The position numbers and the translations under genes are program-made. The notes beneath the pieces were generated by a model, which saw only the letters and a program-made list of their open reading frames with translations, searched no databases and was not told where the DNA came from. From the NCBI GenBank assembly GCA_023134135.1, contig JAGLVB010000006.1, positions 1 to 49,228 of the forward strand: DNA of 49,228 bases. The letters are read 5' to 3'. Positions within the stretch are counted from its first letter, which is position 1. Each line of letters starts with the position of its first letter. Shown in pieces: positions 1 to 49,228 of the stretch. Source of the stretch: Candidatus Aenigmatarchaeota archaeon (lineage in GTDB: Archaea; Aenigmatarchaeota; Aenigmatarchaeia; QMZS01).

Positions 1-99
1 GCTAACTGTCAAAGTTAGGATATAACAAAGATATTGGATAATCATAATCTAAAAATTATTTTAAAATTCAAAAATAATTAAAGCCGGTAAAACCAAAAA

Positions 100-345
100 T
101 TAAATGCTTTTTAGCAGACTATTACAGTCTTTAGTTATTGAATCGCACGCTTTTTCTATTGATTTCTTTGCATTTTTTCCTTCAATGAGTAGCTGAATAT
201 TATCTAAAAATGGATGTTTTGAGCCATAAGCTGCCCTTTTTACATCTTTTTCCTCCCAAAGTCTATCAACCAGCAAATTAAGCAGGGTTGATGTTTCTTC
301 TGTTTCCAGAACTGTCATATCTTCTTTATTCTCTACAATTTTCAT
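100..345 (-). CDS. small hypothetical protein (start trimmed to MKIVENKEDM...)
   Basis: ORF track 100..489; internal ATG at 345 removes the overlap with the + strand ORF at 371. Confidence 0.5.
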   Translation of the reverse strand: MKIVENKEDMTVLETEETSTLLNLLVDRLWEEKDVKRAAYGSKHPFLDNIQLLIEGKNAKKSIEKACDSITKDCNSLLKSI

Positions 346-370
346 ATAATAATTTAAAATTAAATAATTA

Positions 371-613
371 ATGGCAACAATATCAGAATTGATAAAGAAA
401 GCGGGTAATTTTACAAAGCTTTCGAGTAAAGACAAAAAAGAAGAGATAATGGGAGACCTTTCCATGGAAAAAATCAAGGAAATGGCCAAAACTCTGGAAA
501 TTCCAGGAAATACTGAAGAAGCAAGAATAAGGCAGATAATTGGTTCCTGCGTCTCTTATAAAATCACAATAGACGGGAAAGATCCAAGAGAATTAACAAA
601 ATATCCGGATTAA
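371..613 (+). CDS. small hypothetical protein, 80 aa
   Basis: Intact ORF, charged helical composition, divergent from the 100..345 ORF. Confidence 0.5.
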   Translation: MATISELIKKAGNFTKLSSKDKKEEIMGDLSMEKIKEMAKTLEIPGNTEEARIRQIIGSCVSYKITIDGKDPRELTKYPD

Positions 614-721
614 AATAATTTATTTGTTTGAGTATTCTAATTTATTTTTCGTTATTATTGCAACTACGCCGTGATTTTCCATAATTCTAAAGTTTCTAAA
701 TCTATTTTCAATAATAAGATA

Positions 722-1966
722 TTATATTTCAATATTCTCCCCGATTTTAGGAGCAATGGCTTCAATTCCCAGTTTGGATTTTATGTCATTTGCGAATTTT
801 TTTGTGTTATCTCCGTGAACGCATACAACTTTTTTAGGGGATGCTTTTTTAATAAGATTCAATAATTCAGATCCTCCGGCATGACCGCTAAAATTGTATC
901 TTTGGATTTCCACATTAACTTTAAATCTTGTTTCTTCATTTTCAAAGTATCCGGTCTCGAGCAGTTTTTTACCCGGGGTTCCTTCTGCCTGATATCCGGT
1001 TATCAAAAGACAAGCATCTTTGAAATCTCTTGCTTTGCTAAGGTAATATAATATCGGACCTCCATTAAGCATTCCTGATGTTGTGATTACTATACCCCCT
1101 TCTCTTAGTATATTGTTTCTCTGTTTTTTTGTTCTTACAAAGTTTACTTCCCGAAGGGCTTTTCTTAATTTATTTGCGTCGTTGATATAATTTTTGTGGA
1201 ACAATATGATGTCTGCAGCTTTTTGCCCCATTCCATCCAGATAAATTTTTCTTCCAATATTGTTTTCCTGCAATATTAACAATAATTCCTGAGCTCTTCC
1301 AACAGCAAATGCTGGAAGCATAACCAGACCCCTGTCGTGGTCCTTAATTTTTTCTATAAATCTTTTTTCTTCGGTTTTCCGGTTTGCGTGTTCCCTTCCT
1401 GCATAAGTTGATTCTGTGATAAGACAGTCAAGTTTGGGATATTTTTGTGTTCCATAGCTAACCAGATGAGTGTCAACTGTGTTAATATCACCAGTATATA
1501 ATATGTTTTTTGAGCCTGATACAAATATTGATGCGGATCCCGGGATATGTCCTGCATCAAAAAATTCTGCCTGCAGATTTCCAACCTTAAATCTTTTGTT
1601 ATATCCCTGAGGAATTGCATTTTTGTTCATTTTCATAATATCAGCTTTTGTGTATTCTGCGTAATTTCTTGTTATTTTTCCGACTTTTATATAATCTTCA
1701 AGAAGCAGGTTCATTAAATCCAGAGTTGCGGGTGTTGTAAATAATTTTGGGGTCTGGAATTTATAGAGCAGAGGAACCATTCCTGAGTGGTCTAGATGAG
1801 CGTGCGATATAAGTACTCCATCTACTCGCACATTAGGTATTAAAGGCAATAATATTTCTGGTTGCAGTTCAACCCCATATTCAAGCAAAACATTTGTATT
1901 TTTATCTTTAACTAAAAAAGCTTCTCTTCCCACTTCATCGCAGCCTCCTAAAAATTTTATTATCAC
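722..1966 (-). CDS. MBL-fold beta-CASP ribonuclease (RNase J / aCPSF-like)
   Basis: HAHLDHSG metal-binding motif, beta-CASP motifs (ITESTYAGREH, FSGHAGG, VHGD). Confidence 0.9.
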   Translation of the reverse strand: MIIKFLGGCDEVGREAFLVKDKNTNVLLEYGVELQPEILLPLIPNVRVDGVLISHAHLDHSGMVPLLYKFQTPKLFTTPATLDLMNLLLEDYIKVGKITRNYAEYTKADIMKMNKNAIPQGYNKRFKVGNLQAEFFDAGHIPGSASIFVSGSKNILYTGDINTVDTHLVSYGTQKYPKLDCLITESTYAGREHANRKTEEKRFIEKIKDHDRGLVMLPAFAVGRAQELLLILQENNIGRKIYLDGMGQKAADIILFHKNYINDANKLRKALREVNFVRTKKQRNNILREGGIVITTSGMLNGGPILYYLSKARDFKDACLLITGYQAEGTPGKKLLETGYFENEETRFKVNVEIQRYNFSGHAGGSELLNLIKKASPKKVVCVHGDNTKKFANDIKSKLGIEAIAPKIGENIEI

Positions 1967-3024
1967 TTTCTTTTACCTTTTAATTTTTTTATAATTGGTT
2001 TTTTCTTAACTGGTTTCTTTATAGTTTTGGTTGTTTTTGATTTTGCAGTTATTTTTCTCTTAACTGGTTTTTTCATTGCAATTTTTTTCACAACACTTTT
2101 TGGTTTTGCCGCAACTTTTCTTTTAACGGTTTTTTTTATAATCTTTTTGAGAGATGCTTTTGGTTTGATAAGAGGGCTTACAATCCTTTTTTCAAGTATA
2201 TTTGCTGGTTTTGCATTCAATTCTACTTTTCCATATCTTCCTGTTTTTTCAAGATAATATGAACCTATTATAAGCATCCATAAGGGGGTGAGTAAGTATA
2301 CTAAAAGTGTTCCTATAAGAGGAATAAGAGAGATTAATGAGAAAGAATATACTATTAAAATCAATAACAATAATCCCCCATAATTTTCTTTTCCAAGCGA
2401 GAACCCCTGTTCAATTGATTTAGAAATTCTTTTTCCTAAAACAACACCCGGCAAAATAAGTATGAAGAAAGGGGTTATTAACAATATCGGTATGAGATAT
2501 ATAAGCATTAAGAGTATTGAATATTCTGGTGCTGCCAGACCAGGAACTGCGATTATAATAATTGTTGCTATGATGATAATTGGGATAATGACTGCGATAA
2601 GAATTAACCAAATAAGGAGATTTGCCATAAAATAAGAAATTCCTCTTTCTCTGATTGTATTAAAGAATACACCCATATCCGCTTTTTTGGCAATGCTTTT
2701 CAAACAAACACCCCATAAACCCGCCTGCAGGAAAATGGTTATAATTAAACCTAACAGAGAGAATATAATAAGTAGTCCTAAACCAGATAAACCCATGGAT
2801 TCAAAAATTTCTGAAACAAGTTCTGTATCTTCAGTATTTCCGCTAAATAACAGATAATAATTTCCTTTCAGGCTCTGCTCAACATCTCCGGTTCCTGCAA
2901 GAAATCCGAGCAATACAAATGAAAATAATGTTGTAAAAATTATCAGAGTTGCAAGGATTAAAGTGTTAAAATTCCTTGTATAACTCTCAAATCCTTTCTT
3001 AAAATGCTTTAAAATTGCGCACAT
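1963..3024 (-). CDS. multi-pass membrane protein with Lys-rich C-terminal tail
   Basis: Several hydrophobic segments followed by KKIIKKTVKRKVAAKPKS-type basic tail; overlaps the beta-CASP gene by 4 nt. Confidence 0.7.
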   Translation of the reverse strand: MCAILKHFKKGFESYTRNFNTLILATLIIFTTLFSFVLLGFLAGTGDVEQSLKGNYYLLFSGNTEDTELVSEIFESMGLSGLGLLIIFSLLGLIITIFLQAGLWGVCLKSIAKKADMGVFFNTIRERGISYFMANLLIWLILIAVIIPIIIIATIIIIAVPGLAAPEYSILLMLIYLIPILLITPFFILILPGVVLGKRISKSIEQGFSLGKENYGGLLLLILIVYSFSLISLIPLIGTLLVYLLTPLWMLIIGSYYLEKTGRYGKVELNAKPANILEKRIVSPLIKPKASLKKIIKKTVKRKVAAKPKSVVKKIAMKKPVKRKITAKSKTTKTIKKPVKKKPIIKKLKGKRK

Positions 3025-3090
3025 AATTATATTTTATTATATATATAATCTGGTGTAATTTGTTATTATTTTAAGTTTTTAATTAGATTT

Positions 3091-3663
3091 ATGGACCCAA
3101 AACTATTTGGAAAGTGGGATTATAATGTTGAGGTAGAAGACCTCGGTTTGAGGACTTATATTAATATTGAACCTAAAATTCTGCCTAAATCTGATGGCAA
3201 AACCACGGATAAACAGATTGTAGAGAGGTTAATAACCCATTTGATGGTTCCGGGACACAAGGGGAAAAAACACAGGTACACTTCAGGGTTGTGTTCAGGC
3301 AAATACCAGACAATTTACAAGCTTGTTGAGGATGCCTTTGATATTATTTCTGAAAAAACCAAGAAAAATCCCATAGCGGTGCTTATAAAAGCGCTTGAGA
3401 ACGCTTCCCCTTATGAATTAACAGTTTCCCAGCAGATAGGAGGTATTGTGGCAAGGAAACCGGCTTTATGTTCACCAAAAAAGAGACTGGATCTTGCTTT
3501 GAGGAAACTTGTGCAGGGGAGCTATGCGAAAACTTTTAATAAGAAGAAGAAAATGTCTGTAATACTTGCGGAAGAGCTTATTGCCGCTTCCCAGAATAAA
3601 GATGAAAGTTATGCTATAGCGGAAAGAAAAAGGAATGAGAAAGAAGCTGAGGGTGCAAGGTAA
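3091..3663 (+). CDS. rps7: 30S ribosomal protein S7 (uS7), archaeal
   Basis: Sequence pattern KNPIAVLIKALENASPYELTV...GGIVARKPALCSPKKRLDLALRKLVQGS. Confidence 0.93.
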   Translation: MDPKLFGKWDYNVEVEDLGLRTYINIEPKILPKSDGKTTDKQIVERLITHLMVPGHKGKKHRYTSGLCSGKYQTIYKLVEDAFDIISEKTKKNPIAVLIKALENASPYELTVSQQIGGIVARKPALCSPKKRLDLALRKLVQGSYAKTFNKKKKMSVILAEELIAASQNKDESYAIAERKRNEKEAEGAR

Positions 3664-3711
3664 TTTTCAATATTTAATCTGGTTACTTATAAATTTTTTT
3701 TAATGTAGATT

Positions 3712-4029
3712 ATGGCAGAAGATGTTAAAGCACTCTATGGATTTATAGAGAAAGTTGCGGAAAAAGGCAAAATAGCCAAGGGTGTAAATGAGGTCACAAA
3801 ACAGGTTGAAAGAGGAAGCGCAAAACTTGTGGTGACAGCTCAGGATGTTGACCCAAAGGAAATTTTAATGCACATTCCTGTTTTATGCAAAGAAAAGAAT
3901 ATAATTTGCGTTGAGGTTCCATCAAAAACAGAACTTGGAAAATCAGCAAAATTGATTGTAAGTTGTTCTACTTTAGCAGTTCTTGACTTTGGCGGACTTG
4001 ACAAGGAAGCGGAGAAATTTTTAAAATAA
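3712..4029 (+). CDS. rpl7ae: ribosomal protein L7Ae
   Basis: GVNEVTKQVERGSAKLVVTAQDVDPKEILMHIPVLCKEKNI is the L7Ae K-turn-binding core. Confidence 0.92.
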   Translation: MAEDVKALYGFIEKVAEKGKIAKGVNEVTKQVERGSAKLVVTAQDVDPKEILMHIPVLCKEKNIICVEVPSKTELGKSAKLIVSCSTLAVLDFGGLDKEAEKFLK

Positions 4030-4150
4030 TTAATATTCTGTTTGATTTTGTTGTGGTATTTATTTAATATTTGGTGTTGTTTTTATATAAGGTATCTTAC
4101 TCGGCGATTTTGCTTTTTGAAATTTATATAAATACAAAGTGTAATTAATT

Positions 4151-5166
4151 ATGATGGACAAAAAAATAAAAATTGGATTAACGATTCTACTAATAACTGG
4201 AATTATTCTGAGTAGTGGTTGTGTCCAAGAACCAACAACAGAACCAAACATAGAACAACAAACAAAGAATATCTCGAAAGATGAATTAAAGGGAATAACA
4301 TTCTTGTGTGGAGACTTTGAAATCACAAAAATACCTATAGAAAGCCATAATCCAACTATACAATCAAAAAAAATAATAATAAAACTTGTAAATTATTCTA
4401 CTACAGAAAATGGCACAATAGATATGGGTAGTATATGGACAGGAGGGCGGTTTAACAGACCTATATTAGCAGGGGTTTGTTTGTAGAAACACAGGCATTG
4501 CCAATTGGAACAAAGACAAAAATAGAAGTTGATGAATCATCTTCAACAAATACCATTATCGACTTCAAATATCCAAGGATGTGTGAGCTTATTGGGTGTG
4601 CTGATGCAGAAATAGAAGAATGTAATGATGACTTTCTCAACAAAATAAACTCATCTCCTGATTTTTACCCACAAGAAATATATAAAACAACACCTATGAT
4701 TGTATCCTCTGGTGGTGCAAAAGAAGAGAATATTGCACTGTACTTAATCCAATTTAAAAGTGATAAAGCAAAACTTTGGACAAAAGTTGTTTTAGATATT
4801 CAATATCAATATCCCGATAATGCAATTCTATTTATCAATCTATCCACAGATAAACAAGAGTACTTAAGAAATGATAAAATAGATGTAAATATAACCTTAG
4901 CAAACAAAGGATACACTAAAGCAGTGGATATATCCGCTATATTTCGAGATTTAATAACAGGTGAAGAAATTACCGACATAACTATTGGTAGTATGGGTGT
5001 GGGTAATGAAGACCTAATCGGTTTATCTTCTGGAATATATACAATAGATCTTCAGAATATTCCTGAAAGATTAAAAGGAAAGATGATTCAACTAGAAATA
5101 TTAATTTATAATTGTCCTAGCGGTAATGTGATTACATCCAGAACAACAATATTTGAAATACAATAA
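4151..5166 (+). pseudogene. lipoprotein gene split by an apparent frameshift (ORFs 4151..4486 and 4477..5166)
   Basis: Signal peptide with LSSGC lipobox in the first ORF; second ORF continues in a different frame with no signal peptide or clear ATG; junction at AGGGGTTTGTTTG. Confidence 0.55.
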
Positions 5167-5216
5167 AATTCCCCACACAGAATAACAGGGAATTTAGAGA
5201 ATAAGAACTATCTTTA

Positions 5217-5564
5217 TCATAATTTAGATATTTGTTCATCTTGCGGATTAAAAGGCGGCGTGTTGATTAGAATTGCTTTAAAAGTTCCTTCAAAACAATA
5301 TTTAGTATTCTTTGGAATAAATATTATATCTCCAGACTCAGCAGCAAATTCTTTATTGTCTTTCTTAACAATTAATTTACCTTCAAAAACATAATAAATT
5401 CTATCACTTCGGGTATTCTTTGTTGTTTCAGAATGATTTGTTGCTTCGCTAACTGCGAGACTCAAATTTTCACTTATTTCTTTTGTGAGGAAATTAGTTA
5501 CTTGATAATTCTCATTAATTTTTCTTACAATTCCCTGATCTTTTTTTATAATTTGGATAACCAT
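5217..5564 (-). CDS. cupin-domain protein
   Basis: YYVFEGKLIVKKDNKEFAAESGDIIFIPKNTKYCFEG cupin motif. Confidence 0.75.
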   Translation of the reverse strand: MVIQIIKKDQGIVRKINENYQVTNFLTKEISENLSLAVSEATNHSETTKNTRSDRIYYVFEGKLIVKKDNKEFAAESGDIIFIPKNTKYCFEGTFKAILINTPPFNPQDEQISKL

Positions 5565-5623
5565 AAATTAATAATAATGGATGTTTATATCACTAACGGC
5601 TTAAAAACAGATTTATATTTATT

Positions 5624-6436
5624 ATGAATCCCTACTTTGAACTTATCAGACCAAACATTTGTTTATTATCTGTGTTTGGTTTAATAGCTGGTTTACTTCT
5701 TGTAGGCATACCTTTTGAGTTGTGGCTTTTTCCAATTGTTGCGGTTTTTTTAATTTCCGCTTCAGGAAATGTAATAAATGATTATTTTGATATTGATATA
5801 GACAAGATAAACAAACCAAAAAGACCTTTGCCTTCGGGAAGAATCTCAAAAAAACAAGTCATTGTTTTTTATATTTGTTTATCTTTGATTGGATTAATTT
5901 TATCTTATTTTATCTCAGTTAATTTTTTCATACTTTCAGTTTACAATACAATTTTGGTGTTTGTATACTCATTAAGATTTAAGAAAAATCCAATTGGAAA
6001 TATTGTGGATAGCTGGCTGGCATGTTCGGTTTTTATTGCCCCGGTTTTAATTTTCGGTGGATTTGAAGAATTGATTGTTTCCACAGCCACAATTCTTGCG
6101 GTGATTGCTTTTTTCGGAAATTATGGAAGGGAAGTTTTGAAAGATGTTGAGGATATGAAAGGCGATAAATTAGCAGGGGCAAAAACACTCCCGATTATTT
6201 TCGGGAAAAACAAAGCAGTTTTTTTCGGGAAGTTGTTAATATCTTTCAGTTCCTTTTTCATGTTTGTCCCGTATTTCTCAGGAATATTTTCTGAATTTTA
6301 TTTACTTTTTGCATTGGTCTGCTTTTTTGTGTGCCTTTATATTTTGACAATTAAGGATGTGAGCAAAGCCCAGAAGACAACAAAGGCGTTGATGTTTTTG
6401 GTTATATTGGCTTTCTTGGTTGGTTTGATGTTTTAA
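5624..6436 (+). CDS. UbiA-family prenyltransferase, likely geranylgeranylglycerol-phosphate geranylgeranyltransferase (DGGGP synthase)
   Basis: NDYFDIDIDKINKPKRPLPSG and GREVLKDVEDMKGDKLAGAKTLP Asp-rich motifs; multiple TMs. Confidence 0.88.
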   Translation: MNPYFELIRPNICLLSVFGLIAGLLLVGIPFELWLFPIVAVFLISASGNVINDYFDIDIDKINKPKRPLPSGRISKKQVIVFYICLSLIGLILSYFISVNFFILSVYNTILVFVYSLRFKKNPIGNIVDSWLACSVFIAPVLIFGGFEELIVSTATILAVIAFFGNYGREVLKDVEDMKGDKLAGAKTLPIIFGKNKAVFFGKLLISFSSFFMFVPYFSGIFSEFYLLFALVCFFVCLYILTIKDVSKAQKTTKALMFLVILAFLVGLMF

Positions 6437-6452
6437 GTATTGGTTTAAATTT

Positions 6453-7370
6453 ATGGACGAAACAAAAGAGGATTTAATTGATTATTTAGTTAAGAGCAAA
6501 GCATATCCAGTTTGCAGCAAACTTGGAAAAATTTCTTTCACTGGACCAAAAGATAAATTTTTTGACAAAAGGAAAGATGAAATAATTAAAAAATTAAAAT
6601 TGAAGACTAAAGAAGATTGCGGAAAAATCAGGGAACTTGTAAAAGAAGAATCCGCAAAATTAAGAACAACAAAACCAATAAAAAAATGGGTTAAGGAAGA
6701 CAGACCAAGAGAGATGTTAATTAAAGTCGGTTCTGAGAATGTTCCGTTAACTAAATTATTGGCAATAATTCTGAGAACAGGAAATAGTTTTGATGGTTCA
6801 AGCGCAGAGGACTTGGCAAGAAAATTACTGGATAAATTCAGGGATTTGAGGGGAATGGATCAGGCTTCTGTTGATGATTTATGTTCAATCAAAGGAATCG
6901 GGATGGCGAAAGGAGTTCAGATAAAATCAGCTTTGGAAATTGGAAAAAGATTTTACAGGGAAACTGCCGAGAGCAAAAAAAGGCTGAGTAATGTGGAATC
7001 TGTGATTGGGTTTGTCAGGGATTTTTATGGTCCTTACCTGAGAGATTCAAAGAAGGAATTTTTCAATATTATTTTGTTGGATAGGAAAAATAAAGTGATA
7101 GACACAAAGGAATTAACAAAGGGAAGCGTGAATGCAAGTATTGTTGATCCCTTGGAAATTGTCAGAGAGGCGACAAGAGAAACAGCATCTTCAATAATTC
7201 TTGTTCACAACCATCCTTCCGGCGAAGTGGACCCTTCAAGAGATGATATTGAAACTACGGACAGGGTTGTTAAAGCCTGCGACCTTGTTAATGTCAGGGT
7301 TTTGGACCACATAATAATCGGGAAAAATCTCGAAGATTATTTCAGTTTTATGGACAAGGGTTTGATTTGA
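6453..7370 (+). CDS. radC: RadC-family JAB/MPN domain protein with N-terminal extension
   Basis: DRPREMLIKVGSENVPLTKLLAIILRTG, helix-hairpin-helix, HNHPSGEVDPSRDD catalytic motif. Confidence 0.85.
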   Translation: MDETKEDLIDYLVKSKAYPVCSKLGKISFTGPKDKFFDKRKDEIIKKLKLKTKEDCGKIRELVKEESAKLRTTKPIKKWVKEDRPREMLIKVGSENVPLTKLLAIILRTGNSFDGSSAEDLARKLLDKFRDLRGMDQASVDDLCSIKGIGMAKGVQIKSALEIGKRFYRETAESKKRLSNVESVIGFVRDFYGPYLRDSKKEFFNIILLDRKNKVIDTKELTKGSVNASIVDPLEIVREATRETASSIILVHNHPSGEVDPSRDDIETTDRVVKACDLVNVRVLDHIIIGKNLEDYFSFMDKGLI

Positions 7371-7395
7371 GTAAAATTAAATATAAAGGTATATT

Positions 7396-7890
7396 ATGGT
7401 GAATAGAACTAAATATAAAGAAATTATTTTGTACTTGGCGAATAAAGTTAATAATCGAACTTTGGGAAAAGTCAAGTTAATGAAATTGCTTTATTATCTG
7501 GATTTTGATTTTTTTGAAAAATATGGAAAGTCAGTCACAGGCGATCAATATTTAAGATGGCCTTTGGGTCCGGTTCCCAGGATAGCGGAAGAAGTTTTGG
7601 AAGAAATGAAAAAGGAAGTAATGGTGAAAATTGTTAAGGAAAAAATGCCTGTTGGTTACAATGATAAAAATTTAATAGTTCCTCTAAAAGAAAAAACCAT
7701 AAAAAATATTTCCAAAGAGGAGATTCAGATGTTGGACGAAATTGCGGATAAATGGGAGAAGCATACTGGAAGCGAGATGACTTCAGCCAGTCATGGCGAA
7801 GCTCCGTGGATTGCGACAAAACCAAATGAAGTAATAGATTATAATTTAGTGTACTATCGCAATAAGTACAATGAGATGGAAAAGATATGA
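7396..7890 (+). CDS. Panacea-domain (SocA-like/DUF4065) antitoxin
   Basis: KVKLMKLLYYLDFDFFEKYGKSVTGDQYLRWPLGPVPRIAEEVL is the Panacea signature. Confidence 0.8.
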   Translation: MVNRTKYKEIILYLANKVNNRTLGKVKLMKLLYYLDFDFFEKYGKSVTGDQYLRWPLGPVPRIAEEVLEEMKKEVMVKIVKEKMPVGYNDKNLIVPLKEKTIKNISKEEIQMLDEIADKWEKHTGSEMTSASHGEAPWIATKPNEVIDYNLVYYRNKYNEMEKI

Positions 7891-8231
7891 AAATTGTTAG
7901 ACACTTGGAAATTGAAAAAGATTTTAAGAAACTAAAAAAACATTTTAAGACTCCAATAGAATCACTTGAATCTTGGGAAAGATTATTTGAAATTAAAGGT
8001 TTGGAGGAGACACCAGCAATAGACCGGTACCCCGGATTTGGCACTCATGAAATCTACAAAGCAAGAGTTGTTCCCCTTCGAGAAAATTGCGGTAAATCAA
8101 AAGGTTATCGAGTTATTTTTGAGTTAATTAAAGAATCAGAAGAAGTCTGCATTATCACTTGTTTTTCAAGACACGGAATTTATAAAAAAGAACAGGAATT
8201 GATAAATATTATTAAGGAGAGGATTGAATGA
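7887..8231 (+). CDS. RelE-like toxin partner of the Panacea antitoxin
   Basis: ATGA overlap with upstream antitoxin; size and pattern (KDFKKLKKHF...EIYKARVVPLRENCGKSKGYRVIFEL...CFSRHGIYKK). Confidence 0.65.
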   Translation: MKIVRHLEIEKDFKKLKKHFKTPIESLESWERLFEIKGLEETPAIDRYPGFGTHEIYKARVVPLRENCGKSKGYRVIFELIKESEEVCIITCFSRHGIYKKEQELINIIKERIE

Positions 8232-8262
8232 ATTATTTCCATTTTTTGGATAAGGATTTAAA

Positions 8263-8457
8263 TTATTCTACATTTTTTTTAAAAGACCGCAGATAATTGA
8301 GATGCATTTTAATAATTCTTTCACCTAACTCGTTTCCTTCATCTACACAGGATATTAATTCATCTCTATTAAGATACTTACCTCTTATAGCAAACTTATA
8401 GTTTAGTGGCATTCTTCTAAGTCTGGCTGTAATGAGTTCCTTTATTTTATCTTCCAT
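8263..8457 (-). CDS. small hypothetical protein, 64 aa
   Basis: Intact ORF, charged, own intergenic space. Confidence 0.45.
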   Translation of the reverse strand: MEDKIKELITARLRRMPLNYKFAIRGKYLNRDELISCVDEGNELGERIIKMHLNYLRSFKKNVE

Positions 8458-8559
8458 AATTATATAAATTTTAGTTTGTGGTAATATAATATTTTAAGCC
8501 CTCTTTTGCATTAGAATATTAACCAAATTCTTTTGTGTTGTTTTAATTTACCAATAATT

Positions 8560-10131
8560 ATGGTTGGCGGTTCAAGTGGTTCGGATTTAGGTTTTGAGCA
8601 GAAACTTTGGCAGGCAGCGGACAAATTGCGGAATAATATGGATGCTGCGGAGTATAAGCATGTTGTTTTGGGGCTGATATTCCTGAAATATATTTCAGAT
8701 GCTTTTGAGGAGAAATATGATTATTTAAAAGAACAGACTTTGGACCCCAAGAGTGAAGTGTATGTGAAAGAGCCTTCTGACCGTTATGGGGTGATGGAAG
8801 ACAAAGATGAATATTCAGCTGAAAACATTTTCTGGGTTCCGAAAGCCGCAAGGTGGAATTATCTTGAGAAAAATGCGAAAAAACCAGAGATTGGAAAATT
8901 GATTGATGATGCGATGGATGCAATTGAAAAAGATAATTTTTCTCTTAGAGGGATTCTTTCAAAGAATTATGCAAGACCCGCTCTTGATAAACAAAGATTG
9001 GGAGAGCTTATAGATTTAATTGGAACAATTGGTTTGGGCGATAAAGAAAGCAGGAGCAAGGATGTTCTTGGAAGAGTTTATGAATATTTTATAGGTCAGT
9101 TTGCTGATGCAGAGGGGAAGAAGGGTGGACAGTTTTACACCCCAAAGAGCATTGTTAGATTGCTTGCTGAAATGCTCGAACCTTACAAAGGAAGAATCTA
9201 TGACCCCTGCTGCGGTTCAGGAGGAATGTTTGTGCAAAGCGAAAAGTTTATTGAGGCTCATGGTGGGAAAATCGGAAATATTTCTGTTTATGGTCAGGAA
9301 TCAAACCAGACAACATGGCGTTTATGCAAAATGAATCTTGCAATACGCGGGATAGACTCCAATGTGCAATGGGGAGATTCTTTTCACAATGATGTTCATA
9401 GGGATTTGAAATCTGATTTTATTCTTGCCAATCCCCCATTTAATGACAGCGACTGGAAAGGAGAATTATTAAGGGATGATGTTCGGTGGAAGTTTGGAGT
9501 TCCTCCGGTTGGGAATGCAAATTTTGCGTGGGTGCAGCATTTTATTCATCATTTATCTCCTTTTGGCATTGCGGGTTTTGTTTTGGCTAATGGTTCAATG
9601 AGTTCAAATACTTCAAATGAGGGTGAAATCAGGAAAAACATTATTGAGGGTGATTTAGTTGACTGTATGGTTGCGTTGCCCTCCCAGTTATTTTACAACA
9701 CAATGATTCCGGCTTGTTTGTGGTTTGTTTCGAGGGACAAGAAGAATCATAAATTCAGGGACAGGAGAGGGGAAGTATTGTTTATAGATGCCCGGAAGAT
9801 GGGGCAGATGATAACGCGAAGAAATAGGGAACTGACTGATGAGGAACTTAAAAAAATCTCCGATACTTATCATTCCTGGAGAGGAGAAGGCGGCAAGTAT
9901 GAAGATGTTTTAGGATTTTGCAAAGCAGTCAAAACTGAAGAAATTGAGAAACAGGGATTTATCTTAACCCCTGGTCGTTATGTTGGGATTGAAGAAGAGA
10001 AGGATGACGGGGAGCCGTTTGATGATAAAATGAAAAGACTGACTTCTGAATTATCGGAACAGTTTAAAGAATCCAAGAAACTGGAAGAAGAAATTAAAAA
10101 GAATCTTTCTGGGTTGGGGTATAAATTATGA
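8560..10131 (+). CDS. hsdM: type I restriction-modification methyltransferase subunit HsdM
   Basis: [13 protein letters not shown] (SAM motif), FILANPPFN (NPPF), N-terminal HsdM helical domain; start moved from 8533 to the ATG at 8560. Confidence 0.95.
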
Positions 10132-10185
10132 ATAAATCTATTATTGAAATAGCTTTTTGATTCTTATAAGATAACTTTTCTTATT

Positions 10186-10245
10186 ACTATCACCAAGACT
10201 ATCACTAAAACTATCACCAAAGCTATCACTAAAACTATCACCAAA
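10186..10245 (+). repeat. 5 x 12-bp tandem repeat (ACTATCACYAAR), reads TITK repeats
   Basis: Direct reading of sequence. Confidence 0.95.
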
Positions 10246-10320
10246 GATTTAAGAGAAAATGCGCCGAAAATATTTATAAGGTAGATTATTGCTTAATTTA
10301 GTTTTTTTGATAATGAGAAA

Positions 10321-10392
10321 ACTACCCAAAAAACTACCCAGAAAGACCTACAAAAAGACCTTGTAAACGACCTACAAAAAGACCTATATAAA
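10321..10392 (+). repeat. 6 x 12-bp degenerate tandem repeat (ACTACCCARAAA / GACCTACAAAAA), reads TTQKTTQKDLQKDLVNDLQKDLYK
   Basis: Direct reading; further ACYACCCARAAR units at 10534..10545 and 10676..10699. Confidence 0.93.
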
Positions 10393-10600
10393 ATGAATGC
10401 AAAATCATAAGAAATAGGTTCTATTTTGAATGTAACGGGTATGTAACTGAGAGGGTATAGCAAGTGCTAAAATGCAGGAATTCGGGTATTTATGGGCTTT
10501 TTTAATGTAACTGAGTAAAATAATTGTTTAGAAACTACCCAAAAGATTATACAATAGCAGGGAAATAAAACTCAAAGAAGAATTATTTGAACCGTACGAT

Positions 10601-10665
10601 TTTATCGGACAGTTGAAATTGCAGGCAGAAGATGGGAAATTAAGGGAAACAGACTGCGCAAATAC
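10601..10665 (+). pseudogene. fragment of a DinD/BRO-N-like gene (..GQLKLQAEDGKLRETDCANT)
   Basis: Near-identical at DNA level to the complement of part of the intact 38036..38893 gene. Confidence 0.8.
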
Positions 10666-10741
10666 AACTCTCGTTACCACCCAGAAAACTACCCAGAAGA
10701 TTAGGGTGTGGTGTGGGGTGAGTAAAAAGATATTGTGGTTT

Positions 10742-10801
10742 AATGGCGGATTAAGTGGAGGATTAAATGGCGGATTAAGTGGAGGATTAAATGGCGGATT
10801 A
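10742..10801 (+). repeat. 5 x 12-bp tandem repeat AATGGCGGATTA/AGTGGAGGATTA alternating (24-bp higher-order period), reads NGGLSGGL
   Basis: Direct reading. Confidence 0.96.
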
Positions 10802-10908
10802 AAATAATTATTTGAGTTTATCTCAAATAACCAAGGTGTTTAGGCAAAGAGAGGGTCTGAAGTGACAAATAAATAGGAAGATATTGAAAAATATATAATA
10901 CTTATATT

Positions 10909-11037
10909 ATGAGTATTTCGGATGAGGCTATCCAAAAGATAATCCTCAAAGACATTACAAAGGACCCCATAAAAGACACTATAAATTTAGTTCCAGAAAA
11001 ACAGAGTGTTGGGATGTTATGGAAAAATGAAAGATAA
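10909..11037 (+). CDS. small ORF (42 aa) with KD-rich 4-residue repeats, overlapping start of DinD-like gene
   Basis: MSISDEAIQKIILKDITKDPIKDTINLVPEKQSVGMLWKNER; 12-bp period at 10948..10983; not in the supplied ORF track. Confidence 0.35.
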   Translation: MSISDEAIQKIILKDITKDPIKDTINLVPEKQSVGMLWKNER

Positions 11038-11875
11038 TATGGAAGAAGGAAAAAGATTGGTTGTGTTTCAGGACAAGAGAATAAGAAGAGAGTGGTATAA
11101 TGATGAATGGTATTTTTCTGTTGTTGATATAATTCAGGCATTAACTGATAGTGTAGATCCAAAGCAGTATGTTAAGAAATTAAGACAAAGAGACCCAATT
11201 CTTGATTCCAACTGGGGTACAATTTGTACCCCCCTTCAATTATTAGCTTTGGATGGAAAATTAAGAATTTCGAATTGTGTTAATACAAAAAACGCTTTTA
11301 GGCTTGTCCAGTCAATTCCTTCCAGAAAAGCGGAACCTTTCAAGCAATGGCTGGCTCAGGTTGGTTATGAAAGAATTGAAGAGATTGAAAACCCGGAAAT
11401 AGCCCAAGACAGAGTGAAGGAATACTATGAACTGAAAGGTTATCCTAAAGACTGGATTGACAAAAGGCTCAGGGGTATTGCTGTAAGGCAGGATTTAACA
11501 GATGAATGGAAAAACAGGGAAGTAAAAGGACAGAAAGAATTTGCAATATTAACAAATGAAATTAGTAAAGCAACATTCGGGAAAACTGTGCAGGAATATA
11601 AAAAATTTAAATATTTGAAAGAGAAAAACCAGAACTTAAGAGACCACATGACCGATTGGGAGTTAATTCTTACAATGGTTGGCGAGAAGGCAACCACAGA
11701 TATTACTAAAAAAAAGAATTCTCAGGGTTTTGTTGAATGCAAGACTTCAGCCAAAAAAGGCGGAAATATTGCAGAGAGAACAAGAAAAGATATTGAAAAG
11801 AATCTTGGGGAGTCGATTGTTTCAAAGGGCAACTTTCTGCTTAAGAAGGATAAAAAGGAAATTGAGGAAAAATAA
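11027..11875 (+). CDS. DinD/BRO-N (phage antirepressor-like) family protein
   Basis: FQDKRIRREWYNDEWYFSVVDIIQALT (BRO-N) followed by IPSRKAEPFKQWLAQVGYERIEEIENPE...; start moved to MKDNMEEGK. Confidence 0.8.
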   Translation: MKDNMEEGKRLVVFQDKRIRREWYNDEWYFSVVDIIQALTDSVDPKQYVKKLRQRDPILDSNWGTICTPLQLLALDGKLRISNCVNTKNAFRLVQSIPSRKAEPFKQWLAQVGYERIEEIENPEIAQDRVKEYYELKGYPKDWIDKRLRGIAVRQDLTDEWKNREVKGQKEFAILTNEISKATFGKTVQEYKKFKYLKEKNQNLRDHMTDWELILTMVGEKATTDITKKKNSQGFVECKTSAKKGGNIAERTRKDIEKNLGESIVSKGNFLLKKDKKEIEEK

Positions 11876-11930
11876 TTATTTGATGGAGGTATTAAAAAAA
11901 GTTTAATTGTATAAATTATGGTGTTTGAAA

Positions 11931-13850
11931 ATGGAATTAAAAAAAATACGAATTGAAAATTATAAGTCAATAGATAAATTAGAATTTGATATTAAAAAAC
12001 ATAGTAACAGCCATACAATTACTTTCGTAGGTATTAATGAAGTTGGTAAAAGCAATATTCTTGAAGCAATGTCTTTTTTAGAAACTCCTAAAGGAAATTT
12101 TGATTTTTTAGAATTAGCAAATCAAAATAATGATTCGGCAAAGTATATTGATATATACTTTGAAATGATTCCAGATAAAAAAGAGTTATATATGGATATT
12201 ATCAGACAAAGAATTAATGTCAAAGAAGGAATTACTCAAAAAATTTTTAGAGAAAAATTTATCAAAGAAATAGACATAATCAAAATTGAAAAAAATGTTT
12301 ATCTTAAGAGAGGTGAAGAGAATTTTCAGGAAGAATATAGTTTGGATATTAAAAATTTAAAATTAGATTATCTTAAATTCAAAAAGACCTCTGAAACCGT
12401 TACTGTTGGAAGAAATAACAAGAAAATCAATAAATATGAAATAATGGAATGGAATGAAATCCCTGAAATTGAAAAAGAAAAATTCAATGAGTTAAATTTA
12501 GAAAATTTCAAAGAAATTCTTGTTGATGTACTTAAAGAATATTTTAAGAAATATGAAAATAGAGTTTCATTTTGGAAACCTGATGAGAAATATCTCATCA
12601 CCTCAGTTGTTGATATGACTTCTTTCAAAGAAAACCTAAATGAGAATATTCCACTCAGAAATATATTTTATTTGGCAGGTTATAAAAACAAAGATGAGAT
12701 AAAAACAAAAATTGAAGAAATCGAAAAAAATGATACTCAATTAAGAAGATTAGAAAAACAATTATCACAGAAAAGCACAGCGTATTTAAATTCAGTATGG
12801 GCAGATCATAAAGTTAAGATTGATTTTAGAATAACAGAACAATTAAAATGCAAGGTAAAAATTCAGGATAAAGGAAAGAATAATGAAGATAATTTTTTTG
12901 GGATGCAAAATAGAAGTGATGGATTTAAACAATTTGCTTCTCTAATATTTACACTTTCAATAGAAAATAATAAAGGAGAATTAAAAAATAGATTAATACT
13001 TGTTGATGAACCTGAAAATCATTTACATCCTTCAGGTGTTAGAGATATGCGAAATGAGTTAATAAATATAGGAAAAAATAATTATGTTTTTTTAGCTACA
13101 CATTCTAATTTTATGATTGATAATAAAAAAATGGAGAGAAATATTATAATAAATAAAGATTCAAATAATAACACATTTAAGAAAGAGATAAAGGATTATA
13201 ATGATATTGTTGATGATGAAATTCTTAGAGATGCGTTTGGTATAAATGTATTTAAGGATTTTTTAACACCTAATAAATTGTTGGTTGAAGGGGCGTCTGA
13301 TAAAGAGTTATTTGGAAAGGCAATCAAAAAATACAATCCCCATTATTCTTTTGCAATAACGAATGGTAAGGGAGATAATCTCCCTTCCATTGCAAGTTTG
13401 CTAAATTTTGAAAAAATTTCAACATTAGTAATTGTTGACGCAGACAGCAATGGAGAGAAAAATAAAAAATTCATTAAAAAAATTGGGGGTATATTTTCAG
13501 ATAATAATGTTTATACAATTAGGGATTTAGAAGGAAATATTCAAGAAAATGGAACTCTCGAAGATATTTTACCAAGAGATTATGTTATAAGTAAATTTAA
13601 AGAAGTTTATTCTACTGAATTTAATAATTCTGTCGAACCAATTTTAAATGAGAGTAAACCTATAATCTCAGAAATTAAAATGTTTTTACAACAAAATTTA
13701 GAACAAGATCAACAAAATAAAGTAGATGGTTTTTTAGAAAAATTAAAGACTAAAATTTCAAATGATTATAGTCCAGATCAAATGGAAATTAAAGCCTCTC
13801 TTTTATATTCTCTAGTGAAAAAAATAATTGAGAAATTAGAAAATGATTAA
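11931..13850 (+). CDS. OLD-family nuclease: SMC-like ATPase plus C-terminal TOPRIM
   Basis: Walker A GINEVGKSNILEA; Walker B LILVDEPENHLHP; TOPRIM LLVEGASDKELF and LVIVDADSNGEKN. Confidence 0.88.
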   Translation: MELKKIRIENYKSIDKLEFDIKKHSNSHTITFVGINEVGKSNILEAMSFLETPKGNFDFLELANQNNDSAKYIDIYFEMIPDKKELYMDIIRQRINVKEGITQKIFREKFIKEIDIIKIEKNVYLKRGEENFQEEYSLDIKNLKLDYLKFKKTSETVTVGRNNKKINKYEIMEWNEIPEIEKEKFNELNLENFKEILVDVLKEYFKKYENRVSFWKPDEKYLITSVVDMTSFKENLNENIPLRNIFYLAGYKNKDEIKTKIEEIEKNDTQLRRLEKQLSQKSTAYLNSVWADHKVKIDFRITEQLKCKVKIQDKGKNNEDNFFGMQNRSDGFKQFASLIFTLSIENNKGELKNRLILVDEPENHLHPSGVRDMRNELINIGKNNYVFLATHSNFMIDNKKMERNIIINKDSNNNTFKKEIKDYNDIVDDEILRDAFGINVFKDFLTPNKLLVEGASDKELFGKAIKKYNPHYSFAITNGKGDNLPSIASLLNFEKISTLVIVDADSNGEKNKKFIKKIGGIFSDNNVYTIRDLEGNIQENGTLEDILPRDYVISKFKEVYSTEFNNSVEPILNESKPIISEIKMFLQQNLEQDQQNKVDGFLEKLKTKISNDYSPDQMEIKASLLYSLVKKIIEKLEND

Positions 13851-15081
13851 AAATAAATTCAAAGAAACAGAAATAGGAAAAATTCCTAAAGATTGGGAGA
13901 TTAAGAAATGGGGTGATTTAGCAACATTGGAATATGGAAAAGGTCTTAAGGGATATAAAAACAATAATGGTAAATATCCTGTATATGGTACTAATGGGAA
14001 AATTGGTTGGTGTGATGAACCTTTATGGTCTAAAGAAGGAGTGATAATTGGTAGAAAAGGTGCATATCGAGGGGTTCATTTTTCAAAAATTCCTTTTTTT
14101 GTAATTGATACGGCTTTCTATTTAAAACCTAAATTGGATTTTCATATTAAATGGGCTTATTATGAATTGTTGACTCAAGAGATTAATAATATGGATGCTG
14201 GTTCGGCAATCCCATCTACAACTAGAGAAGATTTTTATAATTTAAATGTAAAATATCTTCCCATTACAGAGCAAAAAGCAATCGCAAAAATCCTCTCCAA
14301 CCTTGACGACAAAATCGAATTTCTCCAAAAACAAAACAAAATCCTTGAAGAAATCGGGCGGACAATTTTCCGCCATTGGTTTGTAGATTTTGAATTCCCC
14401 GACGAAAACGGAAAACCCTATAAATATTCTGGCGGGGAGATGATTAAAAGTGAATTGGGGGAGATTCCGAAAGGGTGGAGTATTGGAATTCTTAAGGAGG
14501 TTATTGAAAAAATTGAATCTGGAAAAAGACCTAAAGGAGGAATTAAAGAAATTGAGAGTGGAGTTCCTAGCATAGGTGCAGAAAATATTCTTGGATTAGG
14601 AAAATATGACTATTCAAAAACCAAATTAATATCTGAAGATTTTTTTAAAACTTTAAAACAAGGAATTATAAAATCTAAAGATGTTTTATTATATAAAGAT
14701 GGAGCAAAATTAGGTAGAAAAAGTTTGTTTATGAATAATTTTCCCTTCGAAAAATGTTGTATTAATGAGCATGTATTTATCCTTAGAGGAAATTCTCAAA
14801 TTAACCAATTTTATTTATATTTTTGGTTAGACCAAAAAAATATGACTGAAAAAATAATTAATCTAAATAGTAATTGTGCTCAACCAGGCATAACACGAGC
14901 CGGCGTATTGAGTTTGCCCATAATTATTCCTAAATTGAGTATCTTAAATGAGTTTAATAATGCTCTTGAACAATTATTGACGAGATTATTTGCCAATTGT
15001 TTACAAATCCAAACCATTCAAAAAACAAGAGATTTATTATTGCCAAAACTTATGTCTGGAAAAATTAGGGTTGGTGTTTAA
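13843..15081 (+). CDS. hsdS: type I restriction specificity subunit HsdS (two TRDs)
   Basis: FKETEIGKIPKDWEIKKWGDL ... ITEQKAIAKILSNLDDKIEFLQKQNKILEEIGRTIFRHWFVDFEFP ... GEIPKGWSIGILKEV. Confidence 0.93.
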   Translation: MIKNKFKETEIGKIPKDWEIKKWGDLATLEYGKGLKGYKNNNGKYPVYGTNGKIGWCDEPLWSKEGVIIGRKGAYRGVHFSKIPFFVIDTAFYLKPKLDFHIKWAYYELLTQEINNMDAGSAIPSTTREDFYNLNVKYLPITEQKAIAKILSNLDDKIEFLQKQNKILEEIGRTIFRHWFVDFEFPDENGKPYKYSGGEMIKSELGEIPKGWSIGILKEVIEKIESGKRPKGGIKEIESGVPSIGAENILGLGKYDYSKTKLISEDFFKTLKQGIIKSKDVLLYKDGAKLGRKSLFMNNFPFEKCCINEHVFILRGNSQINQFYLYFWLDQKNMTEKIINLNSNCAQPGITRAGVLSLPIIIPKLSILNEFNNALEQLLTRLFANCLQIQTIQKTRDLLLPKLMSGKIRVGV

Positions 15082-15082
15082 T

Positions 15083-16024
15083 ATGTTAGGACCAATAAAA
15101 GATTTGTATTTAAGAAGAATGAAAAATTTGAAGGGGGAACTTCCTGATTATTATTCTTACAAATTAAATCAAACAATTAGACATAAAATTATTGGCAGAA
15201 TTTTAGATTCAAATTATGAAAAATCTCGAATGTATGATTCTTATGATTATAATGAACTTAAGGAATTAATTATCTCAATAGAAAGAGAATTAGGAAGAAC
15301 TCTATATGCTGAGTTAGCTTCAATAAATAAATTTACGAATTTTATGTTTCGGTGCTCAGACGAAGAATTTTTATCTAGTTTGGAGTTGTTGCTTTCTATA
15401 AAAATAAAAAATTTATCTCAGTTTCAGGAGGATTATGACCAAATTAAAAATACTACAGAGATTTTAATAGTTAATATAAACAAGATATTCAAAATAGATA
15501 AAATTGGTTATGAAATTATTCCTGCGGGGTTAGAAGATTTACCTTTTATTATAGTCCCGTTCAATTCTAAATATTTGTATCTCGAAACAATTAAAAAGCC
15601 AATGTCTTTAATGCATTCTGAAAAATTTAAAGGTGCTTTAAACGAATTTGAGAAAGCTATAGAAAAATATAGAAAAGATGATTTTGAAAATGCAATAGGA
15701 GAAGCAAATAAAGCTTATGAGAGTACTTTAAAAACAGTATTATTTTTTAAGAAAATACCCTTTGATGAAACAAGAGATAAAATTCCTCGATTAGTTGATA
15801 AAGTTAAGTCTGCAAATATTATTGACAGTACTCTTGAGAGTGTATTTAATTCATTTTGGCCAGTTCTAAAAAATGGTCCTAATAATATAAGAAATTTATC
15901 AGGAGTAGCCCATGGTCAAGGAGTTGATGTAAAAACCATACAAAAAAGTTATGCTGATTTTGTATTAAGAACCGTTGGAACTTATATTGTTTTTTTAATT
16001 GAAAAGTTCCAAGAATCCAGATAA
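15083..16024 (+). CDS. AbiJ-N / HEPN-like (STM4504/CBY_0614-type) putative abortive infection protein
   Basis: C-terminal domain with NNIRNLSGVAHGQGVD (Abi_C/HEPN-like R-x-H-G pattern); start 2 nt after hsdS stop. Confidence 0.65.
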   Translation: MLGPIKDLYLRRMKNLKGELPDYYSYKLNQTIRHKIIGRILDSNYEKSRMYDSYDYNELKELIISIERELGRTLYAELASINKFTNFMFRCSDEEFLSSLELLLSIKIKNLSQFQEDYDQIKNTTEILIVNINKIFKIDKIGYEIIPAGLEDLPFIIVPFNSKYLYLETIKKPMSLMHSEKFKGALNEFEKAIEKYRKDDFENAIGEANKAYESTLKTVLFFKKIPFDETRDKIPRLVDKVKSANIIDSTLESVFNSFWPVLKNGPNNIRNLSGVAHGQGVDVKTIQKSYADFVLRTVGTYIVFLIEKFQESR

Positions 16025-16085
16025 ATAATATCCAGATTCTCAATATAATTGGAAGGAAAATTGGGATAAAACCACAAAAATACAG

Positions 16086-16125
16086 ATTTAAACCCAAATT
16101 CTTCCAAAAAACAGCAAAAATCAAG
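16086..16125 (+). repeat. 40-bp direct repeat, copy 1
   Basis: atttaaacccaaattcttccaaaaaacagcaaaaatcaag, identical to 16807..16846. Confidence 0.97.
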
Positions 16126-16154
16126 GATAAATATATATAAATACTTTATATATT

Positions 16155-16511
16155 ATGGTAATAAAAATTGAACGATTGGAGTCAGATAGAGAGGCTATCC
16201 GGGCAATCCTGAACGAAACACCTAAGAGAGGTTGGATAGAATATTTTAATGTGTTTGCTCGAAATGATCCTACTTATAATAGGAAAAATTTGGAAGTTCA
16301 AGGAAATATAATACAAATCACAATTGACTATTTAGATGACCAAGCAACTTTGCAAAAACGGGTGGATGATGTTAAATATCTAATTGAAGAAGCAAATAAG
16401 AGATATTCCGATGAACAGAAAAATCAACAGACGAAGGAATCTAAACAAAGACAAAAGAATGAAGAAAAACAAAAGAAACTGGAAGAACAGGTAAAAAATA
16501 TAAAATTATAA
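16155..16511 (+). CDS. hypothetical protein with C-terminal coiled coil, 118 aa
   Basis: Intact ORF downstream of repeat/TATA-like sequence. Confidence 0.6.
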   Translation: MVIKIERLESDREAIRAILNETPKRGWIEYFNVFARNDPTYNRKNLEVQGNIIQITIDYLDDQATLQKRVDDVKYLIEEANKRYSDEQKNQQTKESKQRQKNEEKQKKLEEQVKNIKL

Positions 16512-16620
16512 ATCTTCCAAGGTGTTTTTGATATTTTTAAACTTTAAAGTAATTCCCTTATCAAGATATAATATAGAAAAATAAGGATAAATCTAAAAGA
16601 ATAATATAGAAAATAAAAAA

Positions 16621-16773
16621 TTATCTGCACTCTCCGGATTTCTTCTTAGATTTACATTCATTGCATAGTTCACCGGGAGTTGGACTTTCTGATTCTTTAT
16701 AATCAGAAGTTGGCCACATAGAACAATTTGTGCAAAAATGCCAAACATCCTTTCCTTTAATTTGCCTATACAT
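16621..16773 (-). CDS. small Cys-rich (zinc-ribbon-like) protein, 50 aa
   Basis: MYRQIKGKDVWHFCTNCSMWPTSDYKESESPTPGELCNECKSKKKSGECR with two CxxC pairs; start trimmed from 16845. Confidence 0.6.
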   Translation of the reverse strand: MYRQIKGKDVWHFCTNCSMWPTSDYKESESPTPGELCNECKSKKKSGECR

Positions 16774-16806
16774 AATTATTACATCTTTAAATAGATAAAA
16801 CCCTAA

Positions 16807-16846
16807 ATTTAAACCCAAATTCTTCCAAAAAACAGCAAAAATCAAG
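16807..16846 (+). repeat. 40-bp direct repeat, copy 2
   Basis: Identical to 16086..16125. Confidence 0.97.
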
Positions 16847-16878
16847 TATAAATAATTATAATTCTATATTTATATATT

Positions 16879-18138
16879 ATGTTAATAGAATTTTCAGTGG
16901 AGAATTTCAGGTCAATAAAGGACAAAATTACCCTGAGTATGGATTCTAGCTCAGGCAAAAAATTGCCAAAGAATTTAATAAAACTCAGTGAAAAGCAAAA
17001 TCTGATTAAATCAGCCGCAATTTATGGACCAAATGCTTCGGGGAAATCAAATCTCATAAACAGCATTTATTTTATGTGGTTTATGATTACACAATCTCAT
17101 CAGTTTAACTTAAATACCAAAATAGATAATCTCCCTATTGCAAGTAAAAGGAGTCCGTTTAAACTGGATTTAAATTTCCGCAAAAAACCAAGCAGATTTG
17201 AAATAATATTTATTCACAAAGATATAAAATACAAATATGGGTTTTCCTGCGACAATGAAAAAATAATTGATGAATATTTATATTATTATCCAAAAGGCAA
17301 GGAAGCCTTAATTTTTAAGCGGAAAGCAACCAAAGATTTTGAGTTTAAGATAGATAGGAAAGAACAAAAAGAACGGGCAAAGCAGACTCTTTCGAATACT
17401 TTATATTTGTCAAGAGCAACTCAACTCGGTTACGAAAAAACAAAAGAGCCTTACGAGTTTCTCACGAATTATCTTGTGATAAATTATAGTCCGGTTTGGG
17501 AAGAGTGTACTTTAAAGCAACTTTATGAAAACAAAAAACTTAAAGATAAAATACTTTGCATTCTTCAAAAGGCGGATTTTGGAAATATTGAAAATATTAG
17601 AATAACCAAAGATAAAAGAAAGGTGAACGGTGTTGAAATTAAATTTGAAAAAGATACTGCCAGTTTAAATTATTTAAAACAAAACGAAGAAGATTTTTAT
17701 GATATTGGATTTACTCATAAAACCAAAGAAGGTAATTTGCTGGATTTTAATAGAGTTGAGGAATCTCTGGGAACCCGGAGAGCATTGTCTTTTTTAGGGC
17801 GTTTTTTTGATATTTTTGAAAAAGGAAAAATTTTAATTATAGATGAATTTGAAACAAGTTTCCATCCAAATATTGTCAAATTCCTAGTGGCTTTATTTTA
17901 TAGCAAGCACAACAAAAATAAAGCCCAGTTAATATTCACCACCCACAGTATTCCTTTGCTGGATAATGAACTTTTCAGAAAAGACCAGATTTATATCTGT
18001 TCCAAAGAACCAGATGAAGGCACAGTATTAAGGTCATTATTGGATTTTGATCTAAAACAGGAAGTTGATTTTGAAAGAGCATATTTAAATGGAAGAGTGG
18101 GAGGTCTTCCTTTCATAGATGAGACTATTTTAGATTAG
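16879..18138 (+). CDS. rloA: RloA-like AAA ATPase
   Basis: FSVENFRSIKDKITLSM, Walker A YGPNASGKSNLINS, Walker B ILIIDEFETSFHP, TTHS switch. Confidence 0.85.
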   Translation: MLIEFSVENFRSIKDKITLSMDSSSGKKLPKNLIKLSEKQNLIKSAAIYGPNASGKSNLINSIYFMWFMITQSHQFNLNTKIDNLPIASKRSPFKLDLNFRKKPSRFEIIFIHKDIKYKYGFSCDNEKIIDEYLYYYPKGKEALIFKRKATKDFEFKIDRKEQKERAKQTLSNTLYLSRATQLGYEKTKEPYEFLTNYLVINYSPVWEECTLKQLYENKKLKDKILCILQKADFGNIENIRITKDKRKVNGVEIKFEKDTASLNYLKQNEEDFYDIGFTHKTKEGNLLDFNRVEESLGTRRALSFLGRFFDIFEKGKILIIDEFETSFHPNIVKFLVALFYSKHNKNKAQLIFTTHSIPLLDNELFRKDQIYICSKEPDEGTVLRSLLDFDLKQEVDFERAYLNGRVGGLPFIDETILD

Positions 18139-18139
18139 G

Positions 18140-18745
18140 ATGAGAATAATTGAAAGGAGAATCCCAACAAAAAATTTATGGATTTTTTGTGAAGGAGAAA
18201 AAACAGAGAAAAATTATTTTAATAAACTAAAAATTGATAAAAGAGTTTCAAGATTAAATATAAAAGTAATTTCTCCAAAAAACAGCGATGCTGTGGGAAT
18301 TGTAAAATATGCGGTTAATCATGTAGATTCAAAAGGTTTTCAGGAAGGGGATATTATTTATTGTGTTTTTGACAGGGACAATAATTCAGACCAAAAACTG
18401 CAACAGGCAGAAAACTTCGCCAAAACCAATAAGATTAAAATAATATTCTCAAATCCCTGTTTTGAATACTGGATATTAAGTCATTTTGAATATTATGCTA
18501 ATTCCTGCGAATATCCTGAACTTGAGTCAAAAATAGAAAGACATCTCAAACCCTACAAAAAGAATGATTCTGAGTTATACAGTAAAACAAAAGACAAATT
18601 GCCAGAAGCAATCAAAAATTCTAAAAGAATATTCAAAAAACACAAAGAAAACGGAATATCTCAGATTAGCAGGAATAGCAACCCTTCAACAGGAGTTTTT
18701 GAGATAATTGAAAAAGTTATTGAAATGAAAGAAAATCCCTGCTGA
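18140..18745 (+). CDS. rloB: RloB-like protein (TOPRIM-like)
   Basis: NLWIFCEGEKTEKNYFNKLK ... IIYCVFDRDNN ... SNPCFEYWILSHF, immediately downstream of rloA. Confidence 0.87.
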   Translation: MRIIERRIPTKNLWIFCEGEKTEKNYFNKLKIDKRVSRLNIKVISPKNSDAVGIVKYAVNHVDSKGFQEGDIIYCVFDRDNNSDQKLQQAENFAKTNKIKIIFSNPCFEYWILSHFEYYANSCEYPELESKIERHLKPYKKNDSELYSKTKDKLPEAIKNSKRIFKKHKENGISQISRNSNPSTGVFEIIEKVIEMKENPC

Positions 18746-18796
18746 ATTATTGGATTAACTGCAAATATAACCAAAACTAAATAAATTAATAGAATT

Positions 18797-21700
18797 ATGA
18801 GAAAACCAATCTCAGAAGATGACTTAGAACAAATAGCCCTGGATATCCTAAAAGATTTAGGCTACAAAATAATCCACGGACCAGACATCTCCCCTGACGG
18901 AAAAAACCAGGAAAGAGAATACAACGAAGTTGTTCTAACAAAAAGACTAAGACGAGCAATAGATAAAATTAACCCAAAGATTCCAAACGAAGCAAAAGAA
19001 GAAGCAATTAAAAAAATCCTAAGACCCGAAACAAATAAACTAATCCTGAACAATTACAATTTCCACAAAATGTTAACCGAAGGCGTTGATGTGGAATACA
19101 GAAAAGGAGGAAGAATAATCGATGATAAAGTCAAACTTTTTGATGAAAAAAATAATGAATTTCTTGCGGTAAACCAGTTTACAATAATTGAAGATAACAA
19201 CAACAGAAGACCTGATATAATTTTATTCCTGAATGGATTGCCAATAGCAGTTATTGAACTTAAAAATGCAATTGATGAAAATGCCACAATCCAGAGCGCA
19301 TTCAACCAGTTCCAGACCTATATGCACCAGATTCCATCTTTATTTAGATTTAATGAAATCCTGGTAATCAGCGATGGATTGAAAGCGAGAGCAGGAACAA
19401 TAACCGCAACTAAAGAAAGATTTATGGCGTGGAAAACAATTAACAATAAACCCAATAAAGCAATGATGCAATTGGAGGTTCTTTTAAGGGGAATGTTTAA
19501 TAAAGAAACCCTGTTGGACCTAATCAATCATTTTATTGTATTTGAAAAAGACAAAAAGATAGCAAAAATACTGGCAGCATACCATCAGTACAATGCGGTA
19601 AATAATGCTGTTGAATCAACAATCAAGGCAACAAAAGGAAACAAGAAAGCCGGAGTGGTCTGGCACACCCAGGGTTCGGGAAAAAGTCTGAGCATGGTAT
19701 TCTACGCAGGAAAACTCGTCCTGAAATTAGATAACCCAACTTTGTTATTGTTAACAGACAGGAATGATTTGGATGACCAGTTATTTGGAGTTTTTAGCAG
19801 GGGAAAGGATTTATTAAGACAGACCCCAACCCAGGCAAACTCAAGAAAAAAACTAAAAGAACTTCTTAAAGTAGCCTCAGGAGGAATTGTTTTTACAACA
19901 ATCCAGAAGTTCTTCCCCGAGGAAACAAGGGAAAAATATCCTTTATTATCTGAAAGAAAAAATATTGTGGTTATTGCGGATGAAGCGCACAGGACCCAGT
20001 ATGGATTTGGAGCCAAAGTCCTGCAAAAGGAAGATAAAGCAACTTTAACCTATGGATTCGCAAAGTACCTCCGGGATGCTTTGCCAAATGCTTCATTTAT
20101 AGGTTTTACAGGAACTCCTATTGAAAAAGCGGATAAAAGCACACCCGCGGTTTTCGGAAAGTACATTGATATTTATGACATACAGCAGGCTGTTGAGGAT
20201 GGCACAACAGTAAGAATCTATTATGAGAGCAGATTATCCAAGTTGGAACTGAAGCCTGAAGAAAGACCAAAAATAGACAAAAAGTTTGAGGTGGTGACCG
20301 AGGGAGAAGAAATTGAAAATAAAGAAAAACTAAAAAGCAAGTGGTCCAACATGGAAAAAATTGTTGGAAGCGGGAAAAGAATAAAAAGAATTGCAAAAGA
20401 CATTGTCAACCACTTTGAAAAAAGACTTGAAACTTTTGAAGGAAAAGGGATGATAGTTTGCATGAGCAGGCGAATCTGCATTGATATTCACAGGGAAATT
20501 ATTAAGTTGAGACCGGAATGGTACAACAAAGATGATGATAAAGGAATAATCAAAGTTATAATGACCGGTTCTGCTCCAGACCCTTTGGAATGGCAGGAAC
20601 ATATAAGAAACAAGCCAAGGAGAAAAGCAATAGGAACTAGAATGAAAGACCCGGATGACCCGTTAAAATTAGTTATTGTAAGGGATATGTGGCTCACTGG
20701 TTTTGATGCCCCAAGCCTCCACACAATGTATATTGATAAACCAATGAAGGACCATAATCTGATGCAGGCAATCGCGAGAGTAAATAGAGTGTTCAAAGAT
20801 AAGCCCGGAGGTTTGATTGTTGATTATCTTGGAGTTGCTTATGAATTAAGGAATGCTCTCGCAACTTACACAGAAAGCGGGGGAAAAGGAAAACCAGTAT
20901 TTGAGCAGGAAGAAGCTGTTGCATTAATGCTTGAAAAATACGAGATAGTGACAGCAATGTTTCACAGTTTCAATTATAAAAAATTCTTTAAACTTAAACC
21001 AAAAGAAAAAATCTCTTTTATTCCAATAACAATTGAACACATCTTAAAACAGAAAGACGGCAAGAAAAGATATTTAGGATATGTTGCGGAACTTTCAAGA
21101 GCATTCGCTCTTGCAGCCCCTCATGAAAAAGCCATGAAGATAAAAGAGGATGTTGGTTTTTTTCAGGCAGTAAAATCAACAATTGCAAAAACTATTTCAT
21201 CTAAAGGAGAAAAAATAGAGGGAATGGATTCCGCAATAAAACAGATTTTATCAGAGGTGCTTGTATCTGATAGAGTAATAGATATATTTGAAGCAGCAGG
21301 TCTGAAAAAGCCGGATATTTCAATATTATCAGATGAATTTTTGGAAGAAGTGAGAGAACTCCCTCAAAAGAACCTCGCGTTTGAAATGCTTAAAAAACTT
21401 CTGAATGATGAAATAAGAATAAGGTCAAAAAAGAATTTGATTCAGGCAAAGTCATTCAGGGAAATGCTGGAAAAAGTAATTAAGAGATATATAAATAAAA
21501 GCATAGAGACAGCGCAGGTAATAGAAGAATTAATCAAATTGGCAAAGGATATGAAAGAAGCTGATAAACGAGGAGAAGAACTAAATTTAACAGATGATGA
21601 AATGGCATTTTATGATGCTTTAGGAACAAATGATAGTTCAGTTAAGTTATTGGGAGATGAAACTTTAAGGATAATAGCAAAGGAATTAGTTAAAGTTATT

Positions 21701-21877
21701 AGAAATAATAGAACCGTGGACTGGACTGTAAGGGAGAGTGTTCAGGCAAATCTCAGAAGATTGGTGAAGCGAATCTTAAGAAAATATGGTTATCCTCCAG
21801 ATAAACAAAAGACTGCAACAGATACTGTTTTGAAACAGGCCAATGCTCTAGCCGAAGATTGGGCGGAGAGTAATTAA
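18797..21877 (+). CDS. hsdR: type I restriction endonuclease subunit HsdR
   Basis: Nuclease motif [19 protein letters not shown]; Walker [19 protein letters not shown] box [13 protein letters not shown]; helicase motif IARVNR. Confidence 0.96.
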
Positions 21878-22028
21878 ATTTTGGGGTTATAATATAAATT
21901 TTCAGTGACTTTTTATAAACTTTTTAATTGATTATATCTGAAGTTTTCTCCAAACCTTTCTCCCAATCATTTCTTTCCATTTTCATCTTAAAATTACTTG
22001 AATTTATGATTTTTATACTTAAATAAAT

Positions 22029-24257
22029 ATGGTCCACGTAATCCTAGCGGAAAAACCCACTGCAGCAAAGAAGATGGCGGATTCAATCCTGAAAGATTAT
22101 ACAACAAAAAAGAGATATTCCGCAACCTATTACGAATCTTCTGATGGTATAATTGTTGCCTCAGCAGCAGGTCATTTATTTACTTTAAAGGACAGGGTAA
22201 GAAAAGCATACCCAAACTTTGATTTGGAATGGCAGCCAAGTTATATAAAAAATAAATTCACTTATAATTTTTATAAACTCCTCGAATATCTTGGAAAATT
22301 CACAGACAAAATGACTATAGCAACAGACCTTGATATTGAGGGAGAAGTTATAGGATACAATGTTTTTCATTTTCTTTTCAAAAGAGCAAAAGTTTCAAGA
22401 ATGGAATTTTCCACTTTAACAAAAGATGAATTAAAAAAATCTTTTTTAGACCGGAAGGAAGGTTATAATTACGGGCTTACTGAATCAGGTTTAACAAGAC
22501 ATTACCTTGATTTTTTTTACGGGGTGAATATTACAAAAGCTCTTACAAGTTCTATAAAAACAGCATCCAACAAATATCATTTAATTTCTTCGGGGAGAGT
22601 TCAGGGTCCGACTCTGGCATTGATTGCGGAAAGAGAAAAGGAAATAGAAAATTTTATTCCGGTTCCTTTCTGGCAGATTAATTTCCTGACAAAGAAATCA
22701 GATAAGCACAGGTTCCCGGAATCCTTAACTTTCAATTATGAAAAAGACAAACTCTGGGAAAAAGAGAAAGCAGATAAAATATTTGAGAACTGCAATAATA
22801 AAAACGCGATTGTAAAAAAAACAGACAAAACAAAAAGAAGTCTAAATCCCCCTGTTCCATTTAATCTTACAGGACTGCAGATGGAATCCTACAAAGTCTT
22901 TGGTTTTAACCCGTCCAGAACCCAGGCAATAGCCCAGAAATTGTATCTTCAGGGCGTAATTTCTTATCCAAGAACAAGTTCGCAGAAACTGCCTTCTTCA
23001 ATTAACTACAAAGAAATTATTGAGAAATTAAGCAATATGTTTGATGCCGGAAAAAAGCTGATTGGAAAACCTTTAAAGCCAAATGAAGGGGCTAAGACAG
23101 ACCCAGCCCACCCTTCAATCCACCCAACTGGGGATTTACCAAAGAAATTAAAAGAAGAGGAAGAAAAATTATATTCTTTAATTGTTCACAGATTCTTTGC
23201 AATTTTCGGGAAACCCGCGGAGAGATTGTCAATAAAAATAATTGCAAATATTGATGCTTATCTGTTTAATTGCGCTGGGGTCAAAACAATCAAAAAGAAC
23301 TGGCTTGAACTTTATCCATACGCAAGATTGCAGGAACTTGAACTTCCTGAGCTTGAAACCGGAACTGTTTTAATAGTGGATAAACTGAATATTTTTGAAA
23401 AGGAAACTCAGCCTCCAAATAGGTACACGCCGGCGAGTCTTGTAAGAGAACTTGAGAAAAGAGGTCTTGGGACCAAGAGTACTAGGGCTATGATAATTCA
23501 GACTTTATATAACCGGAATTATTGCGAAGGACAGCACATAGAAATTACTAATTTAGGGCGTCATGTTGTTGAAACCCTTGAGAAATATGCTCCTGATTTT
23601 TTGTCAGAAAAACTAACAGCAAAATTTGAGAAAGAGATGCAGCTTGTTGAAAAGGACAAGAAAAAGAAAGATGAGGTTCTGAAAGAAGCGGAGATTTTAT
23701 TGAGCAAAATTTTCATGGAGTTCAAGAGAAAAGAAAAAGAAATTGGGGGTTCTTTGACAGGTTCTGTTGAAGAAACCATTGAAGAGCAGAACAATTTAGG
23801 AGATTGCAAGTGCGGAGGAAACCTGAAATTTATAAAAATGTACAATGATTCAAGATTTGTTGGGTGTTCAAATTATCCAAAATGCAAAAATGCATACCCG
23901 TTACCAAGAAATTGCGGGATTGAAAAAACAGGAAAAATATGCGAGCATTGCGGAACCCCGATTTTAAAAATAGTGAGAAAAGGAAGAAGAGTTTTTGCCA
24001 TGTGTCTTGACCCAAAATGCAAGAGCAAAGAAAACTGGGGCAAGAAAAAAGGAACTTCTTCTTCTGAAGATTCTCCTGTTGTAAATGAAAAAGATTCAGA
24101 GAAACTGAGTAAATCAAAAGAAACACTCGTCCGAAAGGACGGTGCATCATCTATTTTTTCACAAAATAAAAAAAGGTTTTCGAAGAAGATGAATAAAACA
24201 ACAAAGAAAACTTTAGTTAAAAAGAGAAGTTTAAAGAAGAAAGACAAAACAGAATAA
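22029..24257 (+). CDS. topA: DNA topoisomerase I (type IA), C-terminal zinc ribbons and Lys-rich tail
   Basis: TOPRIM VILAEKPTAAKKMAD, DLDIEGE, active site GVISYPRTSS, Cys-rich tail. Confidence 0.93.
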   Translation: MVHVILAEKPTAAKKMADSILKDYTTKKRYSATYYESSDGIIVASAAGHLFTLKDRVRKAYPNFDLEWQPSYIKNKFTYNFYKLLEYLGKFTDKMTIATDLDIEGEVIGYNVFHFLFKRAKVSRMEFSTLTKDELKKSFLDRKEGYNYGLTESGLTRHYLDFFYGVNITKALTSSIKTASNKYHLISSGRVQGPTLALIAEREKEIENFIPVPFWQINFLTKKSDKHRFPESLTFNYEKDKLWEKEKADKIFENCNNKNAIVKKTDKTKRSLNPPVPFNLTGLQMESYKVFGFNPSRTQAIAQKLYLQGVISYPRTSSQKLPSSINYKEIIEKLSNMFDAGKKLIGKPLKPNEGAKTDPAHPSIHPTGDLPKKLKEEEEKLYSLIVHRFFAIFGKPAERLSIKIIANIDAYLFNCAGVKTIKKNWLELYPYARLQELELPELETGTVLIVDKLNIFEKETQPPNRYTPASLVRELEKRGLGTKSTRAMIIQTLYNRNYCEGQHIEITNLGRHVVETLEKYAPDFLSEKLTAKFEKEMQLVEKDKKKKDEVLKEAEILLSKIFMEFKRKEKEIGGSLTGSVEETIEEQNNLGDCKCGGNLKFIKMYNDSRFVGCSNYPKCKNAYPLPRNCGIEKTGKICEHCGTPILKIVRKGRRVFAMCLDPKCKSKENWGKKKGTSSSEDSPVVNEKDSEKLSKSKETLVRKDGASSIFSQNKKRFSKKMNKTTKKTLVKKRSLKKKDKTE

Positions 24258-24266
24258 ATATCTATT

Positions 24267-24968
24267 TTATTTTTGTGCAATTAAGGAATAACATTGTCCA
24301 AGATAAGGATTTGAAGATTCCCATATGTTTTTAAACCCAATCTTTTTCAATAGATCACTCATTTCTTTAAAAGTATGACAATTTATTACGGCTTTAGTAA
24401 CGTTGTTCAGAAATTTTTTTCTAAATATTGAAAATTCAGGATTAAGTCCCGGGAGTAATCCCTTTTCTCTTAAAGAATTTTCATAGGATTTTAAAATTAA
24501 TTCCATGTTCTTGGCAGAAACTCTTCCTGTTAATGCGAAGATGCCATTTGGTTTTAAAATCCTGTAGATTTCTCTTAAATACTGTTCAAAGTCGTTTATA
24601 TAATATACAGCAAACATTGAGGATATGCCATCAAACATTTCATCTTCAAATTCTGTTAGATGTTTTGCATCTGCGTTTAAAATTGGAAGCCTGTTTGCAT
24701 ATTGCGCGCATTTTTTCCTCAATATATCTCGCGCTTTTTTACTTTGATCAATAGCATAAACAATATGACCTTTTTTTAGTAATTCCAAAGTAGTATTTCC
24801 AGTACCACAACAACTATCTAAGATGATAGGACACCCTCTCATTGCATTGACATGGAAGTCTCGGACAGTTAAATATATCTCGGAATTAAGTAAGATTGTG
24901 TCGTATACTTCAAGGTATTCACTCTCCCATACGCTGCTTGCCATAATATCAATAAAGTTCCCCGCCAC
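24267..24968 (-). CDS. class I SAM-dependent methyltransferase
   Basis: ILDSCCGTGNTTLELLKKGHIVYAID motif I. Confidence 0.8.
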   Translation of the reverse strand: MAGNFIDIMASSVWESEYLEVYDTILLNSEIYLTVRDFHVNAMRGCPIILDSCCGTGNTTLELLKKGHIVYAIDQSKKARDILRKKCAQYANRLPILNADAKHLTEFEDEMFDGISSMFAVYYINDFEQYLREIYRILKPNGIFALTGRVSAKNMELILKSYENSLREKGLLPGLNPEFSIFRKKFLNNVTKAVINCHTFKEMSDLLKKIGFKNIWESSNPYLGQCYSLIAQK

Positions 24969-25480
24969 AGAGTGACGGGGTATTTAGAAATTGGTTAAAA
25001 CAGATTGTTTTTTGTTCATACTGCCTTGTTTCTTGATATATTTAATTACTCCTTCCAAGCCGCCATATTTACCCACGGTCCCTACATATCCTCCACCACT
25101 CCACAATGCTCCGCCCCACAATTGCTTCCTGAGTTCTGGGAATTTTCTAAACATCAATCGTCCAGTTGTTCCTTTTATCACATTCATTATTCTTGAAGGG
25201 GAATACCGGGGAAGAGCAGAAAGAAGCAAATGAATGTGGTCTCCGTCAGAACCAATTTCCTCTATATCAAATTCCCACCTTTCAGCCAATTCATTTATTA
25301 GCTGGCATAGGTAATCGATATATTCCTCTTTTACAAGTATTTTTTTCCTGTACTTCATCACGATGACGAGATGGTAGTGAACATCATATGCGCAGTGATT
25401 TGCTTTCTTAACCATTAATATTTTTGTTTTTAGTGGATTCTAATCCCCGCCACAGAGTGACGGGGTATTTGAGAATAAAA
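24945..25480 (-). mobile_element. IS200-type insertion sequence (tnpA only), boundaries approximate
   Basis: Y1 transposase flanked by identical 21-bp subterminal hairpins ccccgccacagagtgacgggg at 24960..24980 and 25445..25465. Confidence 0.88.
24984..25415 (-). CDS. tnpA: IS200/IS605-family Y1 transposase TnpA
   Basis: HYHLVIVMKYRKKIL, GSDGDHIHLLLS (HUH), Y1 region GGYVGTVGKYGGLEGVIKYIKKQ. Confidence 0.95.
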   Translation of the reverse strand: MVKKANHCAYDVHYHLVIVMKYRKKILVKEEYIDYLCQLINELAERWEFDIEEIGSDGDHIHLLLSALPRYSPSRIMNVIKGTTGRLMFRKFPELRKQLWGGALWSGGGYVGTVGKYGGLEGVIKYIKKQGSMNKKQSVLTNF

Positions 25481-25528
25481 AGCAAAAATTTAAATAAACA
25501 ATTATATATAATAAAAAATAAAGATTTC

Positions 25529-26194
25529 TTATGAATTTACACTGGAAATCAATTTATCCAAAACAGATTTTAATTCTTGAGAATCATTAACATAATGTAT
25601 TTCCCCGCTAAGTTTCTTTATATAGGCTTCAATCTCAAAATTAAGTTTTTCTTTTACAAATGGTTTGTAAACTATTACTGAAAATGGTATTTTTTCTCCG
25701 GCTTTGATTTCAGGATGTATTTTTTGTTTTGCAATATTTACTTCTGATTTATTTCCTATGAATAATTTGTGCAGATAATAACCATAGACCAGCTCTCCAA
25801 GCGAACCCAGACTATTGCCAAGCATTAAAACAATATCCCCAAACAGGCAGTGAGTTAAATCCTGTTTATACCAGTTTTGCGTATCAATAGTTTCATCAAT
25901 TATTTTTGCACCATTAACTTTTGCATCAATAAATTGTTGTAAATGTTTTATTCCAAAATCCCGGTCAGAGTAAGGGACTGTTCCATAGACTTTTTTGCCA
26001 AAATATTCTTTATATTTTTTAGCAACTTCAAAACAAATTCCCCGGTCAGGAAGTAAAACCAATTCAACTTCAGAGTCTGCTAAAACTTTTGCTATTTCAG
26101 TTACCTGTTTGTTGAATTTTTCTTCAGGAATTTGAAGCAATTCAAAATAATGGAATTTAATATCTCCAGCGCCTATTAGACTTATTTTTAACAT
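25529..26194 (-). CDS. LOG/SLOG-like Rossmann-fold nucleotide-binding protein
   Basis: GAGDIKF..., LLPDRGICFEVAKKYKE, LMLGNSLGSLGEL pattern. Confidence 0.45.
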   Translation of the reverse strand: MLKISLIGAGDIKFHYFELLQIPEEKFNKQVTEIAKVLADSEVELVLLPDRGICFEVAKKYKEYFGKKVYGTVPYSDRDFGIKHLQQFIDAKVNGAKIIDETIDTQNWYKQDLTHCLFGDIVLMLGNSLGSLGELVYGYYLHKLFIGNKSEVNIAKQKIHPEIKAGEKIPFSVIVYKPFVKEKLNFEIEAYIKKLSGEIHYVNDSQELKSVLDKLISSVNS

Positions 26195-26221
26195 AATAAA
26201 ACCTATATTTTGAATTAAATA

Positions 26222-26743
26222 CTACCAAGGTCTGTCTTTTAGTTTCAGAGTAAACACAAATATATTTGAAGAATAATGCAATATTGGTGTGATAATTAAC
26301 AGAAAAATAACCCATGATAATTCAATTGGGATAATAACTGATACCACAGCAAGAGAAAAAACTAAAAAATCTAATTGATCCAATATTGGGGTTGGAGCCC
26401 CTCTTTCAAGCCCAAATCTTCTTTTTACAAAAGAACCTATTAAGTCGCCCATCATTGCTCCTGTAGCCAATAAAATTACTGTGAGCAGATTGTGCTGGAA
26501 TTGGAAAATATAAAATTGTCCCATGAAAGGTTGAAGATAAATTTGCAATAATCCCATTAAAGTTCCAAATATGATTCCGCTGAAAAATCCTTCAATTGTT
26601 TTTCCATCACCAAGCAGACGATGGCCATCAATAAATTTTTTCTTAAAATCTATAGGAAATTTTCCTTTCATCAAAACAGGAAGCATATTAGCGCAATAAG
26701 CAGGTATAATTAGCCAGAGGCTATTAATTATTATATCCAACAT
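26222..26743 (-). CDS. carS: CDP-archaeol synthase
   Basis: LLGDGKTIEGFFSGIIFG ... GDLIGSFVKRRFGLERGAPTPILDQLDF. Confidence 0.9.
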   Translation of the reverse strand: MLDIIINSLWLIIPAYCANMLPVLMKGKFPIDFKKKFIDGHRLLGDGKTIEGFFSGIIFGTLMGLLQIYLQPFMGQFYIFQFQHNLLTVILLATGAMMGDLIGSFVKRRFGLERGAPTPILDQLDFLVFSLAVVSVIIPIELSWVIFLLIITPILHYSSNIFVFTLKLKDRPW

Positions 26744-26746
26744 AAT

Positions 26747-26896
26747 ATGATGAAGAAAGAATTAAGTATTATATGCGGTAATTGCGGGAAAACCAATAAA
26801 ATACCCACAAGACACTTTTATGACTGTTTTGAAGGACCTTTTATATGCAAATTTTGCAAGGATATGCTGGATTTGGATGTTGATTGCGATTATTAG
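26747..26896 (+). CDS. 49-aa zinc-ribbon protein, divergent from carS
   Basis: MMKKELSIICGNCGKTNKIPTRHFYDCFEGPFICKFCKDMLDLDVDCDY; two CxxC knuckles; absent from ORF track (below length cutoff). Confidence 0.55.
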   Translation: MMKKELSIICGNCGKTNKIPTRHFYDCFEGPFICKFCKDMLDLDVDCDY

Positions 26897-26934
26897 ATTA
26901 TCTAATTTAAAATTTTATCATATAGTTAATTATA

Positions 26935-27288
26935 ATGGTTGGATTTGATGCAATTTTTGCTATAGCTGGTGGCGGAGGGTTAACTTATGAAAAGTCAAAA
27001 TATCAGATAGAAGAAGATAATGCCTTAGAGGCCTATTATAGAAGTGTAGAAAAACTATATGAGAGCGGTATAACTAAAGATATGTTTGAAGCTCATAGGA
27101 TAATGAAAAAATCAGGATCTGGTAGTGGAGTTAAATTATTAGAGGATTTAATGAAGAAAGAAGGCGTCAATTGTTCAGATTTATTGGAGGATTATTATAA
27201 AAAGAGGGCTAAAGTAGAACATTTACGCGTTGATGAAATTTTTCTTTTTGATTCTTATAATCCTCATATAAATAAGTATTTAACATAA
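26935..27288 (+). CDS. hypothetical protein, 117 aa
   Basis: Intact ORF. Confidence 0.55.
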   Translation: MVGFDAIFAIAGGGGLTYEKSKYQIEEDNALEAYYRSVEKLYESGITKDMFEAHRIMKKSGSGSGVKLLEDLMKKEGVNCSDLLEDYYKKRAKVEHLRVDEIFLFDSYNPHINKYLT

Positions 27289-27311
27289 ACAATCTTTCGA
27301 TTTAATTGCAA

Positions 27312-27551
27312 TCAATAACTGATAAGATGATATTTATCTACTATGCTGGGAGCTCCGTAATAAACCCCATTTTTGGACTTCATTTTTATGTGGATTAAAG
27401 AGAAACCGCCTATTATAGCTAGAATGGGAAATGTAAAGAATATCACAAACCACATCATTAGAATCTCTTCCATGATTAAAGCCATAAAGCCGCTTAAAGC
27501 TATTAGAGCTATTGACGCAAATGCCCCCATCTTAAGAATATTTTTTACCAT
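27312..27551 (-). CDS. small membrane protein, 79 aa
   Basis: Two hydrophobic segments. Confidence 0.5.
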   Translation of the reverse strand: MVKNILKMGAFASIALIALSGFMALIMEEILMMWFVIFFTFPILAIIGGFSLIHIKMKSKNGVYYGAPSIVDKYHLISY

Positions 27552-27583
27552 TATATTTGAATATTCAATTCCTATGTTTATTT

Positions 27584-27769
27584 TTACATACCTGCTACAA
27601 TGAGGGCAGTTACTATAATAGGTTCGCCGGGTTTTCCTTTATCAGGCACTGAGGCTTCAAAAGCTTTGTAAATGCTTGTTGTTGTTCCGCCTTTGACGAG
27701 AATAAGGTCTAAATTTCGTTCTTTTGTTGAAGTAATGTTATTCTTACAACCTATTTTTATATTCACCAT
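27584..27769 (-). CDS. small hypothetical protein, 61 aa
   Basis: Intact ORF (MVNIKIGCKNNITSTKERNLDLILVKGGTTTSIYKAFEAS...). Confidence 0.5.
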   Translation of the reverse strand: MVNIKIGCKNNITSTKERNLDLILVKGGTTTSIYKAFEASVPDKGKPGEPIIVTALIVAGM

Positions 27770-27791
27770 AATATAACTTATTTTTGGTAAA

Positions 27792-27956
27792 TGGGCTCGG
27801 GGAGATTTTCAAATTTGGTTTCTTTTGGCTTAAGGGTTTTTCTTTTTGAAAGAAAAGCCTTAATTGAACTCCCGACCTCTGCCCTTTTCCGAATCTTTTG
27901 ATTGGTTTTTTAGTGATTCCTGTGAAGGCAGCATCATACCACTAGACTACGAGCCC
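27792..27956 (-). tRNA. tRNA-Val(CAC) with two predicted introns (36 nt at 37/38; about 57 nt in the T-loop)
   Basis: GGGCUCG/CGAGCCC acceptor, CUGCC UUCACA^ ... ^G GGCAG anticodon arm, GGGAG UUCAAU^ ... ^U CUCCC T-arm; BHB-like folds at both junctions. Confidence 0.82.
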
Positions 27957-28002
27957 ATAATCTTTAGAATACTAATTTAATTTATTAATTTAAAAGTATA
28001 TT

Positions 28003-28632
28003 ATGGACGAAGTGAGTATAGATAAATTGGTAAAAACAGGAACTACGACAATAGGTTTGACCTGCAAAGGAGGTATTTTACTTGCATCTGAATCAAAGGC
28101 ATCTATGGGTTATATGGTTGTAAACAAGGATGTACAGAAGGTTTTTAAAATAGATGATAAAATAGGCATAACAATTGCGGGAATGGTCAGCGATGCCCAG
28201 CAATTAATAAATATCTTAAGAGCAGAGATTTCGCTTTACAAACTCCAGACCGGCGAAGAGATAAGCATTAGCGCAGTTGCGAATTTATTGTCAAATGTGA
28301 TGTATGCAAGAAGATTTTACCCTTATTATACGCAGATAATAATCGGAGGCGTTGATTCTACAGGAGCCCATATATATTCTTTTGACCCAACAGGTTCATG
28401 CATAAAGGAAAATTATGTTTCAACTGGTTCAGGCAGCCCTTTTGTGTATGGTATTCTTGAAAAAGATTACAGAGACAATATGACTTTGGAGGAAGGAAAG
28501 AAACTTATAAGGGACGCTATCAGGTGCGCTGCTCAGAGGGATATGGCTTCGGGAGGAGAAAAAATCTGGATTGCTGAAATAACAGACAAAGGTTTTAATT
28601 TAACCGAAGATAAATTAAGCAAATTAAAATAA
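28003..28632 (+). CDS. psmB: 20S proteasome beta subunit with short propeptide
   Basis: Propeptide MDEVSIDKLVKTG then TTTIGLTCKGGILLASESKASMG; FSFDP/STGSGSPFVYGILE motifs. Confidence 0.93.
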   Translation: MDEVSIDKLVKTGTTTIGLTCKGGILLASESKASMGYMVVNKDVQKVFKIDDKIGITIAGMVSDAQQLINILRAEISLYKLQTGEEISISAVANLLSNVMYARRFYPYYTQIIIGGVDSTGAHIYSFDPTGSCIKENYVSTGSGSPFVYGILEKDYRDNMTLEEGKKLIRDAIRCAAQRDMASGGEKIWIAEITDKGFNLTEDKLSKLK

Positions 28633-28751
28633 TTTTATTTAACTTTTATATATCTAAATTTTTAATAAGTAGGTATGCTCATTTTCTGGTTTAAGATATA
28701 GAATGGAAATAAAGAGTTTAAGTTGAAATGGATTGACAATACTGAGATAAT

Positions 28752-29303
28752 CTAATCATCACTTTCTTCAATTTTAAAACCCATATTTTTTAAGAGTATT
28801 TTTATTTTTTCGGAATTCTCCTGAGAGTCTTCTATAATATCAGCTGTTTGATTTGCATATCCAATTATTTTGAATGTATTTTTGTGAATGGGATAAATAC
28901 ACCAATTAATATTATTGTATGCCGCCAAAAGACCGCACCCTTCATTTTCCAAATCTTTAATAAGTTTTTTATAAGGAAGATTTACCCAGAGTTCAGGGAG
29001 ATATTCTATTTTTTCTTCTAATTCTTTACGTGAGGTCTCCAGATATTCTTCAGGATTTGTAACTCCGTAATTTTCTTTCAAAGTATTTTTATAGTAATTT
29101 TTTAAATCTGTTGGATTGTATATTTTTAATTCACCAAAACTGGCGTAGTCTGGGTCATTAATCGCTTTTATTGTTCTTTCCAATTCATCATAAAAAGCTT
29201 CTCTACTCTGCTCAAGAGTATGTTTTTCCAAAAAGTCTTTGTATAATATTAAATTTCCGGTAATATTAAAGTTTCCCAATTCCACTATAGGTATTTCATC
29301 CAT
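28752..29303 (-). CDS. hypothetical protein, 183 aa
   Basis: Intact ORF. Confidence 0.55.
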   Translation of the reverse strand: MDEIPIVELGNFNITGNLILYKDFLEKHTLEQSREAFYDELERTIKAINDPDYASFGELKIYNPTDLKNYYKNTLKENYGVTNPEEYLETSRKELEEKIEYLPELWVNLPYKKLIKDLENEGCGLLAAYNNINWCIYPIHKNTFKIIGYANQTADIIEDSQENSEKIKILLKNMGFKIEESDD

Positions 29304-29338
29304 AAAACATAGTTTGTTAATAATTTATATATTATTTT

Positions 29339-30277
29339 ATGTTAGGAAAGATAAAGGAGGATTTGTTGAAAAAACATTATAAACTTTTTAATCATTCCGG
29401 AGTTCAGATTTGCGAGTGGAACAGAAAATCTTTAAGAGAAACCGGAGTTTGTTATAAGGAAAAATTTTACGGGGTTGACTGCCACAGGTGCATGCAATTT
29501 TCACCCGCAGTAATAATCTGCAATCTTAATTGTATTTTCTGCTGGCGTCCAAATGAAGCTATGATAAAAGAGTTTACCTCTGAATTTGATGAGCCCGAAG
29601 AAATTGTGGAAAATCTCATAGAATTAAGGAAGAAATTATTATCCGGTTTTGGGGGCAGCGTTGCTGATAAAAAAAAGCTGGAAGAATCTTTTAACCCAAA
29701 TCATTTTGCGATTTCTTTATCAGGCGAACCCACTTTATATCCAAAGATAAATGAGTTGATAGATTACCTGACCGAAAGAGCGAGAACAGTTTTTCTTGTG
29801 ACCAACGGAACAAGACCGAATGTTTTGGCCAAATTAAAACCAAAGAAAAATTTCCAGCTATATATTTCATTGAATGCTCCGAATGAGGAGAAATTCCTGC
29901 AGATATGCAGGTCAACAGACAGAGAGGATTGGAATAAATTCAATGAAAGTTTGAAAATAATGAAAAACTTCAAAGGAAGAAGAGTGCTTAGGTTGACTTT
30001 AATAAGGGATCTTAATCTTGATTACAATTTTATTGATGATTACCTGAAATTAATTGAACTTGCTTCCCCGGATTTTATTGAGGTAAAATCTTTTATGAGT
30101 ATTGGGAATGCAAAGGAAAGACTTGGGGTGGAATTTATGCTCAGTTTTGATGAGATAAAAGAATTTGCAGAAAAAATTACTGAACGAAGCAATTATAAAT
30201 TAGAAGACTATAAAGAAGATTCAAGGATTGTTCTCCTGAAAAACAAAGATTCAAAAGTTGTTAATAAGTTTGATTGA
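29339..30277 (+). CDS. taw1: radical SAM 4-demethylwyosine synthase (Taw1/TYW1-like)
   Basis: CNLNCIFCWRPNE radical SAM motif, FAISLSGEPTLYP, FIEVKSFMSIG. Confidence 0.87.
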   Translation: MLGKIKEDLLKKHYKLFNHSGVQICEWNRKSLRETGVCYKEKFYGVDCHRCMQFSPAVIICNLNCIFCWRPNEAMIKEFTSEFDEPEEIVENLIELRKKLLSGFGGSVADKKKLEESFNPNHFAISLSGEPTLYPKINELIDYLTERARTVFLVTNGTRPNVLAKLKPKKNFQLYISLNAPNEEKFLQICRSTDREDWNKFNESLKIMKNFKGRRVLRLTLIRDLNLDYNFIDDYLKLIELASPDFIEVKSFMSIGNAKERLGVEFMLSFDEIKEFAEKITERSNYKLEDYKEDSRIVLLKNKDSKVVNKFD

Positions 30278-30290
30278 TTTTTCGAGGAAG

Positions 30291-30911
30291 TTATTTGGAT
30301 GTAGATTTAACTTTTTTCAGAAGATATCCATAATAATAGATACTCCGAGTGCCTTCAAGTTGCTTAAATCCAAAAAAATGTTTACATTCAATTATTTTAA
30401 ATCCGGCTTTTTTGAAAACAGGTTCAATTTCTTTTTTATAATAATTTTTGTATGGCGCTTTTGAACCTTTTGGAAATTTTTTTGGAATTGTTATTGCAAA
30501 AATCCCTTCATGTTTTAATTTTTTGTTAATTTCTTTGAATAAGGATAGAGGATTTTTTATAAATTCCATAACGCCTGTGATAACAGCTGCATCAAATTCT
30601 TCATCTTTAACTTTTAATGGTATTTCTAAATCCTGACAAATTAATTTTTTAAAAGAAAGTTTTTTTGCTTCTTTAATCATTTCAGGTGTAAGGTCAATCC
30701 CTGTAACTTCATATTTTTTATTGAAGAATTCCAGGGAGCTTAAACCAGTTCCGCAGCCAAGGTCGAGTATTTTTGCGTTTTTTAATTTGAGTTCTTTTAT
30801 GGTTAATAAACTCATCTTTTTATAAGCAGTATATTTTCCGCGATTTTTAACGCGTTTATCATAATTTTTAGTTAAATCAGAATACATTTTTTTTATCTCT
30901 TTGAGTTCCAT
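30291..30911 (-). CDS. SAM-dependent methyltransferase
   Basis: ILDLGCGTGLSSLEFFNKKYEVTGIDLTPEMI. Confidence 0.85.
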   Translation of the reverse strand: MELKEIKKMYSDLTKNYDKRVKNRGKYTAYKKMSLLTIKELKLKNAKILDLGCGTGLSSLEFFNKKYEVTGIDLTPEMIKEAKKLSFKKLICQDLEIPLKVKDEEFDAAVITGVMEFIKNPLSLFKEINKKLKHEGIFAITIPKKFPKGSKAPYKNYYKKEIEPVFKKAGFKIIECKHFFGFKQLEGTRSIYYYGYLLKKVKSTSK

Positions 30912-30979
30912 CTATTACTTAGCAGAATTTAATATTATCTTATAAATTAATTCAAAGTTGTTAATAAATTTGAATGAAT

Positions 30980-31414
30980 CTAAAAGTATTTTTTCCAAAA
31001 ATCAGGATTTTTATCAATGGCTTCAAGCAAAACCTGAGTGCAGAATCCCATTTTACTCCGGTCTTTATTTCCAAATGTCTTTACGGGGTTTACAAACATT
31101 GCTTCTGAGTAATCCTTTTGGTTTGGAGAGAGAGTCCCTCCAACCATTTCCGCAAAGTAATCTGTCATTGTCAACAAATAATCTGCTTGCACACCTTTTT
31201 TAGTGCCAACTGCACCTTTTATAATTATATCAATTCCGAGTTTTCTTTTTACCGCAGAAATTAGTTTTAGTTCGGGATTTTCTCTTTTGTTTATATAAGA
31301 TGATGGAAGGGAAAGAATATTTGGAAAAGGAAATTTTGTTGATGCTCTTCTTGCAACAAGAACAAGTCCTTTAGAATCATAGATTATGGCTGAAACTGCG
31401 CGCCTTTCTTCCAT
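30980..31414 (-). CDS. NUDIX-fold protein with degenerate Nudix box
   Basis: RRAVSAIIYDSKGLVLVARRASTKFPFPNILSLPSS fold pattern, but REUxEE replaced by AVKRKLGI. Confidence 0.5.
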   Translation of the reverse strand: MEERRAVSAIIYDSKGLVLVARRASTKFPFPNILSLPSSYINKRENPELKLISAVKRKLGIDIIIKGAVGTKKGVQADYLLTMTDYFAEMVGGTLSPNQKDYSEAMFVNPVKTFGNKDRSKMGFCTQVLLEAIDKNPDFWKKYF

Positions 31415-31453
31415 AAATATAACTTATTTTACAAAAAGTATTAGTTGAGATTT

Positions 31454-32170
31454 TTATAAAAATAAAACAAAAACAATCAACCCCAAAACCGCGGAGGAAG
31501 TTGTTGCAAATAAATTAGTTGTTTCATTTGAACATTTCCCGTTTAACTCAAATTTTGCCCCAATGTAAGAATCTATATTGCATCCAATAAACCCAACTAA
31601 TGTGGCTAGGATAAATAGTTCAAATCCTAAATAAGCCCCGGGAAGTGAAACAAACAAACCCCCAATTAATCCTATAAGAAGACCTAATTTGGATATCCCT
31701 CCTTCTGTTCCGGTTTTAACTTCTTCAAGAGTTGTAATAAGTCTTGGATTTTTCCTGCTTAATTGCCCGATTTCAGAAGCAAGGGTGTCTGCGCATGCGC
31801 AGGAGAGCCCGCATAAAAAAGCAAAATAAATTGCGGGGTGAGGTATTGCAAGATAAATAAATGAAAACAGCAGTGATGGAAAAAGATTGCTCATAAGATT
31901 TTTGATTTTCCTTCCTTTTTTGTGGGCAACCATTTTGTAATCTCTCTTGTATTTTGTGGCAAAACTTGTGAGAATATACAATATCATTAGAGATGCAAAC
32001 CAGTAAAGAGGAAACAAAAGAATGAAATACAGAGAAAATAAAAAAGTAAATATCGCTGATTTTTTGTCAAGGACATTTTTTATATACCCAACGCCTACGA
32101 GAAGAATACAGAGAAAAATTGATATCAGGTTGATAAAAGGGATTGAAACAATCATATTTGTTATTTCCAT
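31454..32170 (-). CDS. DUF92-family integral membrane protein
   Basis: CADTLASEIGQLSRKNPRLITTLEEVKTGTEGGIS signature. Confidence 0.85.
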   Translation of the reverse strand: MEITNMIVSIPFINLISIFLCILLVGVGYIKNVLDKKSAIFTFLFSLYFILLFPLYWFASLMILYILTSFATKYKRDYKMVAHKKGRKIKNLMSNLFPSLLFSFIYLAIPHPAIYFAFLCGLSCACADTLASEIGQLSRKNPRLITTLEEVKTGTEGGISKLGLLIGLIGGLFVSLPGAYLGFELFILATLVGFIGCNIDSYIGAKFELNGKCSNETTNLFATTSSAVLGLIVFVLFL

Positions 32171-33891
32171 AGTTTACCTATAATCACACCCGCAATGAAA
32201 CACAAGATAACTGAAATTGTCAGGAATAGGATTGCAGTTTCATAATTGCATGAAACAGGGGTTAAGAATTCACTTGGTTTTATTTTTTCAGGTTCAAAGT
32301 CTTGGTTTAGCAAATGGTTTAAATTTGAAAGTTTTTCTGCATAAGTGTAATAAACTAATGATGCTGAAGTATCTTCTTCTTTCAGGGACTCAGCATATTC
32401 AAAATAACTTTGTCCTATAACTGAATTTGTTTTGTTTATCGCTGCTAGAGCTCTTCTTCGGTGCAATTCTATGAGATAATCATCTTCTTTGTACAATACT
32501 TCCGAAGCGAGTTCCGCGTTTACATAGCTTTTGATTCCAGTTATGATTGAAGCATAATATTTTTCTGAGTTGTAGTTGTCTTTTGCTTTTTCAAGTGTAG
32601 TATAGGCATTGCTTAATAAACTGTTTGATGTTGTAAGCGATATATAAGTTAATATTGAAGATGTTTCAGAGAGAATTTCATTGGCGGCTTCTTTGGGGTC
32701 TCCGCTAATTTTTATGTATTCCGGGAACTGGTCAGCGTAATCCATCCACGAGATTGCGGTGTATAATCTTTGATCTGCAAAAGAAGCATAATACATGCTT
32801 TGGGTATATTCTTCATTATAATAATCTCTCCACGCAAGTTCAAGATTATCTTGGGTTTCTGATAATCTTTCTTCAGTTATTGCGTAAAGTTCAATATTAG
32901 TGGTGTTGATTTCAAAAATTTGGTTTTCAATATTATTAAGGTAATTTTTCAAAAGGTTTTTTTTATCTTCGCTTTCAAGCAATTCAGTTAATTTAATCCC
33001 ATATTTGTAAGAGATTGATTTTGAGAACGCAAATGAAGCTGCTGAGTAATAGTTTTCTTTGTTGTAATTTTCTTCCGCTTTGTCAAGAGATAATTCGCAG
33101 AGTTCAGAAACCTGTTTTTCGGATTCGTACCCAATTTTTGAACTTTTAAGTTTTGTTTCGCATTCATTTTTTAATTCTTTTGCATTGTCAAGAAGTTTGT
33201 CCGCAAGTTTTTTCATCACCTGCTGGTATTCTTCGCTTCTTTCAAATTTGAATTCTGGTGTTTTTATTTCGTAATTTGTAAAATATACAAATGCTTCCTG
33301 CACTGAGGATACTTTTTTTACAGTGAGATTCCAGTGGTCGCTTGCATATTTGGTTACATCTACCTGCCCGGAAGTGTTTTCTTCAAATATGAAATGTCTT
33401 TTAGGTATTAAAAAAGTGTCTCCTATTTCAGAAACAGCTTCGGCTTTTTCAATGATGCCTGAGACCGCGCCTATTGAACCGTCAAGATTAATTGTTCCGG
33501 TTATCATGATGTTGTTGTTTATTTTTGTGTCCAACAGAGATGCAAGAGTTGCAATAGTCATTGCAGCGCCTCCGCTCGGTCCTCCAACAATCTGCGCTTC
33601 TGATCTTATGGTATAATAGAAATCATATTTTGAGCAGTCAAGGAATAATATGTCGCAGGCGACTTTTTTTGCGATTATTGCGGATGCCTGGGTGTCTACT
33701 TTTGTGAGGGGCCAGGTATCCACATAAACATACCCGTTACCTTCTTTTATATCCACAGTCACGCTTGCAAGAGCTCCTTTGTGCCCGTACCCGGTATCTT
33801 CAACAGCTGGAAGGTAAATTGTGGTTTCTTTCAACGCCAAACCGGGAGTTATGAGCAGGAATAGAGTTAATAAAAATATCAGTTTTCTCAT
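32161..33891 (-). CDS. secreted/membrane-anchored Lon-like (S16) protease
   Basis: Signal peptide; GGPSGGAAMTIA (Ser) and GSIGAVSGIIEKAEA (Lys) S16 motifs; C-terminal TM. Confidence 0.85.
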   Translation of the reverse strand: MRKLIFLLTLFLLITPGLALKETTIYLPAVEDTGYGHKGALASVTVDIKEGNGYVYVDTWPLTKVDTQASAIIAKKVACDILFLDCSKYDFYYTIRSEAQIVGGPSGGAAMTIATLASLLDTKINNNIMITGTINLDGSIGAVSGIIEKAEAVSEIGDTFLIPKRHFIFEENTSGQVDVTKYASDHWNLTVKKVSSVQEAFVYFTNYEIKTPEFKFERSEEYQQVMKKLADKLLDNAKELKNECETKLKSSKIGYESEKQVSELCELSLDKAEENYNKENYYSAASFAFSKSISYKYGIKLTELLESEDKKNLLKNYLNNIENQIFEINTTNIELYAITEERLSETQDNLELAWRDYYNEEYTQSMYYASFADQRLYTAISWMDYADQFPEYIKISGDPKEAANEILSETSSILTYISLTTSNSLLSNAYTTLEKAKDNYNSEKYYASIITGIKSYVNAELASEVLYKEDDYLIELHRRRALAAINKTNSVIGQSYFEYAESLKEEDTSASLVYYTYAEKLSNLNHLLNQDFEPEKIKPSEFLTPVSCNYETAILFLTISVILCFIAGVIIGKLWK

Positions 33892-34379
33892 AATTTATCT
33901 CTAAAACAATTAAAATATAATTTCCTGATTTCTTCCTTTTTTTCCGGGTTTATCTCAACAATTACAATCCCTTCCCCGGGCTGACCATATAACACAACAC
34001 ATTTTTCATATTCAAGAACAACCGGAAGAACCAGCAGGTCTTCCTCACCTTTAATTTCAAGGAGGGTATTGTTGCATTTCAGCGCTTCCCTGATTTCTTT
34101 AACAGCATTTTCTGAAATACCCCCAGCTTCATTGTCTGATTTAAGAATGTTTTCAAATAAATCTTTGTAATTACAGGTTATTTCTTTCCTTTCTATTTTG
34201 TAATCAACAATTGAAAGTTTTGGTTTAAAGCCCAGTTCAAGCGCTGTTTGGGTTACTTTATCCCCAACAGTTATAATTTCTTTATCTTTAATTGCTTCCA
34301 GTAGATTGTCGGGATTAATCAAATCTCCAAGTGGTTTCTTCAGAAATTCCCTGCATTCCTTTTTCAGGATAAGGTCCAT
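33888..34379 (-). CDS. GTP-dependent dephospho-CoA kinase (DUF359)
   Basis: ITVGDKVTQTALELGFKPKLSIVDYK ... GEEDLLVLPVVLEYEKCVVLYGQPGEGIVIV. Confidence 0.88.
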   Translation of the reverse strand: MDLILKKECREFLKKPLGDLINPDNLLEAIKDKEIITVGDKVTQTALELGFKPKLSIVDYKIERKEITCNYKDLFENILKSDNEAGGISENAVKEIREALKCNNTLLEIKGEEDLLVLPVVLEYEKCVVLYGQPGEGIVIVEINPEKKEEIRKLYFNCFRDKL

Positions 34380-34441
34380 TATATTAGTTGTTTTTGCTTG
34401 TTAAGTTTCCGGATTATATAGTTATCTAATTTTGTTAAATT

Positions 34442-34840
34442 ATGGTGGAAATGAATAAAATTTCAGGTATTTTAAAGGAAGAAAAAAAGGTGAGTTTTGC
34501 TTATCTCTTCGGGTCTTTTGCGAGAGGCGATAATAGGGATGACAGTGATATTGATGTGGGTGTTTTTGTTAAAAATTTTAAAGGAATTGTTCCTGATTAC
34601 GAACTGGAGTTGGGTTTAAAGATAGAAAGAGAAATAGGCGCACCAGTTGAGATAGTTATTCTGAATGACAAACCTTTAACAATTATAACAGAAGTCCTGA
34701 AACACGGGAAAATTATTTTCTCAAGAGACGAGAAAGAGAGGGTAAAATTTGAAACATTTATGCTCTCGCAGATACAGGATTTTAATAGGGTTGTGGTTGA
34801 GTTTGATAATATGAGGTTAAAAAAATATGGGATTAGATAA
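34442..34840 (+). CDS. MNT-type minimal nucleotidyltransferase (antitoxin-like)
   Basis: AYLFGSFARGDNRDDSDIDVGVF. Confidence 0.87.
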   Translation: MVEMNKISGILKEEKKVSFAYLFGSFARGDNRDDSDIDVGVFVKNFKGIVPDYELELGLKIEREIGAPVEIVILNDKPLTIITEVLKHGKIIFSRDEKERVKFETFMLSQIQDFNRVVVEFDNMRLKKYGIR

Positions 34841-34889
34841 AACTTTGGTTAATTTGAGGGTTGATATAATTGAGAGAAATTTTTTGTAA
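34827..34889 (+). pseudogene. truncated HEPN (HepT/DUF86-like) toxin remnant, 20 codons
   Basis: MGLDKTLVNLRVDIIERNFL* overlapping the MNT stop in the usual MNT-HEPN gene order. Confidence 0.5.
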
Positions 34890-34901
34890 AGGTTAAAGAG
34901 A

Positions 34902-35387
34902 TTGTTATTTATGAAAGGAGTTACAACAGAAGAATTATACAAATTTCTATTGATTCTAATAGCAATAGGAACAATAGTTGTAGGATATCTAGCCATACCA
35001 GAAATAGTTTGGGTAACTCAACGGAATACCACTCAATTAATTTGTCCAGTTATTTTAAGCAATGAATTAGATTCTTATATTAAATTAGAAAATGGAGGAG
35101 AAATTCCTACTTCTTTTAGTGTAACTTTTACTTCAGATGAAATAAAATTCATAGATGATTATGGAGATATTATTGATACTTTAGATATTTGGTATAGAAT
35201 GAATCCAGATAAACAAGAAATGTTTAAATTCAAACCTATTTTCAGTGGCAAAGTAAATAAGACTCATATTCAAATAACTGCAAAATGCGTATTTTGTAAA
35301 GTATTAGAATCCAATAGATGCTGTTATTATAATTCAGCTGCAAATAATTTAGAGTTAGTTAAGGGAATTAATGGAAAATGTAAATAA
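34902..35387 (+). CDS. membrane-anchored hypothetical protein, Cys-rich C-terminus (start possibly the ATG at 34911)
   Basis: N-terminal TM; CVFCKVLESNRCCYY. Confidence 0.55.
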   Translation: MLFMKGVTTEELYKFLLILIAIGTIVVGYLAIPEIVWVTQRNTTQLICPVILSNELDSYIKLENGGEIPTSFSVTFTSDEIKFIDDYGDIIDTLDIWYRMNPDKQEMFKFKPIFSGKVNKTHIQITAKCVFCKVLESNRCCYYNSAANNLELVKGINGKCK

Positions 35388-35507
35388 TTTCCTAAATTTA
35401 TTATTCCTCAAACTCAAATTTTTATAGTTGATTTCACATTTCTTGATAGTTGCGGTTAATTCTATAATGTCAATTATATACTTTAAATAATTAAATCTTG
35501 GTTATTT

Positions 35508-35984
35508 ATGACAAAATCAAAATATTTAGGTTTTGGAATTTTGGTGTTAGTAATTATTATAAGTTTATTCTTTATAATTGCCTTTTTTAGTGGTAGTTTT
35601 CAAACAGATACCTATAAAACAAAAACTGAAAAAATTTCCTATGTTGTTGAAAAAGATATAAGTGAAGAAGTTAAAGGGGTTCTTTCGTTTTCTTATGATT
35701 GTAAAGATACAGGCAATAGTATCAAATGCGATGGCATAATTAGTTATATAGGGGAGGTAGGTCATAAAGTTTCTGGAGCCAAACTTATGATGTATTGTTG
35801 TACCAAAAAATATTCTGAAGAATGCCTCTTAGAATCCAATTCTGTACAAATAGGTACAATGGATAAAGAAAGAAATCAATTATCCTATACTCTGGAGTGT
35901 CATTATAAAGATTATAAAGATATTAGGGCAAAACTGTGGTTAGTTAGTGGCTTAGTTTATTTGCCTTATGATAAATGTCCATAA
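35508..35984 (+). CDS. membrane-anchored hypothetical protein
   Basis: N-terminal TM; extracytoplasmic Cys-containing domain. Confidence 0.55.
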   Translation: MTKSKYLGFGILVLVIIISLFFIIAFFSGSFQTDTYKTKTEKISYVVEKDISEEVKGVLSFSYDCKDTGNSIKCDGIISYIGEVGHKVSGAKLMMYCCTKKYSEECLLESNSVQIGTMDKERNQLSYTLECHYKDYKDIRAKLWLVSGLVYLPYDKCP

Positions 35985-36058
35985 CAGTTTCTTATTTACT
36001 ATGAAATTTAAAATTAAGAAAAGGATTGGCTAGTTATTTGATTATAGATAGCGAAGGG

Positions 36059-36916
36059 TTACCGCTTTAATCTCTTCAGGATAGAATATCTACTTCGCAG
36101 AATTAAAGATTCTAAATTACTTATTTTGAGATTTTTCCAATCACCATCAAAATCTATGTAAAATTCACCATATGAAAAGTCTGTATTATCCCCTTTTACT
36201 CTAACGCTAATTTTATATTTTCCTTTTGGAAATTGTGTTTGGATACCTCTAGATATGCCATCTGTGTCAATTAAATAATTGTTATTATTCTCATTAGTAA
36301 AACAAATATCTAGGGGTCGTGGTATATCTTTATCTATATCACGTTTCTCCCCGTAATCTTTGTTTCCCCACTTTAGAATTATTGGTGCGAAATCGTTTAC
36401 TTCCGAATAATCTCCGTTTTTAAATTCTTTAACTTCTATTAATTCACCTATACAATTTTTTGCTATCGTTTTACTATTATTTTTAACCATTACATGAAAG
36501 AAAAATCCCCTTATCTTATCGTTAATTATTCTAGGGTGATGTGTCTTTTTTTTGTCGAAATAGATATATAGCTTTGCCAGTTTATGTTTCTTAGGGCTTA
36601 TTTTTTTATCTTCTTTTGGAGGGTACAACCACATCTTATTATTATTACCCACAACATTCATTCCAGAATTATTTGCTTGTTGCTCAATCTCATGGGGAGA
36701 ATTTACTAGCTTTTGAGTTTCTTTTTTATTGCTTATTTTATTCCATAAAAATTTTAATCCAACCAAACACAAATTTCTTACATCAGGACTTATCCCTAAA
36801 CCAATAGTTATTAAAATAAGTGAGGGTAAAATTTCTTTAAATAAATAGAAAATACCAAATAATATGAAAATCCCTGCACCCAGATTTATTTCTATTTTTT
36901 TATTCATTTTCCCCAT
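36059..36916 (-). CDS. membrane-anchored hypothetical protein
   Basis: N-terminal TM; overlaps the upstream gene start by 13 nt. Confidence 0.55.
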   Translation of the reverse strand: MGKMNKKIEINLGAGIFILFGIFYLFKEILPSLILITIGLGISPDVRNLCLVGLKFLWNKISNKKETQKLVNSPHEIEQQANNSGMNVVGNNNKMWLYPPKEDKKISPKKHKLAKLYIYFDKKKTHHPRIINDKIRGFFFHVMVKNNSKTIAKNCIGELIEVKEFKNGDYSEVNDFAPIILKWGNKDYGEKRDIDKDIPRPLDICFTNENNNNYLIDTDGISRGIQTQFPKGKYKISVRVKGDNTDFSYGEFYIDFDGDWKNLKISNLESLILRSRYSILKRLKR

Positions 36917-37962
36917 CTTTGACCAATTAATATACCTATTCCAAATATTATAATTAACCCTACAAAGTTAAATAAATATATTGCAGTTTTTCTTGCAATA
37001 CAATAAGGTTTCTGAAATTCAAAGGTGCCATTAATTATATCTTGTGAGTTTTTGCATTTATTGACTGAATCTGAAATCCGTTCTACTTGCCTGTGGAGAT
37101 ACCAAATTTCATCTTTCATTTTTTGTGATTCTAGTTTGTCAAAGGAAGAATCATCCAGCAAGCTACTTTTTCTTAAAGAAAAGTAAGTAATATTAACTGA
37201 CGAATAATCATTATAAGTATTATAATCGGGAACAAAACATTTATATTCCTCATGTGATTCAAAAAGTATGTTAATATTTTCAACACAGTATTTAAGTTCA
37301 AAAAACCTTAATTTATACTGTGCTCTATATGCGAACCATTCTGCGTAATAAGCATGTAAAAGAGATTCATTGATGTTATCTCTCATACTATCAGATTCGG
37401 AGATTTCGTCCAGCCCTCTTTCTATATCTTTTTTGATACTCTGGTCTTCAGAATAATTAAATGGTTTATCTACAATATTTGTTTGAATTCTATTTAGGAA
37501 ATTTCTTGCATGTTCAACAACTTTTGGTTGTTGGTCACTAACTTGAAAATCGTCTTTACATTCTGCATTTCCATACATTAAATCAATGGATTCAGGGATA
37601 TTATCCAATCTTACTTTTTTATATTCACAAGAACTGCAATCAGTTGTAATAATGATTTCATCCAAGCCAACGGGAACAGTAAACAAGATTTGATATTTAC
37701 CTTTGTTTTCATCAAGCCATTCAATAGCACTTAATTGAATCTTTGAACTTCTGCAAAGAGATTCTGGCATATTGGATGGATAATAAATATATACATATTT
37801 GGGATTAACACCAATTATTTTTTCTAAAGGAATTACTTCTCCAGAGATAACATAATTTTTGTATTGGTTAATTGGAGGAACTATTTTTAAAATTAAAACA
37901 CTGCTGAGTGCTCCTAATAAGATTAGAATCACTGAAAGATATAATAGGTCTCTTTTATTCAT
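36904..37962 (-). CDS. hypothetical protein with N- and C-terminal TMs
   Basis: TM LLYLSVILILLGALSSVLIL and TM FVGLIIIFGIGILIG. Confidence 0.55.
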   Translation of the reverse strand: MNKRDLLYLSVILILLGALSSVLILKIVPPINQYKNYVISGEVIPLEKIIGVNPKYVYIYYPSNMPESLCRSSKIQLSAIEWLDENKGKYQILFTVPVGLDEIIITTDCSSCEYKKVRLDNIPESIDLMYGNAECKDDFQVSDQQPKVVEHARNFLNRIQTNIVDKPFNYSEDQSIKKDIERGLDEISESDSMRDNINESLLHAYYAEWFAYRAQYKLRFFELKYCVENINILFESHEEYKCFVPDYNTYNDYSSVNITYFSLRKSSLLDDSSFDKLESQKMKDEIWYLHRQVERISDSVNKCKNSQDIINGTFEFQKPYCIARKTAIYLFNFVGLIIIFGIGILIGQRWGK

Positions 37963-38035
37963 AATACAGTTATAAATACACTAATTTATTGAATATTTTT
38001 TATAATTTCATTTTCTCAAACTCTCGTAACCAACC

Positions 38036-38893
38036 TCACTTTTTACTTTTCTCATCTTCAATCTCTTTCTTCTTTTTTTCATTTAAGTTAAGATAATTTT
38101 CATTTGAAATAATTGATTTTCCTGTTTTTTCCTCTATTTCTTTTCTTGTGTTCTTGGCTATTGAGCCCCCTTCAATTGCCGAGTCTTTGCATTTATCAAA
38201 TCCTTTGGAATCTTTTGAAATTGTAATATCTGTGGTAGCCTTCTCGCCAATCATTGTAAGAATTAACTCCCAGTCGGTCATATGGTCCCTCAAATTTTGA
38301 TTTTTTTCTTTCAAATATTTAAATTCCTTATATTCCTGCACAGTTTTCCCGAATGTTGCTTTGCTTATCTCATTTGTCAATATTGCAAATTCCTTCTGTC
38401 CTTTTACTTCCCGATTTTTCCATTCTTCAGTTAGTTCCTGCCTTACTGCAATCCCTCTGAGTCTTTTGTCAATCCACTCTTTTGGATAACCTTTTAGTTC
38501 ATAATATTCCTTCACTCTGTCTTGCGCTATTTCCGGGTTCTCAATCTCTTCAATTCTTTCATAACCAACCTGAGCCAGCCATTGCTTGAAAGGTTCTGCT
38601 TTTCTGGAAGGAATTGACTGGATTATCCTGAAAAGAGATTTTGTATTTGCGCAGTCTGTTTCCCTTAGTTTGCCATCTTCTGCACGCAATTTCAACTGTC
38701 TACAAAATGTAGACAGTTCAATTCCCGAATATTCAGTTTCTCTTATTTTAAGAATATGCCAATATTTTCGGGGTTCTTTGCTTTCTGTCAAAACCCCAAC
38801 AATATCAATAACAGAAAACCACCATTCCTCATTATGCCAAATTCTCCTAATTTTCTTGTCCTGAAACACAATCAAAGATTTATTATTATTCAT
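38036..38893 (-). CDS. DinD/BRO-N family protein, paralogue of 11027..11875
   Basis: FQDKKIRRIWHNEEWWFSVIDIVGVLT; central region almost identical to the first copy. Confidence 0.82.
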   Translation of the reverse strand: MNNNKSLIVFQDKKIRRIWHNEEWWFSVIDIVGVLTESKEPRKYWHILKIRETEYSGIELSTFCRQLKLRAEDGKLRETDCANTKSLFRIIQSIPSRKAEPFKQWLAQVGYERIEEIENPEIAQDRVKEYYELKGYPKEWIDKRLRGIAVRQELTEEWKNREVKGQKEFAILTNEISKATFGKTVQEYKEFKYLKEKNQNLRDHMTDWELILTMIGEKATTDITISKDSKGFDKCKDSAIEGGSIAKNTRKEIEEKTGKSIISNENYLNLNEKKKKEIEDEKSKK

Positions 38894-38930
38894 TTTCTTT
38901 ACCCAATAACTAACTATAGATTATCAATAA

Positions 38931-41900
38931 CTATTTCTCAAACCCAAACCCTAAACTCAAATCTTTATACTCAATTTCTCCTTTACTGGTTTCAACCCCA
39001 TAACTAACTTTCTCTGCCCTGACTTCTTCTTTTAACCTATTTTCAAATTTCCTGATAAATTCTTTATCTTCCAAAAACAAATTAATCCTGTCAAGAACAT
39101 TTAGTTTTTCCTCACCCCTTATTCTCTGGATTCCTCTCACAAGTTCCCTGAAAAATCTTTCTTCTTTCAGTTCCTCATCTTCAGTTAAATCAAGAACAAC
39201 ATAACCTTTTGAAAATGAAGTCCCTTCTGTACTCTTTTGTTTGATTATCAAATCATCTTTTTCAATTTCAAATTCTCCAAGTTTTATTTTATCATCCAGT
39301 TCTTCAGGTTTCATTTGCATAATCAATTTTGCAACTTCATTTGTTCGACCCCCAAACTTTTTCCCTATTTTCGCAAAATTTGGTTTTATTTCCACATTAT
39401 CCGCTTCCCCAAATTCAACATCAAATATGTTCGAAAGTGTTTTAATAATATCTTTTACTTCCTCAACATTTATTTCAGAGGAACAAAACACACTTGCTTT
39501 TTTCACAGGCAGTCTTAGTCTTATCCCCTGCTTTTGCCTCTCGCTGTTAATTGCTTCGGATATTTCTTTTGCAAATTCAAATTTATTTTCAAGGTCAACA
39601 TTTATGTTTTTCATTTCAGGTTCAGGCCATTTGCTTAGATGGACTGACTGATTAAAAAGCGAAGTATATAAATCTTCTGATAAGAATGGTGTTATTGGAG
39701 CAAGCAATTTTAAAACCCTTTCTAAAGTGTAAGTCATAATTTTGCCAACTTCCCCCATATCTTCCCGATTCCTTACAAGTTTAATATAAATTCTTGAAAA
39801 ATCGTTTACAATAAATTCAACAATCCTTCTTGTGGCATAATGAAACCTAAACTCTTCAAAATCTTTTGTGGATTTTGAAACTAGAGAATTAACTTTTGAA
39901 ATAATCCACTTATCCGGCAGTTCTTTAGGATTTATTTCTCCAATATTTTTAGTTGAATAGGATTGCACAAAGGTTACCAGATTGTACAAAGTGTTCAGTT
40001 TGTTGTGCAGGATTTTTGCTTCTTCCAGAGAAAATCTTTGCGTTTCCCAAGGGACATTTGTTTGGCAGATATATAATCTTAACAAATCTGCGCCAAGTTC
40101 TTTATAACCATCTTCAGCCCATACAACATTTCCAATACTCTTGCTCATTTTTTCTCCTTTTTCATCAAGGGTCCACCCGTTACAGCAGACGGTTTTGTAA
40201 GGGACTTTATCAAATATAGACATTCCGCACAACATTAATGAATAGAACCACCCTTTTACCTGATCCTGACTTTCATCAATTAAATCCACAGTGTCAAGTT
40301 CTTCAAATAGTTCTTTGTTTTTGAAAGGGTAACCGAGGGATGCAAAAGGAGCAATTCCCGAATCAAACCATACATCAAGAATATCTTTTTCTCTTTCCAT
40401 CTCACCGCCGCATTCGCATTTTAAATGAACATTATCCACAACAGAAACTGAGATATCAAAGTCAGGACTGACTTTTTCTATTGCGTGTTCCAGCATTTCT
40501 TCTCTTGAACCAATTACTTTTGATGAACCGCATTCTTTGCAGATCCATACCGGCAATGGAATGCCCCAGAATCTCTGTCTTGTAATTGGCCAGTCAGGGG
40601 AATTTTGGATTAAATTATAAAATTGTTCTTCAACAAATTCAGGAAGCCATCGAACAGATTTGGTTGCTTTAAGAATCTTTTCTCTGAGAGTATCAATTTT
40701 CATAAACCATTGTTTGCTCTTCCTAAAGATTAAAGGAGTGCTGCACCTCCAGCATACTGGGGATGAGTGGACTATTGTTGTATTGTAAAATAAATTTCCT
40801 TTTGATTTAAGATATTCAAGAATTTCTTTGTTTGCTTCTTCAATATTTTTATCCTTAAAAATTCCAGCTTCTTCTTCAAGTTTTCCGCAACTGTTTACGG
40901 GAGAAGGACTTGGCAGATTGTAGTGTTCACCTATTCTGTTATCTTCAGCCCCATGTCCCGGAGCAATATGAATTATTCCGGTGCCCGTGGAAATATCAAC
41001 AAGGTGCCCAAATTCATCCTGCCCTTCAACTTCTTTTTTTGCTCTGATTTTACTTGCAATTCTTTTTTTCATTATTGGAATTGAAAGCACAATTTTGTGG
41101 TATTCTTCAATTTCTTTTTGAATCGGAATATCCAATAAAGATTCATATTTTGTTCCTTCAAGTTCTTTGCCTTCAATTTCAGAGATGACTTTAAATTCTT
41201 TTCCAAGTTCTTTAAAGAGTTCAAGTCTTTTTTTTGCGAGGATTAATATTTCCCCATTTATTTCCGCTTTAACATATTTTTCATCAGGGTGAACGCATAG
41301 GGCGACATTTGCGGGCAGAGTCCATGGCGTTGTAGTCCACACAAGGAAATATTCTTCGCGGTTTTTTATTTTAAATTTTACAAAAATTGAGTGGCTTGTC
41401 AGGTCTTTGTATTTGTCGCTGATTTCATAACCGCTTAAAACAGTTTCGCAATGAGGGCACCAGTAATTTGGTTTTTCCCCGGGAACAAGAAGTCCTTTAT
41501 CATGAATTTTTTTTATTGCCCACCACCCGCTTTCGCGATAAGAATTGTCAATTGTAAGGTAAGGAGTCAGGTATCCTTTCCAGGCTCCAAGTTTTTTGTA
41601 AAGTTCCATCCATCCTTTTTCATTACCCAATGCAAAATTTCTGCACTCAGATATAAATGTGTCAATTCCTATTTTTTCAATATCCTTTTTTTCTTTAATG
41701 TCAAATTTTTTCTCAACTTTATTTTCTATTGGCAATCCCCCGCAGTCAAATCCAGGCTGGAACCACACTTTAAATCCCTGCATAAACTTAAATTTACCCC
41801 AAACATCTTTATAGGTTGTTGTCTTGACATGCCCGACATGCGCAGAAGCATTAACATAAGGAGGTCCGTCAAGGAGGTAGAATTTCTTACCATCTTTCCA

Positions 41901-41981
41901 GTTTACTATTTTTTCAGGGGTTTTGTCTTCTTCCCATTTTTTTTGGATTCTTTCCTCAACTTCTTTTGGATTGTATTGCAT
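38931..41981 (-). CDS. ileS: isoleucyl-tRNA synthetase
   Basis: GPPYVNASAHVGHVKT (HIGH-type), EKMSKSIGNV. Confidence 0.95.
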   Translation of the reverse strand: MQYNPKEVEERIQKKWEEDKTPEKIVNWKDGKKFYLLDGPPYVNASAHVGHVKTTTYKDVWGKFKFMQGFKVWFQPGFDCGGLPIENKVEKKFDIKEKKDIEKIGIDTFISECRNFALGNEKGWMELYKKLGAWKGYLTPYLTIDNSYRESGWWAIKKIHDKGLLVPGEKPNYWCPHCETVLSGYEISDKYKDLTSHSIFVKFKIKNREEYFLVWTTTPWTLPANVALCVHPDEKYVKAEINGEILILAKKRLELFKELGKEFKVISEIEGKELEGTKYESLLDIPIQKEIEEYHKIVLSIPIMKKRIASKIRAKKEVEGQDEFGHLVDISTGTGIIHIAPGHGAEDNRIGEHYNLPSPSPVNSCGKLEEEAGIFKDKNIEEANKEILEYLKSKGNLFYNTTIVHSSPVCWRCSTPLIFRKSKQWFMKIDTLREKILKATKSVRWLPEFVEEQFYNLIQNSPDWPITRQRFWGIPLPVWICKECGSSKVIGSREEMLEHAIEKVSPDFDISVSVVDNVHLKCECGGEMEREKDILDVWFDSGIAPFASLGYPFKNKELFEELDTVDLIDESQDQVKGWFYSLMLCGMSIFDKVPYKTVCCNGWTLDEKGEKMSKSIGNVVWAEDGYKELGADLLRLYICQTNVPWETQRFSLEEAKILHNKLNTLYNLVTFVQSYSTKNIGEINPKELPDKWIISKVNSLVSKSTKDFEEFRFHYATRRIVEFIVNDFSRIYIKLVRNREDMGEVGKIMTYTLERVLKLLAPITPFLSEDLYTSLFNQSVHLSKWPEPEMKNINVDLENKFEFAKEISEAINSERQKQGIRLRLPVKKASVFCSSEINVEEVKDIIKTLSNIFDVEFGEADNVEIKPNFAKIGKKFGGRTNEVAKLIMQMKPEELDDKIKLGEFEIEKDDLIIKQKSTEGTSFSKGYVVLDLTEDEELKEERFFRELVRGIQRIRGEEKLNVLDRINLFLEDKEFIRKFENRLKEEVRAEKVSYGVETSKGEIEYKDLSLGFGFEK

Positions 41982-42038
41982 AAAATTAACTGTAAAAATT
42001 TAAGTTTTAAGAAAAATCAAAAAGAAAGAAAAATATTA

Positions 42039-43883
42039 TTATAAACAGTCTATTGGACAGATTTCAGGATTTTCAGCCGGGTCGCAAGCACCATCTCCAC
42101 AGCAGTATCTGCCGCTGGGTCTGCCTGTAGTTCTGCTTGGACAATCTTCCGGGCATGTATTGCAATCTTCTCCGTTTAATTGTCCCTCAAAATTGCCAGC
42201 ACAAATGTCATCGCCACAGACTACTGATACTACACAATCTACATCGGTGTCACTGGTACATTCTGGCCCACAACATCCATCACTGGTTAGACTACAAGAT
42301 GGCCATGTGTTACTGCATGAAGCTGAACATGTTCCTGCATCAATGCAAGTGTCTGTTGTACAAATTTCTGCATCACCACAGTCATCATCTGCCGAACAAG
42401 TTGGTGTTGAACAACTTCCCGAACAACAAATACCATCAGTACAAGTCGTGTCATCTGCTAAATTTGTGTATCCACAATAGGCTGAACACGTTCCTCCAAA
42501 GTAACAGGTGTCTATTGTACATTCATTTGTGTCATCACAATTCAAGTCATCTGTACAAGTCGCTGCACTACATATTCCTCCACAGCAAACACCGCCTGTG
42601 CATGGGGTATCATCTGCTACTGCTGTGTTTTCACAATAAGAACTTGTTTCTCCGGGGTTCATACAAGTATCTGTCGTACATTCATTAGTGTCATCACATT
42701 CTGCATCTGATGAACAGGTTATGATGGGTGTATAGTAATTAACTGCTCCATATGCATTAATTATTCCTGCTCCATAATTGTCTGATGAACACGGAACCAC
42801 GGTACGAAAATAATTTCGTCCTCTTTGTATGACACCATAGCATATAGAATCTGGATTAATTAGGTCTGCTGTTTCATAAAGTGCTGTCTTTATTTCATCT
42901 ACCGTTAGGCTGGGATTAGCCTCTAGCATTAGTGCTACTGTTCCTGAAACATGCGGTGTTGACATTGATGTTCCACCCCATGATGCGTATCCGTCTATTA
43001 CCGACGAATAGATGTTTACTCCCGGAGCCACAATGTCTAATGCCGGACCGAAGTTGCTGAAAGATGCCATAAGACCAGTTTTATCCGTTGCTCCAACAGC
43101 TATTGCTCCAGATGCGCATGCAGGGCTGCTGACAAAAAATCTATCATTTCCTGATGCCACTACAACAGTAATTCCATTACTCACTACCCAATTCACTTTA
43201 GCTGCCAGTGGATCACTATCACAGTTTTCTCCTGCAAAGTTTCCGCCGCCTATACTGATACTCATTACTTTTGCATCTGTCTGAACGGTTGCTTCCATTG
43301 CTCTCATCATGTCACTTTCATAACATCCGTATGTCCCGCATACTTTGTACATATAGATTCCTGCACCGGGTGCAACGCCCTTTGCATCTGGATTGACACC
43401 ATCTGCTGTTATTATCCCTGAAACATGTGTTCCATGACCGTGCCAGTCTTCCGGGATACTGTCTTCGTCTACATAATCGTAGCCGCTTATATAACAATCA
43501 TCCAGTTCGGGATGGTTCATATCTATACCTGTATCCAATACAGCCACATTTACTCCAGTTCCCTCAATGTTTAGTTCGTCCCAGACTCTATCAGCACCGA
43601 TTTGTTCATCCGCTTCCAAGTCTACAATATGAAATATCCGGTCTTCCCTGACGTTCAACTTTTTTGCTATTCCTGCCGGGCATTTCAATGCAGTTGCGTC
43701 ATTCAGTTCATGCACAATACTACAACCATTCATTCTGAAAATAATTTTGTCTATAAAAGATGTTGTAGGTGCTATGACCCTGACTTTATCATCCACTTTT
43801 TCGCCTTGCGCCATTACAATCCCTGAAATCACTAACAAAACCATTGCAAACAAAACCGTTAATTTTGTTTTGTTTATTTCCAT
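42039..43883 (-). CDS. secreted subtilisin-like (S8) protease with Cys-rich repeat tail
   Basis: VAVLDTGID, GHGTHVSG, GGTSMSTPHVSG catalytic motifs; signal peptide; CxxDxxCDDxNECTxDTC repeats. Confidence 0.92.
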   Translation of the reverse strand: MEINKTKLTVLFAMVLLVISGIVMAQGEKVDDKVRVIAPTTSFIDKIIFRMNGCSIVHELNDATALKCPAGIAKKLNVREDRIFHIVDLEADEQIGADRVWDELNIEGTGVNVAVLDTGIDMNHPELDDCYISGYDYVDEDSIPEDWHGHGTHVSGIITADGVNPDAKGVAPGAGIYMYKVCGTYGCYESDMMRAMEATVQTDAKVMSISIGGGNFAGENCDSDPLAAKVNWVVSNGITVVVASGNDRFFVSSPACASGAIAVGATDKTGLMASFSNFGPALDIVAPGVNIYSSVIDGYASWGGTSMSTPHVSGTVALMLEANPSLTVDEIKTALYETADLINPDSICYGVIQRGRNYFRTVVPCSSDNYGAGIINAYGAVNYYTPIITCSSDAECDDTNECTTDTCMNPGETSSYCENTAVADDTPCTGGVCCGGICSAATCTDDLNCDDTNECTIDTCYFGGTCSAYCGYTNLADDTTCTDGICCSGSCSTPTCSADDDCGDAEICTTDTCIDAGTCSASCSNTWPSCSLTSDGCCGPECTSDTDVDCVVSVVCGDDICAGNFEGQLNGEDCNTCPEDCPSRTTGRPSGRYCCGDGACDPAENPEICPIDCL

Positions 43884-43926
43884 ATATTAATAAATCTTAA
43901 ATTTAATAGAATTAAAAGAAAAATGA

Positions 43927-44259
43927 TTATAAAGGGTTTATTGTTTCACTTTTGTAGACAATTTTGTATCCTTCATTTAGACTCCCCAATGCTTTTTCTG
44001 CGTCTTCCACCCAACCTTGATATTCATGAACCATATTAGAGAGGGTATTATCAATATTTCTTGTACTTGAATATTTCTTAATCCTTTGATTTGCTGTTTC
44101 AATCAATCCCTCGTAACTTTTTATATTCTTCTCTATACCGATTATTGCGGCTTCTGTTATTTCTTTTTCAGAGTATCCTTTTTTTCTTGCATTTCTTACA
44201 AATGGAAGGATGAGTCCATCTTTTATTGCTGATAATGGATTGTATATTTCATCACTCAT
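43927..44259 (-). CDS. hypothetical protein, 110 aa
   Basis: Intact ORF. Confidence 0.55.
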   Translation of the reverse strand: MSDEIYNPLSAIKDGLILPFVRNARKKGYSEKEITEAAIIGIEKNIKSYEGLIETANQRIKKYSSTRNIDNTLSNMVHEYQGWVEDAEKALGSLNEGYKIVYKSETINPL

Positions 44260-44324
44260 ATATAATACACATAAATTATAAATAGTCTATTTTTAACATC
44301 TTCAACAATTGCTAAATTTTTTAT

Positions 44325-46712
44325 CTATTCTAAAAAACACTCAATTCCAAATTCTCCTTCTTTAAACGCAACTTCATCAGCCCTGTTTGCTCCTTTTAAA
44401 TCTTCCACAATAGTTTTTAATTTTTCGATTTCTTCTTTGTTTGAAGTAATCTCAATTTTATCCACCTGTTTCCCAAGAGATAGTTTGTTTGAGATTTTCC
44501 ATTTGCGGACTTCTGAAATTACTTTTTTAAATAATTCTCCGGTCTCAAAAGATTCTTTATCTTCAATCAAAATTTCAGGGAAATTGGAGATGTGGATGCT
44601 TTCTTTTTTCTCTGTTTCCTTAAACAACGAATCATATATTTCCTCGGTGGTGTAAGGGATAAATGGGGCAAATAGTTTTATAACCCCCAACAGTACTTCA
44701 TACAAAGCATATTTTGCCCCGGATTTGTTTTTTTCATCTTCGCCGTAAATTCTGTATTTGACCATCTCAAGATAAAAGTCGCAGAATTCATGCTTGAAAA
44801 ATAATTCTGTAACCCTTCTTGCATCGCTTAGTTCATATTTGTCAAAATGTTTGTGGTAGTTTTCCACAACTTTTTTGAATTTGGTTAATATCCATTTGTC
44901 AATAACTGTTAATTCAGGCTTCTCAATTTTTTCAATATTGGAGCTTATGAATCTTGAGGCATTCCATAATTTGATGAGGATATCTGTGTTGTGTTTTAAA
45001 TCTTCTTCTTTGAAAGGCAAATCCTCCCCGACTTTTGATGTTGTTGCCCATAACCTTACAGCATCTGCGGAATATTTTTCAACAATTTCAAGAGGGTCAA
45101 CAACATTGCCGAGAGACTTGCTCATCTTTTTTCCTTTTGAGTCAAGCCCGTGACCTGAAATCATCGTATCTTTCCAGGGCAACTTTCCGGTATGAAAATA
45201 GGATTTAACAATGGTGTAGAAAATCCATGTCCTGATAATATCATGAGCATTTGGTCTCAGACTCATGGGGAATGTTTTTTCAAAGAAATTTTCATCTTCT
45301 TTCCATTTTGTGTTTATCAACGGTGAGATTGAGGATGTAAACCAGGTATCAAATACATCTGTTTCAGGGATTATTTTATTGGATCCGCATTTAGGACATT
45401 TTTCAGGCAGGTCTTTTTCAGGGTCTACAGGGAGTTGTTTATCTTCAGGCAAAATAATTTCGCCGCAGTCTCCGCAGTACCACACAGGAAAGTAAATTCC
45501 ATAATATCTTTGTCTTGAGATGCACCAGTCCCATTTAAGGTTTGCAACCCAGTCTTCATAACGTTTCCTGTAGAAATCAGGGTGCCAGTTTAGTTCTCTT
45601 CCAAGTTCAATCAGTTTTTCTTTATGGTTTAGGATATCCACGAACCATTGTTTTGTGACTATAAATTCCACCGGAGTTTTGCACCTCCAGCACACCCCAA
45701 CATTTTGTTTAAGTTCTTCCTGTTTGTATAAAATATTTTTCTCTTTTAAATCTTCAATTATTTTTCTCTTTGCTTCTTTTAGTTCCAGACCTTCATATTG
45801 TTTTCCAAGTTCATTTAGTTTCCCGTCTTTTGTGATGCATATCTTAAGCGGCAGGTCATAAATTTTCCACCATTCAATATCGGTTTTATCCCCGAAGGTG
45901 CATATCATTACAGCTCCTGTCCCGAATTCAGGGTCTACTTTTTCATCGCTTATAATTTTAACGCTCTGCCCGAAAATCGGAATAATAGCTTTTTCCCCAA
46001 TATACTCTTTATATTTTTTATCTTCAGGGTGGACAAGGATTCCAACGCATGCTGGCAGTAGTTCTGGTCTTGTTGTGGCTATCTCTATTTTCCCTCCATT
46101 TTCCATTTCAAATTTAAGATAATTAAAATTTGTTGTTCTCCCCATATCTTCAACTTCCGCCTGTGCAAGAGCTGTCTGATGGAAAGGACACCATATTGTG
46201 GGTTCTTTTCTCCGGTAAATCTTATCTTTTTTATATAGGTCTATAAAAGACCTTTGAGCCTGTTTCTGGCAGTAAGAGTCAATTGTCCGGTAAAGAAGGT
46301 CGTAATTCCATGAAAAGCCGAGAGAGTCAAATATCTTTGAGTATTCTTTTTCCAGTTCTGTTGCGGTTTCATAGCACATTTCCCTGAACTTATTCCTTTC
46401 AATTGTGGCTTTTGATACATTTTTTGTTTCTTCAACATATTTTTCGGTTGGAAGCCCATTATCATCAAAACACGCGGGGAAAAGCACTTCAATTCCTTTC
46501 ATCCGTTTATACCTTGCTACATACTCGAAGTGAGTGTAACTCATAACATGCCCTATATGCATCTTTCCTGAAGGGGTAATAGGAGGAACATCAATAGAGA
46601 ATATTTCTTTCCCTGAGTTTACGTCAAATTTATAAATCTTGTTGTTTTTCCACTTCAAGTTCCATTTAGTTTCAATTTCCCTGAAGTCAGGTTTTTTGGA
46701 TAATTCGCCCAT
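44325..46712 (-). CDS. valS: valyl-tRNA synthetase
   Basis: PPITPSGKMHIGHVMSYTHFEYVARYKRMKG, KKMSKSLGNVVDP. Confidence 0.94.
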   Translation of the reverse strand: MGELSKKPDFREIETKWNLKWKNNKIYKFDVNSGKEIFSIDVPPITPSGKMHIGHVMSYTHFEYVARYKRMKGIEVLFPACFDDNGLPTEKYVEETKNVSKATIERNKFREMCYETATELEKEYSKIFDSLGFSWNYDLLYRTIDSYCQKQAQRSFIDLYKKDKIYRRKEPTIWCPFHQTALAQAEVEDMGRTTNFNYLKFEMENGGKIEIATTRPELLPACVGILVHPEDKKYKEYIGEKAIIPIFGQSVKIISDEKVDPEFGTGAVMICTFGDKTDIEWWKIYDLPLKICITKDGKLNELGKQYEGLELKEAKRKIIEDLKEKNILYKQEELKQNVGVCWRCKTPVEFIVTKQWFVDILNHKEKLIELGRELNWHPDFYRKRYEDWVANLKWDWCISRQRYYGIYFPVWYCGDCGEIILPEDKQLPVDPEKDLPEKCPKCGSNKIIPETDVFDTWFTSSISPLINTKWKEDENFFEKTFPMSLRPNAHDIIRTWIFYTIVKSYFHTGKLPWKDTMISGHGLDSKGKKMSKSLGNVVDPLEIVEKYSADAVRLWATTSKVGEDLPFKEEDLKHNTDILIKLWNASRFISSNIEKIEKPELTVIDKWILTKFKKVVENYHKHFDKYELSDARRVTELFFKHEFCDFYLEMVKYRIYGEDEKNKSGAKYALYEVLLGVIKLFAPFIPYTTEEIYDSLFKETEKKESIHISNFPEILIEDKESFETGELFKKVISEVRKWKISNKLSLGKQVDKIEITSNKEEIEKLKTIVEDLKGANRADEVAFKEGEFGIECFLE

Positions 46713-46784
46713 AATTTACGAGAAATATATTTTTATGTATGCCTATGCGGTATATAGAGTTATTTAAAACTTTCTAATTATCTT

Positions 46785-47003
46785 ATGGAAGAAAACAGAC
46801 CAATAGACGCATTGAATCAGTCAAGAGGAAAGAGAGTGTTGTTAAAACTAAAAAATGGAATAGAAATTTCCGGAACATTGAAAGCTCATGACCTTCATTT
46901 GAATATGTGGCTGATTGATATCGAATTAAAAAGAGACGCCGAGACAACAAAATACAAAAATATGCTTGTTAGAGGAGATACAGTATTATTTGTAGTGCCT
47001 TAG
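46785..47003 (+). CDS. Sm-like (LSm) archaeal protein
   Basis: KRVLLKLKNGIEISGTLKAHDLHLNMWL (Sm1) and MLVRGDTVLFV (Sm2). Confidence 0.9.
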   Translation: MEENRPIDALNQSRGKRVLLKLKNGIEISGTLKAHDLHLNMWLIDIELKRDAETTKYKNMLVRGDTVLFVVP

Positions 47004-47067
47004 TTTAATTTTTAAAAGGGGTGTTAAAATTAAAACCTTGAGTTGTAATTTTAGTTTTTGATTAATT

Positions 47068-47544
47068 ATGGATAAAAAATTGCATAAAACTATAGGTGTA
47101 GGAGTTGGAGTAATGATATTAAAAGATAATAAAATCTTACTCGGAAAGAGGAACGAAGACCCTGAAAAAGCATCCAGTCTTTTGCATGGCGAAGGTACTT
47201 GGACAATGCCCGGAGGTAAAATAAATTTCGGAGAAAAACTTGTTGAAGCGGCTTATAGAGAAGTTCTTGAAGAAACAGGAATAGAAATAAACAAAGATGA
47301 TTTAAAGAATATTTGTGTAAATGATGATATTATAACTGACGCGCATTTTGTAACAATTGGTTATCTCTGTAAAAATTTTGATGGAAAACCAAAAGTTATG
47401 GAACCTGATGAAATAACTGAATGGAAGTGGTTTGATTTGGACGAATTACCTCTGCAGATTTATTTTCCAAGTAGAAAGATCATTGAACAATTTTATAAAC
47501 AGAAAGATAAAAAAGATAAAATCTACCATGAGAGAAAAAGATAA
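47068..47544 (+). CDS. NUDIX hydrolase
   Basis: GGKINFGEKLVEAAYREVLEETGIEI canonical Nudix box. Confidence 0.9.
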   Translation: MDKKLHKTIGVGVGVMILKDNKILLGKRNEDPEKASSLLHGEGTWTMPGGKINFGEKLVEAAYREVLEETGIEINKDDLKNICVNDDIITDAHFVTIGYLCKNFDGKPKVMEPDEITEWKWFDLDELPLQIYFPSRKIIEQFYKQKDKKDKIYHERKR

Positions 47545-48034
47545 GGAGACTTGTGGATTTGACCTTTGTAAGGGTTGCGGGTGGTATGAACAAACCGCAG
47601 ACTACTGCGTCAAGGGTTTGTTTGAGTTGGACGAAAAGTATGGAAAGAGATTTCCTACAGAGGAGTGCTTTGAGAGTAGAGAAACTCCAGAAGAGTTGTA
47701 TAAAGAAATTATAGGAATGTGGACAAAAATAACAGAAGCTAATAATTTTTATGATACAAAAAAACAAGGAGAAAAAATTGAAGATATACAGGAATCATTT
47801 AATTCTTTAAATATATATTTGAATGATTTTTATGAAATAATTCAACAGCGAATTATACTTTCAGAGGAAGAACAGAAGGAATACTTTGGAAGAATTAATA
47901 AAATCTCGGAAGGTGTTCTTCTACCGTTTGACTTGCATTTCACGAATGAATACCTTATAAATAATCTAAAAAGAATAGTCAGAGATTTAAATCCTGAAAT
48001 AACAAAAATGAGACGAATCTTAAAACTTGTTTAA
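47528..48034 (+). CDS. hypothetical protein with N-terminal Cys motif (CGFDLCKGCGWYEQTADYC)
   Basis: ORF trimmed to ATG at 47528; overlaps the NUDIX gene. Confidence 0.55.
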   Translation: MREKDKETCGFDLCKGCGWYEQTADYCVKGLFELDEKYGKRFPTEECFESRETPEELYKEIIGMWTKITEANNFYDTKKQGEKIEDIQESFNSLNIYLNDFYEIIQQRIILSEEEQKEYFGRINKISEGVLLPFDLHFTNEYLINNLKRIVRDLNPEITKMRRILKLV

Positions 48035-48085
48035 TTTTATATAAGGGACTGGAAAGCTATTCAGGCGGGATTTGATTCTCAAATA

Positions 48086-48106
48086 CCCCGTCACTCTGTG
48101 GCGGGG
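48086..48106 (+). repeat. solo copy of the IS200 terminal hairpin (ccccgtcactctgtggcgggg)
   Basis: Exact complement of the hairpins at 24960 and 25445; no transposase nearby. Confidence 0.93.
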
Positions 48107-48184
48107 AACTTCATTGAATGATTAAATTTAAAGGTAGAGGAATTACGTATAATCCAACAAAACTTACAAAAATGAAACTCTATT

Positions 48185-48652
48185 TTAATCAGAAGGGATG
48201 CCCTCAACAGATAGACTTTGATTTTTATACCTTTTATCTTCTGTAACTTCTGTTCCAAACCATTCAGGCGGTGTAAAATTATTACTTGATTCGACTGAAG
48301 GAAATTCTATTTCTGCAGTTATTAAACCATCCAATTTTCCCTGATAAACATCCAGCTCTATTACTCTGCCGCTATAAGGTATTTCATATCTGGTTTTCTC
48401 CACCACCCTATCTTCTGCATTTTTTAACCCTGATTTATATTCATCAATGGTTATTTCTTTTTCATCTTCTCCCCTGCTCAAACCACTGCCTGTCTTTATA
48501 GTATGAAAATATCTATCTCCTTTTTGTCTTACTCTTTCTTCAGTATTTTCTGTAATCTTTACATAGCCCTGAGTGATTTCTTTATGGGAATATTGATCCA
48601 ACCCCTCAGGTAATATTTTAACCCGAAACTTTCTCTCTATTTCCTGCACCAT
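48185..48652 (-). CDS. CYTH-domain (triphosphate tunnel metalloenzyme) protein
   Basis: EIERKFRV (ExExK) N-terminus; ELDVYQGKLDGLITAEIEF. Confidence 0.85.
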   Translation of the reverse strand: MVQEIERKFRVKILPEGLDQYSHKEITQGYVKITENTEERVRQKGDRYFHTIKTGSGLSRGEDEKEITIDEYKSGLKNAEDRVVEKTRYEIPYSGRVIELDVYQGKLDGLITAEIEFPSVESSNNFTPPEWFGTEVTEDKRYKNQSLSVEGIPSD

Positions 48653-48687
48653 AGAAATATATCTAAATAGATTATATAAAGAACTGT

Positions 48688-48704
48688 GGTGGTGTTCATC
48701 ACCA
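48688..48704. promoter_or_regulatory. inverted repeat GTGGTG-TTCAT-CACCAC in the divergent CYTH/ATPase intergenic region
   Basis: Perfect 6-bp arms, between divergent starts at 48652 and 48740. Confidence 0.45.
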
Positions 48705-48739
48705 CTTAATTATAAATATACCCATTATCAAGTTGTATT

Positions 48740-49222
48740 GTGGTGTATATGAAATATATTGAAGGTGATGGGATACCTAAAACAGAAAAATATGTTATAA
48801 GCGGGGGACCTGGTTGCGGGAAAACTACGATAGTGGAGGAACTGGAAAGAAGAAATTATTATATAATTCCAGAACCGGCGAGGCAGATAATAGATAGAGA
48901 AGAAAAGATTGGAGGAAATCTTTTGCCTTGGGATGATAGACGAGGATTTCAGAAAGCAGTAATTGAATTACAAAAAGAACAGGAATATAATTTACCTTCA
49001 ACAGGAACTATATTTTTAGATAGGAGTATGTTGGATAATTTGGCTTATTTGAGGCTTGATGGGATAGAACCTTCTGAAGAATTATATGGAATGTTCAATA
49101 AATTTAATAATTATTCAACAGTATTCTTGCCGGAACCGCTTCCAAAATATGTAAATGATAATGCAAGAAAAGAAGATGAAAAAACTGCCAGAGATATACA
49201 TAATAGACTTGTTGCCAATTAA
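48740..49222 (+). CDS. P-loop AAA_28-like ATPase/kinase
   Basis: VISGGPGCGKTTIVEELERR Walker A; YYIIPEPARQIIDRE; IFLDRSMLDNLAYL. Confidence 0.78.
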   Translation: MVYMKYIEGDGIPKTEKYVISGGPGCGKTTIVEELERRNYYIIPEPARQIIDREEKIGGNLLPWDDRRGFQKAVIELQKEQEYNLPSTGTIFLDRSMLDNLAYLRLDGIEPSEELYGMFNKFNNYSTVFLPEPLPKYVNDNARKEDEKTARDIHNRLVAN

Positions 49223-49228
49223 CCCCTA

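Follow-up and report, generated by a model that had tools for sequence, protein, structure and literature searches.

A two-intron tRNA-Val(CAC) gene from an uncultured Candidatus Aenigmatarchaeota archaeon carries an apparently position-locked mirror-repeat element in its T-loop intron

The window, which is the whole stretch of 49,228 nucleotides that was analysed, comes from an uncultured member of Candidatus Aenigmatarchaeota (DPANN). The corresponding assembly comprises 31 contigs, totals 986 kb and is 73% complete. A tRNA-Val(CAC) gene lies on the minus strand at 27792-27956 and contains two introns: one of 36 nt at position 37/38 and one of 57 nt at position 59/60. The surrounding genes include those for CDP-archaeol synthase, a proteasome subunit, a wyosine-type radical SAM enzyme and tRNA synthetases. 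The proteasome subunit shares 94-97% identity with its counterparts in three named Candidatus Aenigmatarchaeota MAGs. The same contig also encodes HsdR, a Type I restriction endonuclease (18797-21877, plus strand), and a Y1 transposase of the IS200/IS605 type (24984-25415, minus strand), one of six Y1 matches in the genome.

All parts of the tRNA gene are on the minus strand. Exon 1 (27921-27956) extends from the 5′ strand of the acceptor stem to A37 and is identical in three relatives (L009, L010 and L011). Intron 1 (27885-27920), delimited by in silico removal, folds with 3-nt bulges CAG and AAG, a central UUC/GAA pairing and an inner helix GAAUC/GAUUC. The original prediction described this fold as a bulge-helix-bulge (BHB)-like motif; the bulges, the central pairs and the inner helix were recovered, but the central helix falls short of the full 4 bp, having 3 bp and an A-G mismatch. 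Exon 2 (27863-27884) runs from G38 to U59 and supplies the 3′ strand of the anticodon stem, the variable region, the 5′ strand of the T-stem and T-loop residues 54-59. It is followed by intron 2 (27806-27862), whose BHB has canonical bulges of 3 nt, AUU and AAU, and a canonical 4-bp central helix in which UGAA at 27808-27811 pairs with UUCA 54-57 at 27865-27868. This helix had been predicted, and it was borne out both by folding and by the in-register test described below. The inner helix of intron 2 is weak, with at most 2 bp in the window; the L010 intron could form AAGG/CCUU. Exon 3 (27792-27805) comprises U60, the 3′ strands of the T-stem and acceptor stem, and A73; CCA is not encoded. A split tRNA gene was ruled out, as all exons lie within 165 nt.

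Removal of both introns in silico yielded a 72-nt sequence that ARAGORN called as tRNA-Val(cac). This call agrees with the original prediction of a minus-strand tRNA-Val(CAC) gene with two BHB introns, one of them in the T-loop. The predicted intron sizes also held: 36 nt after A37, and a second segment, put at about 57 nt, that the spliced sequence fixes at 57 nt and at 59/60. ARAGORN found no tRNA in the raw window, in the unspliced gene or in the gene from which intron 1 alone had been removed. Similarly, Rfam did not call a tRNA at the locus in the raw window, the tRNA model scoring a sub-threshold 15.7 bits. These blanks are expected because the gene is interrupted. The pre-tRNA had a predicted folding energy of -45.8 kcal/mol (z = -3.28), and none of 200 shuffled sequences folded as well. 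The predicted fold contains the T-stem, a 3-nt bulge, the central helix and the intron hairpin.

In L009, L010 and L011, the gene has the same location, both introns and an identical mature sequence. Three assemblies, G001, G004 and G007, are apparently those of L010, L009 and L011, respectively, and were not counted as independent. Across the relatives, the introns differed in sequence and also in length, which spanned 22-39 nt for intron 1 and 57-154 nt for intron 2. If the locus were a pseudogene whose T-loop had taken up a junk insert, the failure of tRNA finders there and the existence of a truncated second copy in L011 would fit. However, the exons are identical between species while the introns vary, with a sharp step at the predicted splice sites, so this reading is hard to sustain; the recurrence of the 4-bp central helix in register also speaks against it, and we consider it barely credible. 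That the exons are conserved between species is evidence for a functional gene, and it is almost certain that both introns are real and spliced. The original prediction had raised the matter of another intact tRNA-Val(CAC); none was seen in the 73%-complete assembly. Two other sites resembling exon 1 in the genome belong to other tRNAs, with anticodons CGC and CCC. The truncated tRNA-Val fragment, which occurs in L011 (from approximately 2172 downwards, minus strand) and in L138, consists of exon 1 and the start of intron 1 joined to the 3′ exon, and looks as if it had recombined between both introns.

Candidate T-loop introns were collected across the phylum using a custom intron-tolerant tRNA finder, some of whose candidates are spurious. 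Residues T54-R57 were compared with the intron end at the spot demanded by a 3-4-3 BHB. A perfect 4-bp TTCR/YGAA central helix was present in register in 36 of the 66 candidates, versus 0-2 of 66 when the register was slid. In the sampled stretches of the window's genome, five other tRNA genes, for Ile(GAT), Arg(TCG), Gly(GCC), Ser(TGA) and Leu(CAA), likewise have T-loop introns. A Val(UAC) gene of the same family (L036, in G010) apparently has three introns. Two- or three-intron tRNAs were noted there and at L028 (Val UAC, G006) and L113 (Ser TGA, G000), with introns at D-loop, anticodon loop and T-loop positions. A further T-loop intron, at L014 5022-5268 (plus strand), is made of tandem hairpin-plus-A-tail units (GGGAACTTTTAGAAAAAGTTCCATCAAAAAAAGAA).

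From these sequences, introns at 59/60 appear to be routine within the phylum. The original prediction that such an arrangement is unusual outside Thermoproteales calls for revision: position 59/60 is a recorded site of non-canonical introns, and multiple introns per tRNA are also known (PMC4090602). The introns described here resemble archaeal non-canonical BHB introns and those of the multi-intron tRNAs of Thermoproteales in their positions, 37/38 and 59/60 (PMC4090602, PMC8450103, PMC4033280), in having a short central helix between 3-nt bulges, and in occurring several to a tRNA. As in Thermoproteales, where similar introns are spread over different tRNAs (PMC4033280), similar introns were found in different tRNAs. 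They differ in their host, an aenigmatarchaeote in which one alpha-type EndA was found versus the (alpha-beta)2 or epsilon2 enzymes, and in bearing near the 5′ splice site a mirror-repeat element that also occurs outside tRNAs. Our literature search, confined to open-licence papers, found no description of tRNA introns in Aenigmarchaeota. The intron is of a known kind, in a clade for which such introns are apparently undescribed.

The genome contains one EndA-family gene. It encodes a protein of 297 aa with a lysine-rich extension followed by one N-terminal domain and one catalytic domain. The closest solved structures were 1a79, the best PDB match, and 3iey, which we take to be the M. jannaschii alpha4 enzyme and an N. 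equitans subunit, respectively. Relative to 1a79, the protein has a basic loop insertion, in character shared with 3iey. In crenarchaeal and epsilon2 endonucleases, a lysine-bearing loop gives broad specificity. Within the genus, each genome had one PF01974 and one PF02778 match, the assemblies being incomplete; in G008, EndA was not detected by either domain. A two-gene EndA was sought by domain in the genus genomes and was not found, although a very diverged partner could escape such a search. The type of splicing endonuclease, which the original prediction had proposed to check, is a single-unit alpha type with one detectable gene per genome, as expected of an alpha4-type subunit, within these incomplete assemblies. 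Efficient removal of relaxed BHBs has been credited only to (alpha-beta)2 and epsilon2 enzymes (PMC6379350). Perhaps this alpha-type EndA has a broader specificity, in line with the relaxed endonuclease that the original prediction inferred; alternatively, the introns may be close enough to canonical, or a partner may have gone undetected.

Intron 2 begins with a structured element that occurs across the phylum and that the original prediction overlooked. Its form is Y(UnCUm)-loop-R1(AmGAn)-linker-R2(AnGAm). In the window, the Y strand (UUUUCUUU) is at 27849-27856, the R1 strand (AAAGAAAA), which pairs with Y, is at 27838-27845, and the R2 strand (AAAAGAAA), a mirror image of R1, is at 27819-27826, all on the minus strand. 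The common form also has an outer stem, often set apart by a pyrimidine mismatch. The composition, with R1 the reverse complement of Y and R2 the mirror of R1, is that of a purine (class II) intrastrand triplex motif. The R1-R2 linker, for which our search pattern allowed 3-16 nt, is 11 nt in the window and exceeds the 1-6 nt loop limit of ITxF-type searches. A strict pattern matched 55 of the 156 genomes in the phylum, with up to 17 matches per genome, versus none of 156 when the pattern was reversed as a control. The strict pattern also matched 83 viral contigs, raw candidate matches from which we draw no conclusion. At six loci, the curated Rfam models gave no match to the element at E ≤ 0.5, tRNAs alone being matched. 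Energy folding backs the Y-R1 hairpin, using a method that cannot model R2, and the stability of intron 2 alone was not unusual (z = -1.41).

We evaluated the relationship of R2 to R1 in elements for which n differs from m. R2 was a mirror of R1 in 62 of 71 such elements and a direct repeat in 3. Because part of this set came from searches with the strict pattern, which are biased towards mirrors, the test was repeated on 1,249 kb of sequence not chosen by motif, chiefly from G061, G000, G030 and the window. In this unbiased sample, 25 of 32 elements were mirrors and 4 were direct. Run lengths were equal in 31 of 40 cases, versus a permutation mean of 9.9 and a maximum of 21 in 10,000 permutations; mirror-tailed elements numbered 31, versus 2 in reversed sequence. 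A direct repeat was rejected, the mirror being far commoner in both samples. In elements with several Cs, the Gs were also mirrored (L038, L067). Overall, run lengths covaried as expected of an intrastrand triplex, and a mirror, being unable to base-pair in antiparallel fashion, is the signature of the third strand of such a structure.

Comparison of the locus with relatives using blastn matched intron 2 to other T-loop, D-loop and anticodon introns, and also to sequences directly after stop codons, tRNAs and one 16S rRNA. A stop codon precedes 34 of the 95 distinct elements in the sense orientation, at a distance of 2-9 nt in 33 cases. Those in tRNA introns were in the sense orientation in 26 cases versus 1 antisense, and the 18 that lie in T-loop introns begin 5-10 nt from the splice site. 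Elements were also located behind tRNA ends (at least 3) and behind a 16S 3′ end (1); 25 of the 95 were left unclassified, several of these being further tRNA sites that the finder did not accept. At L078, approximately 374-430, the element stands directly at the 3′ end of the 16S rRNA (GGATCACCTCCTT, then the hairpin). In two orthologue pairs, it was kept at the same gene end even though loops and linkers had changed. On this sequence evidence, the element is very probably real and position-locked, and in the latter respect it looks new. Found where protein genes, tRNAs and rRNA end in related archaea, it hints at an undescribed gene-boundary signal.

In G061, inverted copies were found 8-10 nt upstream of start codons (L085, L091, L095, L096, L100 and others). 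By eye, the genes behind them read as eIF2-beta, L2, L6, L19e, S3Ae, S4e and others. These copies are candidate structured 5′ leaders of the order Y2-linker-Y1-loop-R-GGGAT..ATG. The topology would allow a U.A-U triple helix, and they could represent an undescribed regulatory leader. In the same genome, elements after stop codons (L083, L085, L096) mostly have (C)ATATTA behind R2 and then a GC-rich palindrome (GGCTCACTGGCGTTCGC-like), possibly a promoter or a second repeat.

Among bacterial intrastrand triplex motifs, the best studied is TM-ECO, which is G/C-rich, has the order Y-R-R and shows no trend in orientation or distance (PMC4666352). The element resembles TM-ECO in having Y-loop-R1-loop-R2 on one strand, an R2 that mirrors R1, and many copies per genome. 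In contrast, it is A/T-rich, its outer stem covaries, its strand and distance to gene boundaries are fixed, and it occurs in tRNA introns and after 16S rRNA. The opposite strand of the element, and the sense 5′ leaders, have the order Y2-Y1-R of MALAT1/ENE triple helices (PMC11411715), in which U.A-U and C+.G-C triples are possible. Unlike those, the element is archaeal, the sense RNA at 3′ edges has the reverse order, Y-R1-R2, and there is no poly(A) tail. The novelty lies in the fixed placement of the element, in its A/T-rich form with covariation, and in its occurrence inside tRNA introns.

The explanation that we consider probable overall is a spliced, two-intron tRNA-Val(CAC) combined with a Y-R1-R2 boundary element. 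It builds on what can be read from the sequences themselves: both introns, conserved positions, mirror covariation and position locking. We infer that the host EndA removes both introns, cutting the pre-tRNA at the BHB motifs at 37/38 and 59/60, after which the exons would be ligated. The 59/60 intron is one of a large population of T-loop introns in the phylum, many of which, this one included, carry an A/T-rich element of intrastrand triplex type near the 5′ splice site. On the simplest reading, the element may fold as RNA and close off the 3′ edge of the functional RNA that precedes it, with the hairpin turned towards that RNA and the third strand away from it. Within a tRNA intron, it could hold the A/U-rich insert in a fold of its own, leaving the T-arm free to form the BHB. 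We propose this capping or insulating role in RNA only tentatively. All-RNA purine-motif triplexes are considered unfavourable, which leaves room for a role of the element at the level of DNA.

Such a role is the main rival, since the same DNA element stands inverted ahead of genes. The element would then act as a boundary or roadblock between transcription units that forms H-DNA or a cruciform. Both orientations do occur, Y-R1-R2 after genes and inverted before start codons, the hairpin side always facing the gene; moreover, DNA is the better-documented setting for purine-motif triplexes (PMC4666352). However, a blocking structure should be harmful within tRNA transcription units, in which the 26:1 excess of sense copies lies, and we rate a DNA-level function as rather unlikely. 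The siting 2-9 nt past stop codons and past the 3′ ends of tRNAs and 16S rRNA, together with a U-rich tract, would equally suit a transcription terminator, in which case tRNA introns with the element are read through or mark split genes. A strong terminator is unlikely because the 3′ end of the tRNA would be cut off, yet at least 26 tRNA introns carry the element in sense. Furthermore, R2 lies just 12 nt from the 3′ splice region in the window, leaving no room for a promoter, the gene is contiguous, and some copies are found in short gaps between genes (L093, L096). Finally, the many copies per genome and the homogeneity of linker families inside each genome could be those of REP/MITE-like mobile DNA surviving by chance in intergenic gaps and introns. 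This origin is disfavoured and, in our view, improbable because the core and outer stem covary rather than being copied, distances to boundaries are fixed, with orthologous sites retained, and Y1 transposase is absent from the element-rich genomes G061, G030, G066 and G083, whereas G000, with six Y1 transposases, has the strict element twice.

With these results, the range of T-loop introns and of tRNAs with several introns comes to include an uncultured DPANN phylum, where they are apparently common. The occurrence of such introns alongside a single alpha-type EndA makes the idea of endonuclease-intron co-evolution testable. For the element, covarying strands and fixed spacing are, at the sequence level, a strong sign of natural intrastrand triplexes that serve a selected role. 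A more speculative and doubtful proposal is that, in Aenigmatarchaeota, one dedicated triple-helix element, placed a few nucleotides past stop codons, the 3′ ends of tRNAs and rRNA, and the 5′ exons of tRNAs, is a general boundary mark of functional RNAs, defining or protecting the upstream 3′ edge. If this is true, tRNA splicing and mRNA 3′-end formation would share one signal.
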